NCBI GenBank assembly: GCA_938048455.1
Contig: CALIUY010000016.1
Coordinates: 78,796 to 142,795, forward strand
Direction of reading: 5' to 3'
Source of the DNA: an uncultured Desulfobacterales bacterium
Lineage (GTDB): Bacteria > Desulfobacterota > Desulfobacteria > Desulfobacterales > SpSt-501
DNA length: 64,000 nucleotides
In this document: in pieces, positions 1-64,000 of the stretch
Layout: each line of letters starts with the position of its first letter
How positions within the stretch are numbered: the stretch's first letter is position 1
The notes under the pieces: model-generated
Seen by the model: the letters and a program-made list of their open reading frames with translations, nothing else
The model's database searches: none
Told to the model about the DNA's origin: nothing
Position numbers and translations under genes: made by a program

Positions 1-882
1 GCGGCCGGTGATGTAATCCTGAGTGAGCGGGTGCCGGGGGTTGGTGAAAATCCGCTCGGTCGGTCCCACTTCGATCAAATCCCCGAGATGAAAATACGCC
101 GTGCGTTGCGATACCCGCGCCGCCTGCTGCATGGAGTGGGTGACGATGCAGATCGAGTACTGCGTGCGCAGCTCGAAGATGAGGTCTTCGATCACCGAGG
201 TGGCGATCGGGTCGAGTGCCGAACAAGGCTCGTCCATGAGGATGATTTCCGGGTTCACGGCGATCGTGCGCGCGATGCACAGACGCTGCTGCTGCCCCCC
301 GGAGAGACCGGTTCCGGGCTCGTTCAGCCGGTCCTTCACCTCCTCCCACAGTCCGGCCTTGCGCAGTGCCGTTTCGACGATCCGGTCGAGCTCCGTTCGG
401 TCGCGCGCCAGGCCGTGGATGCGCGGGCCGTAAGCCACGTTTTCGTAAACCGACTTGGGAAAGGGATTGGGTTTTTGGAAGACCATCCCCACTTGGGCGC
501 GAAGGGGCACGACGTCCACCTTGCGGTCGTAGATGTTCACCCCGTCGAGAAGAATCTCCCCGGTCACCCGGCAGCCTTCGATCGTGTCGTTCATGCGGTT
601 GAGGCAGCGGATGAAGGTCGATTTGCCGCAGCCCGAAGGTCCGATCATGGCGAGAACCTCGTTGCGGCCGATGTCGATCGATACGTTGCGGATCGCCTGC
701 TTGTCGCCATAGAACACGTTGACGCCGCGGCAGACCATCCGCGGGTTCTCGACCGTCACCGTGCCGACCGTCTCGCGGCTTTCGCGTTCCGGCCGACCGC
801 CAGCCGAGGGCTCCTCCCCCGTTGTCCTTTCCCGTTCCGTACCCTTCGTCATGGCCTCTTCGACCCGCGTCAGGGTAAACAT
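1..882 (-). CDS. pstB: Phosphate ABC transporter ATP-binding protein PstB (3' end outside window)
   Basis: This is the ATPase that powers high-affinity phosphate import through PstC/PstA at the inner membrane. The translation shows Walker [10 protein letters not shown] near residue 81, the ABC signature LSGGQQQR near residue 195, and Walker [13 protein letters not shown], all typical of PstB. The frame is open to base 1 and ends in ITGR, a few residues short of the family's usual C-terminus, so only the stop is missing. ATG at 882 is preceded by AGGAAAGG at good spacing; an in-frame ATG at 852 is the alternative. About 45 residues before the conserved core form a charged extension longer than usual. 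It is the last visible gene of pstC-pstA-pstS-pstB. Confidence 0.96.
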
Positions 883-926
883 GCCCGATCGCCTTTCCTA
901 ACCGATCCCGCAGCTGACGTAAAGGG

Positions 927-979
927 CGCCTCCCGGGAAAGCCCCCGCTTGTCAAGGCGGCGAACCGCCCCGGGAGGCG
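927..979 (-). promoter_or_regulatory. Intercistronic hairpin between pstS and pstB
   Basis: The 11-base arms CGCCTCCCGGG (927-937) and CCCGGGAGGCG (969-979) are perfect inverted repeats. An inner GGCGG-CGAA-CCGCC tetraloop hairpin lies at 956-969. No T-run follows, so this is more likely an mRNA-stabilising or attenuating element than a full terminator. Such a structure would let the abundant binding protein PstS be expressed above the ATPase PstB. A similar hairpin follows phnD. The structure is seen in the sequence; the role is inferred. Confidence 0.55.
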
Positions 980-990
980 AAGTGCCCGCC

Positions 991-2064
991 CTACTTGACG
1001 TCCTTGAGCACCGTCAGGTTCTTGACGTTTTCCGCGACCTTCTTGCGTTCGGCCTCCGGCAGCGGGATCAGCCCTTTTTCACTCAGATAGCCGTCCTTGC
1101 CCCAGGCCTTCTCGCTCGTGAACTCGGCCAGATATTCTTTGATTCCCGGGATCACCCCGACGTGGGCCTTTTTCACGTAAAAGAAAAGCGGCCGGGAGAG
1201 GGGGTACTTGCCGTCGGCGATGTTCTCGAAGGTCGGCACGTGGCCGTCCACCTTGGCCCCCTGGATCTTGTCGGTGTTCTGGTCGAGAAAGCTGAAGCCG
1301 AAAATTCCCACGGCGTTCGGGTTGGCGACCAGCTTCTGCACGATCAGGTTGTCGTTCTCGCCGGCATCGACATAGCCCCCGTCTTCCCGCAGCGAACCGA
1401 AAATCTTCTGGAATTTCTTCGCGTCTTCCTTCGCCAGCTTCTTGAGGGACTCGAAGGCGAGCGCGCCGCGCTCCATGGCAAGCTCCAGAAATGCATCCCG
1501 CGTCCCCGAGGTCGGCGGCGGGCCGAGGACCTCGATCTTCACCTCCGGAAGCGAGGGGTTCACTTCTTTCCAGGTCTTGTAGGGGTTGGGGACCAGTCCC
1601 TCTCCGCCCTTGGGGTCGGGGACTTCCTTGGCAAGCGCCAGAAAGATGTCCTTCGAGCTGAAAACGAGCTGCGGCGCCTTTTTCGAGTTCGCCAAGACGA
1701 TGCCGTCGAAGCCGATCTTCACCTCGACGATCTCGGTCACGCCGTTTTTCTGGCAGGTTTCGAACTCCGAGGCCTTGATCGCCCGCGAGGCGTTGGAGAT
1801 GTCCGGGTGCTGCACCCCGACCCCGGCGCAGAAGAGTTTGAAGCCGCCGCCCGTGCCCGTCGACTCGATCTTGGGGGTCTTGAAACCGCCCGCCTTGCCG
1901 AAACGCTCCGCCACCACGGTGGCGAAGGGATAGACCGTCGAGGAGCCGACGATGCTGATCGAATCCCGTTGCTGGGCCTGGACCGGCCCCACCGCCGCCA
2001 AGCCGACGACCAGCGCCAAAGTGAACATCGTTGCATTCTTCAACAAAGCCTTCCTTTTCTTCAT
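991..2064 (-). CDS. pstS: Phosphate-binding periplasmic protein PstS
   Basis: This is the periplasmic binding protein that captures phosphate for the PstCAB importer. It has 357 residues. A signal peptide covers about residues 1-30 (positive MKKRK start, hydrophobic core, VQA cleavage motif). The mature part begins with ISIVGSSTVYPFA and contains STGTGGG and PTSGTRDAFLE, the phosphate-contacting loops of the PstS family. The start at 2064 has a strong Shine-Dalgarno (AGGAGGG, 4 bases upstream); an upstream in-frame extension to 2331 runs into pstA and is rejected. It sits after pstA rather than first in the operon, and a possible Pho box lies in the gap before it. Confidence 0.95.
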   Translation of the reverse strand: MKKRKALLKNATMFTLALVVGLAAVGPVQAQQRDSISIVGSSTVYPFATVVAERFGKAGGFKTPKIESTGTGGGFKLFCAGVGVQHPDISNASRAIKASEFETCQKNGVTEIVEVKIGFDGIVLANSKKAPQLVFSSKDIFLALAKEVPDPKGGEGLVPNPYKTWKEVNPSLPEVKIEVLGPPPTSGTRDAFLELAMERGALAFESLKKLAKEDAKKFQKIFGSLREDGGYVDAGENDNLIVQKLVANPNAVGIFGFSFLDQNTDKIQGAKVDGHVPTFENIADGKYPLSRPLFFYVKKAHVGVIPGIKEYLAEFTSEKAWGKDGYLSEKGLIPLPEAERKKVAENVKNLTVLKDVK

Positions 2065-2129
2065 AAAGCCCTCCTTTTTGGATTTCGATGCGGTCCGGAT
2101 AAGTGATCTCGGCCTCGATCCGATGGTGG

Positions 2130-2162
2130 GAGGGTAAGCAATCTTCATGAGATGACGGTTTT
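2130..2162 (-). promoter_or_regulatory. Candidate Pho box upstream of pstS
   Basis: On the minus strand 11-bp repeats begin with CTCATGA (from 2151) and TGCTTAC (from 2140), preceded in phase by the weaker AAAACCG. This resembles the clearer boxes elsewhere in the window. It would give pstS its own promoter inside the operon. Only one repeat fits well, so the call is tentative. Confidence 0.35.
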
Positions 2163-2201
2163 TTTCCGGTTTGGATTCGGTTAGCGGCCTGCGGCTCCGC
2201 C

Positions 2202-3503
2202 TCACCAGCGGCGCTCGTATTTTTTCCGCAGCCAGATCGCCGCGCCGTTCATCACCAAGAGGAACGCGAGCAGAACGAGAATCGCCGCCGAGGTGCGCTC
2301 GACGAAGGCCCGCTCCGGGCTGTCGGCCCAAAGGTAGATCTGCACCGGCAACACCGTCGCCGGATCGGTGAACCCCTTGGGAATCTCCACGATGAAGGCG
2401 ACCATCCCGACCATGAGCAGCGGCGCACTTTCCCCGAGGGCCCGGGCCATGCCGATGATCGTTCCGGTCAGCATCCCGGGCAGCGCGAGCGGCAACACGT
2501 GATGGAGCACCGTCTGCACCCGCGAAGCCCCCACCCCCAAGGCCGCCTCGCGGATCGAAGGCGGAACGGACTTCAAAGCCGAGCGGGCGGCGATGATGAT
2601 CGTGGGCAGGGTCATGAGCGTGAGCACCAGGCCGCCGACGACGGGTGCGGAGCGCGGCATATGAAAAAAATTCAGGAACACGGCAAGTCCCAGCAACCCG
2701 AAGACGATGGAGGGCACGGCCGCCAGGTTGTTGATGTTGACCTCGATCAGATCGGTGAACCGGCTCCGCCGGGCGAATTCCTCGAGGTAGATGGCGGCGG
2801 CGACCCCGATCGGAAAAGAAAGGATCAGGGTGACCGCCAGGGTGAAAAAGGATCCGCAGACCGCCCCCCAGATCCCCGCCTGTTCCGGTTCCCGCGAGTC
2901 CCCCGCGGTGAAGAAGGTGCGGTTGAAACGCTTTTCGAGGCGGCCCTCGGCGGCGAGACGATCGAGCCAGGCGAACTGCCGGTCCGTGACGCGGCGCTCG
3001 TCCTCGGGAAGCTCGCGCCGGAAATGCCCCTTGACCGCCATGTCGATATCGGCTCCGGCCTTGAGCCAGACCTCGAGCGTCTGACCGATCAGCTCCGGGT
3101 CGCGCATGACGAAATCGCGCAGCTCGTAGACCGCCGCACTGCTGATCAGGGCGAAGAGCTCGCGGCGCTCCTGGCGACCCCGCACGTCGGGGAAGAGCCG
3201 ATCCAGGCCGTGGCGGATCAAAGCGCCGTAATCGGCTCGCGCCAGGGCGTCGGCATGGAGGACCTCGGGGTCGAAAAAGATCGGCAGACGGATTTCGGTC
3301 TGCCGGAAGGCCGTGTATCCCTGCGCGATGATGCTCGCGAACATCAGCGCGAGAAATCCGATGCTCAAGACGATGGCCAGAAGACCAAAGAATCGAAAGC
3401 GCCGTTCGCTGCGATAGCGACGGGGAAGGCTGGCGCGCACGACGGCGATCGTGCGCCGCTCCTGCGGTTCGCCGGAATAGGCGGTCTCGCGGCCGCTATT
3501 CAT
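2202..3503 (-). CDS. pstA: Phosphate ABC transporter permease PstA
   Basis: This inner-membrane permease is the partner of PstC. At 433 residues it is well above the roughly 300 of E. coli PstA. After a first membrane helix (about residues 38-60) comes a soluble stretch of about 150 residues before the conserved permease core, as in PstA proteins with an extended N-terminal domain. The core carries the EAA-type loop IREAALGVGASRVQTVLHH that contacts PstB. ATG at 3503 has GGGAG four bases upstream and overlaps the end of pstC by 8 bp, so the two are translationally coupled. Confidence 0.94.
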   Translation of the reverse strand: MNSGRETAYSGEPQERRTIAVVRASLPRRYRSERRFRFFGLLAIVLSIGFLALMFASIIAQGYTAFRQTEIRLPIFFDPEVLHADALARADYGALIRHGLDRLFPDVRGRQERRELFALISSAAVYELRDFVMRDPELIGQTLEVWLKAGADIDMAVKGHFRRELPEDERRVTDRQFAWLDRLAAEGRLEKRFNRTFFTAGDSREPEQAGIWGAVCGSFFTLAVTLILSFPIGVAAAIYLEEFARRSRFTDLIEVNINNLAAVPSIVFGLLGLAVFLNFFHMPRSAPVVGGLVLTLMTLPTIIIAARSALKSVPPSIREAALGVGASRVQTVLHHVLPLALPGMLTGTIIGMARALGESAPLLMVGMVAFIVEIPKGFTDPATVLPVQIYLWADSPERAFVERTSAAILVLLAFLLVMNGAAIWLRKKYERRW

Positions 3504-4884
3504 ATTGCTCCCGGTAACGGCGCACGATGTAGAGGGCGATCACGTTCAAAACGAGGGTGACTACGAAGAGCACCAGCCCCAGGGCGAAGGCGGCAAGGGT
3601 CTTCGGGCTGTCGAATTCCTGGTCGCCGATCAGCAGCGTCACGATCTGCACCGTGACCGTGGTCACGGCCTTGAGGGGGTTGACCGTCAGATTGGCCGCC
3701 AGGCCGGCCGCCATGACGACGATCATCGTCTCGCCGATGGCCCGCGATACGGCGAGCAGGATGCCGCCCATGATCCCGGGAAGAGCGGCGGGAAGGATCA
3801 CCCGACGGATGGTCTCGGAGCGGGTCGCCCCCAGGCTGTAGGCTCCGTCGCGCAAGGCCTGGGGCACGGCGTTGATGAAGTCGTCGGAGAGCGAACAAAC
3901 GAAGGGGATGATCATGATCCCCATGACGACCCCGGCCGCAAGCGCGCTCTCGGAGGCGACCCCGAGACCGAAGACCGCCCCGAGGTCGCGCACGAAGGGA
4001 GCGACCGTCAAGGCGGCGAAAAAACCGTAGACCACGGTGGGAATGCCGGCAAGGATTTCGATCAAGGGTTTGGCGATCGAGCGGAACGTCTTTCCGGCGT
4101 ATTCCGAGAGGTAGATCGCCGACATCAGGCCGATGGGAACGGCGACCGTCATGGCGATGGCCGAAATGAGCGCCGTCCCCAGGAACACGGGCACCGCACC
4201 GAAGGCCCCGGAAGCCCCGACCTGGTCGGCGCGGATCGCCATCTGGGGGCTCCAGTTGAGCCCGAAGAGAAATTCCCAGAAGGGGATGATGCGGAAAAAC
4301 AGGACGGCCTCGTAGACCACCGAGAGCACAATCCCGAGGGTGGTGAAAATGGCGATCGTGGAACAGGCGACCAAAAGAGCGGTCAGGATGCCTTCCACAT
4401 GATTGCGCGCGCGCAAGGAGGGCCGCAGTCGGCGGCGGACGAAAACGGCGACGAGGGCGGCGAGGGCGATGACGGCGGCGGAAAGCGCCTGGCGACTCAG
4501 CCCGCGCAACCGCTGGTAGGCCGCCGCCGCCTCGCGGATCGCCGGCTCGGCCGCCGCGGCATCGAAGTGGCCGGCGGCGATGTTGCGGATGTCGTTCACC
4601 AAGAGGTTCAGCCGGTCCGGCGGCTGGCTGCGCAGGGACTCGGGCAGGCGCTCGAGGACCATGCGGGTGACGATCGCATTTTCAAAGGAAAGCCACAGCC
4701 CGAAGAGGAGCAGGGCGGGAAGGGCGCACCACAGCGCGACGAGCGCCCCGTGGTAGGTGGGCCGGGAATGGAGCCGCACGGCCCGCCCCCCCGCACCGGC
4801 CATGGCGAACGCCTTGCGGCGCCCGACATGGTAGGCCGCCGCGGAAAGAAGCAACAGTACGCCCAGCAGGACTATCGGGGACAT
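3496..4884 (-). CDS. pstC: Phosphate ABC transporter permease PstC
   Basis: This is the first gene of the pst operon and one of the two membrane subunits of the phosphate channel. At 462 residues it is longer than E. coli PstC (about 319). Two N-terminal membrane helices flank a soluble region (about residues 70-125) before the core. The core contains the cytoplasmic coupling motif LRDGAYSLGATRSETIRRV and multiple hydrophobic helices. GGAGG lies about 10 bases before the ATG at 4884. A three-repeat Pho box lies about 70 bp upstream. Confidence 0.94.
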   Translation of the reverse strand: MSPIVLLGVLLLLSAAAYHVGRRKAFAMAGAGGRAVRLHSRPTYHGALVALWCALPALLLFGLWLSFENAIVTRMVLERLPESLRSQPPDRLNLLVNDIRNIAAGHFDAAAAEPAIREAAAAYQRLRGLSRQALSAAVIALAALVAVFVRRRLRPSLRARNHVEGILTALLVACSTIAIFTTLGIVLSVVYEAVLFFRIIPFWEFLFGLNWSPQMAIRADQVGASGAFGAVPVFLGTALISAIAMTVAVPIGLMSAIYLSEYAGKTFRSIAKPLIEILAGIPTVVYGFFAALTVAPFVRDLGAVFGLGVASESALAAGVVMGIMIIPFVCSLSDDFINAVPQALRDGAYSLGATRSETIRRVILPAALPGIMGGILLAVSRAIGETMIVVMAAGLAANLTVNPLKAVTTVTVQIVTLLIGDQEFDSPKTLAAFALGLVLFVVTLVLNVIALYIVRRYREQYE

Positions 4885-4950
4885 GGCATCGGGACCTCCG
4901 AGACGATCACCGGCCGTGCCGATCCGCTGATCGAGCCGGAACAGTGGCTT

Positions 4951-4983
4951 CCCAAGGTTAGTTTCGTGTTAGTTTTTTGTCAG
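4951..4983 (-). promoter_or_regulatory. Pho box of the pstC-A-S-B operon
   Basis: The minus strand reads CTGACAA, CTAACAC and CTAACCT, each starting exactly 11 bp after the last (4983, 4972, 4961), with A-rich 4-bp spacers after the first two. This matches PhoB-box architecture (7-bp repeat plus 4-bp AT-rich spacer). It sits 67-99 bp upstream of the pstC start, where PhoB activation is expected. Confidence 0.75.
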
Positions 4984-5016
4984 CATCGTGTAAGCGGAGG
5001 CGTGCGAGTCTTCGCC

Positions 5017-5235
5017 CTATTCATAGAGGGTTCCGGGCGCCGTCGCCAGGAACTGGGATTGCCGCGAGAGCAGCGAAACCCGGGGCGCGGTCGCCTCCTC
5101 GGCGGATCGGGTGGAGCTGAAGCAGAGCTCCTCGGCGAGCCGGCTAACGTAGGCGACCCGAAGCGGGCATCGCATGCAGGTCTCGTTGTTCTTGTCGGCG
5201 TGACGGAGAAAACAGCTGCGGCAAGGACTGGTCAT
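5017..5235 (-). CDS. Small four-cysteine (zinc-ribbon-like) protein
   Basis: This 72-residue protein matches no family I recognise. Its N-terminus carries C5-x2-C8 and C20-x2-C23, spaced by 11 residues, a likely single metal-binding knuckle. The rest is polar with no membrane segment or signal peptide. ATG at 5235 has AAAGGA about 8 bases upstream. A clear Pho box (5302-5334) reads toward it, and it lies just upstream of the pst promoter on the same strand. The translation signals and regulatory site support a real gene. A zinc-binding regulator or accessory of the phosphate response is an inference only. Confidence 0.6.
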   Translation of the reverse strand: MTSPCRSCFLRHADKNNETCMRCPLRVAYVSRLAEELCFSSTRSAEEATAPRVSLLSRQSQFLATAPGTLYE

Positions 5236-5301
5236 GGCGACATCCTTTCGGTTTTCCGCGGGAGTAGACGGCCCGCGGCGGTTCGGGCGCTACTGTGGCC
5301 C

Positions 5302-5334
5302 CGAGCGATTTGAAGCGGATGAGCGGGCCATGAG
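5302..5334 (-). promoter_or_regulatory. Pho box upstream of the small Cys4 gene
   Basis: The minus strand reads CTCATGG (from 5334), CTCATCC (5323) and CAAATCG (5312) in exact 11-bp phase. The first two are near-identical to repeats before phnC and phnG. The downstream gene starts at 5235, leaving room for a -10 element and leader. Confidence 0.65.
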
Positions 5335-5389
5335 AAATGCGCTACGCCGCCTTCCCGGGGAGGAGCTGCAAACGGCCCGACCGCCGCCG

Positions 5390-5411
5390 CTAACGCAAAC
5401 CTAACGCGGTT
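5390..5411 (+). promoter_or_regulatory. Pho box upstream of the rifampin-phosphotransferase-like gene
   Basis: Two consecutive 11-mers, CTAACGCAAAC and CTAACGCGGTT, share an identical seven-base head. They lie 56-77 bp upstream of the chosen ATG at 5467. Confidence 0.6.
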
Positions 5412-5466
5412 GTGCGAGGAGAGGCTCTCTTTTTCCGATCGGCCTTCCCCGGATAAGGACCGCGCC

Positions 5467-7848
5467 ATGGGCCACATCGTCCCGCTGGATGCCGATGAGG
5501 CGCTCGCGGAGCATCTCGTCGGCCGCAAGTTCGCCTTTCTCGCCCGGGCTTTCCGCGAGGGGTTCCCCGTGCCGGCGGCCTTCGCCGTGAGCACCCGCGC
5601 CCACGCCGCCTGGCGCGCGGAAGCCGCCTGGCCCGAGGGGCTGCGGGAAGAGGTGACGGCGGCCGCCGGCCGGCTGGGCTTACGTCTTTCGGTCCGCTCC
5701 TCGGCCGTGAAGGAAGATCTCGCCGGCTGGAGCTTCGCCGGTCAGTACCGCAGTTTCCTGAACATCTCCACGACCGCCGAACTGCTCGCGCGGGTCGAGG
5801 ATTGCTGGCAAAGCGCCGCCTCGGATGCGGTCCGGGCTTACCTCGCCGCCTCCGCCGTGGAAGGCGCCGCGGCCGAGGCCCCGCTGATGGCCGTGGTTCT
5901 GCAACGCATGGTGCACGCCTCCTGGTCGGGGGTCGCCTTCAGCCGCGACCCCCGTCAGCCCCGCCTCGGAACCGCCGTCTGGATCGAGGCTGTCCGGGGA
6001 ACGGGGGAGGATCTCGTCTCGGGCCGTCGCACCCCCTGGCGGGCTCGGGTCGAGCGGGAGGGTGCGCCGCGGGTCCTCTACGACGGCGGGCCCTCGTCCC
6101 GCCTGCCGCCCGAGGTTCCCTGGCCGGCGATCGCCGGGCTGCTCCTCCGCCTCGAAGCGCGGCTCGGGATCCCGGAGATCGATATCGAGTGGGCGCTTGA
6201 CGGCGAGGGCAGGCTCTGGCTGCTCCAGCTCCGACCGATCACCACCCGCGGCGAAGAGGCGACGGATCTGCCGCCGCCCGGAATCTGGACGCGACGGATG
6301 GCCGAGGATCTCTGGGGGGAGCGGCTGGAGCCCTTTCTGGCCGACGTCATGTTGCGCCACGCCCCGCGCTTCGATCTTTCCCGGATCCTTTCCCGGCTCG
6401 GCATCGCCCCGGTTCGGCCGGCGCTCGCCGTCATTCACGGCTATCTCTACCTGAACGGCCAGGCCGTGCTCGATCTGGCGGGCTTTCTGCCGCGCAGGCT
6501 GCGGCCCCCGATTCTAGAGACCCTCTTGCCGGCAGGCCTTGCCCCGGCGGCCGCCCCTCCCGCCATCCCGGCGGCCCGCCGGCTCCTCTGTCTGCTTCGG
6601 CTTCCCTTCCTTCCGCTGCGGGAGCCGGCCTGCCTGCCCGGGGTCTGCCTGCGACGGGCTTCCTCCGCCATGGCCAAGCTCGGCGCCCGCCTGGATCCGC
6701 CGCGGCGGCCGCCCCCCGGCACCGCCGCGGAAGCGCTCGCCGCCCTCGCCTTCGACCTCGAAACCCTCGGCCGGATCCAGGAAAACAACCAGTGGCCCTA
6801 TTTCCATGCCGCCGTTCAGCTCGTCTTTCTGCGCGAACTGTCCTCGCGCGGCTTCGGCCTTCCGGGGGAAGCGGTGCTGCAACTGATCGGCCGCAAGTCC
6901 CGCAACGTGACCCTTGCGATCGAGGCCGCCTTCCGCGCTCTTGCGGAGAGTCTCCGCGCGGAGCCGGATCGGGCGGCTCGGTTTGCGGCGGCCGAGGCGA
7001 CGGAAAACCTGCCGTCGCTTCTGCCTCCCCCCCTGCAACGGGAGCTCGACCGGTTTCTGGCCGTCTACGGGGCGCGCTCCCGCCACCGCACGCTGCTTGT
7101 GCCCCGCTGGGCCGAGGCGCCCGAGGAGGTGCTCGGGATTCTGCAGTCTCTGGTCCGAACCCCTCCCGCGCCGTCCGGGCGCAAGGCCTCTCGGGATTTC
7201 CGGGCCCGCTCGGCCCCCTTCCTCCTGCGAGGACTCGCACGGCGGGTGACGCGTTTTCTCGATCTGCGCGAGGAGCTGCGTTTTCTCCTCGACCGGGCGC
7301 TTTTCCGAATCCGGTTGGATCTGCTGGCGTTGGGAAGGTTTCTGGGGCTGGCAGAGGAGGTTTTTTTTCTGCGCTTCGCGGAACTCGAGGATCTCGTCAG
7401 CGGCCGCCTGCCGCATGCGGAGGCGCGGCGACTCGCCGAGAAACGTCGGCGCCGCTTCGAGAGCCCGTGGGAGCCGGCCACCTTTTGGATCGAGGGCCGT
7501 CCCGAGTACGCCCTCTCGCCCGAGAGGAGCACCCTTGGCGGCATCGGAGCGAGCCCCGGCACCGCAACCGGCCGGGCCGTGCCGGTGTTCCACCCGGCGC
7601 AAGCCGTGTTGCGCCGCGGGGACATTCTCGTCGCCCGCCACACCGATCCCGGCTGGACCCCCCTGCTCAGCATCGTCGCCGGAGTGGTGACCGAGGAAGG
7701 GGGCCTGCTCAATCACTGCGCCATCGTGGCTCGCGAACTGGGCATCCCGACGGTGGTCGGTGTCCGCGGGGCGACCCGGATCATTCCCGAAGGCGCTTGG
7801 ATCACCGTCGACGGGGGCTCCGGGACGGTGGTGGTCATGCCGGGATGA
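5467..7848 (+). CDS. PEP-synthase/rifampin-phosphotransferase-like dikinase
   Basis: This 793-residue protein has a PEP-synthase-type ATP-grasp N-terminus (LSVRSSAVKEDLAGWSFAGQ near residue 75, SGVAFSRDPR near 160, IDIEWALDGEGRLWLLQLRP near 250). A long central domain resembles no catalytic barrel. The C-terminal swivelling domain carries the phosphohistidine motif TEEGGLLNHCAIVAREL with His about 750. The PEP/pyruvate TIM barrel is absent. This order (ATP-grasp, substrate domain, His domain) is that of rifampin phosphotransferases, which split ATP to AMP, Pi and a phosphorylated substrate. The real substrate cannot be read from sequence. ATG at 5467 (AAGGA 8 bases upstream) is preferred over an ATG at 5410 that falls within the Pho box. 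It overlaps the converging glycosyltransferase by 14 bp. Confidence 0.85.
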   Translation: MGHIVPLDADEALAEHLVGRKFAFLARAFREGFPVPAAFAVSTRAHAAWRAEAAWPEGLREEVTAAAGRLGLRLSVRSSAVKEDLAGWSFAGQYRSFLNISTTAELLARVEDCWQSAASDAVRAYLAASAVEGAAAEAPLMAVVLQRMVHASWSGVAFSRDPRQPRLGTAVWIEAVRGTGEDLVSGRRTPWRARVEREGAPRVLYDGGPSSRLPPEVPWPAIAGLLLRLEARLGIPEIDIEWALDGEGRLWLLQLRPITTRGEEATDLPPPGIWTRRMAEDLWGERLEPFLADVMLRHAPRFDLSRILSRLGIAPVRPALAVIHGYLYLNGQAVLDLAGFLPRRLRPPILETLLPAGLAPAAAPPAIPAARRLLCLLRLPFLPLREPACLPGVCLRRASSAMAKLGARLDPPRRPPPGTAAEALAALAFDLETLGRIQENNQWPYFHAAVQLVFLRELSSRGFGLPGEAVLQLIGRKSRNVTLAIEAAFRALAESLRAEPDRAARFAAAEATENLPSLLPPPLQRELDRFLAVYGARSRHRTLLVPRWAEAPEEVLGILQSLVRTPPAPSGRKASRDFRARSAPFLLRGLARRVTRFLDLREELRFLLDRALFRIRLDLLALGRFLGLAEEVFFLRFAELEDLVSGRLPHAEARRLAEKRRRRFESPWEPATFWIEGRPEYALSPERSTLGGIGASPGTATGRAVPVFHPAQAVLRRGDILVARHTDPGWTPLLSIVAGVVTEEGGLLNHCAIVARELGIPTVVGVRGATRIIPEGAWITVDGGSGTVVVMPG

Positions 7849-8926
7849 GGGGGGATAGGGGTCGAGCCGCCGCGGCGGCGGCCGTGCCGGGAGGAAACAC
7901 GGTGTCCTCCCAGGCGCGGCGCACCAGACCGGCCGTCTCTTCCCATTTTCCCCCGGAAATCCACCGCGCGATGCTCTCGGCCATATCGGGGTAGCGGACG
8001 CGGACACCGGCGGGGCGGGCGAGGAAGTCTTCCACCGCACGCGGGTCCAGCCGTTTCATGACCCCGCCCAGCCCGAGAAGGCCAAGCGCCCGCGCATTCG
8101 AGAGTTGCTCCATCTGCCCCCGCAGGGGCTTGACGAGGATCTTCTTGCCCAGTTGCAAAGCCTCGCTGGCGAGCTCGAATCCGGCGTTGGTGATCACCCC
8201 CGCGCTTTCGACGAGCGCCTGGAGAAACCCGCTCCGGGACGGCCGGCGCCAGCGCAGGTGCCCCTCGTCCCGGGGGCGGTCGACCGGATGATAGATCACG
8301 AATTCCCGCTCGGGGAAGAAAACGAGCAGACGCCGGATGTCCTCCTCCTCCTCGAAGGGGAGATAGACGAGGATCGGGCCGGTTGTCGGCGAGGGATTCC
8401 CGGCGGAAAGGGGGGGAATCACCGGGGGGAGGATCGGTTGGCCGAAATGGTGCCAGTGCAGGCCCAGCTCGAAGCGGGCCGGCGCGAAACAGCGCAGGAC
8501 GAGCCAGGCCGCCGGGTCGAAGCCGGCGACCGGGATCCGGTGGCGAAACGCGTACTGGTGGCCGATCCCGATCGCCGGCAGGCGGTGACGGCGGGCGATC
8601 CGGGCCGTGATCGGCTCGAAATCGGTGATCACGAGATCGATGCCGCCGATGTCCTCGCCGCGGATGTCGGCGCAGAACCGCACCAGCTTCAGCCCGGCGA
8701 GCGTGCGCAGCGGCTCGAGCCTGCCCCGGCGGGTCGCGAAGGTGAGTCCGGGGAGCACTCGGTAGGGCTCGAAGTCCTCCATGTCCCAGAGCCGCTCGGG
8801 GGAGCGCCCGCTCACGATGACGCGCACCTCGTGCCCCAGCGCCTTGAGACGTCGGATGATCTCCCGCGAGCGGCTCAAATGGCCGTTTCCGGTCCCCTGG
8901 ACGCCGTAGAGGATGCGCAGCCCCAT
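7835..8926 (-). CDS. Glycosyltransferase, MJ1255/VC2487-like family
   Basis: This 363-residue protein begins with the GT-B opening ILYGVQGTGNGHLSRSREI, followed by LKALGHEVRVIVSGR. The C-terminal half has ITNAGFELASEALQLGKKIL, a sugar-nucleotide-binding loop of GT28-like enzymes. It resembles the MJ1255/VC2487 group, whose acceptor is undefined. Its ATG lies 2 bases after the stop of the PAP2 phosphatase gene (TGA-TC-ATG), so the two are coupled. In this phosphate-starvation setting, glycosylation of diacylglycerol made by the phosphatase is attractive but is an inference. Confidence 0.82.
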   Translation of the reverse strand: MGLRILYGVQGTGNGHLSRSREIIRRLKALGHEVRVIVSGRSPERLWDMEDFEPYRVLPGLTFATRRGRLEPLRTLAGLKLVRFCADIRGEDIGGIDLVITDFEPITARIARRHRLPAIGIGHQYAFRHRIPVAGFDPAAWLVLRCFAPARFELGLHWHHFGQPILPPVIPPLSAGNPSPTTGPILVYLPFEEEEDIRRLLVFFPEREFVIYHPVDRPRDEGHLRWRRPSRSGFLQALVESAGVITNAGFELASEALQLGKKILVKPLRGQMEQLSNARALGLLGLGGVMKRLDPRAVEDFLARPAGVRVRYPDMAESIARWISGGKWEETAGLVRRAWEDTVFPPGTAAAAAARPLSPLIPA

Positions 8927-8928
8927 GA

Positions 8929-9462
8929 TCAGAGCATGGCCGCGGCGGTGATGCCGCAGGCGGCGCTCAGGGTTCCGAGCACCATCCCGCCCACGATGTC
9001 GCTCGGGAAATGCACGCCGAGATAGACCCGGGATACGCCGACCGCGGCCGCCCAGAGCCCCGCCACCGGGGCAAGCGGCGGGCAGAAGCGGCTGAGGAGC
9101 CCCGCCATCACGAACGCCGCGGCCGTATGGCCGGAAGGGAAACTGAAGCGATCGGAAGGGCGACGTCGGCAGGCGATGTGCGGCAAGGTCTCGAAGGGAC
9201 GGCTGCGCTTGACCGCCAGCTTGACCCAGCGGTAGGCGAAGAGCTCGAGGGCGAAGGCGAAGAGACCCGCCAGCAGAAACTGCCGCCCCGCAGGCGGATC
9301 CACGGCGAGGAGCAAGGCGGCGAGCAGGGGATAAAGGGGGCCGTCGGCGCTGCGCGAGATCCAGGGCAGCAGCCGAACGACGCGCCGGCGGGGGTCCAGT
9401 CCGAAAATGGCCGCCAGTCCGCGGCCGTCCCAGCGGTGGATGATCTCGGTCAGCGGGCTCAT
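8929..9462 (-). CDS. PAP2-family membrane phosphatase
   Basis: This 177-residue protein has several hydrophobic helices and the three PAP2 motifs: KRSRPFETLPHIACRRRPSD (KxxxxxxRP-like), FSFPSGHTAAAF (PSGH) and SRVYLGVHFPSDIVGG (SRxxxxxHxxxD). It likely removes phosphate from a lipid phosphate such as phosphatidic acid, PGP or undecaprenyl-PP. The start at 9462 is chosen from the family's length. No Shine-Dalgarno precedes it, and a Pho-box-like array ends only 16 bp upstream, which would suit a leaderless or very short transcript. The glycosyltransferase gene follows immediately. Confidence 0.88.
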   Translation of the reverse strand: MSPLTEIIHRWDGRGLAAIFGLDPRRRVVRLLPWISRSADGPLYPLLAALLLAVDPPAGRQFLLAGLFAFALELFAYRWVKLAVKRSRPFETLPHIACRRRPSDRFSFPSGHTAAAFVMAGLLSRFCPPLAPVAGLWAAAVGVSRVYLGVHFPSDIVGGMVLGTLSAACGITAAAML

Positions 9463-9478
9463 GGGAGGATTTTGACGC

Positions 9479-9522
9479 TCTTCTGTTTGCCCGGCGTGAG
9501 AACGCCGTGCGTTTTCGGTTAC
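9479..9522 (-). promoter_or_regulatory. Candidate Pho box upstream of the PAP2/glycosyltransferase pair
   Basis: Four in-phase minus-strand repeats begin with GTAACCG (9522), CGCACGG (9511), CTCACGC (9500) and CAAACAG (9489). They resemble the four-repeat array before the P-type ATPase gene. The array overlaps the phoH2-like stop codon. Its closeness to the start (16 bp) weakens the call unless the mRNA is leaderless. Confidence 0.4.
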
Positions 9523-10712
9523 AGACCGGTGGCAATCACCAGATCGGTGATCGGCCCGCGGGATTTCTCCCCCTTGAGCACGAGGTGCGCATAGATGCGG
9601 CTGCCTTTGAACTTCTTGACCAGCCAGTTCAGACCGTTGTTCTCGGGGCTGAGATAGGGAGGATCGACCTGCCGGGTGTCCCCCAAGCAGAAGCACTTCA
9701 CGCCTTCCCCCATGCGCGAGAGCAGGGTGCGGCATTCCGGGCGGGAGAGGTTCTGCATTTCGTCGATGATCACGACCGCCTGCTCGAGGTTCATGCCGCG
9801 GATGTAGTTGAGGGGGAGGATTTCGAAGAGCCGCGGGTTGAAAACCGGGGGGTTCTGATCCGCCTCCAGGAAGATCTTGTTCGCCGGCCGCAGGCGGTGA
9901 AGCTTGAGGACGAGATCGCAGATCGAGCGGGTATAGGGCTCCATCTTTTCGTCGAGCCTGCCCGGCAGGTAGCCCAGTTTCTGACCGATCTCCACGGTCG
10001 GCTTGATGACGTAAATCTTTTCGTGGCTCTTGCGCTCGAGCACGAGCGCCAGCGCGCAGGCAAGCGAGAGAAAGCTCTTGCCGTATCCCGCTTCGCTTTG
10101 GATCGAGACGACCAGAATGTCCGGATTCATCATCAGCTCGATCGCCAGGTTCTGATACACGTTGCGCGGCGAGACCTTCCAGACCCGGTGCGTGTAATCG
10201 ATCGTTTTCTCCCCCTCGGCCCCGACGAAGACCGGCTTCCCCTGATCGTTCCAGAAAAAGCTGTTCACGGGAGCCCGGTCCCGGTCGGCCGCAAAGCCCG
10301 TGAAATGCTCGGCCTCGGAGCGGAAGGGAACGGACTCCCGGTAGATCTCGCTCGGGATGCCGCTCAACCGCGCCTCGAGCTGCAGCATCCGGTCGTTGGT
10401 CACGAGAATCGGGTGCTTCAGCCGGCTTTCGCGGATCTCTTCCAGAATGAATCGATCCACGCGGTCGGCGAAACGCGCGGCGACGCCGCCGGCGTCGAGA
10501 ACCTGAAACGCCTCGGGATCCGCCATCAACTGGTCGACCACGCGGCCGACGACATGGCGGTGCTTGGGATGCTTGCGCAGGTGGTTCAGCTCGAAGAGAA
10601 CGTGGCGCGGGATGAAAATGCGGTTCTGGTTGCCGTTGCGCAGTTTGAGCAGGCAGAGGGGATCCTCGAGCAGGACGTTGGTGTCGACGACGTACTCCTT
10701 GGTTTCATCCAT
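9519..10712 (-). CDS. PIN-PhoH fusion protein (PhoH2-like)
   Basis: This 397-residue protein has an N-terminal PIN nuclease domain (YVVDTNVLLEDP at residues 6-17, LVTNDRMLQLEA near 115). The C-terminal PhoH P-loop ATPase domain has QSEAGYGKSFLSLACALAL as Walker A and AVVIIDEMQNLSRPECRTLL as Walker B. PhoH2 proteins are reported as RNA helicase/RNases, sometimes with toxin-antitoxin behaviour. ATG at 10712 follows AAGGA by 10 bases; a short upstream extension lacks a ribosome site. E. coli phoH is Pho-regulated, but no clear Pho box precedes this copy. It may be read from the upstream PHP gene. Confidence 0.9.
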   Translation of the reverse strand: MDETKEYVVDTNVLLEDPLCLLKLRNGNQNRIFIPRHVLFELNHLRKHPKHRHVVGRVVDQLMADPEAFQVLDAGGVAARFADRVDRFILEEIRESRLKHPILVTNDRMLQLEARLSGIPSEIYRESVPFRSEAEHFTGFAADRDRAPVNSFFWNDQGKPVFVGAEGEKTIDYTHRVWKVSPRNVYQNLAIELMMNPDILVVSIQSEAGYGKSFLSLACALALVLERKSHEKIYVIKPTVEIGQKLGYLPGRLDEKMEPYTRSICDLVLKLHRLRPANKIFLEADQNPPVFNPRLFEILPLNYIRGMNLEQAVVIIDEMQNLSRPECRTLLSRMGEGVKCFCLGDTRQVDPPYLSPENNGLNWLVKKFKGSRIYAHLVLKGEKSRGPITDLVIATGL

Positions 10713-10744
10713 GCAGAGCCATCCTTCGCTTGGAGGGTTCACGG

Positions 10745-10786
10745 CCCGTCCGGGACGCCCCGGCACGCCAGGCGCTCCGGGACGGG
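10745..10786 (-). promoter_or_regulatory. Imperfect hairpin between the PHP-GT gene and phoH2
   Basis: CCCGTCC (10745-10751) pairs with GGACGGG (10780-10786), and the stem continues inward with one bulge and a mismatch. It lies in the 117-bp gap on the transcribed minus strand, with no T-run after it. It may attenuate or protect the upstream mRNA. Confidence 0.3.
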
Positions 10787-10829
10787 AAGGGAAGGGACAA
10801 GCAACCGGGACGGAAGGGGGGAGGTCGGT

Positions 10830-12683
10830 TCAGAGCGCACCCTGGGCGACGGAGAGGGGCAAATGCCCGAAAGCCTCGTGCTCCGGCTCGGCCTCCGGGG
10901 CGGCGTCGAGGCGGATCTTGGCCGGGTCGACTCCTTTGTCCACCAGCAGCCCGGCGGTCGCCTTCGAGGAGACGGAAACCGAACGCACCTGGCTGTAGAA
11001 CCAGACGAGGTATTTCCAGGCCAGGTCCTCGATGAAGGTGTCCTGCGTCAGCAGGCGCGCCAGGCGAGGCACGGCGTCGCTGTGGGTCGCCTCCATCGGC
11101 AGCTCGAGAAACCGGCCGATGAAAAGGCCGGCCAGTCCCGTGGGCCCCGAACCCGCCAAATGGATCCGGCCGACCGAGCGGGAAAAGCAGAAATCGAGCA
11201 TCTCGAGCAACGGGGGATAGACCAGACGTTCCCCCGGAAGCTCTTCGAACTCATAAACGCCGATCGGCTCGAAACGCCTTCCCGCCCCCGCCTCCACCGC
11301 GCCCTCGCAGGTCAGCAGGTGGACCTCGCCCCCGGCCTCGCCCAGGTTCACCCGCAGCGCCTGCGCGGCGTTTTCGGCGAAAACGGCGCACGCCTGCAGG
11401 CCGTCCTCGGCCGGCGAAGAACAACCTGCCAAGACCGAAGTCGTCCGCCGGGCCAGGCGGATCTGCGCGTGATGATGCGCGAAGCCCACGAAGTACGGCG
11501 CCAGAAGCGTGCAAAAGCCGCCGGCGGAGCCGATGGTGTGGAAGATGCTGAAGAGATTCGCCCCCGACAGGTGATCGAGCAGGTGGTTGGCGAAACCGAG
11601 CAGGATGCGGTTGGACATCTTGTGGATGAAACGGAACCAGCGCTCGGGGGCGGCCTGGGGATCCCCGGAGGATCCCCGGGGCATCACGAAGAGGGTCGGC
11701 TCCTCGCGGATCAGGCGCGCCGACTCTTTCCGCAACAGCTCGACCAACGGTGCTGGCAGGCTGCCGCGGATCCTGCGCAGCCGGGGATACTGCCAAAGCA
11801 GATGAAGGCGGGAGAGCAACCCGTTGGCTTCCGAGGCGGTCCCGCGCAGGCTGCGGTCCACGAAGCGCAACAGGAAGTCGTGGGGAACCCGGGAGCCCAG
11901 GTCGAGCTTTTGCCGGTAGAACTGGTAGGCGATGCTGTAGAGGTTGTGGGCCAAATGCTTGGGCGAGGAAGGCTGCTCGACCACCTCGGCGGCGCCTTCC
12001 TCGATGCCGGCGAAGAATTCCTCGACCGAGCGCGCCCCGTTCACCCGCGTGCAGGTCTGAGCGATCGAAAGCGAGCTGTGGTCGTCGGAGCCGCCGATCA
12101 GGCGTTTGACCCAGGGCTGCGGTTCGGGCGGCTCGAGGCCGTGCTTCTCCGCCAGGCGACCGATCGTCGCCGCGTCGAGTTCCGCGATTATTCGGCGCAG
12201 GCGGCGGTTCGCCTCGGGATGGCTGTCGCCGTTGATTTCCAAGACGCGGAAAAGAAGAAGGATCTTTTCGATGTGTTCCGGGGTCACCCGGTCGTTGACG
12301 GCGTAGAACGGGTGGGCCGCAGCGTGCACGATGCGCTCCCGCCGCAGATAGCCGACCAGCTCGTAGAGGTTCGCCCGGAGCTGCTGAATCTCGGCATGCT
12401 GCTTCTCGCTGATGCAGTAGACGAGGACATGGACCTTGCAGCCGTCCTCCGGGAAATAGCTGGTCACCTCCTCGCCGATGACGACACCCGGCAGATGGGC
12501 GATTTCCAGCGCGCCCTCGATGCGGTTGTGGTCGGTGATCGTCACGAGGTCCATCCCCCGCCGCCGGGCGATCTGATAGAGATGCAACGGCTCGGTGAAG
12601 CTCTCGGGACAGCCGATTTTCTGCAGCAGCCACTGCGAGGGCCGCCGGGAATGGCGTGAATGAACGTGAAGGTCGGCTTGCAT
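10830..12683 (-). CDS. PHP-domain protein fused to the N-terminal half of a GT4 glycosyltransferase
   Basis: This 617-residue protein has a PHP metal-phosphoesterase-type domain in about residues 1-280 (ADLHVHSRHS, VTITDHNRIEG, AAAHPF, GGSDDHSSL supply the metal-binding His/Asp). From about residue 470 the sequence matches the acceptor-side Rossmann domain of GT4 glycosyltransferases of the SqdX/diacylglycerol-glucosyltransferase type (IHLAGSGPTGLAGLFIGRF, then a Trp/Tyr-rich helix). It stops about 25 residues after SSKATAGLLVDKGVDPAKI, where the nucleotide-sugar domain should begin, so the donor-binding half is missing. ATG at 12683 (GGATGGAGCGC upstream) is preferred to upstream starts. It precedes phoH2. 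A function in lipid or glycan remodelling is inferred. Confidence 0.8.
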   Translation of the reverse strand: MQADLHVHSRHSRRPSQWLLQKIGCPESFTEPLHLYQIARRRGMDLVTITDHNRIEGALEIAHLPGVVIGEEVTSYFPEDGCKVHVLVYCISEKQHAEIQQLRANLYELVGYLRRERIVHAAAHPFYAVNDRVTPEHIEKILLLFRVLEINGDSHPEANRRLRRIIAELDAATIGRLAEKHGLEPPEPQPWVKRLIGGSDDHSSLSIAQTCTRVNGARSVEEFFAGIEEGAAEVVEQPSSPKHLAHNLYSIAYQFYRQKLDLGSRVPHDFLLRFVDRSLRGTASEANGLLSRLHLLWQYPRLRRIRGSLPAPLVELLRKESARLIREEPTLFVMPRGSSGDPQAAPERWFRFIHKMSNRILLGFANHLLDHLSGANLFSIFHTIGSAGGFCTLLAPYFVGFAHHHAQIRLARRTTSVLAGCSSPAEDGLQACAVFAENAAQALRVNLGEAGGEVHLLTCEGAVEAGAGRRFEPIGVYEFEELPGERLVYPPLLEMLDFCFSRSVGRIHLAGSGPTGLAGLFIGRFLELPMEATHSDAVPRLARLLTQDTFIEDLAWKYLVWFYSQVRSVSVSSKATAGLLVDKGVDPAKIRLDAAPEAEPEHEAFGHLPLSVAQGAL

Positions 12684-12775
12684 GCGCTCCATCCTGCGGG
12701 GGCTTTGGCGCTTCCGCCGCCTGCGGCGGAAAACGGGCCCGCGATGCGGTTCCCGTCTCGCTTCCATCTAACCCA

Positions 12776-12819
12776 CATCAAGTTAGTCGGCGATTACGCT
12801 CCCACTAAATCTTGATGAA
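12776..12819 (-). promoter_or_regulatory. Weak candidate Pho box before the PHP-GT gene
   Basis: In-phase minus-strand repeats read TTCATCA (12819), TTAGTGG, GTAATCG and CTAACTT (12786). Only the first and last fit the local consensus well. Distance to the ATG at 12683 is suitable. Confidence 0.3.
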
Positions 12820-12853
12820 GCGGCGGAAGGAGAGGACCCGGGGGAGGGAGGGA

Positions 12854-13480
12854 TCAGGGAGGGGCGGCGAACCATGACGCTCCCGCCACGGCCAGGCCGC
12901 AGGCGAAAAGGGCCGCCCCGCTCAAACGGTTGAGGAGCCCCGGCGACAGACGGCGGACGATCGGGGAGAGGATCCCGGCTCCCAGAACAAAAAACGGGGC
13001 CCAAAGGGAGGAGCCCGCGAAGACCCCCGCGACCCACCCGGCCAGGAGGAACGAGTCGGCGTCGCGGGGCTGCAGCGCGGAAAAAACGGCGCTCAAGACG
13101 AGAATCGGAAGCGGATTGGACAGCATGACGCCGGCGGAGGTGAAAAACGCCCCCCGCAGGCACCGCATCCGGCGCTCGGGAATCGAGGGCTCCCGGGCGC
13201 CGGTGTCGCTCCGACGGCGGAAAAGCCGGATTCCCACCGCGACCAGAACCGCGCCCGCCGCCGGATAGAGCCTGCCGCGGTTCTCCCGCAGAAAGACGTT
13301 CAGCAGCGTGAAGCCCCATCCCGCAAGCAGGGCGTAAACGGCGTCGACGAGGGCCGCTCCCAGGACCGCCAGCGCCCCGGCCGTACGGCCCTCGAGCAGC
13401 GTGCGCTGCAGGCAGAGGATCCCGATCGGCCCGAGCGGCGCGCACAGCAAAAACCCGGTCGCCAATCCCTCCCAGAACAT
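12854..13480 (-). CDS. LysE/RhtB-family exporter
   Basis: This 208-residue protein is almost entirely hydrophobic with about six predicted membrane helices. It has the N-terminal GFLLCAPLGPIGILCLQRTL signature and the central SNPLPILVL segment of LysE/RhtB/ArgO transporters, which export amino acids or derivatives. Its substrate is unknown. ATG at 13480 begins directly at the first helix. A candidate Pho box lies about 90 bp upstream, in a divergent region shared with the OlsF-like gene. Export of an ornithine-type metabolite linked to aminolipid synthesis is speculative. Confidence 0.85.
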   Translation of the reverse strand: MFWEGLATGFLLCAPLGPIGILCLQRTLLEGRTAGALAVLGAALVDAVYALLAGWGFTLLNVFLRENRGRLYPAAGAVLVAVGIRLFRRRSDTGAREPSIPERRMRCLRGAFFTSAGVMLSNPLPILVLSAVFSALQPRDADSFLLAGWVAGVFAGSSLWAPFFVLGAGILSPIVRRLSPGLLNRLSGAALFACGLAVAGASWFAAPP

Positions 13481-13569
13481 GCGGGCCTGTGATTCTCCCT
13501 TCGCGACGGCGTGCTGCCGGCACGGTCTCGGCCGACGCGCCTGCCTGTGGCCGAAATCCGGTTGGCCAA

Positions 13570-13602
13570 ACGAGGGTTAGGCGCATGTTGCGCGCCGGTT
13601 AA
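13570..13602 (-). promoter_or_regulatory. Candidate Pho box upstream of the LysE-type gene
   Basis: Minus-strand 11-bp repeats start TTAACCG (13602), GCAACAT (13591) and CTAACCC (13580). The last fits the local consensus, the first nearly so. Placed 90 bp before the gene start. Confidence 0.45.
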
Positions 13603-13654
13603 ATATTCATTGCGGCGCCCCCCATCACCGCGCGAACGGAAAATTCGCGCTTCG

Positions 13655-13676
13655 CTCACGATCGCCTAAAGAAACC
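13655..13676 (+). promoter_or_regulatory. Pho box upstream of the OlsF-like gene
   Basis: CTCACGATCGC is followed directly by CTAAAGAAACC. This CTCA/CTAA pair in 11-bp phase matches those upstream of gene 18691 and phnC. It lies 52-73 bp before the ATG at 13728. Confidence 0.6.
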
Positions 13677-13727
13677 GCGCGAAACAGGATCTCATCTCGG
13701 TCCCCCGAGACCGTCGAGGAGGTCGCG

Positions 13728-15617
13728 ATGCATGCGGAACACGGGCAAACCGCTCTTTTCACGCTGACTCCCCCTTCCTCCGGCTTTCGCTGGCGCACGC
13801 TCGCCCTCAAGCCCCTCGAGGGGCTTCTCGGTCTTGCGGATTGCGAACGCCTTTACCAAAGCCTTGCGGCGCTCGAGGATCCGCGGGCCTTCGTGCGCGC
13901 GACCCTGGAAGGGCTCGCCGTGCAGTGCCGGCCGCTGAACGAGGGCCGAAAACAGATCCCGGCGGAGGGGCCGACGGTCGTCGTGGCCAACCATCCCTTC
14001 GGCGGCATCGAGGGCCTGCTGCTCGCCGATCTCCTGCTCGCCGTGCGTCCGGACGTGAAGATCCTCGCGAACTACCTGCTCAACCGCATCCCCCAGCTCC
14101 GGCCGCTTCTGATCCCCGTCGATCCCTTTGGACGGCCGACGTCGGCCGCCGCCAACCTCGGAGCGCTGCGGCAGGCGATCCGCTGGGTGTCCGAGGGCGG
14201 ACTGCTTCTGGTCTTCCCCGCCGGCGAGGTCTCGCACCTGAGACTTCGCTCCCGGGCAATCACCGATCCGCCCTGGAATCCCGCGGTGGGGGCCATCGTG
14301 CGCCGCAGCCGGGCGACGGTCGTCCCGGTTTTCATCCACGGCCGCAACCGGATGGGGTTTCACCTCGCCGGGCTGCTCCATCCTCGGCTGCGGACCGTCC
14401 TGCTCGCCCGCGAGCTGCTCCACCGGCGCGGCCGGCCGATCGCCGTCAAGATCGGCGCACCGATTCCTTTCCGCCAGCTGCAGGGCTATCCCTCGGACGA
14501 CCGCCGCATGGTGGACTACCTGCGCTGGCGGACCTACATCCTGGGCTATTCCACCCGGCCGCGGAAAAACCTGCCCCCCTTTCCGTTTCCGGGCGTACGG
14601 CGGCGGGCGGCGGCGATCGCCGCCGCCCAAGACCCGGATCGTCTCCGGAAGGAAATCGAATCGCTCCCGGCCGAGCAGTTGCTTTTCCGCAGCGGCTCAT
14701 TCGCCGTCTGGCTGGCGGAAGCACACCAGATCCCCCGCACGCTGCTCGAAATCGGCCGTCTGCGCGAAATCACCTTCCGCACCGCTTCGGAGGGGACCGG
14801 CAACGCCTTCGACCTGGACCGCTTCGATTCGATCTACCTGCATCTTTTCATCTGGGACGGGCAGGAGAAGCGGATCGTCGGGGCCTACCGCATCGGCCCG
14901 ACCGACCGCATCCTCGCCCGCCATGGACGGGGGGGTCTCTACACGACCACCCTGTTTCACAGCCGCATGGAGTTTTTCCGCAAGATCGGTCCGGCGCTCG
15001 AAATGGGCCGCTCCTTCATCCGCCCCGAATACCAGAAGTCTTATTCCTCGCTGCTGCTGCTGTGGAAAGGCATCGGCAGTTTCATCGCCCGCTTCCCCCG
15101 CTATCGCACGCTTTTCGGCCCCGTGAGCATCAGCCGCGACTACAGCGACCTTTCCCGCCGGCTGATCGCCTCGACGCTTCTGCAGCACAGCCAGGCGAAG
15201 GACCTCTCGCTCATGGTCCGGCCCCGCAAGCCGGCCCTGCTCAAGCCGGTCCGCGTGCCGGGCTGCGAGCGCATCGCCCGGAACCTCTCGTTTGCCGATT
15301 TCCGGGAAGTCTGCGCGCTGATCGCCGACATCGAGTTCCAGCAGAAAGAGGTCCCCGTGCTGCTGCGGCACTACCTCAACCTGGGCGGACAGCTTCTCGC
15401 TTTCAACATCGACAAGAGCTTTGGGGACGTCATGGACGGGCTGATCGTCGTCGATCTGCTCAAGACCGACCGCCGGACCCTCCGGCGTTACCTGGGCGCT
15501 GAAGGCCTGAAGGCCTTTGTCGCCTTCCACGCCGCTCCAGCGTCGGAGCCGCCGGCCGACGTTCCGGTCGGTGCGTGGGAGGCCGGGGCGCTCGCGCGCT
15601 CCTCGGGCGAGGGCTGA
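13728..15617 (+). CDS. OlsF-like bifunctional acyltransferase (ornithine-type aminolipid synthesis)
   Basis: The 629-residue protein has two acyltransferase domains. The N-terminal PlsC/hemolysin-type domain (about 75-275) has VVANHPFGGIEG and VFPAGEVSH, where the usual acidic residue after the His motif is Glu. The C-terminal part (about 335-590) resembles the OlsB GNAT domain (ITFRTASEGTGNAFDLDRFD, IVGAYRIG, LEMGRSFIRPEYQKS). This fits OlsF enzymes, which N-acylate ornithine and then O-acylate it to give phosphorus-free lipids under phosphate limitation. A perfect GAGGAGG lies 5 bases before the ATG, and a Pho box lies upstream. The last 43 codons overlap a converging P-type ATPase gene by 130 bp. 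Confidence 0.82.
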   Translation: MHAEHGQTALFTLTPPSSGFRWRTLALKPLEGLLGLADCERLYQSLAALEDPRAFVRATLEGLAVQCRPLNEGRKQIPAEGPTVVVANHPFGGIEGLLLADLLLAVRPDVKILANYLLNRIPQLRPLLIPVDPFGRPTSAAANLGALRQAIRWVSEGGLLLVFPAGEVSHLRLRSRAITDPPWNPAVGAIVRRSRATVVPVFIHGRNRMGFHLAGLLHPRLRTVLLARELLHRRGRPIAVKIGAPIPFRQLQGYPSDDRRMVDYLRWRTYILGYSTRPRKNLPPFPFPGVRRRAAAIAAAQDPDRLRKEIESLPAEQLLFRSGSFAVWLAEAHQIPRTLLEIGRLREITFRTASEGTGNAFDLDRFDSIYLHLFIWDGQEKRIVGAYRIGPTDRILARHGRGGLYTTTLFHSRMEFFRKIGPALEMGRSFIRPEYQKSYSSLLLLWKGIGSFIARFPRYRTLFGPVSISRDYSDLSRRLIASTLLQHSQAKDLSLMVRPRKPALLKPVRVPGCERIARNLSFADFREVCALIADIEFQQKEVPVLLRHYLNLGGQLLAFNIDKSFGDVMDGLIVVDLLKTDRRTLRRYLGAEGLKAFVAFHAAPASEPPADVPVGAWEAGALARSSGEG

Positions 15618-18523
15618 AGCAGAAGGCGCGAAAGGAAAAGTCCGGCGACAAGCCAGAGCGCCCGGCCGGCGAAGCGGAAGATTCCCCCCGAAGAAGCCGC
15701 GCGGGCCGCATGCAGACCGGCCGCGAGAGCAAGAAGCCCGCGCAGTCCGGCCGGAGCCCTCTCCGCCGCCCCGTCCCCTTCCCGGCAGGCAAGGGCGGCG
15801 GAGATCTCCAGCGTTCCGTAGCTCGCCCAGAAGAGGCTTTCGCCGCCCCCGCCGAGGACGCCCCCCGCCAGGGCCGTCGCCCCGGCGGCCGCTGCGGTAA
15901 GTCCCGCATCCCGCCGGGCGCGCTGCAAATCCCCTTCCCGCAGGAGGGAGGGCGGAGGAGGAGGACCTTCGATCCCCCGCTCGGGGGGAGCCTCCCGGGC
16001 CAGGGCCAGGCAGGCGAACTGCGTCCCGAGGCTCTGCCAGCTCGGGGGACCGTCGCCCAGACCGCTGCGGGCCAGAAAATCCCCCAGCACGTCGAGATGG
16101 GCCGTGGCGGCGAGGTAGCGCAGGCTGCGACGCAGGTTGGCGTACAAGGACCGCCCGTTGGCGATCGCCGCGGCCACGCCGAGAAGATCGTCGTCCAGAA
16201 GCACGAGATCCGCCGTGCGGCGGGCGAGTTCCGCCCCTTCGACCCCAAGGGCGATTCCGACATCGGCCACCTTCAGCGCCAGCACGTCGTTGAACCCGTC
16301 GCCCACCATCATGACGCAACGCCCCGCGCTCTGGTAGGCTTGGACGATCTGGAGCTTCTGCGCCGGGTTGAGCCGGGCGAAGACGTGGGCGTTCCCGGCG
16401 AGGCTGCGCAGGCGCTCGACGGAAATCGAGCGCAAGTCGGCGGCGTCGAGAATCCTCAGCGGCTCCTCGCCGGCGAGTTGCAGCTCGCGGCCGATGTGTT
16501 GGGCGGTGAGGGCCTGATCGCCGGTGATGACCACAGTGCGGATGCCGGCGGCATGGAGCATCCGGATCAGCTCGCGGGCGCCGGGGCGGAGGGGATCGGC
16601 CAGCCCCACCAGACCGGACCACACGAGCCCCCCCGGGGAGGAGAGAAATTCATCGGGGTCCCCGGGCGGATCCCAGCGGAAGGCGACCCCCAGAACCCGG
16701 CGGCCGGCGCCGGCCAGACGGAAATTTTCGGTTTCGATCCGGGTCCGATCCTCGGCCGTCATCGGCCGGCACTCGCCCGCCTGCTGCAGATGGGTGCAAC
16801 GTTCCAGGACCTCGACGGGACTGCCCTTGAGGATCACGAGCTCCCGCTCGGGGCTCCAGCGGTGCCGGGTGACCATGAACGGCCGCTCCGGCGAGCGGTG
16901 GCGGATGTCGACGATCGGGTGCTCGCCGCGAAAGGCGGTGCTGCGGATCCCGGCCCGCTCGGCCAGGAGGATGAGGGCGCGTTCGGTCGACGAGCCCTCG
17001 AGGGATTCCTCTCCCTCGTGCAACATGTAGGCTTCATTGCAAAGCGTCAAAAGCGAGAGCTCCCAATCCGCATCGCCATCTTCCCGCAGGCTCCGGGGAT
17101 CGAAGCCCTCTTCGTTGACCGCGAAGCTGCGGCCGCCGGCCGCCAGGTCGGAGACGACCATGCGGTTCAGGGTCAGGGTGCCGGTCTTGTCGAAGCAGAT
17201 CACCTCGACCGCCGCCAGGCTGCCGAGGGTGCGCAGCCGGCGGACGAGAAGGCGTTTTTCCCGCAGCCGCCGGTGGCCGAGGGCAAAGGCGCTGAGCGAA
17301 AGGGTCGAGAGGCCGGCCGGGATGGCGGCGGCGAGAAGGCCGAGCACCCCCCGCAGCGCCGCGATCGCGCCCATCCCCCGAACCCGGGCGAAGACGGCGA
17401 ACAGCGCCGCCGCCACCGCCCCGGCCGCGGCGAGACTCCGCGTCAGTCGCCGCAGGTCCTGAACCGCAAGCGCCTCGGGCGGAAGCAGCGCCCCCAGAAA
17501 GCTCTGCAGGCGGCCGAGAGCCGTGTCGGCGCCGGTCGCCACCACCACGGCCCGACCGCGCCCCTCCACCACGAGCGTCCCCCGGAAGACCATGTTGTCC
17601 CGCAGGCTGAGGGGCAGCGACGCCGGCCGCGGCGCCGCCGCCTGCTTGCCCACCGGCAGACTCTCCCCCGTGAAGGCGGCCTCGTCGACGCTCAAGCCCT
17701 CGGCGGACAGCAGCCTCCCGTCCGCGGGGATGCGGTCGCCGGCCTCGAGGTCCAGGATGTCTCCGGGGACGACCTCCTCGAAAGAAACCTCCCGCTTTCG
17801 GCCGCCGCGGATCACCCGGGCCCGCAGATCCACGCTCTCCCGGACCGTGTCCAGGATCCGCTCGGCGCGGTTTTCGGCGTGTGCGCCAAGCGCCGTGTTC
17901 AAAGCGACGATGGCGAGCAGCACCGCCCCTTCGGCGAGCGCCCCGGCAAACAACGACGCCAGCGCCGCGGCGATGGATAGCGCCACCGGCGCGCAGGCGA
18001 GCTGAGAGCGAAGAATCGATGGCAGGCTCCGGGAGGCCATGGCGGGCAGGCGGTTGGCGCCGAAAAAGGCGAGCCGTTCGCGGACGCTGCGGCGCGACAG
18101 CCCGGCCGACCGGGTTTCCAACCGCCGCAGGACATCCTGAGCCCTCTGGCTGTGCCAGGAGACGGGCGATTCCTCGAGGGCCGCACTCTCGGAGGCCCAG
18201 GACGGCCCCCCCGGGCCGGCGCTTTCCTGCCAAAGACGGCGGATGGCGTCTTCCACGGCCGCGGCCGAACCGCCCGGAGCGGTATACACCAGCACGGTGG
18301 CCGACCACGGGTTCGCCGTGGCGGAGCGGAACTCGGCTGCGGCACGCAGGCGAAATTCCAATACGCGCGCGGCCGCCGGATTTTTCCGCATTCCGGCGAT
18401 TTTGAAACGAAACCTCCCTGGAAGGGCATGCACGAGAACGACCGACAGGGTCTCGCCGGCGGAGGAAGAAGCTTTTCGGGCCGCCTTCCGCAAGGCGGCG
18501 TGACCGGAGGGGAAAGGCGGCAT
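15488..18523 (-). CDS. Divergent P-type ATPase with N-terminal HMA-like domain and altered ion-site motifs
   Basis: This 1011-residue protein keeps the catalytic motifs: FTGES near 285, phosphorylation loop DKTGTLT at 445, ATP-binding KGSPVEVLERC, hinge VGDGFNDVLALK. The membrane ion-site motif is IPAGL (401-405), where P2-type pumps have PEGL. The M5-M6 region lacks the NxxE and LLWxNxxxD motifs present in its neighbour (20629-23637). An HMA-like fold without CxxC (LPGRFRFKI, about 25-85) precedes the ATPase. It may be a pump of altered specificity or an ATPase that no longer transports. The 3' end overlaps the OlsF-like gene by 130 bp. Start at 18523 is uncertain because the ribosome site is weak. 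Confidence 0.82.
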   Translation of the reverse strand: MPPFPSGHAALRKAARKASSSAGETLSVVLVHALPGRFRFKIAGMRKNPAAARVLEFRLRAAAEFRSATANPWSATVLVYTAPGGSAAAVEDAIRRLWQESAGPGGPSWASESAALEESPVSWHSQRAQDVLRRLETRSAGLSRRSVRERLAFFGANRLPAMASRSLPSILRSQLACAPVALSIAAALASLFAGALAEGAVLLAIVALNTALGAHAENRAERILDTVRESVDLRARVIRGGRKREVSFEEVVPGDILDLEAGDRIPADGRLLSAEGLSVDEAAFTGESLPVGKQAAAPRPASLPLSLRDNMVFRGTLVVEGRGRAVVVATGADTALGRLQSFLGALLPPEALAVQDLRRLTRSLAAAGAVAAALFAVFARVRGMGAIAALRGVLGLLAAAIPAGLSTLSLSAFALGHRRLREKRLLVRRLRTLGSLAAVEVICFDKTGTLTLNRMVVSDLAAGGRSFAVNEEGFDPRSLREDGDADWELSLLTLCNEAYMLHEGEESLEGSSTERALILLAERAGIRSTAFRGEHPIVDIRHRSPERPFMVTRHRWSPERELVILKGSPVEVLERCTHLQQAGECRPMTAEDRTRIETENFRLAGAGRRVLGVAFRWDPPGDPDEFLSSPGGLVWSGLVGLADPLRPGARELIRMLHAAGIRTVVITGDQALTAQHIGRELQLAGEEPLRILDAADLRSISVERLRSLAGNAHVFARLNPAQKLQIVQAYQSAGRCVMMVGDGFNDVLALKVADVGIALGVEGAELARRTADLVLLDDDLLGVAAAIANGRSLYANLRRSLRYLAATAHLDVLGDFLARSGLGDGPPSWQSLGTQFACLALAREAPPERGIEGPPPPPSLLREGDLQRARRDAGLTAAAAGATALAGGVLGGGGESLFWASYGTLEISAALACREGDGAAERAPAGLRGLLALAAGLHAARAASSGGIFRFAGRALWLVAGLFLSRLLLQPSPEERASAPASHAPTGTSAGGSDAGAAWKATKAFRPSAPR

Positions 18524-18580
18524 GATGGTCTACGCCCTGGGCGGAGCGATCAAAATCTTTTTTGACCCTGCGCCGTGATT

Positions 18581-18613
18581 CTCATCAAATTCTAACAAAT
18601 CCCGCTTACCGTC
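18581..18613 (+). promoter_or_regulatory. Pho box upstream of the 108-residue orphan gene
   Basis: Three contiguous 11-mers, CTCATCAAATT, CTAACAAATCC and CGCTTACCGTC, lie 78-110 bp before the ATG at 18691. AT-rich spacers follow the first two heads. It is one of the cleanest boxes in the window and lies in a divergent region shared with the ATPase gene at 18523. Confidence 0.7.
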
Positions 18614-18690
18614 AAAGCCGGTTCAGCGGAAGCGGCGCTGCACTTGCGGCCCCCTTTGTCCGGAGCCGCGGGCTGCGGCAAGGAGGATTT

Positions 18691-19017
18691 ATGAAAACCC
18701 ATATGATTTCCAGCGATTGCCGTTTCGTCGAATTTTTACAGGAGATGAGCGGCCGATCTCTCGATGAGATTCTGCGGCTTGCCGAAGAAGAAGCGACCCG
18801 GGCCGAGCGGCTTTCCCTGCGTTCCCGAGGCGGGCTGCTGGGGGCGCGCTGCGGGGAGGACTATGCCGAACGGCTGAAACAGCTCATCGATTACCTGCGC
18901 TTTTCCATCAAACCGCGCAAGCCGATCGCCGATCCGACGTGGCTCGCCTCGCTTTCCCTCGCAGAAGGCCTGCGGGGAAACGTTTTCCGCCCCGCACCGG
19001 CCAAAACCGTTTCCTGA
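18691..19017 (+). CDS. Hypothetical 108-residue protein
   Basis: I do not recognise this family. The protein is soluble and helical in character, with an acidic/basic mix, FLQEMSGRSLDEILRLAEEE near the start and two cysteines (positions 10 and about 53). There is no signal peptide or membrane helix. AGGAGG lies exactly before the ATG at 18691, much better than an upstream in-frame start, and the strong Pho box indicates phosphate-regulated expression. No function is proposed. Confidence 0.7.
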   Translation: MKTHMISSDCRFVEFLQEMSGRSLDEILRLAEEEATRAERLSLRSRGGLLGARCGEDYAERLKQLIDYLRFSIKPRKPIADPTWLASLSLAEGLRGNVFRPAPAKTVS

Positions 19018-19024
19018 CCTGATT

Positions 19025-19046
19025 CTCATCTTTTTTGAACCGACTT
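19025..19046 (+). promoter_or_regulatory. Weak candidate Pho box before the zinc-ribbon gene
   Basis: CTCATCTTTTT is followed in 11-bp phase by TGAACCGACTT. The first head fits well and the second has two mismatches to CTAACCG. It lies 59-80 bp upstream of the start at 19105. Confidence 0.35.
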
Positions 19047-19104
19047 CCCGCAGCATGAAAGACTCCGGGCGGACAGAAGCAATTTCCGCCCGCCGGAGCC
19101 CTTC

Positions 19105-19413
19105 ATGCCCGCGCGCTTTCCGAGGCGAAAGAGCGATCCCGGCGACGCGAAGCGGATTGTCTGTCCGCGCTGCCGTTCCGAGGCGGTGCACCGCTACGGC
19201 CGTTCCCACGAAGGCCGGCGGCGCTACCGCTGCAAGCTCTGCGGCCGGCAGTTCACCCTCTCCATGCGCGCCCCGCTCCCTCCGCAGGAGCGTCCGCGCT
19301 GCCCCGCCTGCGGCAGCCCCATGCATGTGTACATGCGCCGCGGCGGCGAGATCCGTTTCCGCTGCGGCGCCTATCCCGCCTGCCGCTCCTACCTGAAAAA
19401 ATCTTCCGGCTGA
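19105..19413 (+). CDS. Double zinc-ribbon protein (InsA-like plus topoisomerase-type finger)
   Basis: In this 102-residue protein the first ribbon (about 18-50), CPRCRSEAVHRYGRSHEGRR with CKLCGRQFTL, matches the InsA-type DNA-binding zinc ribbon of IS1-family transposases. The second (about 65-95), CPACGSPMHVYMRR with C-x5-C later, resembles the C4 finger of topoisomerase I. No catalytic domain or terminal repeats are near, so this is not an active insertion sequence. It is probably a small DNA- or RNA-binding protein. GGAG sits 7 bases before the ATG. Confidence 0.7.
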   Translation: MPARFPRRKSDPGDAKRIVCPRCRSEAVHRYGRSHEGRRRYRCKLCGRQFTLSMRAPLPPQERPRCPACGSPMHVYMRRGGEIRFRCGAYPACRSYLKKSSG

Positions 19414-19453
19414 TCGGCTTGCGCCGGCCGCTTTTCCCCCGCCCGCCCAAGAC

Positions 19454-20632
19454 TCAGTCATTTTGAAGGGCCTCGACGCGGTCGGTCCGCTCCCAGGGAA
19501 GGTCCATATCGGTGCGTCCGAAATGGCCGTAGGCCGCCAGGCGCTGAAAATACCCTTCGGAATGTTTGGAGGGGAGATGCCGCAAGCGGAACTCCTTCAT
19601 GATGCCCGCCAGCCGGAACTCGAAATGCCGCTCGAGCATTTGGCGGAGCTTTTCATCGGAAACGCGCCCCGTCCCGAAGGTCTGGACGTGCAGGCTGACC
19701 GGGCGGGTGACCCCGATCGCGTAGCTCAGCATCACCTCGCACTGGGAGGCGAGACCGGCGGCGACGATGTTCTTCGCCGCGTAGCGCGCCGCGTAGGCCC
19801 CCACCCGATCGACGCGCATGGGGTCCTTGCCCGAAAGCGCATCGCCGCTGTGGCGGGAATACTCGCCGTAGGTGTCGACGGCGCTTTTTCTCCCGGTCAG
19901 GCCGGAGTGATGGGTGGGGCCGCCTTGGTAGGGGCCGTCCGGGTTGACGTGGATGCGGGTTTCGCCGTCGGGTCGGATCGGCTCGTCCTGGAAAACGGGC
20001 CGGATCACGGTCTCAACGATCGCCTCGTGCAATCCCTTCGGATCGATATGGTTGGGGCGATCGAGGCTCGCCATGACCGTGATGCCGTGGATCCGCTGGG
20101 GACGGTTCCCCTCGTAGCCGACCGCCACCTGAACCTTCGCGTCCGGCAGGAGGTAGGGAAGGATGTTGCGGCGGCGTACATCCGCCAGGCGGCGGGTCAG
20201 GCGGTTGGCGATCATGATCGGCAGGGGCATCCGCTCCGGCGTCTGATCGCAGGCGAAACCGAAGAGGGTGACCTGGTTCTTGGCGGCCACGCGGTCGATC
20301 TCTTCGTCGGTCAGGCGGCTTTCGTCGAAGCGATGGGCCATGTTCAACGGCAGCTCCTGGGGGGCCGAAAGGATGCTGCAGATCTTGGCGTTGAAATCGG
20401 GCTGGTCGTAGCCGATCTGCTGGATCACCTTGCGCGCCAGGTAGGAAAAATCGACCTTGGCGTCGGAGGCGTAGCGGACGGCGATGAAGAGGATGGCGCT
20501 CGACACCGCACATTCCGCCCGCACGCGGGCGTAGGGGTCCTGGCGCAGGAAATGATCCACGATGGCATCGCTGATCTGGTCGCAGAGCTTGTCCGGATGT
20601 CCTTCGGTGACGGATTCGGAGGTGAAAATCAC
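19454..20632 (-). CDS. metK: Divergent S-adenosylmethionine synthetase
   Basis: This 392-residue protein would convert ATP and methionine to S-adenosylmethionine. It has FTSESVTEGHPDKLCDQISD at the N-terminus and LSGKDPMRVDRVGAYAARY and AAYGHFGRTDMDLPWE further on, as in bacterial MATs. Two conserved loops differ from E. coli MetK: GAGDQGLMFGYA reads VAAKNQVTLFGFA, and GGPxGDxGLTGRK reads GGPTHHSGLTGRK. It belongs to a divergent MAT clade, and a canonical copy probably exists elsewhere. The GTG start at 20632 has GAGGAGG four bases upstream and overlaps the ATPase stop in GTGA. Confidence 0.88.
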   Translation of the reverse strand: MIFTSESVTEGHPDKLCDQISDAIVDHFLRQDPYARVRAECAVSSAILFIAVRYASDAKVDFSYLARKVIQQIGYDQPDFNAKICSILSAPQELPLNMAHRFDESRLTDEEIDRVAAKNQVTLFGFACDQTPERMPLPIMIANRLTRRLADVRRRNILPYLLPDAKVQVAVGYEGNRPQRIHGITVMASLDRPNHIDPKGLHEAIVETVIRPVFQDEPIRPDGETRIHVNPDGPYQGGPTHHSGLTGRKSAVDTYGEYSRHSGDALSGKDPMRVDRVGAYAARYAAKNIVAAGLASQCEVMLSYAIGVTRPVSLHVQTFGTGRVSDEKLRQMLERHFEFRLAGIMKEFRLRHLPSKHSEGYFQRLAAYGHFGRTDMDLPWERTDRVEALQND

Positions 20633-23600
20633 GGCGCCTCCTCGCTCGGAGATGGATGGGGTGAAGGTTTGAGGGCTTCGTTGAGCAGGAAAGGAATCCC
20701 CGCCGCCGTACCGATGACCAGGAGATCGACGGGTGCGGGCGGCGACAGACGCAGCAGCCCCCGCAGACCGGGAAGGAACATCGTCAGCGCCTGGAGCACG
20801 AGCGAGCCGCCGACCGCGAGCGTGAGCCAGCGGTTGGGAGGGCGCCTTTTCCTTTCGAAGACGGCGTGGTGCTCGCTGCGGCAGGAAAAGGCGTGCAGCA
20901 GCTGGCCGAAGACCAAGGTTTGGAAGGCGAGCGAGCCCGCGCGCGGGCCCGGCCCCCCGCGGAGGATGCCGAAGAGATAGGCGGCGAGCGAGCCCCCGCT
21001 GATCAGAGCCGATTCGCGCAGCATGAGGAGATGATCGGCGTTCGAAAAGAGAGGGGCGCCCGCCGGCCGCGGCGGCTGGCGCATGAAGTCCGGCTCGGCC
21101 GCTTCCCGCGAAAGCGCCAGCCCCGGGAAGATGTCGGAGATGATGTTGATCCACAAGAGCTGCATGACGTTCAGCGGGAACCCCAGCCCGAGGGCGATAC
21201 AGGCGAACATGACCAGAATTTCGGTCAGGTTGGTCGAAAGGAAAAAATGGACCGATTTGCGGATGTTCGCATAGATGGTCCGCCCGCCGCGCAGGGCCTC
21301 GATCAGCCGCTCGAGGTCGTCGTCGGCGACCACGAGATCGGCCACCTCGCGGGCGACGTCGGTCCCGCTGCCCCCCAGGGCGATGCCGAGGTCGGCCGCC
21401 TTGAGGGCCGGCCCGTCGTTGATGCCGTCACCGGTCATGGCGACGACGCGGCCGGAGGCCTGAAGCGCCTGCACGATGCGCAGCTTGTGCGCCGGGCTCA
21501 CGCGCGAGTAGACATGCACGTTCTTGGCCAGCGCCTCGAGCCGCTGCGGATCGAGCGAGGCGAGTTCGGCCGAATCGAGGATCTTGAGCGGCCGCTCGCC
21601 CTGGATGCCGAGTTCGCGGGCGACCGCATAGGCCGTCGTGCTCTGGTCGCCGGTGATCATGACCGTCTCGACGCCCGCGCGGTGAAACGCCTGGATCAGC
21701 TCCCGCACCCCGGGCCGTATGGGATCGGACATGCCCACCAGCCCCAGCCAAACCAGGGGCGCTTCTTCGTCGATCGCCCCCCCCGGCGGGAAGCGGTTGT
21801 AGGCGAAACCGAGCACCCGCAGGCCGCGGCCGGCCATGCGGTCGTTTTCGATGTGGATCTGCTGGCGCCGGTCTTCGGTGAGGGCCACCACCTCCCCGTT
21901 GACCATTTCGCGGTCGCAGCGGTCGAGCACTTCGTGGGGGCTGCCTTTGGTGAAGATGTAGCGGCAATCCTCCGAAGGGCAGGAATGCAGGCTGCTCATG
22001 AAAAGACGGCTTTCGGAGCGCAGCCGCAACCCGAGGAACTCGAAATCCTCCTGCAGACCGAGCACATCCAGTCCCATCGCGACGGCGACCCGCACGAGGG
22101 CCGTCTCGGTGGAAGAGCCGAAAAGCTCGAGCGCCTCGCCGTCGGAAGGGCGCGTGATCTTCACCTCGTGGCAGAGGGCGCAGACGATCAGCAGGTGGCG
22201 GATCTCGCCCAGCGCCAGCGGATCGCGGCCGTCGGGCAGGGGCGCCAGGCGGTTTTCCTCCACCGCGTGGCGCCGGTCGCCGGCCACGATCTCGCAGACC
22301 GTCATGCGGTTCTGGGTGATCGTTCCGGTCTTGTCCAGGCAGACCGCCTGCACCGCACCTAAGGTTTCGACGGCCTTGAGGCGCCGCACCAGCACGCCGT
22401 GGCGTCGCAGGTCGTTGATGCCGAGCGCGAAATTGATCGTCGCGGCGGCGGGTAACCCTTCGGGAACGGCGGAGGCGGCGAGCGAAATCGACATTTGCAA
22501 AAGCTCAAGCAAGCCGTAGCCGCGAAGCAGCCCGATACCGAAAACCACTCCGCAGATGGCGGCGCAGACGACGACCAACTGGTTGCCCATTCGCTCGAGC
22601 TGCCGCTCGATCGGGGCGCGCGGGGCTGCGGTTTCCGAAAGCAGCCGCTGCAGGCGTCCGACCTCGCTTCGCCGCCCGGTCGCCACCACCACGGCCGTCC
22701 CCTGGCCGCCGGTCACGAGCGTGCCCATGTAGAGCATGTTCGTCCGGTCGGCGAGCGGGGTGTTCTCGTGCCGCAAGGCGTCCGCCTGCTTGTAAACGGG
22801 CAGACTCTCGCCGGTCAGCAGCGATTCGTCGACGCTCAGGCGGTGAGCGCTGAGCAGGCGGCAGTCCGCGGCGACCGGTGTTCCGGGCTTGAGCACGAGA
22901 AGATCCCCGCGCACCACGCGCTCGGCCGGGATCGTCATCGGACGCCCCTCGCGGATCACCTCGGCCACGGGATGGACGAGATCCCGCAGGGCGTCCATGG
23001 TCCGGGCGGCGCCGCGCTCGGTCAGATACCCGATGGTCGCGTTGGCGAGCACGACCCCGCCGATCACCAGGGCATCGAGCAGCCCGCCGGTCAAAAGGGA
23101 GATGCCCGCCGCCGCGCCCAGGAGATAGACCGGAAGCGAGTGCAACTGCTCGAGGAACATCTCCGCCTGCGAACGCACCGGGGGACGGGGAAGCTCGTTC
23201 GGCCCCTCTTCTTCCAGGCGCCGGGCGGCGGCCTCCGCGGTCAGCCCCGCCGCCGGGTCCACGCGCTCGAGTGTGAGCACGGCCTGGGCATCGAGCGTAT
23301 GCCAGGGCCGGGAGGGATGCTCCTCCTCCGCGGGCGAGGGGAGAAAGCGCTTAAGGGTTTCCACCGGCAGGCGGATCGCCGGCGGGGTTGCCGAGGGCTT
23401 TCGTTCCCGGACTTCGGCCAGTAGGCCTTCGAGCAAAAAGGCGATCGTGCGGTGATCGTTGGCGGAGTTGAACTGGACGAGGAGGGTTCCGGTGAGGCAG
23501 CTCGCCTCGGCGCGGACGATTTCGGCTTCACGCCGCAAACGTTCCTCGAGCGCGGCTTTGAGCCCGGCGGATCCGCGCAGGCCCTCGACGCGGAAACGGG

Positions 23601-23637
23601 CCCGACCGGGAACCGCCGTATGCACGGCTTCGATCAC
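20629..23637 (-). CDS. P2-type (Ca2+-ATPase-like) P-type ATPase with N-terminal HMA-like domain
   Basis: This 1002-residue cation pump has LLTGES near 274, the ion-site motif VPEGLPA near 391, DKTGTIT with Asp 435, KGSPHEVLDRC and TGDGINDGPALKAADLGIAL. M5-M6 carries NLTEILVMF and LLWINIISDIFPGLAL, close to SERCA/PMR1-type Ca2+ pumps, so Ca2+ or a similar divalent cation is likely. A domain of about 75 residues (VPGRARFRVEGL start, no CxxC) precedes the ATPase. The GTG start has AAGGAG 9 bases upstream. A four-repeat Pho box lies 124 bp upstream and metK is coupled downstream. Confidence 0.92.
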   Translation of the reverse strand: MIEAVHTAVPGRARFRVEGLRGSAGLKAALEERLRREAEIVRAEASCLTGTLLVQFNSANDHRTIAFLLEGLLAEVRERKPSATPPAIRLPVETLKRFLPSPAEEEHPSRPWHTLDAQAVLTLERVDPAAGLTAEAAARRLEEEGPNELPRPPVRSQAEMFLEQLHSLPVYLLGAAAGISLLTGGLLDALVIGGVVLANATIGYLTERGAARTMDALRDLVHPVAEVIREGRPMTIPAERVVRGDLLVLKPGTPVAADCRLLSAHRLSVDESLLTGESLPVYKQADALRHENTPLADRTNMLYMGTLVTGGQGTAVVVATGRRSEVGRLQRLLSETAAPRAPIERQLERMGNQLVVVCAAICGVVFGIGLLRGYGLLELLQMSISLAASAVPEGLPAAATINFALGINDLRRHGVLVRRLKAVETLGAVQAVCLDKTGTITQNRMTVCEIVAGDRRHAVEENRLAPLPDGRDPLALGEIRHLLIVCALCHEVKITRPSDGEALELFGSSTETALVRVAVAMGLDVLGLQEDFEFLGLRLRSESRLFMSSLHSCPSEDCRYIFTKGSPHEVLDRCDREMVNGEVVALTEDRRQQIHIENDRMAGRGLRVLGFAYNRFPPGGAIDEEAPLVWLGLVGMSDPIRPGVRELIQAFHRAGVETVMITGDQSTTAYAVARELGIQGERPLKILDSAELASLDPQRLEALAKNVHVYSRVSPAHKLRIVQALQASGRVVAMTGDGINDGPALKAADLGIALGGSGTDVAREVADLVVADDDLERLIEALRGGRTIYANIRKSVHFFLSTNLTEILVMFACIALGLGFPLNVMQLLWINIISDIFPGLALSREAAEPDFMRQPPRPAGAPLFSNADHLLMLRESALISGGSLAAYLFGILRGGPGPRAGSLAFQTLVFGQLLHAFSCRSEHHAVFERKRRPPNRWLTLAVGGSLVLQALTMFLPGLRGLLRLSPPAPVDLLVIGTAAGIPFLLNEALKPSPHPSPSEEAP

Positions 23638-23760
23638 CGGAAACGGCTCCTTGCGCCTCCGCTTCCGCCGGGCTTCTCGCGGGGGGGGGATCCGCGCGGG
23701 GATTTCGTGTCAGCACCCCCCCCGGCGGCGGCGTGGGCTTCGGAAGGGCGAGTTTCGAGC

Positions 23761-23804
23761 GGCGGAGTTAGGATCGTGTGCGTCGCAGATGAGACTTCCG
23801 TGAG
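23761..23804 (-). promoter_or_regulatory. Four-repeat Pho box upstream of the P-type ATPase-metK operon
   Basis: Contiguous minus-strand 11-mers CTCACGGAAGT (from 23804), CTCATCTGCGA, CGCACACGATC and CTAACTCCGCC (ending 23761) are all in phase. It is the longest good array in the window. The ATPase starts 124 bp downstream. Confidence 0.7.
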
Positions 23805-23813
23805 CGTCCCGGT

Positions 23814-24332
23814 TCAGTCGCCGCGCCGCGCCGCCTCCCGCAGGACGGCCTTGTCCACGGCGAAGATCGTGAACAGGCCGAGTGCGTACCAAAAGGCCGT
23901 ATACCAAGGCGGTGCGGCGGCCTGCCCCCGCAGGAGCTGATAGAGCCCCGCCGCGACCAGGCCGAAAAACACCCCGGAGGGCAGGTCGATCCGGCCCCCG
24001 GAAAGGGCGCGCAGCGAACGATCGACCGCCGCCACCGGCCGGACGATCCGCTCCATCGTCGCCGCCGGCGGGGAAGGTTCCTCCGGGAAGGACTTGAAGG
24101 CGAAGAGGCCCTGCTGCCGGGCGAGATCGACCAGCTCCTCGAGCGTCAAGCCCTCGGCCTCGCAGAGCAAACTTCCGGTCAGGGGATTCGCCTGCAGTCG
24201 GTCAAAAGGCCGCCGCCCGGCGAGCGCTTCCACCACCGCCGAAAAGTAAGGGGCATCCCCCCGCCGCGCGGGCACGCACAGGCGCAGCCGTCCCCGGCTT
24301 TGATGCCGGAGGAAAGCCTCCGGCATCCCCAT
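23814..24332 (-). CDS. HMA-like domain membrane protein
   Basis: In this 172-residue protein, residues 5-60 (SRGRLRLCVPARRG, then ANPLTGSLLCEAEG) resemble the domain that precedes both P-type ATPases: a PGR-type loop, and a later Asn/Ser-x-LTG-LL strand without the metal-binding CxxC. Two hydrophobic segments follow near the C-terminus (GVFFGLVAAGLYQLL and AFWYALGLFTIFAV). The start at 24332 has GGAAGG 7 bases upstream, better than an ATG at 24356. A perfect hairpin spans the first codons. Gene order suggests an accessory of the adjacent ATPase; the function is unproven. Confidence 0.68.
   Translation of the reverse strand: MGMPEAFLRHQSRGRLRLCVPARRGDAPYFSAVVEALAGRRPFDRLQANPLTGSLLCEAEGLTLEELVDLARQQGLFAFKSFPEEPSPPAATMERIVRPVAAVDRSLRALSGGRIDLPSGVFFGLVAAGLYQLLRGQAAAPPWYTAFWYALGLFTIFAVDKAVLREAARRGD
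24302..24327 (-). promoter_or_regulatory. Perfect hairpin over the start codons of the HMA-like gene
   Basis: GATGCCGGAGG (24302-24312) and CCTCCGGCATC (24317-24327) form an 11-bp perfect stem with a 4-base loop. On the mRNA it covers codons 2 to 11, just after the start at 24332, and would bury a second in-frame ATG (24326). It could reduce initiation or act as a thermo- or protein-responsive switch. Confidence 0.5.
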
Positions 24333-24374
24333 TTCTGCGCCTTCCGATGCCGCCATGTCTATCGCCCGTCGTCC

Positions 24375-24647
24375 TCAGGCCGCGGGCTTTTTGCCCTTGG
24401 CGGCCGGCTTCTGCTCCTGGGTCAGCTCGGAGCGGGCTTCGGCGGCGAGATCCTCGAGAGTTTCCTTCGTTTCGGCGATGGCGACCCGCGCTCCTTCGAA
24501 GGCGAGGATGCCGCCCTTGATCACTCCCTTGGCGATGGGGCGAAGGACGCCGGCCAGAACGGGGAGAATCACGGGGGCGAGCAACACGGCCGCCGCACCG
24601 ATGGCGACAGCCCCACCAAAGCGGATCCCGTTTCCAAAAAGATTCAT
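24375..24647 (-). CDS. Small membrane protein, DUF5132-like
   Basis: This 90-residue protein has one long hydrophobic stretch (about 10-42, rich in Ala/Val/Pro, AVLLAPVILPVLAGVL), then a charged helix (ETKETLEDLAAEARSEL) and a Lys/Ala-rich tail. It resembles the short DUF5132-type proteins found beside HMA-like proteins and cation ATPases. AAGGAGG lies 5 bases before the ATG. It is the first gene of a run leading through the HMA-like protein to the ATPase and metK. Confidence 0.72.
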   Translation of the reverse strand: MNLFGNGIRFGGAVAIGAAAVLLAPVILPVLAGVLRPIAKGVIKGGILAFEGARVAIAETKETLEDLAAEARSELTQEQKPAAKGKKPAA

Positions 24648-24724
24648 CGCAACCTCCTTCGGCGCGTACCGCCAAACGAAACCCTAACCGCAGAACAACG
24701 AAATGCAAACATCGCTAATCGTCC

Positions 24725-24746
24725 TTCATAGTTGAATCTTCATGAA
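24725..24746 (-). promoter_or_regulatory. Weak candidate Pho box before the DUF5132-like gene
   Basis: Minus-strand TTCATGAAGAT (from 24746) and TCAACTATGAA (from 24735) are in 11-bp phase. The first resembles the repeat before pstS, the second is poor. It is 78 bp upstream of the gene. Confidence 0.3.
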
Positions 24747-24823
24747 TTGTCCACCCCATCATTCATTCGATACCTACAACGAGGAATGAACGATATTCGG
24801 CGAGCCGTAGGGACGGGGGTGGA

Positions 24824-25060
24824 TCAATCGACGCGGATCCGGGTGGCCCGGCGACGCCGGGGCGCCGCTTTCTTTTCCTCCGCCTCAAGCTCGGCGATGC
24901 GGGCATCGAGCCAGGTGCGCAGCGCTTTGAGCAGCTCCAGCTGCGAGCGCCGCAGGTGTTCGCCCGTCCCGGCGTTGATCCGGAAGACGCCGCCGATCAG
25001 TTGGGACAGCGCGGCCACGGGGCATCCGGCGTGCGTTTCCCGGGAAGAGTTCTCAGCCAT
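24824..25060 (-). CDS. Hypothetical 78-residue protein downstream of the ArsA-like ATPase
   Basis: I do not recognise this family. The middle is an amphipathic helix (HLRRSQLELLKALRTWLDAR, then IAELEAEEKK). The end is a basic Arg-rich tail, and there is a single Cys near residue 13. AAGGAGG sits 4 bases before the ATG at 25060, and the start overlaps the end of the ArsA-like gene by 8 bp. The pair is co-translated, so it may be a partner or client-binding adaptor of that ATPase; this is an inference. Confidence 0.7.
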   Translation of the reverse strand: MAENSSRETHAGCPVAALSQLIGGVFRINAGTGEHLRRSQLELLKALRTWLDARIAELEAEEKKAAPRRRRATRIRVD

Positions 25061-26246
25061 GATCCTCCTTGCCGAAGAGCAGCACGAGGTCCGCATCTTC
25101 CATCTTGGCCTTGACCGCCGCCCGCGCAGCGACCTTTTTGGGCAGCAGGATGCAACGCTTGTAGCCTCCGATCCGCAGCAAAAGCTCATCGGCCACGCGG
25201 CTCACCTCGATCGCCTCCCGGGCGGCGAAGGGCAGCCGGATGCGCAGCTCGTAGAGGCCGTCCCGCTTGACCCAGCGATAGGGCTCTTCCCGGGTGAACC
25301 GGGCGAGCGGATCTTCCCCGCCGTAGAGTCGGTCGGCGAGTCGCTCGAGCCTTTCCCAGCCGATCACTTCCTGCTCGAAGAGCTCGACGGTGCGGATGGG
25401 GACGGGCCGGAAGAGCTCCTCGGCCTTTTCCAGGTGCCCGCGTTGCTCGCGCCGCCAGGCCGCAAAATAACCGTCGTTTGCGGCCTCGGGAAGAACGCGG
25501 TTCAGCACCACACTGTCGATGCACATCCGGTGCAGGCAGAAGTACATGAACGCCCGCTGGGTCTCCTTGAGAACGACTTTTTCCGGGCTGGCGACCAGCC
25601 GCACCGTGGTGAGATCCGGGTCGGTCAGCAGCCGGTCGACCCCCCGCAGCCGCGTGCAAAGCGCCTCCACGGCCTGAAAGTAGCGCTCGTCGGGCAGCGG
25701 GATGTCGTAGAGCCGGCGCGCCAGCGGACGCACGGCACGGACGAGGTTGCGCTCCAGGCGAAGGACTTTTTCCATATACCAGTCGAGCGTGGCCGGAAGA
25801 CCGATGAAGCGCAGCGACTCGCCTGTGGGCGCGCAATCGAGGAGCAAGGCGTCGAAGCGCCGGGAGCGCACGTGCTGGTTGATGTGCAGCAGGAGGCTGA
25901 TCTCCTCCATCCCCGGGAACACGGCGAGCTCCTCGGCCAGAACCCCGTCCAGCCCCGCCGTGTGGAGCAGGCCGGAAAGGTAATCGTGAATGTCTTTCCA
26001 GTTCCGGCCGATTTCCTCCTGGATGTCCAGCTCCTGGATCCAAAGGCGCTCGTGCACCGCAAAGGGCAATCCCCGGTTGCGGTCGAGAAGGTCCCGGTCG
26101 AGATCGAAGATATCGGCCAGGCTGTGGGCGACATCCAGGGAGAGAACGAGCGTGCGCCGCCCGCTTTCGGCCGCGCGCACCGCCGTGGCCGCCGCGACCG
26201 AGGTCTTGCCGACGCCGCCTTTTCCCGCAAAGAAGATGATCCGCAC
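25053..26246 (-). CDS. ArsA/GET3-family ATPase
   Basis: This 397-residue protein has the deviant Walker A GKGGVGKTSVAAA at residues 8-20, switch-like SLDVAHSLADIFDLD and ALLLDCAPTGESLRFI, all hallmarks of ArsA/TRC40 ATPases. It has one ATPase unit rather than the two of E. coli ArsA. No arsB, arsR or arsD is nearby, so arsenite export is not supported. A GET3-like or membrane-remodelling role is as likely. GTG at 26246 begins right at the P-loop strand. No Pho box precedes it, unlike most neighbours. Confidence 0.85.
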   Translation of the reverse strand: MRIIFFAGKGGVGKTSVAAATAVRAAESGRRTLVLSLDVAHSLADIFDLDRDLLDRNRGLPFAVHERLWIQELDIQEEIGRNWKDIHDYLSGLLHTAGLDGVLAEELAVFPGMEEISLLLHINQHVRSRRFDALLLDCAPTGESLRFIGLPATLDWYMEKVLRLERNLVRAVRPLARRLYDIPLPDERYFQAVEALCTRLRGVDRLLTDPDLTTVRLVASPEKVVLKETQRAFMYFCLHRMCIDSVVLNRVLPEAANDGYFAAWRREQRGHLEKAEELFRPVPIRTVELFEQEVIGWERLERLADRLYGGEDPLARFTREEPYRWVKRDGLYELRIRLPFAAREAIEVSRVADELLLRIGGYKRCILLPKKVAARAAVKAKMEDADLVLLFGKEDHG

Positions 26247-26285
26247 CGGTCCCGCTTTTCTTCACCTCCCCGACGGTCCGGGAGG

Positions 26286-26340
26286 CGTTTGGCTGGCTCG
26301 AGAATCTATAGCCCGAAGCGGCACCCCGCGGCAACCCATC
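26286..26340 (-). promoter_or_regulatory. Putative sigma-70 promoter of the ArsA-like gene
   Basis: On the minus strand TTGCCG is followed 18 bases later by TATAGA, about 60 bp before the GTG start. The match to sigma-70 consensus is moderate and there is no Pho box. Confidence 0.35.
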
Positions 26341-26392
26341 CTGCATCGCCCCGCCCGGGCCCCCTCTTGCGGGGCCGCAGGGCAACCAAAAT

Positions 26393-26425
26393 CACATCGA
26401 AGCCTAATTTCCGTCTCATCGGCCC
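26393..26425 (+). promoter_or_regulatory. Pho box of the phnCDE operon
   Basis: CACATCGAAGC, CTAATTTCCGT and CTCATCGGCCC are contiguous 11-mers ending 58 bp before the phnC ATG. The heads match the repeats before the phnG operon (CTAACCG, CTCATCG). Confidence 0.7.
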
Positions 26426-26483
26426 CCCCTACAAGAAGCCCTCGAAAGCAGCCGTCGGCTTTTCCCCCAGGAGGAACCCATCA

Positions 26484-27335
26484 ATGAAAACCGCCGAGTC
26501 GATCACCCCGGCCATCGAGATCCACCACATCTCCAAGAGTTTCGGCAAGCGCCAGGCGCTGCAGCGCGTGAGCCTGCGGATCTCCCCCGGCGAAATGGTC
26601 GCGCTGATCGGGCCTTCGGGCTCCGGCAAGTCCACCCTGCTGCGGCACATCGCCGGCCTGGTCGGTGGCGACCGGGACTCGGGAACGATCCGCCTCTTCG
26701 GCAAGGAAGTCCAGCGCCGGGGCGCCGTCTCGCGTCGCATCCGCACGATCCGCTCCGAGGTCGGCTTCATCTTCCAGCAATTCAACCTCGTGGGCCGGCT
26801 GTCGTTGCTCACCAACGTGATGACCGGCACCCTCAGCCGCGTCGGGACCCTGCGCAGCCTGCTGGGCATCTTTCCCCGAGAAGAAAAAAGCCGCGCGATG
26901 GCGGCGCTGCAGTGTGTGGGTCTCGCCGAGTACGCCGCCCAGCGCGCCAGCACGCTCTCCGGCGGCCAGCAGCAGCGCGCCGCCATCGCGCGGGCGATGC
27001 AGCAGCGCGCCCGCATCATTCTCGCCGACGAACCGATCGCCTCGCTCGATCCGGAATCGGCGCGCATCGTGATGGAGCTGCTCCAGTGCATGAACCGGGA
27101 CGAAGGGGTCACCGTCCTGGTCAGCCTTCACCAGGTGCAGTTCGCCCTCCAGTACTGCCCGCGCTCGATCGCCATGAAGGAGGGCCGCGTGGTTTTCGAC
27201 GGGCCAAGCCGCGAGCTCAGTCCTGCGGCGCTGCGCCAGATCTACGGCTTGAAAAACGACGGCCTCGATCTCGACGGCACCCTGCCGCTGAACGTCCGGG
27301 TCTGCACCCCGCCCGCCGTGGCGGCCGGTGCTTGA
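26484..27335 (+). CDS. phnC: Phosphonate ABC transporter ATP-binding protein PhnC
   Basis: This 283-residue ATPase drives phosphonate uptake. It has Walker A GPSGSGKST near residue 52, Q-loop FIFQQFNLVGRLSLLTNVM, signature [13 protein letters not shown] and Walker B ILADEPIASLDPES, the LVGRL and ASLDPES wording being characteristic of PhnC. It is first in phnCDE, followed by a GNAT gene. AGGAGG lies about 12 bases upstream of the ATG. Confidence 0.95.
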   Translation: MKTAESITPAIEIHHISKSFGKRQALQRVSLRISPGEMVALIGPSGSGKSTLLRHIAGLVGGDRDSGTIRLFGKEVQRRGAVSRRIRTIRSEVGFIFQQFNLVGRLSLLTNVMTGTLSRVGTLRSLLGIFPREEKSRAMAALQCVGLAEYAAQRASTLSGGQQQRAAIARAMQQRARIILADEPIASLDPESARIVMELLQCMNRDEGVTVLVSLHQVQFALQYCPRSIAMKEGRVVFDGPSRELSPAALRQIYGLKNDGLDLDGTLPLNVRVCTPPAVAAGA

Positions 27336-27387
27336 TCCCGCAAAAGCGCCGGATCACCGGCTCACCCCCAGAAAGGAGAAAAACCGC

Positions 27388-28392
27388 ATGAGAAAAACCC
27401 TTTTGTCCCTGTGTCTGGCCGCCGCCTGCCTCGGCTCGGCCGCTTCCGTCTCCGCCCAGGAGTTGAAGGAGCTCACGATCGGCATCATCCCCACCGAGGC
27501 GACCGCCAGCGCCATGAAAGGCTTCGAGCCTTTCCGCGCCGACATGGAGAAGGCGCTCGGCATCCCGGTCAAACTGTTCATCGCCCCGGACTACGCCGGC
27601 GTGATCGAGGCCCAGCGTTTCAACAAGGTGCAGATCGCCTGGTACGGCAACAAGTCGGCGATCGAGGCCGTCAACCGCGCCAACGGCGAAGTCTTCTGCC
27701 AGACCGTGGATGTGAACGGCAACCCCGGCTATTGGTCGCTGATCGTGGTCCACAAGGACAGCCCCCTGCAGTCGATCGACGACATCATCCGCGAGGGCAA
27801 AAATTTGACCTTCGGCAACGGGGATCCGAACTCCACCTCGGGCTACCTCATCCCCAGCTATTACATCTGGGCGCAGCGCGGCATCGAGCCCACCAAGCAC
27901 TTCAAGCTCGTGCGCAACGCCAACCACGAGACCAATCTCATGGCCGTCGCCAACAAACAGGTCGACTTCGCCACCAACAACACCGAAAACTGGGACAAGT
28001 TCGCCAAAGCCCATCCCGATCTGATCAAGAACGTGCGCGCCGTCTGGAAAAGCCCCCTGATTCCGAGCGATCCCATGGTGTGGCGCAAGGACCTGCCGCG
28101 GGAATGGAAGAGCAAGATCAAGGGTTTCTTTCTCGCCTACGGCCGCCTGGGTCCCAACAAGGAAAAGGAGCTTGAGGTGTTGCGCGGCATGAGCTCGGGC
28201 TGGGCCCCCTTCCAGGACTCCTCCAATCACCAGCTGTTGCCGATCATGGAGATCGATCTGGCCAAGGAGAAGATGAAGCTCGAGAGCAGCACCACGATCG
28301 CCGAGGCGGAAAAGGCCCAGAAACTCGCCGAAATCGAAAAAAAGCTGGCCGATATCCGCTCTTACTCGCAGCTCGTCGCGAAATACAACTGA
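27388..28392 (+). CDS. phnD: Phosphonate-binding periplasmic protein PhnD
   Basis: This 334-residue protein has a signal peptide (about residues 1-23, ending SVSA) and the PhnD core [20 protein letters not shown], then [18 protein letters not shown], which holds the phosphonate-binding Ser/Thr loop. It delivers phosphonates to PhnE/PhnC. The C-terminal Lys/Glu-rich helix (about 295-325) resembles that of E. coli PhnD. AAAGGAG precedes the ATG. A strong hairpin follows the gene. Confidence 0.95.
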
Positions 28393-28402
28393 CCCTCCCC
28401 AC

Positions 28403-28438
28403 CCCGGGAGGACGCGCCTTCGGGCCGCGCCTCCCGGG
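28403..28438 (+). promoter_or_regulatory. UUCG-capped intercistronic hairpin between phnD and phnE
   Basis: CCCGGGAGG (28403-28411) pairs with CCTCCCGGG (28430-28438). Inner CGCG/CGCG and CC-TTCG-GG complete a long stem with a UUCG tetraloop. There is no T-run, so it probably protects phnD mRNA and lowers phnE expression. The outer arms match those of the pstS-pstB hairpin. Confidence 0.6.
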
Positions 28439-28462
28439 CCTTCCCGACAGACAGGTACCCCC

Positions 28463-29260
28463 ATGACCGCCACCGCATCCGCGCTGAGGCTTCCCGCCAT
28501 TCCGCTGCGCACCAAGATCCTCCGCCTGCTGCTTGCGCTCGCCGCGGCCGGGGTACTCGCCTGGGCCTGGCAGGGCTCCGAAATGCGGCCGCTCGACCTG
28601 TTGACCTATCGCCAGAACATGGCCGCCTATCTGAAAGGGTTTCTCACGCCGGATTTCAGCGAATGGCGGGATTATTTGCACCACACGATCGTCACGATCC
28701 AGATCGCGATCTGGGGGACCCTGCTCGCGGTCCTCGGAGCCGTACCTTGCGGCCTGCTTTCCTCGGCCAATGTCGCCCCGGCGTGGATCCACCAGCCGGT
28801 GCGCCGCCTCATGGACGCCTGCCGGTCGATCAACGAGATGATCTTCGCCATGCTCTTCATCAGCGCCGTGGGTCTCGGGCCCTTCGCCGGCGTGCTCGCT
28901 CTCTTCATGCACACCCTGGGGACCCTCGCCAAGCTCTTTTCGGAGGCGGTGGAGGCCATCGACCCCCAGCCGGTCGAGGGGATCCGCGCCACCGGCGCCA
29001 GCCGCCTGCAGGAGATCGCCTACGGGATCATCCCCCAGGTGGTGCCGCTTTGGATTTCCTATTCCCTCTACCGCTTCGAATCGAACGTCCGCTCGGCCAG
29101 CGTCGTCGGCATGGTCGGCGCGGGGGGAATCGGCATGTTGCTCTGGGATGCGATCCGCAGTTTCAACTACGGGGCGACGGCGGCCATGCTGATCATCCTG
29201 ATCGTGGTCGTGAGCATTCTCGATCTCGGCTCGGCGACCATCCGCAAGCGCTATATCTGA
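28463..29260 (+). CDS. phnE: Phosphonate ABC transporter permease PhnE
   Basis: This 265-residue inner-membrane permease has about six hydrophobic helices. The ABC-coupling loop is [21 protein letters not shown], and the C-terminal [26 protein letters not shown] is the highly conserved PhnE signature. It follows phnD by 70 bp (hairpin in the gap), and its stop overlaps the next start (TGATG). Confidence 0.95.
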
Positions 29261-29868
29261 TGGCGCCGCCGCCGGAATCCCGGGGCACCTTGCGCATCCG
29301 CCGCGCACGGCCGGAGGACGCTCCTCAAGTCGCCGCCCGGATCACCGAACTGGGCTACCCCTGTTGCGAATGGGAAATGGCGGCCCGCCTGCGGGCGCTG
29401 CTGCCCCGCCGGGACATCCGTGTCGCGGTCGCCGTGGAAGGAAAGCGGATTCTCGGCGTCGTCGCCGCCGGTCTCGAGCGGGGAATCGATGCGGCACGGC
29501 CGCGGGGAAGGGTGACGGCTCTCGTCGTGGCGCCGGAAGAGCGCGGCCGGGGCCTCGGCGCCCTTCTGCTCGCCGCCGCCGAAGCGTGGTTCCGCAAACA
29601 AGGGGCCGTGGCCGCGGTCGTCAACAGCGCCACCCGTCGCCGCGCCGCGCACCGCTTCTACGAGCGCGCGGGCTACCGCGCGACCGGCCTGCGCTTCGTC
29701 AAGGAGCTCGCCGCGGAAACCCCCGGCGCCAAAAGCGCCCGCAACCCCGGCGCCCCCGCCGCCACCCGCCATTCCCCCCCCGCGGTCTGCCGACCGCAGA
29801 AAAACCCTCCGGTTTCCTCGACCAGGATTCTTCCGGCGGCGAAATCCCAAAGCCGGATCCCCTCGTAG
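29260..29868 (+). CDS. GNAT-family acetyltransferase
   Basis: This 202-residue protein has a GNAT fold in about residues 10-150: VTALVVAPEERGRGLGALLL is the acetyl-CoA-binding A motif (Arg/Gly-x-x-Gly), followed by NSATRRRAAHRFYERAGY. It is coupled to phnE by a one-base stop/start overlap, so it probably modifies a phosphonate, like E. coli PhnO, although similarity to PhnO itself is not evident. The last 50 residues are low-complexity and run antisense to the converging phosphatase gene for 196 bp. Confidence 0.8.
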   Translation: MAPPPESRGTLRIRRARPEDAPQVAARITELGYPCCEWEMAARLRALLPRRDIRVAVAVEGKRILGVVAAGLERGIDAARPRGRVTALVVAPEERGRGLGALLLAAAEAWFRKQGAVAAVVNSATRRRAAHRFYERAGYRATGLRFVKELAAETPGAKSARNPGAPAATRHSPPAVCRPQKNPPVSSTRILPAAKSQSRIPS

Positions 29869-30506
29869 ATCAGTCCCCCCAAACGTCCGGCGGCGATGTA
29901 GGCGAGTTCGGCGGCGACCGCCCCCAAACAACGCGCCTTGCGCACGCGGGGAAGCAGGCCGGCGAGCCGGCGGGTCATGCGCCGCATGGTCTTTTCCGTC
30001 TTGCCGAAGCTCACCGCGACCACCGCGGCGGAAGCCCGGCTCCGTCGCAGCGGTCCGAGCGGGGCGCCGTTGAGCGCGGCCCCCCGGCCGGAGGCCGCGG
30101 TGAACATTTCCCCCGTAAGCGGCAGGAAGACCGCCCCGGCGATCGGAGCGACGGGGGCCTCCCCGTTTCGGCGGTAACAGGCGACCGAGGCGCAGAAAAA
30201 CGGCAGACCGTGGAGAAAATTGACCGTCCCGTCGAGCGGATCGACGATCCAGACGAAGGGCTCGCCGCCCGGCGATGCGCCGGCCTCTTCGCCGATCAAG
30301 GCATGGTCCGGGAAGCGCGCGTGGATGACACGCTCCGCGGCCCGCTCGCAGAGCCGGTCGGTTTCCAGCTTGACATCGTACGGAGAACGGGACCGGATCG
30401 AGGGCCGGCGACGGAAATGGCGCATCTGGATCTCCCCCGCACGGCAGGCCGCCTCCCGCGCCGTATCCCGGACCTCCTCCAGAAACGAAACGCCTCCGCG
30501 GTCCAT
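29673..30506 (-). CDS. Inositol-monophosphatase-family phosphatase in the C-P lyase operon
   Basis: This 277-residue protein carries the metal-binding motifs GEEAG near 75, WIVDPLDGTVNFLHGLPF near 85 and WDFAAGRILVEETGG near 215 of the IMPase/FBPase/CysQ superfamily. It hydrolyses a small sugar or nucleotide phosphate with Mg2+. It is last in the operon, 9 bp after phnM, where phnN or phnP would often be. Neither of those is present, so action on a ribosyl phosphate from C-P lyase is plausible but unproven. The 3' third lies antisense to the GNAT tail. Confidence 0.85.
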   Translation of the reverse strand: MDRGGVSFLEEVRDTAREAACRAGEIQMRHFRRRPSIRSRSPYDVKLETDRLCERAAERVIHARFPDHALIGEEAGASPGGEPFVWIVDPLDGTVNFLHGLPFFCASVACYRRNGEAPVAPIAGAVFLPLTGEMFTAASGRGAALNGAPLGPLRRSRASAAVVAVSFGKTEKTMRRMTRRLAGLLPRVRKARCLGAVAAELAYIAAGRLGGLIYEGIRLWDFAAGRILVEETGGFFCGRQTAGGEWRVAAGAPGLRALLAPGVSAASSLTKRRPVAR

Positions 30507-30515
30507 CGGCCCCTC

Positions 30516-31700
30516 TCAGCTCGCCGCGCGGAAGACCTCGCGGCCGCCGACAAAGGTTGCCACCACGCCCGGAACCCGGCGCCGGTCGTCCACCAACACG
30601 AGATCGGCCGCCTTGCCCTCTTCGATCGAACCGGTTTCTTCCGCGACGCCCGCCGCCTGCGCCGCGTTCCGGCTGATCAGGCGCACGGCCGCGGGCAGAT
30701 CGAGAATGCCCTCCCGGTAGACCCGCAGCGCGGCGTGAAGCAGCGACATCGGGGCATAGTCCGAGCAGAGGATGTCCCCCAGTCCTTCGCGCAGGGCCTC
30801 GCGGCCGGAGAGGTTTCCCGTGAGCGAGGCCCCGCGCAGGACGTTGGGCGATCCGAGCGAGATCCTCATGCCCCGACGGCGCGCGGCGAGCGCGGCCTCC
30901 CGGTTGACCGGAAATTCGCAGAGAGTGACTCCCAGGCGGCTCACCGCTTCGACCTTTTCTTCGCTGTCGTCGTCATGGCTCGCCATGCGCACGCCTTCCG
31001 CGCGGCAGGCCGCGGCCAGACGCTCGAGCCCCGAGCGGTCGAGCCGTGCGCTCGCTTCGAGGCGGCTGGCGATGACGCGGTCGATGTGCTCCGGGGTCAG
31101 GTTCCGCGCCTTGGCGTAATAGTCCCGGAAGTGGGCGAGCTCCCGGAACTGGCCCTGGCCGGGCGTATGGTCCATGAAGGAAAACAGATCGATGCGCCGG
31201 CGGCGGATGAGGCCCTCGACGACTTCCAACGCCGCAGCGTTCGTCAGCTCGTAGCGGGCGTGGATGCGTGTGCGCGCCAGGAATCCGCCCCGGAGCTCGT
31301 GGATCTGGCCGATCAGAAACTGCGTCATCTCCGCCGTGCGGAAGGGCGGGTTTTCCTCGGCGGGAAGAAAACACAGGCAATGGTAGATGGTCGTCACGCC
31401 GCAGGCGACGAGCTGTTTGTCGAGCTCGTGCAGCGCGACATCGACCGGGAAGCGCCCGCCCGGGCGGGGCTGGATCGCGTTTTCGATCACGTCGCTGTGG
31501 AGGTCGATGAACCCGGGCAAGAGCAGCATGCCCCGGGCATCCACAGTCGGCAGGCGGGATGCGCCCGTCCCCGGAGTTCCGACGCGTGCGATGCGCCCCT
31601 CTTCGACTTCCACGGCGGCATCGGAGAGCAGGATCTCGGGGGTCACCACGCGGGCGTTTACGATGCGGAACGCGCGGCCGTTTGGTCTCTCGGCGTTCAT
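30516..31700 (-). CDS. phnM: Ribose 1-methylphosphonate 5-triphosphate diphosphatase PhnM
   Basis: This 394-residue amidohydrolase-superfamily enzyme removes pyrophosphate from the alpha-D-ribose 1-phosphonate 5-triphosphate made by PhnGHIL. It has GFIDLHSDVIENAIQPRPGG (HxD-type metal site), MDHTPGQGQF, ASHDDDSEEKV and LCSDYAPMSLLHAA, all typical of PhnM. AAAGGA is 9 bases upstream. The start overlaps the phnL stop in ATGA. Confidence 0.95.
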   Translation of the reverse strand: MNAERPNGRAFRIVNARVVTPEILLSDAAVEVEEGRIARVGTPGTGASRLPTVDARGMLLLPGFIDLHSDVIENAIQPRPGGRFPVDVALHELDKQLVACGVTTIYHCLCFLPAEENPPFRTAEMTQFLIGQIHELRGGFLARTRIHARYELTNAAALEVVEGLIRRRRIDLFSFMDHTPGQGQFRELAHFRDYYAKARNLTPEHIDRVIASRLEASARLDRSGLERLAAACRAEGVRMASHDDDSEEKVEAVSRLGVTLCEFPVNREAALAARRRGMRISLGSPNVLRGASLTGNLSGREALREGLGDILCSDYAPMSLLHAALRVYREGILDLPAAVRLISRNAAQAAGVAEETGSIEEGKAADLVLVDDRRRVPGVVATFVGGREVFRAAS

Positions 31701-32404
31701 GGAGGAGCTTCCTTTGACGGCAGTCGATAGCGTTCATCCATCAGGGAGTCGAGCAGCGAATCCTCGTGAAACACGGCGATCATCGTCGTGCCGCGGGCTT
31801 TCATCTCGGCGAGCACCTCGATCACGACCGCCATCGCCCGACGGTCCAGCGATGCCGTGGGCTCGTCGAGCAGCAGCAGCCGCGGCGGGCGGATCACGGC
31901 ACGCGCGAAGTTGACCCGCTGCTTTTCGCCGCCGCTGAACGTGGCCGGAAAGGCTTCCCAGAGGGTCGGCTCGATCCCGATCCGCTCGAGCATCGCCCGG
32001 GCGCGGCGACGGGCTTCCGCGGGAGGAGCCCCGGCCGTGATGAGGGGCTCGGCCACCACGTCGACGGCCGGAACCCGCGGCAGAACGCTCAAAAACTGGG
32101 TGACGTAGCCGATTTCCGCACGACGGATGCGCAGCACCTCCGTCTCCGAGGCCCGGGCGAGGTCGATTTCTCCGCCTTCGAGCGGGCGGTAGCGGATCCT
32201 CCCCTGCACGGGGAGGTAACTGCGGTAGATGCACTTGAGGACCGAGCTCTTGCCTGCGCCGCTCGGGCCGGTGAGGGCCAGCGCGGCACCTTCTCGCACC
32301 CGGAAGGAGACCCCTTCGAAGCCGAGGATCACTTTTCCGTCCTGCATGTGGCAGACGAAGCGCTTGGCCAGGTCTTCGACGTGGAGCAGCGGATCCGGAT
32401 TCAC
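31697..32404 (-). CDS. phnL: C-P lyase system protein PhnL
   Basis: This 235-residue ABC-type ATPase is essential in forming the ribosyl phosphonate with PhnG, PhnH and PhnI, rather than a transporter subunit. It has GPSGAGKSSVLKCIY (Walker A), VTQFLSVLPRVPAVDVVAEP (PhnL-type Q-loop), FSGGEKQRVNFAR and LLLDEPTASLD. The GTG start at 32404 overlaps the phnK stop in GTGA; a long upstream read-through lies inside phnK and is rejected. Confidence 0.95.
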   Translation of the reverse strand: MNPDPLLHVEDLAKRFVCHMQDGKVILGFEGVSFRVREGAALALTGPSGAGKSSVLKCIYRSYLPVQGRIRYRPLEGGEIDLARASETEVLRIRRAEIGYVTQFLSVLPRVPAVDVVAEPLITAGAPPAEARRRARAMLERIGIEPTLWEAFPATFSGGEKQRVNFARAVIRPPRLLLLDEPTASLDRRAMAVVIEVLAEMKARGTTMIAVFHEDSLLDSLMDERYRLPSKEAPP

Positions 32405-33243
32405 AGGACCGAGTTCACCAGGAGCTGGGTGTAGGGTTGCTGGGGGTCCTCGAGAATCTGGTCGGAGAGCCCCTCTTCGATGATCTCCCCGTAGCGCATG
32501 ACGATCGTGCGCGTGGTGAGCAGCCGGATCACCCCGAGATCGTGGGAGACGACCAGCATAGCGATTCCGAGCTCGCGCTGCAGGGAACGGATCAGGTCGA
32601 GCACCTTCGCCTGCACCGAGACATCCAGGCCGGTGGTCACCTCGTCGAGCAACAGCACCGCCGGCCGCGTGGAGAGCGCCTTGGCGATCTGAACGCGCTG
32701 TTGCATGCCGCCCGAAAAGTTCCGTGGCGGCTCGTCCATGCGCGAAAGCGGAACCTCCGTCTGCTGGAGCAGGGCGGAGGCCCGCTCGCGGATACGGCCG
32801 ACATGCCGCCAGCCGGCCATGAGCAGGCGCTCGGCGATGTTGCCCCCGGCGCTGACCTTCATCCGCAGGCCAAGGCGCGGATGCTGGTAGACGATGCCCA
32901 TGTGCTCGTTGCGGATCCGCCGTCGGGCAAAGGGGCTGAGCGCGAACAGGTTGCCCCCGCCGGCGTCCGCGGCGGAGGCCGCCGCGAGGCGGTACTCGCC
33001 CGCCCAGGGCTCCTCGTCGAAATGAAGCAGGCGCACGACGGTGCTCTTGCCCGAACCGCTCTCGCCCACGATGCCGAGCACCTCCCCCGGGAACAGGTCG
33101 AAGGAGACCTGCCGGCAGGCGACGATCGCGCCGCAGCGGGGGCAACGGTTGGTTTCCCGCCGCGACCCGGTCAGCTCGAGGCAGGCGCTGCAGCCCGTCC
33201 CATAGCGCTGGGTCAAGCCGCGCACCGAGAGCAACGGCGTCAT
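32401..33243 (-). CDS. phnK: C-P lyase system protein PhnK, with Cys4 insertion
   Basis: This 280-residue ABC-type ATPase binds the C-P lyase core (PhnGHIJ). It has GESGSGKSTVVRLL (Walker A), YQHPRLGLRMKVSAGGNIAER, FSGGMQQRVQIAK and LLLDEVTTGLDVS. Between the first two strands is an insertion with C-x2-C and C-x2-C (GCSACLELTG and NRCPRCGAIVAC), likely a zinc knuckle absent from E. coli PhnK. ATG at 33243 overlaps the phnJ stop by 4 bp; 20 extra upstream residues lie within phnJ and are rejected. Confidence 0.94.
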   Translation of the reverse strand: MTPLLSVRGLTQRYGTGCSACLELTGSRRETNRCPRCGAIVACRQVSFDLFPGEVLGIVGESGSGKSTVVRLLHFDEEPWAGEYRLAAASAADAGGGNLFALSPFARRRIRNEHMGIVYQHPRLGLRMKVSAGGNIAERLLMAGWRHVGRIRERASALLQQTEVPLSRMDEPPRNFSGGMQQRVQIAKALSTRPAVLLLDEVTTGLDVSVQAKVLDLIRSLQRELGIAMLVVSHDLGVIRLLTTRTIVMRYGEIIEEGLSDQILEDPQQPYTQLLVNSVL

Positions 33244-34181
33244 GCCGCGCCTCCCGGGCGTTCGCCCTCCGCCGGCCCCGCCCCGCGACGCCGTTTTTCG
33301 CAAAAGCTCGTATCCGAGCAGACCCAGCTTCGGCCGCCGGTCGCATCGTCGAGCACCTCATCGAGGTAGCTTGCGCTCGAGCCGCAGCGCCGGCAACGCC
33401 GACCGGCGAAGTCCTCCACGCGGAAGGCGAAGTCCTCAAAGGAGAGGGGCTCGACGGCGGTGTGCGGGGGGACGGCGTAAATGCGCTTTTCCCGCCCGGC
33501 GCAGAACAGAAAGAGGTTTTCCGCCCGGTCGAGCCGGGGCAGATCCCAGCGCGGAATGGGGCTTGGATCCATGAGGTAGCGACCGTTCACCATCACGGGG
33601 TAGCGCGCGCCCACGGTGATCTCGCCGTAACGTACGATGTCCTCGTAGAGATAGAGCCACATCCGGCTGTAGTCGGCCTCGGCGTGCATGCGCCGCGTTT
33701 CCCGTTCCGAGGGCTCGACGAGGCGCAGCGGCTCGGGGATCGGCACCTGGAAGATCAGCACCTGCCCGGAGTCCAGCCGCTCTTCCGGAATGCGGTGGCG
33801 GGTCTGGATGAGAGTCGCCCGCCGCGTGTCGGTCGTCACCGCCACACCCGTCACTCGTTGGACGAATTTTTTGATGTTGACCGCATTCACCGAATCGTCG
33901 CTTCCCTGGTCGATCACCTTGAGCACGTCGCCGGGGCCGATCAGCGCGAGCGTCAACTGCAAGCCCCCCGTCCCCCAGCCGCGGGCGATCGGCATTTCGC
34001 GCGAGCCGAAGGGCACCTGGCAGCCGGGGATCGCGATGGCCTTGAGCATCCGGCGCCGGATCTCGCGCTTGGCGCTCTCGTCAAGGAACGCCCAGGAGTA
34101 ACGCGCCCCCGCCCCCTCGAAGGCGGAGCCCCGGAGGCCGGGCCGGAGGGCGTCGCGGACTTGCGCTCGGAGCGCCTTCAT
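33240..34181 (-). CDS. phnJ: Alpha-D-ribose 1-methylphosphonate 5-phosphate C-P lyase PhnJ
   Basis: This 313-residue radical-SAM enzyme cleaves the carbon-phosphorus bond. Near the C-terminus C-x2-C (RRCRRCGSSASYLDEVL) and then C-x5-C (WVCSDTSFCEKR) match the four conserved cysteines of E. coli PhnJ that hold the Fe-S cluster. The N-terminal half has CQVPFGSREMPIARGWGTGG, another PhnJ signature. ATG at 34181 overlaps the phnI stop by 4 bp; the longer frame upstream is inside phnI. Confidence 0.96.
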   Translation of the reverse strand: MKALRAQVRDALRPGLRGSAFEGAGARYSWAFLDESAKREIRRRMLKAIAIPGCQVPFGSREMPIARGWGTGGLQLTLALIGPGDVLKVIDQGSDDSVNAVNIKKFVQRVTGVAVTTDTRRATLIQTRHRIPEERLDSGQVLIFQVPIPEPLRLVEPSERETRRMHAEADYSRMWLYLYEDIVRYGEITVGARYPVMVNGRYLMDPSPIPRWDLPRLDRAENLFLFCAGREKRIYAVPPHTAVEPLSFEDFAFRVEDFAGRRCRRCGSSASYLDEVLDDATGGRSWVCSDTSFCEKRRRGAGPAEGERPGGAA

Positions 34182-35275
34182 GGGAGGGGGTTCCTTTCCT
34201 TCGGGTTTCCGCCGCGGATGGCCCGCAGCCGGTCGAGGTCCGACTGGAAGGTCACGTAGTGGGGCAGCTTGTAATGGTTGCAGAACCCCATGGATTCGAT
34301 CCCGTCCACGTGGGTCAGGACGAACTCCTCGTCCTCCGAGGGGGCCGCGGGCTCGGGGCTGTCCATCGCCCGGTCCAAGACCGCCATGGCGATGGCCTTG
34401 GTCTCGTTGTGCCCGAAGCACAGCCCGTAGCCCAGACGAAACCGCGCCTCGCCGTCCTCATCGCCGATCCGGGCGATGACCTCGGCCTCGGTGATCAGGA
34501 TCTCGCCGATCGTCTCCACGGGACCGGAGGGCATCCGCCGCCGGCGTACGGGGACCGTGCCCACGCGAAGCTCGCCGATCACCGGATGCACCGAGCCGTA
34601 CCCCCGCATGTTGGAGTAAGCGAGCGCGAGCAACCCCCCCGTTTCCCCCCGGGCGAGGGTCTGAAGCCGGGCGCTTCGCGGCGCAGGAAACGAGAGCGCC
34701 TCGCGGGTGACATCGACCGGGGGCTCGGAAACCCCCTGCGGGGAGCGCGCCGGCGCAAGCAACCCTTCCCGGCGGAGCAGGTCGACCACCTTGGGGAATT
34801 CCTCCGGCAGCGGTTGCGCCGGCGCCGCGCGCAGCTCCCGCAGCAGGCGGTGGCGAACCACCTCCGGATCGCCTTCGAGATCGAAATCGAGCAGGCGCAG
34901 CGTGTAGTCCGAGGTGGGCCCGAGGATCTGTCCGCCCGGGATGTCTTTGAAGGCCGCGGAGATCCGACGCAGAACCTTCATGGCCGCGGTATCGATCGGC
35001 TCCGTGCTGCCGCGGCGGGGAAGGGTGGTGCGGTAGGCGCGCAGGAGGAAGGCCGCCTCGAAGCTGTCCCCCGCCGCCTGCTTGAGGGCCAGTGCCGCCA
35101 ATTCCGGAGCATAAAGCGAGCCTTCGCCCATCACCCGATCCACGGCGAGATGAAACACGCTGCGGATCTCTTCGATCGTGGGCGGCCGGATCCCGGCGGG
35201 AAATTGCCGCAGCTTGCGGAATCGCTCCGCGTTCTCGATGGCGGCCGCTCCGCCGCTCACGGCGACATAGCCCAT
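34178..35275 (-). CDS. phnI: C-P lyase core subunit PhnI
   Basis: This 365-residue protein is the nucleosidase subunit that, with PhnG, PhnH and PhnL, attaches the phosphonate to ribose triphosphate. It starts GYVAVSGGAAAIENAERF and contains YSNMRGYGSVHPVIGELRVG and GFCNHYKLPHYVTFQSDL, conserved throughout PhnI. It follows phnH by 1 base and overlaps phnJ by 4 bp. Confidence 0.96.
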   Translation of the reverse strand: MGYVAVSGGAAAIENAERFRKLRQFPAGIRPPTIEEIRSVFHLAVDRVMGEGSLYAPELAALALKQAAGDSFEAAFLLRAYRTTLPRRGSTEPIDTAAMKVLRRISAAFKDIPGGQILGPTSDYTLRLLDFDLEGDPEVVRHRLLRELRAAPAQPLPEEFPKVVDLLRREGLLAPARSPQGVSEPPVDVTREALSFPAPRSARLQTLARGETGGLLALAYSNMRGYGSVHPVIGELRVGTVPVRRRRMPSGPVETIGEILITEAEVIARIGDEDGEARFRLGYGLCFGHNETKAIAMAVLDRAMDSPEPAAPSEDEEFVLTHVDGIESMGFCNHYKLPHYVTFQSDLDRLRAIRGGNPKERNPLP

Positions 35276-35276
35276 C

Positions 35277-35885
35277 TCAACCTCCGATGCGGATGCGAAT
35301 CGAGCGCGGAACCGCCATGAGCCGTCCCTCGGGCTGCAGAAAGACGGCGTCCACCCCGCAAGGAAACTCGGCGTTCACCGCCTGGAGCTCCTCCCAGGCC
35401 GAAAGCGGGATCCCCTCCATTTCCGGTGCGATCCCCGAAGCGGACTCGATCCCCGGTCCCGCAAGACGGACGGGCAGCCTCTGCGCCGAGGAAGCCTCCC
35501 CCGGAGTCCCCAGGCAGCAGACGACGGTCGCCCCCTCCTGGGGGGCTTCCGCGCTGCCGCGGCACACCCGCGTTGACCAACCCGCGGCGTTCTCCACCCC
35601 GCAGATCCACAGGAAATCGGCCTTCTCGGGCTCGGCCGCGCGTGCACGGGTTTCCTGCAAAAGCAGCCCTTTCAGCCCCTCCGCCGTGCCGGCGGGCCCC
35701 ACGACAGCGCAGGAGACGGCCTCGTCGAGAAGACAGCGCCCCAGGGCGAGCGCGGCGGCAAAGGGTGCCTGCGGGTCGAGCGGTTCGATCCGCACGCACC
35801 GACCCGGACGGCTGAACGCGTGAAGGAGCCGGCGGAACACGCGCTGGCTTTCTTCTTCCCGCGCCGAGAGCACGGGCGGCGTCAT
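35277..35885 (-). CDS. phnH: C-P lyase core subunit PhnH
   Basis: This 202-residue core subunit has FRRLLHAFSRPGRCVRI at the N-terminus, LGTPGEASSAQ centrally and the C-terminal EELQAVNAEFPCGVDAVFL followed by VPRSIRIRI, all PhnH signatures. Its start overlaps the phnG stop by 4 bp, in the standard phnGHIJ order. Confidence 0.94.
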   Translation of the reverse strand: MTPPVLSAREEESQRVFRRLLHAFSRPGRCVRIEPLDPQAPFAAALALGRCLLDEAVSCAVVGPAGTAEGLKGLLLQETRARAAEPEKADFLWICGVENAAGWSTRVCRGSAEAPQEGATVVCCLGTPGEASSAQRLPVRLAGPGIESASGIAPEMEGIPLSAWEELQAVNAEFPCGVDAVFLQPEGRLMAVPRSIRIRIGG

Positions 35886-36361
35886 GACTCCCCCAGCGAA
35901 CCGAAATCGACCCGCTCCGGGCGAAGCGAAGCGAAGGCGACGCGGGTGGCGGCCGCAAAACGGGCGATCTCTTCGCGCTGTCGCCGCCAGAGAGGCTCGA
36001 GGCGTTGCCGAAAATCCTCAAGCACCCGCACCGCTTCCGGGGGGCCGGCCCGCTCCGCCGCCTCGGCAACGGCGAGCAAGAGGGCCTTTCCGGGCTCGTC
36101 GCCGCAGACGGTTGCGGCGGCGGTGCAATCGCCCAGAGCCACCTCGGCCTCGGTGACGAGCAACTCTCCCAGGTAAAACGGGGTCGCGAAGGGATCGCGT
36201 GCGGAAACGAGCAGAAGCGCCGCCTGGGGCGGCCGCAGCACCGCCAAAGGAACCGTCTGCCGGAGACGCTCGAGTACGGCCTCGATCTCCGGGCGGGAAG
36301 CGGCATCCAGGACCGCAAGGAGCCTCTCTTTCAGGCTCGCGCTCGTCGTGTCGTCAGCCAT
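35882..36361 (-). CDS. phnG: C-P lyase core subunit PhnG
   Basis: This 159-residue small core subunit partners PhnI. FYLGELLVTEAEVALGD is the family hallmark, and the C-terminal helix includes ATRVAFASLRPERVDFGSL. The start at 36361 overlaps the acetyltransferase stop by 8 bp. Confidence 0.92.
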   Translation of the reverse strand: MADDTTSASLKERLLAVLDAASRPEIEAVLERLRQTVPLAVLRPPQAALLLVSARDPFATPFYLGELLVTEAEVALGDCTAAATVCGDEPGKALLLAVAEAAERAGPPEAVRVLEDFRQRLEPLWRRQREEIARFAAATRVAFASLRPERVDFGSLGES

Positions 36362-36989
36362 AAAGCTCCAGAAAGCGATTCAGGTCGTACAAATCGGAAA
36401 AGCGCCGCTCCAGGGTTTCCCGGTCCCAGTCCCACCAGGCGATGGCGAGCAGCTTTTCGATCACCGGCGCAGGAAAGCGAAAGCGCACCGGCCGGGCCGG
36501 GACCCCGGCGACCAGCTGGTAGGGCGCCACCTCGCGGGTCACCACCGCCCCGGCCGCCACCACGGCTCCGGTACCGATGGTCACGCCGCCCATGATTTTG
36601 GCCCCGTGTCCGATCCAGACGTCGTGCCCGATCCGGCAGCCGCGGCTTTTGCGCCAGGCGAAGACCTCGTCGTCGTCGCGCTCGCCGAAGCCGTAACGCA
36701 CCCGGCGGTAGGTGCAATGGTGCTGAGTCACGCGCTGCATCGGGTGATCGCCGGGGTGAATCACGACGTGCGAGGCGATGGAACAGAAACGGCCGATCTG
36801 CGAATAGTTCACGACGCCGTCCGCGCCGGCGAGGTAGCTGTAATCTCCCAGGCGCGATTCGATCACCGTCCAGCGCGGGCCGACATCGGTGTATTCGCCG
36901 AGACGGGAGGCGACGACGCAGGCTGAAGGATCGATCCGCGGCCGGGCGCTTTCCCGGTCGCCCGGCGTGAACGGGTGGGGCTGCCGCAT
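36354..36989 (-). CDS. Left-handed beta-helix acetyltransferase of phosphonate operons
   Basis: This 211-residue protein has hexapeptide-repeat structure: SRLGEYTDVGPRWTV, then IGRFCSIASHVVIHPGDHP, and CRIGHDVWIGHGAKIMGG with the catalytic-type His of xenobiotic acetyltransferases. The WWDWD segment near the C-terminus is shared with chloramphenicol/DapH-like members found in phn operons. The exact acceptor is unknown. ATG at 36989 is preferred to an upstream TTG at 37025, because the TTG would lie inside the Pho box. It is the first gene of the C-P lyase operon. Confidence 0.88.
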   Translation of the reverse strand: MRQPHPFTPGDRESARPRIDPSACVVASRLGEYTDVGPRWTVIESRLGDYSYLAGADGVVNYSQIGRFCSIASHVVIHPGDHPMQRVTQHHCTYRRVRYGFGERDDDEVFAWRKSRGCRIGHDVWIGHGAKIMGGVTIGTGAVVAAGAVVTREVAPYQLVAGVPARPVRFRFPAPVIEKLLAIAWWDWDRETLERRFSDLYDLNRFLELYG

Positions 36990-37020
36990 GGCCTTTTCGT
37001 TTCCGGGGCGATTCTCGATC

Positions 37021-37053
37021 CCCAACTTTAGCCGCCGATGAGAATCCGGTTAG
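37021..37053 (-). promoter_or_regulatory. Pho box of the C-P lyase operon
   Basis: Minus-strand 11-mers CTAACCGGATT (from 37053), CTCATCGGCGG (37042) and CTAAAGTTGGG (37031) are contiguous and match the local consensus closely. The box ends 31 bp before the ATG at 36989, leaving room for a -10 element (GAGAAT is the best nearby hexamer). Confidence 0.75.
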
Positions 37054-37110
37054 AAAAACGCTGCTTCCCGCTCCCATGGCAGAACCCCGGGGCTCGCGGT
37101 TTGCAGAATC

Positions 37111-37150
37111 GAAACAATTTCCTCACAAGCGCCGCATTTTCTGGTAGGAT
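37111..37150 (+). promoter_or_regulatory. Candidate phoU promoter with Pho-like repeats
   Basis: GAAACAATTTC and CTCACAAGCGC are in 11-bp phase, with a -10-like TAGGAT at 37145, 12 bp after the second repeat, a PhoB-type layout. Only one repeat fits the local consensus well. The phoU ATG is at 37202. Confidence 0.4.
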
Positions 37151-37201
37151 GATTCCGGGACAGCCTTCCCGCCCGAAGCCGCGAAAGGGGGAACGTCGCG
37201 C

Positions 37202-37858
37202 ATGACGAAGCATTTTCGTCGGGAATTGGAAAACGTCAAAAAGCGGATCCTGACCCTCGGATCCCTCGTCGAGGACCGGGTCCGGGAAGCGGTGCAGGCC
37301 GTCGAGCGGATCGACGCCGAACTGGCCGAACGCATCGTGCAAACCGACTACGAGATCGACGAGATGGAGGTGGAGATCGAGGAGGAATGCCTGAAAATTC
37401 TCGCGCTCCATCAGCCGGTCGCCGTCGATCTGCGGTTCATCATCACCGTGATCAAGATCAACAACGAGCTCGAGCGCATCGGGGATCAGGCGGTGAACAT
37501 CGGCCAGCGGGTCATGACCATCGCCAAGCGGCCCAAGCCCCCCTTCTCCTACGATTACGCCGACATGGGGGAGAAGGTGCAGCGCATGCTCAAGATGAGC
37601 CTGGATTCCCTGGTCAACCTCGACGTCGACCTGGCTTACAAGGTGATCACCCTCGACGACGACGTGGACCAGATCAAGAACGACGCCTACGACCGGATCA
37701 AGCAGGCCATCCGCGAGCTTCCCGAGCGCGTCGGCTACTACATCAACCTTCTGCTCATCTCGCGGCACCTCGAACGTCTCGCCGACCACGCCACCAACAT
37801 CGCCGAAGAGGTCGTCTACCTCGTGGAAGGGGAGATCTACCGCCACGCGGAATACTGA
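37202..37858 (+). CDS. phoU: Phosphate-signalling regulator PhoU
   Basis: This 218-residue all-helical cytoplasmic protein links the Pst transporter to PhoR and represses the Pho regulon when phosphate is ample. It has two PhoU repeats, each with an acidic metal-binding motif: ELERIGDQAVNIGQ near 95 and HLERLADHATNIAEE near 195. The N-terminus (MTKHFRRELENVKKRIL) is canonical. A GGGGG-type ribosome site precedes the ATG. It lies about 36 kb from pstB in this window, although the two are usually adjacent. Confidence 0.96.
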   Translation: MTKHFRRELENVKKRILTLGSLVEDRVREAVQAVERIDAELAERIVQTDYEIDEMEVEIEEECLKILALHQPVAVDLRFIITVIKINNELERIGDQAVNIGQRVMTIAKRPKPPFSYDYADMGEKVQRMLKMSLDSLVNLDVDLAYKVITLDDDVDQIKNDAYDRIKQAIRELPERVGYYINLLLISRHLERLADHATNIAEEVVYLVEGEIYRHAEY

Positions 37859-38161
37859 GACGGCCGCTTTCCCTGCGAGGCCTCACGGCGGCCTGACGCT
37901 CTTCGCCCCTTGAAAACCGAGCCGGCACCCGCTAAAGGGGAGCCGGCGGCGAAACGATCGCCAATCCCGGAACACAGGCCCCGGCAACCTGGTCTCCGCA
38001 CGCGCCACCCCGCGCGGATCGTTGCGCAGGCTCTCGCGCCTCTTGCGGCCGAAGCGGTCGCCTGTTTCCGAGCCTTCCCGGAGGGGGCTCGCCCTCCGGT
38101 TTCGCGGCAACCCCAAGGCGGGGCGGACGACGGCCCGAAAAAGCGCCAGGAAAGGTCGGCC
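37859..38161. other. 303-bp intergenic region between phoU and the FIST gene
   Basis: No convincing gene is seen. Frames open on either strand lack a ribosome site and family resemblance. The main feature is a perfect GC hairpin at 38078-38099. A ribosome site for the FIST gene (AGGAAAGG) sits at its end. Confidence 0.6.
38078..38099 (+). terminator. Possible terminator hairpin downstream of phoU
   Basis: CCGGAGGG (38078-38085), loop GGCTCG, CCCTCCGG (38092-38099), then only TTTC. The stem is strong but the T-run is short and the site is 220 bp past phoU, so termination is uncertain. Confidence 0.3.
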
Positions 38162-39403
38162 ATGAAGGTCGGGGTCGGTTACGCCAACGTCCAGAAGGCG
38201 CACGAAGGCGGCCGGGAGGCCGCCCACCGGGCGCTTCAGGCGGGCGGCATCGAAAGGCCCGATCTGGTATTCGCCTTCATCGGGGGAGCGGTTCCGCCCG
38301 CGGACTTTCTCGCCGGGCTGCGCGCCGAGATCGGAGCGACGGTCCCCGTGGTCGGCGGCTCGGCGATCGGGGTCATCACACCCGGGGAGATCTGCTATGC
38401 TGGCCATCCCTGCGGCGTCCTCGCCCTGGAAGCGGACGGGCCGTTCTTCCGCATTGCCGCGGCGGAGGGCCTGGCCGCGGATGAAACCGCGGTGGGCGAA
38501 CGGCTGATCGGCGATCTCGCTCCCGGCCCCGAGGACGGCGCGCTCTTGGTCTTCTACGATTCCGTCCGCCGCCCGCCCGCCGCCGCCGAGGCACCGCCCG
38601 AGCTCAACGTCTCGGCGCGCTTGATCGCCGGGATCACCGCGGCGGCGCGATGCCCCCTGCCCCTGTTCGGGGCCGGCCTTCTCGCCGACTTCGGCTTCGG
38701 TCCGACGGTGCAATTCCGCGGCATCGGGGTCGCAACCCAGAGTGCGGTCGGAGTGCTGTTCTCACGAAGGTTTTCGGCCCGCCACCGGATCATGCATGGC
38801 TGCAGCCCGCTCGACGGGGTTTTCCATCGCGTGACGCGCGCCTCCGGAAACCTTCTCTACGAAATCGACGGCCGATCGGTCGTCGAAGCGATCGACGAGC
38901 TCTACGGCAACCGTGACTGGCGAAAGGGCCGCCCGATCGACCTGCTGACCATCGGCCGCTACCAAGGAGAGCCCTATTCCGGCACGGAAGAGGATCTCTA
39001 CGTGAACCGCCTGATCACGGGGGTCCTGCCGGACGGCCGGGGCATCGCTCTGTTCGAGCCCGACATCGCCGAAGGCGACGAGATCGTCTTCATGATCCGC
39101 GACCCGGGAATGATGACCGCCTCGGCGCGGAGCCAATCCCTGGCCTTGATGGAGGAGATGCGCGCCGCCGGCGAGCGGCCCGTTTTCGGGCTCTACATCG
39201 ACTGCGCCGGACGCACCGCTTTCTACTCCCAGACCGCCGTGGAAGAGGCGGCCGAGGTGCAGCAGGTTCTTCGCCGGCACGGAGTGCCCTTCTTGGGATT
39301 TTACTCCGGCGTGGAAATCGCCCCCTGCGGCGGCGGCAGCCGGGGACTCGACTGGACCGGCGTGCTTCTCGTTTTCGGGGAACGCTCTTCGGATGACCGC
39401 TGA
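38162..39403 (+). CDS. FIST N and FIST C domain sensor protein
   Basis: In this 413-residue protein the N-terminal FIST domain shows PDLVFAFIGGAVPPADF and VPVVGGSAIGVITP. The C-terminal FIST_C shows GRPVFGLYIDCAGR-like text (ERPVFGLYIDCAGRTAFYSQ) followed by PFLGFYSGVEIAP. FIST domains are thought to bind small ligands such as amino acids. There is no membrane segment or signal peptide. It overlaps the next gene, a hybrid histidine kinase, by 11 bp, so the pair likely forms one sensory unit. AGGAAAGG precedes the ATG at 38162. Confidence 0.88.
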   Translation: MKVGVGYANVQKAHEGGREAAHRALQAGGIERPDLVFAFIGGAVPPADFLAGLRAEIGATVPVVGGSAIGVITPGEICYAGHPCGVLALEADGPFFRIAAAEGLAADETAVGERLIGDLAPGPEDGALLVFYDSVRRPPAAAEAPPELNVSARLIAGITAAARCPLPLFGAGLLADFGFGPTVQFRGIGVATQSAVGVLFSRRFSARHRIMHGCSPLDGVFHRVTRASGNLLYEIDGRSVVEAIDELYGNRDWRKGRPIDLLTIGRYQGEPYSGTEEDLYVNRLITGVLPDGRGIALFEPDIAEGDEIVFMIRDPGMMTASARSQSLALMEEMRAAGERPVFGLYIDCAGRTAFYSQTAVEEAAEVQQVLRRHGVPFLGFYSGVEIAPCGGGSRGLDWTGVLLVFGERSSDDR

Positions 39404-41096
39404 CGCCCGCGACCGGCGAAAATCCCCCCGCGGCCGACGCACCGCGGCGGCCGCCGCGCGTCGCCAGGCCGCCTATTTTCAGGCCATCGCCGCAGAGTCG
39501 GGCAAGAGGCGGCTGCGGGAGATGTTTCATCTCACGCGGCTGATCGCGCGCCACCGGGAGATGGAGCAACGGCTGGCCGAATCCGAGGAGCGTTATCGCT
39601 CCGTGGTCGAAAACCTGGCCGCGGGCATGCTCGTCGCCGACGACGACCGAATCGTCTTCGCCAACCGCACGGCGGCGGGATTTCTCGGATTGCCCCCCGA
39701 GGAGCTGATCTCCGACCCCGACCCCTTCCGCCATGTCCACCCCGAAGACCGGCAGGCCCTCCGGGAGCGGCATGCCCGAAGGAGGGCGGGGCTTTCCGTC
39801 GAGGATCCTTTCGTCTTCCGCTTGCTCACGGCCGATGGAAAGATGCGTTGGCTCGAGGTGAGCGGGACCTCGATTCGGTGGCAGAATCGTCCGGCAACCC
39901 TCAATTTTCTGATCGACGTGACCGAGCGCGTCCGCGCCGCCGAACGCGAAAAAAAGCTCACCGAACAGCTGCACCGGGCCCAGAAAATGGAGGCGCTGGG
40001 GACGCTGGCCGGCGGGATCGCCCACGATTTCAACAACCTCATGGCCTCGGCGCTCGCCTACGTCTCCCTCATGCTCTGCGAGTCCGAGCCCTCCCATCCC
40101 TGGTACGAGCCCTTGCGCCACATCGAGCGCCAGATCCGGCGGGGATCGCAGCTTACCTCCCGGCTGCTCGCCCACCTGCGACGCAAGCCGGAGCGCAAGA
40201 CGCCGGTCGACGTAAACGGCGTGATCCGGGAGGTGCTCGCCGTCTTCGGCCGCACCCGCAAGGACATCCGCATCGCCGCCGAACTCGAAACCGGGCTTCC
40301 CCTCGTGCTGGCCGATGAGAGTCAGATCGAGCAGGTCCTGCTCAATCTCTTCGTCAACGCCGCCGACGCCCTTCCCGGGGGAGGAACGCTTCGCGTTCAA
40401 ACCCGCCGCCTCGATTCCCCCGCAGAAGCGGCGCCGGGGGAGACGGCCTGCTGCTGGGTCGAGTTGACGGTCGCCGATGACGGGGTCGGCATGACGCCGG
40501 AAATCCAGGAGCGGATTTTCGACCCCTTTTTCACGACCAAGGAATTCGGCCGCGGAACCGGCCTGGGCCTGGCCACGGTTTTCGGGATCGTGAAGGGCCA
40601 CGGCGGCCGCATCGAGGTCGCCTCCCGGCCCGGGCAGGGAACCCGATTCACCATCCGGCTGCCGGCCACCGCGGAATCCGGCGCCGCAACGCCGCTTTCC
40701 CCGCCCGCCTTGGCGACGCCCCACCGCCGGGGGCGGGTCCTGATCGTGGACGACGAGCCCGCGGTGATCGCCTCGGCCTCGCGCATGCTCGAGAAACTGG
40801 GCTTTGACGTGCTCGGAGCGGCCGGCGGCGAGGAGGCGCTGGAGGTTTTTTCCCGGCACACCGAAGAAATCGCGCTCGTCGTCCTCGATGTCGTCATGCC
40901 CGGAATGGGCGGCGAGACGCTCTATCGCCGCATCCGGGAGATCCGTCCGCAAACGAGGATCCTGGTCACAAGCGGCTACGACTTCGAGGGAACCCTGAGC
41001 GGGCTTCTCCGCGAAAAACGCGGCTGCTTCCTCCAGAAACCCTTCACGCTGGAAGAGCTCTCGCAGGCGGTCGATGCGGTGTTCGCCGCATCCTGA
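39393..41096 (+). CDS. PAS-domain hybrid histidine kinase with C-terminal receiver
   Basis: This 567-residue protein has domains in order: a coiled N-terminus (about 10-65), PAS (about 65-185, YRSVVENLAAGMLVADDDRI), HisKA with LGTLAGGIAHDFNNLM (His near 213), HATPase (DDGVGMTPEIQERIFDPFF, GTGLGLATVFGIV), then a receiver (VLIVDDEPAVIAS, phospho-acceptor Asp in LVVLDVVMPGMGG near 505, final KPF). No membrane helices, so it is a cytoplasmic sensor. The HDFNN box places it with NtrB-like orphan kinases. Its input is probably the FIST protein encoded just upstream. No output gene is adjacent. Confidence 0.9.
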   Translation: MTADARDRRKSPRGRRTAAAAARRQAAYFQAIAAESGKRRLREMFHLTRLIARHREMEQRLAESEERYRSVVENLAAGMLVADDDRIVFANRTAAGFLGLPPEELISDPDPFRHVHPEDRQALRERHARRRAGLSVEDPFVFRLLTADGKMRWLEVSGTSIRWQNRPATLNFLIDVTERVRAAEREKKLTEQLHRAQKMEALGTLAGGIAHDFNNLMASALAYVSLMLCESEPSHPWYEPLRHIERQIRRGSQLTSRLLAHLRRKPERKTPVDVNGVIREVLAVFGRTRKDIRIAAELETGLPLVLADESQIEQVLLNLFVNAADALPGGGTLRVQTRRLDSPAEAAPGETACCWVELTVADDGVGMTPEIQERIFDPFFTTKEFGRGTGLGLATVFGIVKGHGGRIEVASRPGQGTRFTIRLPATAESGAATPLSPPALATPHRRGRVLIVDDEPAVIASASRMLEKLGFDVLGAAGGEEALEVFSRHTEEIALVVLDVVMPGMGGETLYRRIREIRPQTRILVTSGYDFEGTLSGLLREKRGCFLQKPFTLEELSQAVDAVFAAS

Positions 41097-41145
41097 ACCG
41101 CAGGCGGACCGCACGGCCTGGCGGGACCGCACGGCGGAATGAAGT

Positions 41146-42195
41146 TCAAGCGGCCGGGATTTCCTGGCTCAGGCAGTGGAGAGTGCCCAGGCCCCAGACG
41201 AGGTCCAGAGCGTGGATTCCCATCACGGTGCGGCCGGGCATCAGTTCGGCGAGCAGCCCGAGCGCCAGGCGGTCGCGCGGATCGTTGAAGGTCGGCACCA
41301 GAACGCTTTCGTTGGTGATCAGGAAATTCGCGTAGCTTGCGGGAAGACGCAACTTTTCGAAATCGATCCGGCTCGGAAGCGGCAGCGGCACGATTTCCAA
41401 GCGGCGTCCGTCCTCGAGGCGCGCCCCCTCCAGGCGTTCCCGATTCGCCGCCAGGCGGCGGTGGTTGGGATCGCGCGGGTCCTCCTCCACGCAGGCGACG
41501 ACCGTCGAGGGATTGACGAAGCGGCAGATGTCGTCCACATGGCCGTGCGTGTCGTCACCCTCGATGCCCTCCCCCAGCCAGATGACGTTCGTCACCCCCA
41601 GGTATTCCCGGAAGACGGCCTCGTAATCCGCGCGTCCGAAACCGGGGTTGCGCACCTGGGTTTGGGGGTCGAGCAGGCATTCCTCGGTCGTGATCAGCGT
41701 CCCCCGCCCGTTCACCTCGATCGCCCCGCCCTCCAGGACCACCGCGCGGCCGCGATGGCGCACGGACACGCACGGAATCCGCAAGGCGCGGGCCACCGCC
41801 GCGGGCACGCCGCGGTCGAGACGATGGTTTCCGTACTTGGCCCACCCGGTGAAGCGGAATTCGAGCGCCTCGCGACCCCCTGGCGCCGTGCGGACGATGA
41901 TCGGGCCCGCATCCCGCATCCAGCTGCGGTTGGTGCGCCGCACGAGAAAGCGGATGCGGGCCAGCGGAACGCGGGCCTGTCGCAGCATCCGCCGCACCGT
42001 CGCGCGGTGCTCCGGCGAGCCGACGAGAAGCACTACGGGCTCGCTCTGGGCGACACGGCGGATGAACTCGACGAAGGCCCAGCGGATCGCACCGAACTTC
42101 CCGGGCCAGTCACGGCCGTCGGCGGGAAAGGCGAGCAGCATGGCCTCATGCGGCTCCCATTCCGCCGGGCGCCGGCGTGCGGGCGGCGCACTCAC
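41146..42195 (-). CDS. aguA: Agmatine deiminase
   Basis: This 349-residue guanidine-modifying enzyme converts agmatine to N-carbamoylputrescine. It has RRTNRSWMRDAGPIIV, LEGGAIEVNGRGTLITTEECLL, GIEGDDTHGHVDDICRF and the catalytic Cys near the C-terminus in LGTLHCLSQEIPAA. These are the peptidyl-arginine-deiminase-like signatures of AguA. The GTG start at 42195 overlaps the amidase stop in GTGA, so both enzymes of the pathway are coupled. Confidence 0.93.
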   Translation of the reverse strand: MSAPPARRRPAEWEPHEAMLLAFPADGRDWPGKFGAIRWAFVEFIRRVAQSEPVVLLVGSPEHRATVRRMLRQARVPLARIRFLVRRTNRSWMRDAGPIIVRTAPGGREALEFRFTGWAKYGNHRLDRGVPAAVARALRIPCVSVRHRGRAVVLEGGAIEVNGRGTLITTEECLLDPQTQVRNPGFGRADYEAVFREYLGVTNVIWLGEGIEGDDTHGHVDDICRFVNPSTVVACVEEDPRDPNHRRLAANRERLEGARLEDGRRLEIVPLPLPSRIDFEKLRLPASYANFLITNESVLVPTFNDPRDRLALGLLAELMPGRTVMGIHALDLVWGLGTLHCLSQEIPAA

Positions 42196-43094
42196 GGGCC
42201 CTCTTGCCCGGCGTCCAGGAACCTGGCGAGCAGGCCGCCGTAAGCGTCGATGCGGCGGTCGCGCAAAAAGGGCCAGTTGCGCCGCACCGCCTCGAGGTGC
42301 CCGGGATCGACCGTGGCCAGCAGGATCTCCTCGGAGTCCTTCCCCGCCCGGCAAAGGATCTCCCCCTGCGGCCCGGCGACGAAGGAGTGACCCCAGAACT
42401 CGATCCCTTCCCCTGCCGGGTCGGGGCGCTCGAGGCCGATGCGGTTCACCGCGGCGAGATAGACGCCGTTGGCCACCGCATGACCGCGCTGCACGGTCAT
42501 CCAGGCCTCGAGTTGCCGCTCGCCCTGCTCCGCCTTCTCGCGCGGGTGCCAGCCGATCGCCGTGGGGATCAGCAGCACCCCGGCGCCGTGGAGCACACTC
42601 AGGCGGGCGGCCTCCGGGAACCACTGGTCCCAGCAGATGAGCACCCCGATCGTCCCGCAGGCGGTCGCAAACGCGCGCATCCCCAGATCCCCGGGCGCAA
42701 AGTAGAATTTTTCGTAGTAGCCGGGGTCGTCGGGAAGGTGCATTTTGCGGTAGAGCCCCGAGCGGCGGCCGTCGGCGTCGATCACGAGTGCGCTGTTGTG
42801 GTAGAGGCCGGGTGCGCGGCGCTCGAAAATCGGCACCACCAGCACGACCCCGAGCTCGCGGGCGAGCGCGGAAAAGGCCCTCTCCGAGGGCCCATCGGGC
42901 GGCTCGGCCAGATCGAAGAAACGGGGATCCTCCCGCTGGCAGAAGTAGGCCGAGCGGTAAAGCTCGGGCAGGCAGATCAGCCGCGCCCCGCGGGCGGCTG
43001 CCTTGCGGGTCCAGAAGAGCCCCTTGGCGAGATTTTCCTCCGGGGTGCCGTCGAGCGCAAGCTGCAGAAGGGCGATCGGAAAGGGGGAATCCAT
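42192..43094 (-). CDS. aguB: N-carbamoylputrescine amidase
   Basis: This 300-residue nitrilase-superfamily enzyme hydrolyses N-carbamoylputrescine to putrescine. The Glu-Lys-Cys triad is in ICLPELYRSAYF, GLYRKMHLPDDPGY and IGVLICWDQWFPEAARL, with the AguB-type QRGHAVANGVYLAAVNR. ATG at 43094 is preferred to a TTG 9 bases upstream. Together with the deiminase gene it gives arginine-derived polyamine synthesis. Confidence 0.93.
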   Translation of the reverse strand: MDSPFPIALLQLALDGTPEENLAKGLFWTRKAAARGARLICLPELYRSAYFCQREDPRFFDLAEPPDGPSERAFSALARELGVVLVVPIFERRAPGLYHNSALVIDADGRRSGLYRKMHLPDDPGYYEKFYFAPGDLGMRAFATACGTIGVLICWDQWFPEAARLSVLHGAGVLLIPTAIGWHPREKAEQGERQLEAWMTVQRGHAVANGVYLAAVNRIGLERPDPAGEGIEFWGHSFVAGPQGEILCRAGKDSEEILLATVDPGHLEAVRRNWPFLRDRRIDAYGGLLARFLDAGQEGP

Positions 43095-43188
43095 CGAATG
43101 CAAACCCCTACGGGCGGAGGTGCGGAAACATCAGGGGCTCGCCGTCGCCGGCAAAGCCCCTGAAGGCTGCTTGCCGCCGCAACCGGGT

Positions 43189-44346
43189 TCAGGCGCGCAC
43201 TTCTTCCTTCACCCCGATCGCGATCTTGTAGAGGACGGTCAGCACGAAAAAGCCCAGGCCGTAGACCCCGATGGTGATCAGGCCCTCGAGCAAGGTGGGG
43301 ATGTACTCGTTCACCTCGTGCAGCGGGTTGGGGACGAAACCGCCCGAAATCATTCCCAGCCCCTTGTCGATCCAGCAGCCGAAAAAGACCGCCAGACAAC
43401 CCACGATGAGGGTGCCCTCATTCTTGCGGGTCACCGGATTGACGAGCAGGATGATGCCGAGCGCCATGAGGGCCATCGCCGTCCACATCCAGGGAACGTA
43501 GGCTCCGTGCCCGTGGAGACCGACGAAGAGATATTTGATGTGGTCCATGTGCTCGGGAATCTGGCTGTAGAAGGCGACGAAGACCTCACAGAGGAAGAAG
43601 AAGACATTGACGCAGATCGCGTAGGCGACCGTGACCGCAAGCGACTGGATCTGCTTCCAGCCCGGGTCGAAGTGGCTCACCCGGCGGATGATGAGGCAGA
43701 GCAGGATGAGCAACGCCGGACCCGAGGCGAAGGCCGAGGAGAGAAAGCGCGGGGCGAGGATGGCGGTCAGCCAGAACCCGCGGCCGGGCAGCCCGCAGTA
43801 GAGGTAGGCCGTCACCGTGTGGATGCTGATCGCCCAAGGGATCGAAAGATAGATCAGCGGCTTGAGCCAGCTCTGGTAATGGACGCCGTTGCGCTCGGCC
43901 TCCAGAACATTCCAGCCGATGATCAGGTTGAGGAGCAGGTAGCCGTTCAGCACGATCGTGTCCCAGAAGAGTACCGAGTGCGGCGTGGGGTAGAGCAGCA
44001 CGTTCAGCACGCGCATCGGCTGCCCCAGGTCGACGAGGATGAAGGTGATGCACATCACGACGGAGGCGATCGCGAGGAACTCCCCCAGGATCGTCACCTT
44101 GCCGTAGGCCTTGTAGTCGTGCAGATAATAAGGCAGCACGACCATGACCCCTCCCGCCGCGACGCCGACGAGGAAGGTGAAGTTGGCGATGTAAAACCCC
44201 CAGGAGACATCCCGGTTCATGCCGGTGATGCCCAGGCCCACGTCCAGTTGCCTCAGGTAGACGAGGAAACCGACCCCGATCAGGCCGAGCAGGAAGATCA
44301 TCCACCCGAAGTAGCGCTTGGATCCCTTGACGGCGAACTCGAGCAT
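43189..44346 (-). CDS. dsrP: DsrMKJOP complex membrane subunit DsrP (NrfD family)
   Basis: This 385-residue NrfD/PsrC-type quinone-interacting membrane protein has about ten helices. It exchanges electrons between menaquinone and the periplasmic/cytoplasmic DsrMKJO parts. MNRDVSWGFYIANFTFLVGV and WAISIHTVTAYLYCGLPGR are typical of DsrP. It is last in dsrMKJOP, 9 bp after dsrO. Confidence 0.93.
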   Translation of the reverse strand: MLEFAVKGSKRYFGWMIFLLGLIGVGFLVYLRQLDVGLGITGMNRDVSWGFYIANFTFLVGVAAGGVMVVLPYYLHDYKAYGKVTILGEFLAIASVVMCITFILVDLGQPMRVLNVLLYPTPHSVLFWDTIVLNGYLLLNLIIGWNVLEAERNGVHYQSWLKPLIYLSIPWAISIHTVTAYLYCGLPGRGFWLTAILAPRFLSSAFASGPALLILLCLIIRRVSHFDPGWKQIQSLAVTVAYAICVNVFFFLCEVFVAFYSQIPEHMDHIKYLFVGLHGHGAYVPWMWTAMALMALGIILLVNPVTRKNEGTLIVGCLAVFFGCWIDKGLGMISGGFVPNPLHEVNEYIPTLLEGLITIGVYGLGFFVLTVLYKIAIGVKEEVRA

Positions 44347-44355
44347 CGTTTCACC

Positions 44356-45138
44356 TCACACGATGTAGTAGACGGCGGGTTCGGTTCCCAGGTTGACCTT
44401 GCGCCGCAGGGTGTAGTTTTTCCGGATCCATTGATGGGCCTCGGAGGAAGGGTCGTAGAGGTCGCCGAAGGCGATCTTTCCGCCCGCAGCCTCGACGCAG
44501 GCCGGCCGTTTGCCCTCGGCGAGCCGCTCGGCGCAGAAGCTGCATTTCTCGACCACCCCTTTCATCCGCGTGGGGAAGAGCTTGTTGGTGTGCTTCAAGT
44601 AGGGGCGCGGGTCGGTATAGTTGAAGCTGCGGGCGCCGAAGGGGCAGGCCGCCATGCAAAAGCGGCAACCGATGCAGCGGTGGAAATCCATCATCACGAT
44701 GCCGTCTTCGCGCTTGAAGGTCGCCTGGGTGGGGCAGGCACGCACGCAGGGCGGGTTTTCGCACTGATTGCAGAGAACCAGAAAGGGCCGTTTTTCCACC
44801 GCCGCGGCGAGGAAGCGGTCCGAGGAGGTGCCGCTGAAGGCGTGTTTGTACTCGGTCGCCCAGATCCACTTGATCTCCCAGCGCTTGAGCTCGAAGCGGG
44901 GGACGTTGTGAATACGGTGACAGGCCTCGATCAACGGCTCGACGTCCGCCTCCGAGGCGAAGCGGCGGGTATCGATCACCATGACCCACTGCTTGGCCCG
45001 GAGCTGCTCGCGGCCGGGGCCGAGCTTGGGCCGCGCCGCCCCGGGGTCGGCCGCCAGCGCATCGTAGACCGGCTTGACCGTCAGGGCGGCCGCCGAGAGG
45101 CCGAGGAGTTGCAGGATGCGTCTTCTGCGGATGTCCAT
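44356..45138 (-). CDS. dsrO: Periplasmic iron-sulfur subunit DsrO
   Basis: This 260-residue ferredoxin-like protein has a Tat-type N-terminus (RRRRILQLLGLSAAALT). Cysteine clusters CNQCENPPCVRACPT, CIGCRFCMAACPF and CSFCAERLAEGKRPAC would bind up to four [4Fe-4S] clusters, as in DsrO/HmcB. It connects DsrJ haems to the DsrP quinone site. The start lies directly after the dsrJ stop. Confidence 0.94.
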   Translation of the reverse strand: MDIRRRRILQLLGLSAAALTVKPVYDALAADPGAARPKLGPGREQLRAKQWVMVIDTRRFASEADVEPLIEACHRIHNVPRFELKRWEIKWIWATEYKHAFSGTSSDRFLAAAVEKRPFLVLCNQCENPPCVRACPTQATFKREDGIVMMDFHRCIGCRFCMAACPFGARSFNYTDPRPYLKHTNKLFPTRMKGVVEKCSFCAERLAEGKRPACVEAAGGKIAFGDLYDPSSEAHQWIRKNYTLRRKVNLGTEPAVYYIV

Positions 45139-45528
45139 TTACCGGGCCTCCTTCGGATTCTCGATGTGGCAGTCCCAGCAGTAGGGCCGCACCGAGGCGT
45201 AGTTGTGGCACTTGTCGCAGAACTCCGCCTTGTTGGCGTGGCAGTCGAGGCAGGTGTTGGAGAGGCTCATCACGAACTCACGGCCCTTCGGGTTGGTGTA
45301 AATGCGGTTTCCTTCGCGCACGACCGTCTCGCGCCAGAGGTCCAGGATCTGCATGTGTTCGGCCTTCATATAATCGCGCGACAGGACGCACTCCTTTTCG
45401 GCCTTCGCCTTCTCCGTCAGTTTCACCTCGGGGGGCGGCACCGCCCGGCCGCGGTTGTACCAGAACGGGAAGAGGACGATCAGGAGAAACACGACGAGCC
45501 CGGTGACGATCCAGCGCTTATCCTTCAT
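45139..45528 (-). CDS. dsrJ: Triheme cytochrome c subunit DsrJ
   Basis: This 129-residue protein has an uncleaved-type N-terminal helix (IVTGLVVFLLIVLFPFWY) and three haem-binding motifs, CLDCH, CDKCH and CWDCH, in the C-terminal half. It is the periplasmic cytochrome of DsrMKJOP. The conserved Cys near residue 47 (KECVLSRDYM) fits the proposed unusual ligand of one haem. It starts inside the end of dsrK (11-bp overlap). Confidence 0.95.
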   Translation of the reverse strand: MKDKRWIVTGLVVFLLIVLFPFWYNRGRAVPPPEVKLTEKAKAEKECVLSRDYMKAEHMQILDLWRETVVREGNRIYTNPKGREFVMSLSNTCLDCHANKAEFCDKCHNYASVRPYCWDCHIENPKEAR

Positions 45529-47167
45529 CGGTGTGGCCCTCCGCCTGTGCCATGAGTTCCTCGAACTCCTCCCCGCGCAGATTGGTCGTCCGCTCGTTCT
45601 GCCCGGGCAGATTGAGCGCATTGGCGACCAGCTCGTGCACGCCGGTCACCTGGACCCCCGGCACCCAGTAGTCCATCAAGGCCGGCAGCGCCGCCCGGTC
45701 GATCGCGCAGATGCAGGCGAGCATGTTGACGCCGTACTTGCGGTGCACGTGCTGGACGGCGTTGGCCCGCGGCAGCCCGCCGGCCAGCCGCAGCTCCATG
45801 TTTTCGCCCGCGTTCAACCCCGCCCCCGACCCGCAGCAAAAGGTCTGCTCGCGGATCGTGTTGGCGGGCATCTCGTAGAAATGGTTGCAGACGTTGCGAA
45901 TGACGTAGCGCGGCTCCTCGAAGAAGCCCATCCCGCGCGAGGGGTTGCAGGAGTCGTGGAAGGTGACGTTGAGGTAATCGTTGCGGCGCTTGTCGATCTC
46001 GAGCTTGCCGTGGTGGAGCAGATCGGCGGTGAACTCGACGAGATGGACCATCTTGGTCGAACGCGCCTGCTCGAATCGCGTTCCGGTGATGGGATTGACG
46101 GGGACCTCGAGAAAATCGGCCGGCCCGTTCATCGTGTCCATGTATTGATGGATGACGCGCCACATGTGGCCGCACTCGCCGCCCAGAATCCACTTCACCT
46201 TGAGCCGTTTCGCCTCGGCGTACATCTTGGCGTTCAGCCGCTTCATGGTCTCGTGCGAGGTGAAAAAGCCGAAGTTGCCTCCCTCCGAGGCGTAGGTGCT
46301 CCAGGTGACCTTCAGGCCGTATTTCTCCTCCAGGTAGTGAAAGAGCATGAGATAGCCCATCGCCGTGTAGGTCCCGGGGTCGGCGAAGACGTCCCCCGAG
46401 GGGGTGATGAAGAGGATGTCGGCCCCTTTCTCCATGAAGCGCGGCTTGACGCGCACGCCGGTCTTCTCCTCGATGTCGTCGACGAAGAAATCGATCATGT
46501 CCTTGAAGGCGTGCGGCTGGATCCCCAGGTGGTTGCCGTTCATGTAGCAGTTGGCGACGGGAGTGGCGATCCAGTCGATGTTCAGCCCGAGCAGGTTCAA
46601 CAGCTCGCGCCCCATGATCGTGATCTCGGCGGTGTCGATGCCGTAAGGACAGAAGAGCGAGCAGCGGCGGCATTCCGAGCACTGGAAGAGGTAGTACCAC
46701 CACTCGCGCAGCACGTCGAAGTTCATGGGCCGGGCGCCGTTCAGCTTGCCGAGGATGCGGCCCATCCGGCTGAAATCGTTGCGGTAGACGGAGCGCAAAA
46801 GCTCCGCACGCAGCACCGGCATGTTCTTGGGGTCGCCGGTGCCGATGAAGTAATGGCACTTGTCGGCGCAGGCGCCGCAGCGCACGCAGATGTCCATGAA
46901 GACCTTGAAGGAGCGGAACCGCTCCAGGCGCTCCTTGAAGCCTTCATGAATGATCTGCTGCCAGTTCTCGGGAAGGTGCCAGTCGTCCTCGACCGGGTTC
47001 CAGGCATGCGGATGGGGCAGCCCGAGGGTGGCCACGCTTTTGGGGTTGGCGGCGTAGCAGTACATGCCCTTGCGGATCTCGACCGGGGTCTCCATCCAGT
47101 CGCTCCGCGGCGGGCTGTGCTGGATGCGGTGCAACACGTCCTGAGGGGTCGGTTTCGCTTCGGCCAT
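45518..47167 (-). CDS. dsrK: Cytoplasmic HdrD-like iron-sulfur subunit DsrK
   Basis: This 549-residue protein has two [4Fe-4S] binding sites (CVRCGACADKCHYF, CSECRRCSLFCPYGI) and C-terminal CCG-type elements (FHDSCNPSRGMGFFEE, FCCGSGAGLNAG). This matches the heterodisulfide reductase HdrD-like DsrK, which reduces the DsrC disulfide (DsrC-trisulfide in sulfite reduction). It is 6 bp downstream of dsrM. Confidence 0.96.
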   Translation of the reverse strand: MAEAKPTPQDVLHRIQHSPPRSDWMETPVEIRKGMYCYAANPKSVATLGLPHPHAWNPVEDDWHLPENWQQIIHEGFKERLERFRSFKVFMDICVRCGACADKCHYFIGTGDPKNMPVLRAELLRSVYRNDFSRMGRILGKLNGARPMNFDVLREWWYYLFQCSECRRCSLFCPYGIDTAEITIMGRELLNLLGLNIDWIATPVANCYMNGNHLGIQPHAFKDMIDFFVDDIEEKTGVRVKPRFMEKGADILFITPSGDVFADPGTYTAMGYLMLFHYLEEKYGLKVTWSTYASEGGNFGFFTSHETMKRLNAKMYAEAKRLKVKWILGGECGHMWRVIHQYMDTMNGPADFLEVPVNPITGTRFEQARSTKMVHLVEFTADLLHHGKLEIDKRRNDYLNVTFHDSCNPSRGMGFFEEPRYVIRNVCNHFYEMPANTIREQTFCCGSGAGLNAGENMELRLAGGLPRANAVQHVHRKYGVNMLACICAIDRAALPALMDYWVPGVQVTGVHELVANALNLPGQNERTTNLRGEEFEELMAQAEGHTDEG

Positions 47168-47173
47168 ATCCGG

Positions 47174-48220
47174 TCACTCCTTTTCCTGGGCGGCTTCGGC
47201 AAGCTCCTTTTCCACGGGCAGCCCGGCCTCGATCATCTTTTCACGGAACTCTTCCTCGTATTCCTCGTAGGTGTGCACCGGAACGGGATAGTTCCAAGGG
47301 TTGACATGCCGATAGGCGCGCGTGTCGCCGCGCAGGTTCCGCGTGGGGCTGAGGAAAATTCCGCCCAGGTGCATCAGCTTGCTGTAGGGGAAGTAGGCGA
47401 TCAGGACGCTTACCAAGAAGAGGTGGATGTAGAAGACGGCGCCGATGCCCTCGGGCACGGTCGGCCGGAAGGTGACCAGTCCCAGGGTGAGCTCCTTGAC
47501 GGCGCGGATGTCCACCTTGGTCACGTAGCGCATGAGGATGCCGCTCAGCGCAATCCCGAAGATAAGCAGCAGGGGAAAGTAGTCCGAGACGAGCGACACG
47601 TAGCGCACCGCGGGAATGAGGATGCGACGCAGGGTGAGGTAGACCACGGCCAGAAGCAGGACGAAACCCGACAGATAGACGGCGGGCAAACCGAACTGGA
47701 TGCCCGGATAAAGGATCTCGACCCGGAAGAAGCTGTCCAGGGTTTCCAGCAGCTGGATGCAGCCGGGCGTGGGCTCGAGGAAAAAGCGGGTATGCCGCAG
47801 GAGCACGGTCAGGAAAGCGTAATGGAAAGCGAGCGCCCCCACCCAGAGAAAGATCTCCAGCTGATAGGCGATCTTTTCCTCCTTGAGCCGCATCCGGGTG
47901 TTGCGGAAAAGCGAACGGAAGGTCAACACCTCGAAGAGCAGGCGCAGCAGGACGCCCCAGCCGCCCGAGGGGTTGTCGATCTTCGCCTGCGGGATCCAGT
48001 CGAAGGATCTCCCCTGCCCGCCGGTCGTGGGAATGGCGAAGGGAACGGGCGAAGCGGCCCAGTTCAACACCTTGCGCGCGAACCCCGCCACGAAGACGAT
48101 CACGGCCGCATACGGGATCACCACCCCGAAGAGCCATTGCAGGCCGACGGCGGATCCGAGTCCGGCGGCCAGAAACAGAACGAAGACGACGAGGAAGGCG
48201 AACAGATAGCGTTTGTTCAT
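47174..48220 (-). CDS. dsrM: Membrane cytochrome b subunit DsrM (NarI family)
   Basis: This 348-residue protein has about six to seven helices, including FLWVGALAFHYAFLTVLLRHTRFF, with haem-b-ligand histidines, and FYIHLFLVSVLIAYFPYSKLMH. It is the NarI-like menaquinol-oxidising subunit. It is first in dsrMKJOP, 72 bp after the RsbRD-type gene. All genes of the complex are present in order. Confidence 0.95.
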   Translation of the reverse strand: MNKRYLFAFLVVFVLFLAAGLGSAVGLQWLFGVVIPYAAVIVFVAGFARKVLNWAASPVPFAIPTTGGQGRSFDWIPQAKIDNPSGGWGVLLRLLFEVLTFRSLFRNTRMRLKEEKIAYQLEIFLWVGALAFHYAFLTVLLRHTRFFLEPTPGCIQLLETLDSFFRVEILYPGIQFGLPAVYLSGFVLLLAVVYLTLRRILIPAVRYVSLVSDYFPLLLIFGIALSGILMRYVTKVDIRAVKELTLGLVTFRPTVPEGIGAVFYIHLFLVSVLIAYFPYSKLMHLGGIFLSPTRNLRGDTRAYRHVNPWNYPVPVHTYEEYEEEFREKMIEAGLPVEKELAEAAQEKE

Positions 48221-48292
48221 CGATCGGCACCTCTCGATCCGTCTGTGCCGCGAGCGCCCGGGTCGGACGCCCGAAACGGCATCCCGTGACTG

Positions 48293-48832
48293 CTATGCTT
48301 CGGCCTCCGATGAGGGTTGCTCGTGCTCGGGGCGCACCAGACCCGCCCGCTGGAACGCCCGGAAGGTTCGGTAGCGCATCTCGTTGGCCTTGAGTTCCAT
48401 CACCTGCTCCCGGCAGGCCATGTAGAGATCGAAGGCCGCGAGCGCCATGCGGTCGATGCGCTCGTGAAGCTCGGCGATCTGTCGGCGTTCCTCCGCGGAG
48501 GCCAACCCCTCGAAGCGCTCGGCGAGGATCCGCTTGAGCGCGAAGACGAAACCGACCGCCCGCGCAGGCGTCAGGTTCTGCACGGCGCGGATCCGCAGGA
48601 TCGGATCCAGGCCCCGGGTCAGGGCCTGCGGCTCCATTTCGCCGATCAGCTGGTCGAAAAGGGTCTCCAGACCGTCGCGCGTGCGGCTGCCGACGGGATT
48701 GGCGAAGGGGTCGCGGCGGTCTTTCAGAAAGGAGACGGTGTCCGGGGCGTAGGCTTCGACGGCGGCTTCAAACCAGCGGGACAGGAGGGCGGTGCGTTCC
48801 TTGGCGATTCGATCGAAGAGCCCCTCTCCCAT
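48293..48832 (-). CDS. RsbRD N-terminal-domain protein of the dsr locus
   Basis: This 179-residue, mostly helical protein matches the RsbRD_N type (FDRIAKERTALLSRWFEAAVEAY, DPFANPVGSRTRDGLETLFDQL, MELKANEMRYRTFRAFQRAGL). Such proteins precede dsrM in many sulfate-reducing Deltaproteobacteria. The role is unproven, perhaps regulatory. ATG at 48832 is chosen over an upstream TTG. A sigma-70-like promoter lies about 100 bp upstream. Confidence 0.85.
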   Translation of the reverse strand: MGEGLFDRIAKERTALLSRWFEAAVEAYAPDTVSFLKDRRDPFANPVGSRTRDGLETLFDQLIGEMEPQALTRGLDPILRIRAVQNLTPARAVGFVFALKRILAERFEGLASAEERRQIAELHERIDRMALAAFDLYMACREQVMELKANEMRYRTFRAFQRAGLVRPEHEQPSSEAEA

Positions 48833-48931
48833 GGTTGCCCCAGAGTCCAATCTCTCCGTCCACGGGCGAGCGCCCGCCGGCGTTGCGGGGGAAGCGGAGT
48901 GCAGCGAAGCGGCCGGGAATGAGGGATTTCT

Positions 48932-48958
48932 ATTAGACGAGCTTTATGGGCCTGTCAA
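48932..48958 (-). promoter_or_regulatory. Sigma-70-type promoter of the RsbRD-dsrMKJOP run
   Basis: A perfect TTGACA on the minus strand (48958-48953) is followed 15 bases later by TCTAAT (48937-48932, five of six). Spacing is short but the region is AT-rich for this genome. The gene starts 100 bp downstream, so a long leader is implied. Confidence 0.5.
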
Positions 48959-49042
48959 GAATAAAGCCGCAGCTTGACGTGCAGGCGATCAGCCATAAAT
49001 TCGCCAGCATAACGAACCGGCGAACCCCGCCGGAGGAGAACC

Positions 49043-49363
49043 ATGCAGGAGGGCTTTTTCATCTTCATCGGCGGCATCCAGCCCCGACGGGTGACCGTCG
49101 ATCCCGCTCCGCGCCGCTGCCCGCGCTGCGGCCTGCACACGGCGCGTCTGCAGCGGATGGACCATTATCTGAGCCTTTTCTTCATTCCCCTGTTGCGGGT
49201 GAAAACCGGAAGCGAGTTCCTCGCCTGCAGCCGCTGCGGCGAACAACCCGCCGCCTCCCCCGACCCGCCGGCCGAGGAATCCGGAGAAGGCGTCTGCCGG
49301 TTCTGCCGGAAATCGTTTCCGGCGGGTTATCTTTATTGTCCGCTCTGCGGAAGGCGGCTTTAA
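49043..49363 (+). CDS. Zinc-ribbon protein (zinc-ribbon-15-like)
   Basis: This 106-residue protein has four C-x2-C pairs: CPRCG, CSRCG, CRFC and CPLCGRRL, enough for two zinc ribbons. The hydrophobic segment FFIFIGGIQ and the DHYLSLFFIPLLRV text resemble the small zinc-ribbon family found widely with no known function. GGAGGAG precedes the ATG. It converges on the MinD-like gene with a 4-bp overlap. Confidence 0.72.
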   Translation: MQEGFFIFIGGIQPRRVTVDPAPRRCPRCGLHTARLQRMDHYLSLFFIPLLRVKTGSEFLACSRCGEQPAASPDPPAEESGEGVCRFCRKSFPAGYLYCPLCGRRL

Positions 49364-50499
49364 TCGAGGGCCGGAGGCCGATTCGCCGGCGGCGGTTCCA
49401 GACGCAGCGCGCGGAGAATCCGCAGGGCGCGGCCGAAGGCCGTGGCGGGCTTGGGCGGCATCCGGCCGGCGGCGGAAGGACGCGCCGGAATGCGGATCAG
49501 GCGTCGGGCAAGCTCTTCCTCGGGCTGCGGCGCGCTTTCGTCCCCCGCCGGATCCAGGCGTGCCGCAAGCCGGTGAACGGCTTCCGCCGCCCGGCCCGCG
49601 GGGGAGAAATCGAGATAGGCCCGTCCCTGCCGCAGGGCCTCGCCCACGCCGGGATCCTCCTCGATTCGCCCGCAAACCGCTGGCTTCACCCCCAGCTTCC
49701 GCCGCATCGCCCGTTCGGCCGCCTGCAGAAGCTCGCCCTCCGCTTTTTCCCCGCGGCTGCGGTTGAGCACCAGCTGCGGCCGCAGGGAGGCGCACAGGGA
49801 GCGGATCTCCGCCGCGGCGGAGGGAAAATCGGGCGCGAGCCGTTCGGCGAACTCCTCCAGGCTGGAGGCCTGGGAAGCGAGAGGCCGCTCGCGCTCGGCT
49901 TGAAGCAGGCGGCCGAGTCCGGGTTCATTCCGAACGGAGAGCTTTTTTGCAATTTTTCGGTGCAGGAGGTTTTTCAAAAAGACCAGCGTCCCCGTGAGCG
50001 CGGCCGCATCGGGGGTCACCACGAGCAGCCCGGCCGGCGTCAAGCCGAAGAAATCGAGCGTCGCCAGCGAGGATCCCGCTCCGAGGTCGAGGACGATAAA
50101 ATCGGCCGCAAGACGCCCGAGGTGCCGGATGAGCTTGCCTTTCCTTCCGGCGGATAGATTCGCCAATAGCGGCGTCCAGCCGTCCCCGGCAAGGAAATGC
50201 AAACCCTCCCAGCGTGTGGCGACGGCGAGCGCCTCCAGGCTTGCCGCATGGCCGCAGAGAAAATCGGAAAGCCCCGGGTAACGGTTCGGCAGCCCGAGAA
50301 ACCGGTGCAGGCTCGAGGCGCCGAAATCGAGATCACACAGGATCGTCCGACGCCCGCGGGCGGCGAGAGCGATCGCGAGGTTGGCGGCCAAAAACGATTT
50401 GCCCACCCCGCCTTTTCCGGAGGCCACCGGCAGCAACTTCGGACCCGTTGCGGACGGTTTCGGCCGCGAGCGGGGTTGATTTGACAGATCGGAAACCAT
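49360..50499 (-). CDS. MinD/FlhG-like ParA-family ATPase
   Basis: In this 379-residue protein VASGKGGVGKSFLAANLAIAL near residue 25 is a deviant Walker A, with ILCDLDFGASSLHRFLGL and FIVLDLGAGSS as A'/B motifs. The DLDFGASSLHRFLG wording is that of FlhG/MinD-like regulators of flagellar number, but no flagellar gene is nearby. The C-terminus is Arg/Pro-rich without a clear membrane-targeting helix. ATG at 50499 follows GGAAGG by 5 bases. Confidence 0.82.
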   Translation of the reverse strand: MVSDLSNQPRSRPKPSATGPKLLPVASGKGGVGKSFLAANLAIALAARGRRTILCDLDFGASSLHRFLGLPNRYPGLSDFLCGHAASLEALAVATRWEGLHFLAGDGWTPLLANLSAGRKGKLIRHLGRLAADFIVLDLGAGSSLATLDFFGLTPAGLLVVTPDAAALTGTLVFLKNLLHRKIAKKLSVRNEPGLGRLLQAERERPLASQASSLEEFAERLAPDFPSAAAEIRSLCASLRPQLVLNRSRGEKAEGELLQAAERAMRRKLGVKPAVCGRIEEDPGVGEALRQGRAYLDFSPAGRAAEAVHRLAARLDPAGDESAPQPEEELARRLIRIPARPSAAGRMPPKPATAFGRALRILRALRLEPPPANRPPALD

Positions 50500-50563
50500 G
50501 ATTACCTTCCAATGCAAAATTCAGACCAATAATTCCAAATTAGCGCCGTGACGGGGATAAAAG

Positions 50564-53152
50564 ATGCGTCTCGACAAATTTACAATTAAATCTCAAGAGG
50601 TTATCCAGAAAGCCCAGGCGCTCGCCAACGAACGCGGCAACCCGCAGATCGAACCCGAACACGTGCTGAGCGTCATGCTGGCCGACAAGGAGGGGACGGC
50701 GGTTCAGCTCCTGCGCAAGCTCGGCGTCTCCCCGGAGGCGATCTCCGCCGAGGCCCGCCGGGCGGTGGAGCGGTTGCCGCAAGTGAGCGGCGCGGGCCTC
50801 GGGGAGGCCTATGTGTCGCCGCGGACGCGGGCGCTGCTCGAGAGCGCTTTCCAGGAGGCCGCGGCGATGAAGGACGATTACGTGAGCGTCGAGCACCTGC
50901 TGCTTGCGATGCTCGCCGAGACCGCAGGCGACGGGGCGCGGATCCTCCGGCGCGCCGGGGTGGACCGGGACGCCCTGCTGCAGGTGCTCCGGGAGATCCG
51001 CGGCGCGCAGCGCATCACCGACCCCAACCCCGAGGACAAATACCAGGCCCTCGAGCGTTTCGGCCGCGATCTCACCGACCTCGCCCGCCGGGGCAAGCTC
51101 GACCCCGTGATCGGCCGCGACGAGGAAATCCGCCGTGTGGTCCAGGTGCTCTCCCGGCGCACGAAGAACAACCCCGTGCTGATCGGGGAACCGGGGGTGG
51201 GAAAGACGGCGATCGTCGAAGGGCTCGCCCAGCGCATCGTCGCCGGCGACGTCTCGGAGACGCTCAAGAATCGACGTCTCGTCGCCCTCGACATGGGGGC
51301 CCTGGTGGCGGGAGCGAAGTACCGCGGCGAATTCGAGGATCGCCTCAAGGCCGTGCTGCGCGAGGTGGAGGCCGCCGAGGGACAGGTGATCCTCTTCATC
51401 GACGAGCTGCACACCGTGGTCGGCGCCGGCGCCGCCGAGGGGGCCGTCGACGCCTCCAACATGCTCAAACCGGCACTCGCCCGCGGCCTGCTGCGCTGCG
51501 TGGGAGCGACCACCCTGAACGAGTACCGCAAGCACATCGAAAAAGACGCCGCCCTCGAGCGGCGCTTCCAGCCTGTCCTCGTACGCGAGCCCGGCGTCGA
51601 GGAGACGATCTCCATCCTGCGCGGCCTGAAGGAAAAATACGAGGTGCACCACGGGGTGCGCATCCAGGACGCGGCCATCGTGGCCGCCGCCACCCTCTCG
51701 CACCGCTACATCAGCGACCGGTTCCTGCCGGACAAGGCGATCGACCTGATCGACGAGGCCGCCTCGCGTCTGAGGATCGAGATCGACAGCATGCCGTCGG
51801 AAATCGACGAGTTGAGCCGCCGCATCACCCAGGCGGAGATCGAGCGCGAGGCGTTGAAGAAGGAGACCGACGCCGCCTCCCGCGAGCGGCTCGCGAAAAT
51901 CGAAGAGGAACTCCGCGCCATGCAGGCGGAGATCGAGCGGCTTAAGGCCCACTGGCAACGCGAAAAAGAGCTGATCGGCGAGATCCGCGCCATCAAGGAA
52001 GAGCAGGAGCGGTTGAGCTCCGAGGCCCAGCTCGCCGAGCGCGAGGGAAACCTCACGCGTGTCGCCGAGATCCGCTACGGACGGCGGATCGAGCTCCAAA
52101 AACGGCTCGAGGAAGCCAACCGCCGCCTGGCCGAGCTGCAAAAAGACTGCAAGATGCTCAAGGAGGAGGTCGACGACGAGGACATCGCCGAGGTGATCTC
52201 GCGCTGGACCGGCATCCCCGTCAGCAAGCTTCTCGAGGGCGAGCGCGAGAAGCTGGTGCGCATGGAGGAGCGCCTGCGCCGGCGGGTGATCGGCCAGGAG
52301 GAGGCGCTCGCCGCGGTCGCCAACGCCGTGCGCCGCGCACGCTCGGGCCTCCAGGATCCGAACCGACCGATCGGCTCCTTCATCTTTATGGGCCCGACCG
52401 GGGTCGGCAAGACCGAGCTCGCCCGGGCGCTGGCCGAGTTTCTCTTCGACAGCGAACAGGCCATGGTGCGGATCGACATGTCGGAGTACATGGAAAAGCA
52501 TTCCGTCGCGCGGCTGATCGGCGCCCCTCCGGGGTACGTGGGTTACGAGGAGGGCGGCTACCTGACCGAAGCCGTGCGGCGACGGCCCTATTCGGTCGTG
52601 CTCTTCGACGAGATCGAAAAGGCGCACCCCGAGGTCTTCAACGTGATGCTCCAGATCCTGGACGACGGCCGCATGACCGACGGCCACGGCAGGACGGTCG
52701 ACTTCAAGAACACGATCGTCATCCTCACCTCCAACGTCGGCAGCCAGTGGATCCAGGAACTGGGCGCCCGGGATCGGGCGGAGATGGAACGCCGGGTCCT
52801 GGAGGCGCTGCGCGCCACCTTCAAGCCCGAGTTTCTGAACCGCATCGACGAGATCATTTTCTTCCACAACCTCGGCCCGGAGCAAATCGCCGCGATCGTG
52901 GACATCCAGGTCGAGCGGCTGCGCAAACGCCTGGCGGAGCGCAAGATCGACCTGCACCTCGGCGCCTCCGCCAAAGCCTTGCTCGCCCGCCAGGGCTACG
53001 ATCCCGTCTACGGGGCGCGGCCGCTCAAGCGCACGATCCAGCAATGGATCGAAAACCCGCTCGCTCTCGAAATCCTCAAAGGGCGCTTTCCGGAGGGCTC
53101 GCGGATCGTCGCGGAGGCCGAAGGCGAGGCGATCGTCTTCCGCCCGGCCTGA
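50564..53152 (+). CDS. clpB: Disaggregase chaperone ClpB
   Basis: This 862-residue Hsp100 works with DnaK to rescue aggregated protein. It has a Clp N domain (1-145), NBD1 with [16 protein letters not shown] near 205, a coiled-coil middle domain (about 410-530, heptads such as [20 protein letters not shown]), and NBD2 with [17 protein letters not shown] near 607 and the C-terminal [14 protein letters not shown]. Length is typical of ClpB. It diverges from the MinD-like gene with a 64-bp gap. Confidence 0.97.
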
Positions 53153-53157
53153 CTTGT

Positions 53158-53198
53158 CTTCGCCGGCACCCGCCGCTATGATGGCGCAACCGGCGAAG
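53158..53198 (+). promoter_or_regulatory. Inverted repeat between clpB and the DHH gene
   Basis: CTTCGCCGG (53158-53166) and CCGGCGAAG (53190-53198) are perfect arms. An inner CGCC/GGCG (53171-53174, 53184-53187) extends the stem. A G-run instead of a T-run follows, so this is not a simple terminator. It ends near the presumed ribosome site of the next gene and might modulate its translation. Confidence 0.4.
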
Positions 53199-53217
53199 GG
53201 GGGGGACCGGGCATTCA

Positions 53218-54261
53218 ATGCGCAGCAAGCGAAGCCAGCGGCTGGCCGAATTCCAGCGGCAATTTCAGCCCTCCGACGGGGTGCTGGTCGCGATCTCGGC
53301 GGACCCGGACGCGATCGCCTCGGCGATGGCCGTGGCCCGCCTGTTGCGCCGCCGCGTGGCCCGGGTGGTGATCGCCAACCTGAACCAGATCAGCCGTCCC
53401 GACAACTTGGCCATGATCCGGTTGCTGCAGGTGCGGCTGACGCCGTTTGCGGAGATTCACCCGGCGGAATTCCAGAAATTCGTCCTCGTGGACGCCCAGC
53501 CCGCGCATCACGAAATCCTCGCCTCCCTGCCGGCCCACGTGATCATCGATCACCACCCCGAAAGCGGGACCCGCGCCGCCTTCACCGACATCCGCCCCCA
53601 CTACGGGGCGACGGCCACGATCCTCACCGAGTATTTGCGTGCGGCGGGCATCACTCCGGCCCGTCGCCTCGCCACCGCTCTCTACCACGCAATCAAGACC
53701 GACACCGACGATTTCAAGCGCCAGACGACCCTCGAGGATCTGCAGGCGTTCCAGTACCTCTTCCGCCGCGCCAACATTCAACTCGCCCGCCGGATCGCCC
53801 AGGCGGACCTGCGTCTGGAGTATCTCAAGTATTTCAAGATCGCCCTGCAGGGCATGCGACGCCGCAAGAACCGGATCTTCGCCCACCTGGGTCCGGTCTC
53901 CAACCCCGACGTCTGCGTGATCCTCGCCGACTTCTTCATGCGCATTCACACCGTGGGCTGGAGCATCGTCTCGGGGATCTGCGAGCGGCGGCTCGTGGTC
54001 ATCTTCCGCAACGACGGGGCCCGCGGCAGCGCGGGACGCTTGGCCCAGGCCTGCTTCGGAGCTCTCGGCTCGGCGGGCGGGCACCCCACCATGGCGCGCG
54101 CCGAAATTCCGCTCGCCGAAATCCGGGACCCCGCCTTCGATCCGAAGGATCCGCGCCGGACGCTCCGCTGGATCGTCGCCCGAATCGAGCGCCGCCGCCG
54201 GCCGCGGCCCCTCTCCGGCCGTCCTGCGGCCGAAGTCGCCCCGGATTCCGCCCATGCCTGA
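53218..54261 (+). CDS. DHH-family phosphoesterase
   Basis: In this 347-residue protein VAISADPDAIASAMAVARLL near residue 20 and VIIDHHPESG near 105 are the DHH metal-binding motifs. AGGHPTMARAEIP near 280 is the DHHA1 substrate motif. It resembles NrnA/bifunctional oligoribonuclease-type phosphoesterases that degrade nanoRNA or cyclic dinucleotide products. A Gly/purine-rich site precedes the ATG. It overlaps the MBL gene by 8 bp. Confidence 0.85.
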   Translation: MRSKRSQRLAEFQRQFQPSDGVLVAISADPDAIASAMAVARLLRRRVARVVIANLNQISRPDNLAMIRLLQVRLTPFAEIHPAEFQKFVLVDAQPAHHEILASLPAHVIIDHHPESGTRAAFTDIRPHYGATATILTEYLRAAGITPARRLATALYHAIKTDTDDFKRQTTLEDLQAFQYLFRRANIQLARRIAQADLRLEYLKYFKIALQGMRRRKNRIFAHLGPVSNPDVCVILADFFMRIHTVGWSIVSGICERRLVVIFRNDGARGSAGRLAQACFGALGSAGGHPTMARAEIPLAEIRDPAFDPKDPRRTLRWIVARIERRRRPRPLSGRPAAEVAPDSAHA

Positions 54262-55042
54262 AGCAGCGGCCGATCTCCTCGTGACCGTCCTCGGCTCGGG
54301 CACCTGCGTCCCCAGCCGCGAACGAAGCTCCTGCGCCCTGCTGGCCGAGACCGCAGGCCGTCGGTTCCTGCTCGATGCAGGCCCGGGTACGCTGCGCCGG
54401 CTCGCCGAGGCGGGCTTCGCGCTCGACGATCTCACGGCGGTTCTCTTCAGCCACCTCCACCCGGACCACACGGGGGATCTCGCAGCGCTTCTTTTCGCGA
54501 TGAAATACGATCCCGGGACGCGGCGGGCCACACCGCTCACGCTGGTCGGGGGACAGGGCTTCGCCGATTTCTACGCCCGGTTGAAGGGAGCTTACGGGGA
54601 CTGGATCGACCCCGGAGCGGGACGTCTGCGGATCCGCGAAGTCGCCGTCGACGGACCGGATGTTCTCGATTCGGCGGGCATCGAAATCCGCACCGCCCCG
54701 ACGGCGCATACGCCGCAGAGCGTGGCTTACCGCTTGCAGAGCCCCTCGGGACGCTCGTGCGTCTACTCGGGAGACACGGACTGGGCCGCATCGCTGGTCC
54801 AGCTTGCCGAACGGGCCGATCTTCTGGTATGTGAAGCGGCTTTCCCGGAGGGTCAGAAGGTCGCCGGGCATTTGACCCCGGCCCTGGCGGGGCAAATCGC
54901 CGCCCGGGCGCAGGTGCGGCGCCTGATGCTGACCCATTTCTACCCCGCCTGCGAGGCGGCCGACATCGCCGCGCAGTGCCGGCAGACCTGGTCGGGCCCG
55001 CTCCTTCTGGCCCGCGACCTGATGCGGATTCCCGTGGAATGA
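54254..55042 (+). CDS. MBL-fold hydrolase, ribonuclease Z-like
   Basis: In this 262-residue metallo-beta-lactamase fold, VLGSGTCVPSRERSS at the start, SHLHPDHTGDLAALL near 65 (HxHxDH), YSGDTDWAASL near 175 and LTHFYP near 225 provide the metal ligands, as in RNase Z and phosphodiesterase relatives. The tRNase Z flexible arm is not evident, so a general nuclease or phosphodiesterase is likely. Confidence 0.86.
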   Translation: MPEAAADLLVTVLGSGTCVPSRERSSCALLAETAGRRFLLDAGPGTLRRLAEAGFALDDLTAVLFSHLHPDHTGDLAALLFAMKYDPGTRRATPLTLVGGQGFADFYARLKGAYGDWIDPGAGRLRIREVAVDGPDVLDSAGIEIRTAPTAHTPQSVAYRLQSPSGRSCVYSGDTDWAASLVQLAERADLLVCEAAFPEGQKVAGHLTPALAGQIAARAQVRRLMLTHFYPACEAADIAAQCRQTWSGPLLLARDLMRIPVE

Positions 55043-55737
55043 AGACGCCGGGACACCCGTTCGGACCCCGCATGCGCTATTATCCGATCCAGCTCGATCT
55101 GCAGGGCAGGCGCTGCCTGGTGGTCGGCGGAGGGGCCGTGGGCACGCGCAAGGCCGGCACCCTATGCGCCTGCGGGGCCGAGGTCGTGGTCGTCAGCCCT
55201 GAGGCGACGGCGGACCTCGCCTCCTGGGCCGAGGCCGGTCGGCTGCGGTGGCACCGGCGCGCCTACGAAGCCTCGGACCTCGAAGGCGCATTTCTCGTCA
55301 TCGGGGCGACCGACGATGAGGCGCTCAACCGCCGGCTGAGCGCGGAGGCGCGCCGTTGCGGCGTTCTCTGCAACATCGCCGACCGCCCCGAGCTCTGCGA
55401 TTTCATCCTTCCCGCCCTCCTGCGGCGGGGGGATCTCGTGATCACCGTGTCCACCTCGGGCAAAAGCCCGGCGCTCGCCAAGCGGCTGCGTCGGGAACTG
55501 GAACGTCGCTACGGGGAAGAGTACGCCGTGCTGCTGCGCTTGATGGGCGCCGTGCGCCGCCGTCTGCTCGCCCAGACGCACGCCCCGGAGGAGCACCGGG
55601 AGCGCTTCGAAGACCTTCTCGACGGCGGCCTCCTCGAACGGCTGCGGGAGGGGGATCTCGCCGGGGCCGACCGCGTCCTGGAAACCGCTCTCGGGCCGGG
55701 ATGGAAGGCGGAGGCGCTCCTCGCCGAAGCGGACTGA
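55039..55737 (+). CDS. Precorrin-2 dehydrogenase/sirohydrochlorin ferrochelatase (CysG-N/Met8 type)
   Basis: This 232-residue protein has CLVVGGGAVGTRKAGTLCACG as an NAD-binding loop, VIGATDDEALNRRLS and DFILPALLRRGDLVITVSTSG, the signatures of siroheme synthase N-terminal domains. It oxidises precorrin-2 (and may insert iron) for siroheme, needed by dissimilatory sulfite reductase, and for the alternative haem route. The start at 55039 overlaps the MBL stop (ATGA); ATG at 55072 (MRYYPI) is an equally good start. Confidence 0.9.
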   Translation: MKTPGHPFGPRMRYYPIQLDLQGRRCLVVGGGAVGTRKAGTLCACGAEVVVVSPEATADLASWAEAGRLRWHRRAYEASDLEGAFLVIGATDDEALNRRLSAEARRCGVLCNIADRPELCDFILPALLRRGDLVITVSTSGKSPALAKRLRRELERRYGEEYAVLLRLMGAVRRRLLAQTHAPEEHRERFEDLLDGGLLERLREGDLAGADRVLETALGPGWKAEALLAEAD

Positions 55738-55759
55738 ACCGCGAACGCCGAAAGCCCCC

Positions 55760-56578
55760 ATGGAAGAGATCCTGATCGCCGGCATTTTTCTCTACCTCGG
55801 GAGCGCCGCCGCCTATCTCGTTTTTTTTCTCCTGCAGCGGCCCCTGTTGCAGCGGGTGGGGATGTTCGCCCTGATCGCGGGGTTTTTGCTCCACACCGTG
55901 TACCTCGCCGCCGCGGGGTTCCGCCAGGGCCATTTTCCGGCCTCCAACCTGCGCGAAACCCTTCTCTTCGCCGCCTGGGCGGTTGCCGGCGCTTTTTTCT
56001 TCGTTCGGGCGCGCTATGGGGTGAAAATCCTGGGGTTGTTCGCCGCCCCGCTCATCGCCTTCGTGCTTCTCGCCGGCGCCTTGCTGCCCGATCCTCCGGC
56101 GCAGACGACCCGCCTTTTCCAAAGCCTCTGGCTCATGGCCCACGTGACCGCGATCTTCCTCGGCGAGGCCGCCTTCGCGTTGGCCTGTGGGGTGGGCATC
56201 CTCTACCTCGTCCAGGAAAAGGCGATCAAAACCAAGAAAACGCGTTACGTGTTCCGCAGGCTGCCGTCGCTCGAACTGCTGGATGCGGCCGGCTACGGCT
56301 GCATCGTGGTCGGCTTCGCCCTGATGACCCTGGGGTTGATTACGGGTCTGGTCTACGCCCGCGCGGTCTGGGGTCGCTTCTGGACCTGGGATCCCAAGGA
56401 GGTCTGGTCCGGGGTTTCCTGGCTCTACTACGCCGCCCTGCTCCACGGCCGCCTGCGCTCCGGCTGGCGGGGCCGGCGCTCGGCCTGGTGGGCGATCGTG
56501 GGCTTTGCGGTCCTCTTGTTCACCTTTCTGGGGGTCAATTTTCTCTGGGAGGGGCATCACCGGGAATTCACCCGCTGA
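55760..56578 (+). CDS. Cytochrome c assembly protein, CcsA/ResC family
   Basis: This 272-residue protein has about eight hydrophobic helices. The periplasmic WWD-type motif is WGRFWTWDPKEVWSGVSW near residue 208, and the flanking histidines (AHVTAIF, LLHTVYL) match CcsA-like haem-handling proteins. It stands between the siroheme dehydrogenase and hemA, an order seen in Deltaproteobacteria, and supports haem delivery to c-type cytochromes such as DsrJ. Confidence 0.9.
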   Translation: MEEILIAGIFLYLGSAAAYLVFFLLQRPLLQRVGMFALIAGFLLHTVYLAAAGFRQGHFPASNLRETLLFAAWAVAGAFFFVRARYGVKILGLFAAPLIAFVLLAGALLPDPPAQTTRLFQSLWLMAHVTAIFLGEAAFALACGVGILYLVQEKAIKTKKTRYVFRRLPSLELLDAAGYGCIVVGFALMTLGLITGLVYARAVWGRFWTWDPKEVWSGVSWLYYAALLHGRLRSGWRGRRSAWWAIVGFAVLLFTFLGVNFLWEGHHREFTR

Positions 56579-56621
56579 AGCTCCTCGGGGCCTGCGACTG
56601 CCGCGCCGGCTGCGGGACACC

Positions 56622-57887
56622 ATGGTCGCTCTCGTTCTCATCGGCATCAATCACAAGACCGCCCCCGTGGAACTGCGGGAGTGCCTGGCGTTTGCACCGC
56701 AGGAAACGGTCGAGGCCTTGCAGGAGCTCAGCCGGGGGCCCGCCGTGCGCGAGGCCCTGCTCTATTCCACCTGCAACCGGGTCGAGCTTTTGATGGCGGC
56801 CGAGGACCGCGAGGGCGCCGTCGCCGCCGGCCGCCGGCTGCTGGCCGCCCGCAACCGGATGCCGCAGGAGCTTTTGGAAAAGAGCCTCTACGTCCATGAA
56901 AACGACGAGGCGGTGCGGCATCTCTTCCGCGTCGCCTCGAGCCTCGATTCGCTGGTTGTGGGGGAGCCCCAGATCCTGGGCCAGATCAAGGAGGCCTACC
57001 GCCAGGCGCTCCGCGCCCGGAGCTCCGGAGTGATCCTCAACCGCCTGATGCATCGGGCCTTCTTCGTCGCCAAGCGCGTGCGCACGGAAACCGGGATCGG
57101 GGGACACGCCGTCTCCGTGAGCTATGCGGCGGTCGAGCTGGGTCGGAAGATCTTCGGCAGCCTGGAGGGCAGGCGGGTGCTCTTGATCGGAGCCGGCGAG
57201 ATGGCCGAGCTCGCCGTCGAACACCTGATCCGCCAGCGGGTGGCCGGGATTCTCGTGGCCAACCGCACTTACGAAAACGGCCTCGATCTCGCGCGCCGCT
57301 TCAACGGCCGGGCGTTGCGCTTCGAAGATCTGCCTCAGGCGCTCGCGGAGGCCGACATCATCCTGAGCTCCACCGGCGCCCCGGGGTTCGTCCTCACCCG
57401 CGAACAGGTCCGCCCCGTGCTGCGCAGCCGGCGCCACCGCCCGCTTTTCTTCATCGACATCGCCGTTCCCCGCGACATCGACCCGGAAATCAACCGGCTG
57501 GAAAACGCCTACGTCTACGATATCGACGACTTGAAAGGGATCGTCGAGGAAAACCTCGAAGACCGCCTGAAGGAGGCGGTCAAAGGCGAGCGCATCATCG
57601 ACGAGGCCGTGATCCGCTTCCGGCAATGGCTCGAAGGTCTGGAAGTCGTCCCCACGATCGTCGCGCTTCACCGCAAGCTGGAGGCGATCGGCGAGCAGGA
57701 ACTCAAGCGCACCGCCCTGGCCCGGCGCTGGGGGGAGCAGGACGTCGAAGCGGCCCGGCGCATGCTCGCGGCTTTCATCAACAAGACGCTCCATGAGCCG
57801 ACGGTGTTTCTGAAACAGCAGGGGCACCGCCCCGAGCAGACCTTCAGCGTGGACTTCGTACGCAAGCTCTTCCGCCTGGACGAATGA
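56622..57887 (+). CDS. hemA: Glutamyl-tRNA reductase HemA
   Basis: This 421-residue first committed enzyme of tetrapyrrole synthesis reduces glutamyl-tRNA to glutamate-1-semialdehyde. GINHKTAPVELRE near the start, YSTCNRVEL (catalytic Cys about 50), VVGEPQILGQIKEAY and the NADPH-binding VLLIGAGEMAELAVEHL near 185 are conserved. An upstream in-frame start lies inside ccsA and is rejected. Confidence 0.96.
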   Translation: MVALVLIGINHKTAPVELRECLAFAPQETVEALQELSRGPAVREALLYSTCNRVELLMAAEDREGAVAAGRRLLAARNRMPQELLEKSLYVHENDEAVRHLFRVASSLDSLVVGEPQILGQIKEAYRQALRARSSGVILNRLMHRAFFVAKRVRTETGIGGHAVSVSYAAVELGRKIFGSLEGRRVLLIGAGEMAELAVEHLIRQRVAGILVANRTYENGLDLARRFNGRALRFEDLPQALAEADIILSSTGAPGFVLTREQVRPVLRSRRHRPLFFIDIAVPRDIDPEINRLENAYVYDIDDLKGIVEENLEDRLKEAVKGERIIDEAVIRFRQWLEGLEVVPTIVALHRKLEAIGEQELKRTALARRWGEQDVEAARRMLAAFINKTLHEPTVFLKQQGHRPEQTFSVDFVRKLFRLDE

Positions 57888-57912
57888 TCCGCCGCAGAAG
57901 AAAGGACATCCC

Positions 57913-58857
57913 ATGAACCGCACCGCGTTTCTGTTTCCCGGCCAAGGATCGCAAAAAGTGGGCATGGCCGAGGACCTCTACCGCGAATTCGACTGGGTCC
58001 GCGAACTCTTCGACATGGCCGAAGAGCTGACGCGGATCCGGCTCTCCCGGCTGTGCTTCCAGGGCCCGCTGGAGGAGCTCACGCAAACCGTCCACCTCCA
58101 GCCGGCGGTGACGGTCGTCAATCTCGCCTGTCTCGGTCTTCTTCGCCGCGAAGGTTTCGCCGCCGGCTTCTTCGCCGGCCACAGCCTGGGCGAATACAGC
58201 GCCCTTCACGCCGCGGGGGTTCTTTCCGCCGAAGACACGGTGCGGCTGGTCTTCGAACGCGGCCGGCTCATGCACCGCGAGGCCCTGCGGCACCCCGGCA
58301 GCATGGCCGCGGTGATCGGTCTGGCGATCGACGCGGTGGAAAAGGTCGTCGCCGAGGCGCGATCGGCCGGGGTCGTGGCGATCGCCAACCACAACACCGA
58401 AACCCAGATCGTGATCACCGGATCCCCGGAAGGGGTCGAACGCGCCTGCACCCTCGCCGCAGCCCGCGGCGCGAAAGCCGTGCCGCTCAAGGTGAGCGGC
58501 GCCTGGCACAGCGAGCTCATCGGCGGCGCTGAGGCCGAGTTCGGCGAGCGGCTCGCCGCCGCCGCCTTCGCACCGGCGCAAGGCCGGCTCCTCTTGAACG
58601 TCACCGGCGCCTTCGCCCCGGAGGATCCGGAGGCGCTGCGGGAGATCATGTCGCGGCAGCTCTGCAGCCCCGTCCGCTGGTACGACGGGATGCAGGCCCT
58701 GATCGCGGCCGGGGTGGACACGGTGATCGAGGTGGGACCCGGCAGCGTGCTCGCGGGCCTGATGCGCAAGATCCTGCCGCGCGAATCCGGGGTCCGCGTG
58801 CTGACCCTCGACGGGCTCAAGGCCTTCGAAGCTCTGCAGCGGGCGCTCACCTCCTGA
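57913..58857 (+). CDS. fabD: Malonyl-CoA:ACP transacylase FabD
   Basis: This 314-residue enzyme loads malonyl groups onto ACP in fatty acid synthesis. FLFPGQGSQKVGM at the start, GHSLGEYSAL (active Ser about 92) and SGAWHSELI (catalytic His about 200) are diagnostic. GAAAGGA precedes the ATG. Confidence 0.96.
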   Translation: MNRTAFLFPGQGSQKVGMAEDLYREFDWVRELFDMAEELTRIRLSRLCFQGPLEELTQTVHLQPAVTVVNLACLGLLRREGFAAGFFAGHSLGEYSALHAAGVLSAEDTVRLVFERGRLMHREALRHPGSMAAVIGLAIDAVEKVVAEARSAGVVAIANHNTETQIVITGSPEGVERACTLAAARGAKAVPLKVSGAWHSELIGGAEAEFGERLAAAAFAPAQGRLLLNVTGAFAPEDPEALREIMSRQLCSPVRWYDGMQALIAAGVDTVIEVGPGSVLAGLMRKILPRESGVRVLTLDGLKAFEALQRALTS

Positions 58858-58875
58858 CTGCGGGGCGCCGTTTCA

Positions 58876-58902
58876 TTTACAAGACACCCCGCCTGTGATA
58901 AT
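58876..58902 (+). promoter_or_regulatory. Putative promoter of dksA
   Basis: TTTACA (58876-58881) and GATAAT (58897-58902), the latter with an upstream TGT giving an extended -10, lie 40-66 bp before the start at 58942. The 15-bp spacing is short. Confidence 0.35.
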
Positions 58903-58941
58903 GTTGACCATTTCATCGGCGATCGAAAGGCGGGGCCCGAC

Positions 58942-59304
58942 ATGAAAAAAAAAGATTTGGATTTTTTCAAAAAGCTTCTGGAGAGCCGTCTGCAGGAGCT
59001 GCTCGCCCAGGCGGACGACACCGTATCGGGGATGACGATCAGCCACGAGAACTTTCCCGATCCCACCGACCGCGCGTCGCTCGAGGCCGACCGCAATTTT
59101 CTGCTCCGCATCCGTGACCGGGAACACAAGCTGATCAAGAAAATCAAACAAGCCCTCGAGCGGATCGACAACGGCACCTACGGCATCTGCGAGGCCTGCG
59201 GCGAGGAAATCTCCATCAAGCGGCTCAAAGCCCGTCCGGTGACGACCCTGTGCATCGAGTGCAAGGCCAAGGAAGAAGCTCTGGAGAAAGCCCTTGGGAT
59301 CTAA
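58942..59304 (+). CDS. dksA: DksA/TraR-family transcription factor
   Basis: In this 120-residue protein a coiled-coil N-terminus ([20 protein letters not shown]) is followed by [19 protein letters not shown] and a C-x2-C-x17-C-x2-C zinc finger (CEACGEE, LCIECK). It binds RNA polymerase and works with ppGpp. The next gene starts inside it. Confidence 0.94.
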
Positions 59305-60163
59305 TCCCGCGCCGGCCATCGATCTGCACATCCATTCCACGGCCTCCGACGGCACCCTCACCCCCGGGGAAATCGTAGAGCGCGCGGCGGCGCTCGGCCT
59401 GGGGGCGATCGCCCTCACCGACCACGACTGCCTGGACGGCTGCCGCGAAGCCATCGCCCGGGGCATCCCGGAGGGACTGGGTTTTCTAACGGGGGTCGAG
59501 ATCAGCGCCGACCGGCCGGCCGGACTGCCCGGCGAGGGCAGCCTGCACATCCTCGGCTACCGCATCCGGATCGACGACCCGACGTTGAACGAGGCCCTCC
59601 TCGCCCTGCAGGCCGCGCGCGGAGACCGCAACCCGCGCATCCTCGAGCGGCTGGAGGCGCTCGGAATTCCCATCACGCTCGCCGAAGTCGAAGCCGAGGC
59701 CGACGGCGGCCACCCGGGCCGCCCGCACATCGCCCGCATCCTCGTGCGCAAGGGCATCGTGGCCACGATCGACGAGGCCTTTGATCGCTATCTGGGAAAC
59801 GGCCGAGCGGCCTACGTGGGCAAGGAGCGCATGGCCACGGCCCGCGCCATCGATCTCATCCGGGCGGCGGGGGGTGTTCCGGTCCTCGCCCATCCCGGGC
59901 TGCTTGAACTCGAAGAGGATCAGCGGCTCGAGGCGCTGCTCGGGGAATTGAAATCCCTGGGGCTGGCGGGACTCGAGGTCTTCTTTCCGGACCACGACCC
60001 GGAGCAGACCGCACGCTTCGCCCGGCTCGCCGCCCGGCTGGATCTTCTCCTGACGGGGGGCACCGATTTCCACGGCGAGATCCGGCCGGAGATCGAAATG
60101 GGCTCCGGCCGGGGCGACCTCTTCGTCCCCTACGAGCTCTACGAGCGGATCCTCACCCTCTGA
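59294..60163 (+). CDS. PHP-domain phosphoesterase (RNase AM/YciV-like)
   Basis: This 289-residue protein has [49 protein letters not shown] and GGTDFHGE, matching YciV-type PHP enzymes that remove 5' nucleotides or act on 3',5'-bisphosphate nucleotides. The TTG start at 59294 has GGAGAAAG upstream and overlaps dksA by 11 bp; no ATG lies closer to the conserved N-terminus. Confidence 0.88.
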
Positions 60164-60177
60164 CGCCGCCTTCGCCC

Positions 60178-60888
60178 ATGGCTTCCCTCGACGCGATCGC
60201 AGAGGCTGTCGGCTACCGCTTCCGCAACCCCGCCCTGGGCGAGGAAGCGCTCCGCCACCGCTCCTTCGTGCACGAGTCCCCGCCCTCCTGCGGGCTGCGA
60301 GACAACGAGCGGCTCGAATTTCTGGGGGATGCCGTGTTGAACCTCGCCATCGGCCGCCTTCTCATGGACCGCTTTCCGCAGGCCACGGAGGGAGACCTCT
60401 CGCGGCTGCGCGCGGGGCTGGTGAACGAGCGCCGGCTCGCCCGGATCGCTCGAAGTCTGCAGCTCGGAGCCGCCATTCGGCTCGGCCGGGGGGAGCAGAT
60501 CTCGGGGGGCTGCGAAAAGGACTCCATCCTCGCCGGAGCGCTCGAAGCCCTGCTCGCCGCCGTGTTTCTCGACGGCGGCTTCGAGGCGGCCTTCGCCATT
60601 CTCGAGCGCACCTTCGGCCCCCTGCTCGAGGAGCTCGCATCGGCCGACGCAGGCGGCGACTGCAAAAGCCGTTTGCAGGAGATGGCCCAGGCCCGCCCCG
60701 GTGCGCTGCCCTGCTACACGGTGCTGCGCGAGGAAGGGCCGGATCATGCGAAGACGTTCCGCGTGCGCCTCAAGGTGCTGGGGATCGAAACCGAGGGGGT
60801 GGGCCGCAGCAAGAAGGCGGCGGAGCAGGACGCCGCTTGCCGGGCACTGCGGCAATTGGCGGGCCTTGAGCCGGCTGCCGAGTCTTGA
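60178..60888 (+). CDS. rnc: Ribonuclease III
   Basis: This 236-residue protein has the catalytic signature NERLEFLGDAVLNLAIGR near 42, a second acidic site AGALEALLAAVFLDGG near 118, and a C-terminal dsRNA-binding domain (CKSRLQEMAQ, VGRSKKAAEQDAACRAL). It processes rRNA and structured mRNA. It converges on the penicillin-binding protein gene. Confidence 0.96.
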   Translation: MASLDAIAEAVGYRFRNPALGEEALRHRSFVHESPPSCGLRDNERLEFLGDAVLNLAIGRLLMDRFPQATEGDLSRLRAGLVNERRLARIARSLQLGAAIRLGRGEQISGGCEKDSILAGALEALLAAVFLDGGFEAAFAILERTFGPLLEELASADAGGDCKSRLQEMAQARPGALPCYTVLREEGPDHAKTFRVRLKVLGIETEGVGRSKKAAEQDAACRALRQLAGLEPAAES

Positions 60889-60931
60889 GCCTGCTCACCC
60901 CCTCGCCCCTGGAGCCTCTCCCGTTTTCCGG

Positions 60932-63361
60932 TCAAAGATCCTGTTTCAAAAACTCTTCGGTCTCCCGGACCTCTCCCGGCCGCCGGGAGTGCTCGCGCGG
61001 CACGGTGCCTTCTTTGAAACATTCGAAGACCACGCGGCGCGACTCGGGCACCGCGAGCAAGCCGGTTTCGGCGTCGATGCGGGCGAAAACGATCCCTTCC
61101 GGCGGCTGGAAGGTCTCGATCGGCACCTCGGCCAGGATCCGCTTCATGAAGCCCAGCCAGATCGGAAGGGCGGCGGAGGCTCCGGTTTCGTTTTTGCCGA
61201 GGGGCGCCTCCTGGTCGAAGCCCACCCAGACGCCGGTCACGTACTGGGGCACGTAGCCGATGTACCAGGCGTCGTACATGTCGTTGGTCGTCCCGGTCTT
61301 GCCGGCGGAAGGGCGGCCCAGCGCCTTGACCCGCTGGCCGGTCCCCTGCTGGACCACGCTCTCGAGCAGGCTGGTCATGAGGTAAGCCGTGTCCCGGCCG
61401 ATGGCCCGCACCGGCTCGGGCCGGGCCTCTTCGAGGACGTTGCCGTCCCGGTCGAGGAGGCGGGTCACGAAAACCGGCTCGATCCGCCAGCCCTCGTTGG
61501 CGAAGACCGAATAGGCGCGGGTCAGCTCGAAGAGGCTCACCCCCGAGGCCCCCAGGGCGAGGGCGAGGGTGCGCGTGAGCTCGGAGGCAATCCCCAGGCG
61601 CCGGGCGTAGTCGATGGCGTAGTCGATGCCGATGTCCTGCAGGATCTTCACCGTGACGACGTTGCGCGACTGAGCAAGCGCCTCGCGAAGCAGCGTGGGT
61701 CCGTAGAAGGTTTCGCGGTAGTTCCGAGGCTTCCAGGTCTGGTCGCGTTCGCGGTCCTCGAAGACCACGGCCGAATCCAGAATGACGGTCGCCGGCGTGT
61801 ACACCTTGCGCGGGTCGCTCTCGGCACGGTCCAGGGCCGCGGCGTAGAGGATGGGCTTGAAGGCCGAGCCGGGTTGGCGCCGGGACTGCATCGCGCGGTT
61901 GAATTGCGTCTCGCCGAAATCCCGGCCCCCGACCATGGCCTTCACCCGACCGCTTCCGGTCTCGAGACAGAGGAGCGCCCCCTGCACGAGAGGATCCTGT
62001 TCCAGCGCGAGGGTCCAAGGCTCGCCGGGGTTCCGGGGCGCCTCCTTCACCCGCACCAGGACGACATCGCCCACTCCCAGCGCGGCACTCGGCGTCCGGA
62101 TCTTCGCCGGAGCGACCTCGGGGTTGGGGCGGCGCGCCCAGTCCATGTCGGCGAGCGCGATCCGTCCCGTTTGGGCGCCCATGCGCACCGTCACCGTGCG
62201 GGCGGCATCGTTCACCTGGACGACGACGGCTTCCTGAACGCTTCCCGGCAGGGGGGAAGCTCCCGGGCCGGCGGGTGCGGTTTCGCGCAGCAGCGCCTCC
62301 AGCTCCGGCGGCGTCAGCCGGCGCAGGGGGCCCCGGTAGCCCTGACGCTTGTCGAGTTCCCGCAGCCCCCGGTTCAATTCCTCCTCGGCCGCCTTCTGCA
62401 TCTCCAGGTTGATTGTCGTGTACACCTGCAGGCCTTGGGTGTAGAGCACATCGGCGCCGTAGCGGGCCTCGAGCGTCCGGCGCACGTGTTCCGTGAAATA
62501 CGGGGCGGCCTCGAGGTAAGGGTTGCGTCGAGTCTTGAATTCGAGCGTCTCGGCAAGCGCCTCGGCGGCCTGGGACCGCGTGATCATGCCTTCTTCGACC
62601 ATGCGGTTCAAGACGTAGACCTGGCGCATGCGCGCCTGCTCCGGGTTGCGCAACGGCGAGTACCGGGTGGGCGCCTGCGGCAGGCCGGCGAGCAGCGCGC
62701 ACTCGGCCAACGTGAGCTCGCGCACGGATTTGCCGAAGTAGTTTTCGGCCGCCGCCTGCACCCCGTAGGCGCCGTGGCCGAGATAGATCTGGTTGAGGTA
62801 AAGAAAGAGGATCTCCTCCTTGGTGAAGTCCTTTTCGATGCGATGACTGAGGATCATCTCCTTGATCTTGCGGACGTAGCTCTTCTCGGGGGTGAGCAGA
62901 AAGGAGCGGGTCACCTGTTGCGTGATCGTGCTGCCCCCCTGGCGGATGCTGCCGGCCTGGAGATTTTTCAGTGCGGCCCGAAGGATGCCCCAGGGGTCGA
63001 CCCCGGGGTGCTGAAAGAAACGCGCGTCCTCGGCGGCGACGAAGGCCTGGATCAACAGCGGCGGAATCTCCTCCAGAGGAACGACGATCCGCCGCTCGCG
63101 GAAAAATTCGCCGATCACGCGGCCGTCGTCGGCATAGATGCGGCTGATGACCGGCGGCCGGTAGTCCTTGAGGCTGTGGATGCGCGGCAGATCCCGGCTC
63201 AAAATTTCGTAGGCCGCCCAGAGCAGGGCCGCCCCGATTCCGATGCCGACCAGCAGGACGACGAGCGCCGCCTTGAGCATACGCCGCAGCCATCCGCCCC
63301 GGCGTCGGGGGCGGCCCGTGCGGGGGACGGCGGAAGGGCTCGAAGGAGTGGGCGAAGCCAT
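60932..63361 (-). CDS. mrcA: Class A penicillin-binding protein (PBP1A-type)
   Basis: This 809-residue bifunctional murein synthase has a membrane anchor (about 29-49). The glycosyltransferase domain has EDARFFQHPGVDPWGI and QGGSTITQQVTRSF. The transpeptidase domain has SxxK in QPGSAFKPI, SRN in SRNVVTVKIL and KTG in AGKTGTTNDMYDAW. An OB-like insertion lies between, as in PBP1A. No strong ribosome site precedes the ATG at 63361. Confidence 0.94.
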   Translation of the reverse strand: MASPTPSSPSAVPRTGRPRRRGGWLRRMLKAALVVLLVGIGIGAALLWAAYEILSRDLPRIHSLKDYRPPVISRIYADDGRVIGEFFRERRIVVPLEEIPPLLIQAFVAAEDARFFQHPGVDPWGILRAALKNLQAGSIRQGGSTITQQVTRSFLLTPEKSYVRKIKEMILSHRIEKDFTKEEILFLYLNQIYLGHGAYGVQAAAENYFGKSVRELTLAECALLAGLPQAPTRYSPLRNPEQARMRQVYVLNRMVEEGMITRSQAAEALAETLEFKTRRNPYLEAAPYFTEHVRRTLEARYGADVLYTQGLQVYTTINLEMQKAAEEELNRGLRELDKRQGYRGPLRRLTPPELEALLRETAPAGPGASPLPGSVQEAVVVQVNDAARTVTVRMGAQTGRIALADMDWARRPNPEVAPAKIRTPSAALGVGDVVLVRVKEAPRNPGEPWTLALEQDPLVQGALLCLETGSGRVKAMVGGRDFGETQFNRAMQSRRQPGSAFKPILYAAALDRAESDPRKVYTPATVILDSAVVFEDRERDQTWKPRNYRETFYGPTLLREALAQSRNVVTVKILQDIGIDYAIDYARRLGIASELTRTLALALGASGVSLFELTRAYSVFANEGWRIEPVFVTRLLDRDGNVLEEARPEPVRAIGRDTAYLMTSLLESVVQQGTGQRVKALGRPSAGKTGTTNDMYDAWYIGYVPQYVTGVWVGFDQEAPLGKNETGASAALPIWLGFMKRILAEVPIETFQPPEGIVFARIDAETGLLAVPESRRVVFECFKEGTVPREHSRRPGEVRETEEFLKQDL

Positions 63362-63471
63362 GGTTGGATTCGGATGCTCGCTGCCGGAAAGGCACCCGGA
63401 GGAATCGGCGCAGGGTCTTCGATGTTGGCGTTTAGCCTAACACACACCGGCTCCCGTCAGCAATAAAGAGG

Positions 63472-63501
63472 TTGACTCTTCTGCTAAACTAAGACTATTT
63501 T
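63472..63501 (+). promoter_or_regulatory. Putative promoter of hisI
   Basis: TTGACT (63472-63477) and TATTTT (63496-63501) are 18 bp apart in an AT-rich pocket, about 30 bp before the GTG start. Confidence 0.4.
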
Positions 63502-63529
63502 TGCAACTTTCAAATTCGAAGAGCAAGCC

Positions 63530-63907
63530 GTGATCCGACCGCATTTCGAAAAAATGGGCGGGCTGGTCCCCGTCGTCGTTCAGGACTGGCAAAGCGGCGA
63601 GGTTCTCATGCTCGCCTTCATGAACGCCGCTTCCTGGGAGGCGACCCTGCGCACGGGAGTGGCTACCTACTGGAGCCGCAGCCGCCGCGAACTCTGGATC
63701 AAGGGCCGGACTTCGGGGCGCATCCAGCGGGTGCGGGAAATCTTTCTCGACTGCGACGAAGACGCGGTGCTGCTGCGCGTGGAGCAGGTCGGGGACGCCG
63801 CCTGCCACACCGGCCGCCGCAGCTGTTTCCACAAGCAACTGGCCGGCGGTGAAATCCGGATCGTGGGCGAGCCGCTCTTCGATCCCCGGGAGGTTTACGG
63901 CACGTGA
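63530..63907 (+). CDS. hisI: Phosphoribosyl-AMP cyclohydrolase HisI
   Basis: This 125-residue protein catalyses the third step of histidine synthesis. It has VLMLAFMNAASWEATLRTG, YWSRSRRELWIKG, LDCDEDAVLLRVEQ and ACHTGRRSCF, the last two holding the zinc and magnesium ligands. The fused HisE (pyrophosphohydrolase) domain is absent. The start is GTG. It overlaps hisG by 4 bp in GTGA. Confidence 0.95.
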   Translation: MIRPHFEKMGGLVPVVVQDWQSGEVLMLAFMNAASWEATLRTGVATYWSRSRRELWIKGRTSGRIQRVREIFLDCDEDAVLLRVEQVGDAACHTGRRSCFHKQLAGGEIRIVGEPLFDPREVYGT

Positions 63908-64000
63908 CATCCAAGCTCAAGCTCGGCATCCCCAAGGGGAGCCTGCAGGAGGCCACCCTCGCCCTGTTCCGGCGCTCGGGCTGGGTGATCAACGTCGGCA
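63904..64000 (+). CDS. hisG: ATP phosphoribosyltransferase HisG (5' part only)
   Basis: The first 32 codons read SKLKLGIPKGSLQEATLALF after a GTG start, the conserved N-terminus of HisG, which begins histidine synthesis. The gene runs off the right edge of the window and is coupled to hisI. Confidence 0.9.
   Translation, partial: MTSKLKLGIPKGSLQEATLALFRRSGWVINVG

Follow-up and report, generated by a model that had tools for sequence, protein, structure and literature searches.

The window, by which is meant the whole 64,000-nucleotide stretch of DNA that was analyzed (GC content 67%), comes from the genome of an uncultured Desulfobacterales bacterium (G000; 3.38 Mb in 64 contigs, 96.5% complete). 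Nine close-packed genes on its reverse strand form a C-P lyase operon, in the order TIGR03308 acyltransferase, phnG, phnH, phnI, phnJ, phnK, phnL, phnM and a gene of the inositol monophosphatase (IMPase) family. The last of these starts with ATG and encodes 277 amino acids, which match Pfam family PF00459 at 162.8 bits against a cut-off of 27. Genes up to phnM are spaced by -8 to +1 bp, and 9 bp (GAGGGGCCG) lie between phnM and the ATG of the IMPase gene. The first-pass annotation had described an IMPase-family gene at the end of a phnGHIJKLM operon, and the Pfam and NCBIfam assignments bear this out, with PhnK assigned as best family below its equivalog cut-off. Convergent to the operon, on the other strand, are phnC, phnD, phnE and a PhnO-like GNAT gene, which were absent from that annotation; the phnC label was based on E. 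coli PhnC as the reference. The features are as follows.

29673–30506, reverse strand: IMPase-family phosphatase of the phn-linked clade, last operon gene (PF00459, 162.8 bits)
30516–31700, reverse strand: phnM, RPnTP diphosphatase (TIGR02318, 400.7 bits, above cut-off)
31697–32404, reverse strand: phnL, GTG start likely (TIGR02324, 265.7 bits, above cut-off)
32401–33243, reverse strand: phnK (TIGR02323, 253.1 bits, best family, below the equivalog cut-off of 302.85)
33240–34181, reverse strand: phnJ, C-P lyase (PF06007, 470.3 bits, above cut-off)
34178–35275, reverse strand: phnI (PF05861, 457.8 bits, above cut-off)
35277–35885, reverse strand: phnH (PF05845, 114.9 bits, above cut-off)
35882–36361, reverse strand: phnG (PF06754, 65.7 bits against a cut-off of 32.4; NCBIfam 72.2 bits, below 89)
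36354–36989, reverse strand: hexapeptide-repeat acyltransferase of phosphonate clusters, first operon gene (TIGR03308, 252.2 bits, above cut-off)
29260–29868, forward strand: PhnO-like GNAT acetyltransferase, convergent (NF007530, 58.8 bits, below the cut-off of 142; Pfam GNAT)
28463–29260, forward strand: phnE, permease (PF00528, 79.9 bits)
27388–28392, forward strand: phnD, phosphonate-binding protein (PF12974, 236.3 bits)
26484–27335, forward strand: phnC, ATPase (L085, which is this same stretch of the genome, matches E. coli PhnC at 273 bits; PF00005)

The PhnO-like frame overlaps the 3′ end of the IMPase gene by 196 bp, and the IMPase has an extended C-terminal tail in common with the IMPase of genome G003. 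Directly upstream of the operon, and divergent from it, is a PhoU-domain gene (PF01895; 37202–37858, forward strand), also present in G003, which suggests phosphate control of the cluster.

The C-P lyase pathway degrades phosphonates and yields methane from methylphosphonate; in E. coli, PhnI, PhnM and PhnJ convert the phosphonate to 5-phospho-α-D-ribosyl 1,2-cyclic phosphate. As outlined in the sections of PMC10574752 and PMC3840354 that deal with E. coli, this PhnJ product is opened by PhnP, and PhnN leads on to PRPP. The first-pass annotation had reported phnN and phnP as missing from the operon, and the same was found for the rest of the G000 genome at the family cut-offs, the best matches genome-wide being 59.7 bits for PhnN (cut-off 156) and 20.7 bits for PhnP (cut-off 272.25). 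These searches covered G000 genome-wide and, in each, placed one of 14 control genomes above cut-off. Three proteins were considered and rejected: the 59.7-bit match as PhnN, the open reading frame being a guanylate kinase by eye; the MBL protein near window position 54311 as PhnP, which is RNase-Z-like by eye; and a PHP protein (59294–60163, forward strand) as PhnPP, with 94.5 bits against a cut-off of 500. The PHP protein scored best as a 3′,5′-nucleoside bisphosphate phosphatase (200 bits, cut-off 400) and adjoins a gene that resembles RNase III by eye.

To describe the distribution of the IMPase, a profile built from an alignment of five phn-linked IMPases (G000, G003, G004, G006 and G038) was used to search 389 genomes of the order, with up to six first-look candidates scored per genome. 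Best scores per genome were two-peaked: 11 of the 389 genomes scored 283–496 bits and the next scored 187. Six high scorers were outside the profile (G001, G448, G509, G612, G689 and G544), and in all six the gene lies among C-P lyase genes, as part of such a cluster. The neighborhood survey of homologs proposed in the first-pass annotation thus placed the clade IMPase within a C-P lyase cluster in all 11 genomes of the order sample; it directly follows phnM, in the same orientation, in ten, and is convergent beside phnM in G544. At the 19 next-best loci examined (flanks of up to 1.5 kb), no phn genes were found near the lower scorers. PhnJ is present in 52 of the 389 genomes, all 11 IMPase genomes among them. 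With the PhnJ and IMPase searches, each run on 389 order genomes, taken as covering the same set, the clade IMPase occurs in 11/52 PhnJ-positive and 0/337 PhnJ-negative genomes (Fisher p = 9 × 10−11), or 6/47 and 0/337 when the five profile genomes are left out (p = 2.5 × 10−6); these p values overstate independence because close relatedness is common among the 11 (as between G612 and G689), and the clade IMPases represent fewer than 11 independent events. Four of the 11 IMPase genomes are 73%–87% complete. Genomes G002 and G005, which belong to the window's own genus, contain neither PhnJ nor the clade IMPase.

In a 40-row tree, the 11 phn-linked IMPases form one clade apart from SuhB (support 97/89). 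Since close relatives adjoin phn genes in ten other genomes, the association of the IMPase with phn genes is not due to chance. An exact 8-residue peptide scan from one protein returned one close relative, L087 (a G003 contig). Among the matches listed, phage records (5 of 9 records, ∼30% identity) and plasmid records (8 of 567, ≤36% identity) contained general IMPases only.

The exit genes were compared across 73 C-P lyase clusters, read as 75 stretches with fragments included. The 72 source genomes, all from the phylum, were 47 of the order's 52 PhnJ-positive genomes plus every one of the 25 other PhnJ-positive genomes in the phylum sample. Five PhnJ-positive order genomes with fragmentary or weak matches (G578, G592, G616, G729 and G761) were left out. 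Exit-slot genes were scored as IMPase, PhnN, PhnP, AP_endonuc_2 TIM barrel or 2H, the last through DUF1045, which we take to be the 2H family of the RcsF replacement. The slot held the IMPase in 11/73 clusters, the TIM barrel alone in 28/73 and together with 2H in one more, PhnN and PhnP in 3/73, PhnN and 2H in 4/73, PhnN alone in 4/73 and 2H alone in 4/73. In the remaining 18/73, the stretch read contained none of the five. Seven of these 18 have fewer than six core genes, in at least four cases because a contig ends there; 11 have six or more, and at least three of the 11 (L021, L069 and L167) reach a contig end just after phnL. Given these 18 clusters, the pathway may not strictly require a linked exit enzyme.

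None of the 11 IMPase clusters, among the 73 examined, contained PhnN, PhnP, 2H or the TIM barrel alongside the IMPase. Genome-wide searches of the 11 IMPase genomes gave no match to DUF1045 (three positive controls, 165–183 bits) and no match above 22 bits to the TIM family (three positive controls, 532–571 bits); weak TIM matches in G509 (21.2 bits) and G038 (19.2 bits) were treated as noise. In an all-against-all comparison of unclassified open reading frames from the IMPase clusters, the matches listed were mostly antisense frames of known genes, and a further hydrolase common to these clusters was rejected on that basis. Co-occurrence, synteny and exclusivity in the slot support the IMPase as a dedicated C-P lyase partner in the order sample, where it is restricted to, and clustered with, phnGHIJKLM.

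Most frequent in the exit slot is the TIM-barrel family (PF01261), which is present in 29/73 clusters (for example L024:13525–14448, forward strand, and in L026, L059, L074, L165 and L184), and contains many invariant His, Asp and Glu residues. One of two proteins scanned gave a weak match to CbiR phosphodiesterase (31 bits against 105), and the predicted structure is ketose-epimerase-like (Z ∼21.8; model pLDDT 73.8). This family may be a PhnP substitute or a ribose-phosphate isomerase. Together the clusters suggest that the exit is the exchangeable part of the C-P lyase pathway, with the IMPase, the TIM barrel and 2H (and PHP in the literature) as candidate alternatives to PhnP and PhnN of unrelated folds.

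The IMPase is rather likely to be a phosphatase dedicated to the exit of the C-P lyase pathway, a role in which it would free the C1 phosphate and leave ribose 5-phosphate and Pi. A Mg-dependent enzyme of the IMPase fold would stand in place of PhnP and PhnN and cleave the phosphate at C1, without using ATP and without passing through PRPP. The C1 phosphate, with its cis C2 hydroxyl, resembles the ester normally cleaved by IMPases, and lysines specific to the clade would grip the 5-phosphate. For the phosphorus exit in the many clusters that lack PhnN and PhnP, this provides a specific candidate enzyme for one such group; the reading predicts that free phosphate and ribose 5-phosphate are formed instead of PRPP, and is a warning that a gene annotated as IMPase within a phn operon may not encode an inositol enzyme.

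Action on another ester in service of the pathway is unlikely. The IMPase could act on intermediates that are stalled or toxic (ribosyl phosphonates or ribosyl cyclic phosphate) by taking off their 5-phosphate, or it could have a broad range and release Pi from nucleotides or sugar phosphates under starvation. Promiscuity is possible in the family, as SuhB takes several polyol phosphates and 2′-AMP at reduced efficiency according to the substrate data quoted from PMC2080633, and, in the results excerpted from PMC3463581, the medium of E. coli phnP strains contains dephosphorylated intermediates of the pathway. However, restriction of the clade to C-P lyase genomes (11/11 in the order sample) and its exclusivity within clusters with respect to PhnN/PhnP, 2H and TIM proteins favor the exit step over general scavenging.

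An AlphaFold2 model of the window IMPase (pLDDT 85.9, pTM 0.86) has the IMPase fold, with top structural matches to 9mmi (Z 33.6, rmsd 2.2, 252 residues aligned) and SuhB (8wip, Z 33.4). Residues E73, D89, L91, D92, T94 and D221 are kept in 11/11 clade members, so that both the profile match and the metal-binding and catalytic set of the superfamily, E-D-(L/I)-D-T-D, are present. The 11 members were compared with 24 SuhB-like IMPases, from which own_C1, own_C3, own_C4, E. coli CysQ and L091 had been left out beforehand; identity of the phn IMPase to these 24 is 29%–34%. Four residues, K46, S166, G168 and K190, occur in 11/11 phn members and 0/24 others. The position of K46 is V, I or L in the other IMPases, the GFP of which is replaced by SFG in the phn clade (S166 and G168), and the loop after SFG has one residue fewer than that of E. 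coli SuhB. The glutamate that contacts inositol, residue 213 in human IMPA1 numbering and equated with SuhB Glu205 since both lie seven positions from the metal Asp, is present in 24/24 other IMPases; in the phn clade it is replaced, by Y214 in 10/11 members including that of the window and by Gln in G544.

Glu213 of human IMPase contacts the C3 and C4 hydroxyls of inositol, and members active on bisphosphates combine replacement of this Glu with a shorter β9–α6 loop, as set out in the structural comparison in PMC2080633. The replacements listed in that part of the paper are Asp, His, Ser and Thr, and Gln is placed there with the inositol-specific enzymes; because Tyr falls outside the list and Gln is on the inositol-specific side, the pocket change is suggestive only. 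K46 occupies the position of HisN motif-1 Val42, an equivalence drawn from spacing, and the Val42 side chain faces the active-site side in the HisN motif description of PMC5516325. Judged from sequence, the clade-specific lysines probably hold the 5-phosphate. A role on inositol phosphate alone is unlikely because the active site is without the inositol-recognition glutamate.

It is quite improbable that the protein is an ordinary phosphatase of the SuhB/inositol, histidinol or CysQ (PAP) type that ended up in the operon by chance, or a SuhB-like RNA-processing factor. SuhB and its relatives are the nearest solved structures (Z about 33) and HisN is the best NCBIfam match, but the scores are far from the equivalog cut-offs for HisN (TIGR02067, 125.7 bits against 275.15), SuhB (NF008027, 115.2 against 332) and CysQ (TIGR01331, 53.6 against 228.8). 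The genome also contains four other PF00459 genes (five in total), one of which is among the SuhB-like rows of the tree, where the phn clade, without the inositol glutamate, is separate. Motif 5 of HisN contains the defining Asp191, as given in the motif section of PMC5516325; the position equated with it from the R..GD pattern is Ala in 9/11, Cys in one and Ser in one of the phn clade.

In a PhnM tree, 10/11 IMPase clusters form one clade (support 100/99). The PhnM that adjoins the IMPase in G544 is on a distant branch, and PhnK places G544 likewise; a second, window-like phnM is on another contig of this genome. The G544 cluster (L193 and L133) seems hybrid in makeup: its two phnM genes differ, and its phnCDE set is like that of the window and adjoins a C-P lyase core from another lineage. 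Since the IMPase has joined two or more C-P lyase backbones, passive linkage is a harder explanation, a point to be read with caution as G544 is 81% complete and its cluster hybrid-looking. In both G001 and G544 the cluster is spread over two contigs, for which the labels were merged; these genomes are 87% and 81% complete, respectively. G560, which like G544 belongs to genus g304, lacks the clade IMPase and contains a PhnN-like protein (138.3 bits, below the cut-off of 156) in a cluster related to that of G544. Genome G689 contains an IMPase operon (L194, C42) and a second operon with PhnN (238 bits) and PhnP (351 bits; L132, C2), so replacement of PhnN and PhnP is not absolute at the genome level; G689 is 73% complete, and contamination is possible.

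That the IMPase is equivalent to PhnP only, converting the cyclic phosphate to ribose 1,5-bisphosphate for use by an unlinked enzyme, is hardly to be expected, even though PhnN-less clusters with a single putative exit protein exist (2H only in 4/73, TIM barrel in 29/73, one of them with 2H too) and loss of the PhnP step makes intermediates accumulate in E. coli (PMC3463581, in the excerpted results), since the fold and metal-site residues are those of a phosphomonoesterase, for which halting at the monoester would be unusual, and since the PhnN-like protein of G560, in a cluster related to the IMPase cluster of its congener G544, fits replacement of the PhnN step.

What the exit phosphatase reading leaves to be explained is the step performed by PhnP in E. 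coli. Opening of the 1,2-cyclic phosphate ring is outside ordinary phosphomonoesterase action, and to our knowledge no member of the IMPase family opens a cyclic diester. Since the 1,2-cyclic phosphate builds up in E. coli phnP strains (excerpted results of PMC3463581), a dedicated opener is expected. Among the matches listed, no other ring-opening enzyme was recognized in the IMPase clusters, which makes a double activity of the IMPase a live option. The opener may with about equal likelihood be the IMPase itself, as in PhnPP with another fold, or an unlinked phosphodiesterase, for which the PHP protein at 59294–60163 is a possible candidate. The proposal of the first-pass annotation, that the IMPase acts instead of PhnN and PhnP, was therefore kept in part: the IMPase is a dedicated phn partner in a genome with neither protein at cut-off, but the ring-opening step of PhnP is unexplained by it and G689 carries both exits.

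A tentative extension is that the phn IMPase is a putative bifunctional cyclic-phosphate dihydrolase, which would open the 1,2-cyclic phosphate and then remove the phosphate in one active site, giving ribose 5-phosphate and Pi. If so, the PhnPP reaction would have arisen a second time, in an unrelated fold, the cyclic-diester activity would be new to the IMPase superfamily, and the C-P lyase exit would be free of ATP.

Replacement of PhnP or PhnN by an unrelated enzyme is an event of an already known kind; the open-licence papers listed in literature searches described neither an IMPase nor a TIM barrel as the exit of the C-P lyase pathway. Compared with the PhnP and PhnN exit of E. coli, the window operon has the same phnGHIJKLM core, phnCDE and a PhnO-like gene, with the IMPase in the place after phnM; it differs in that the genome contains no PhnP-family MBL protein or ribose-bisphosphate kinase at cut-off, the IMPase being there instead, and in that use of ATP is not expected at the IMPase exit. 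PhnPP (PHP family, NF041661) was reportedly characterized as a cyclic phosphate dihydrolase that forms Pi and ribose 5-phosphate. The same net outcome from the PhnJ product is proposed for the IMPase, and the phnPP branch yields ribose 5-phosphate in the pathway description of PMC8774927; in contrast, the PHP fold is unrelated to that of the IMPase, and the nearest PHP protein in the window genome is at 94.5 bits against 500. The RcsF/2H proteins (DUF1045) are a further case of an unrelated phosphoesterase thought to replace PhnP in phn operons (PMC10574752 and PMC3840354, in the sections cited above), but 2H proteins are cyclic phosphodiesterases, and DUF1045 was without a match in all 11 IMPase genomes. 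SuhB and IMPA1 share with the phn IMPase the fold (9mmi, Z 33.6; 8wip, Z 33.4) and the catalytic metal-site residues, whereas the phn IMPase has 29%–34% identity, a replaced Glu, SFG for GFP, a loop shorter by one residue and extra invariant lysines. The dual IMPase/fructose-1,6-bisphosphatases MJ0109 and AF2372 also use the IMPase fold for a sugar bisphosphate and also have the inositol Glu replaced, as listed in the comparison in PMC2080633; their Z to the phn IMPase is about 25, the phn enzyme has Tyr rather than Asp, His, Ser or Thr at this position, and it is the phn enzyme that is linked to C-P lyase.
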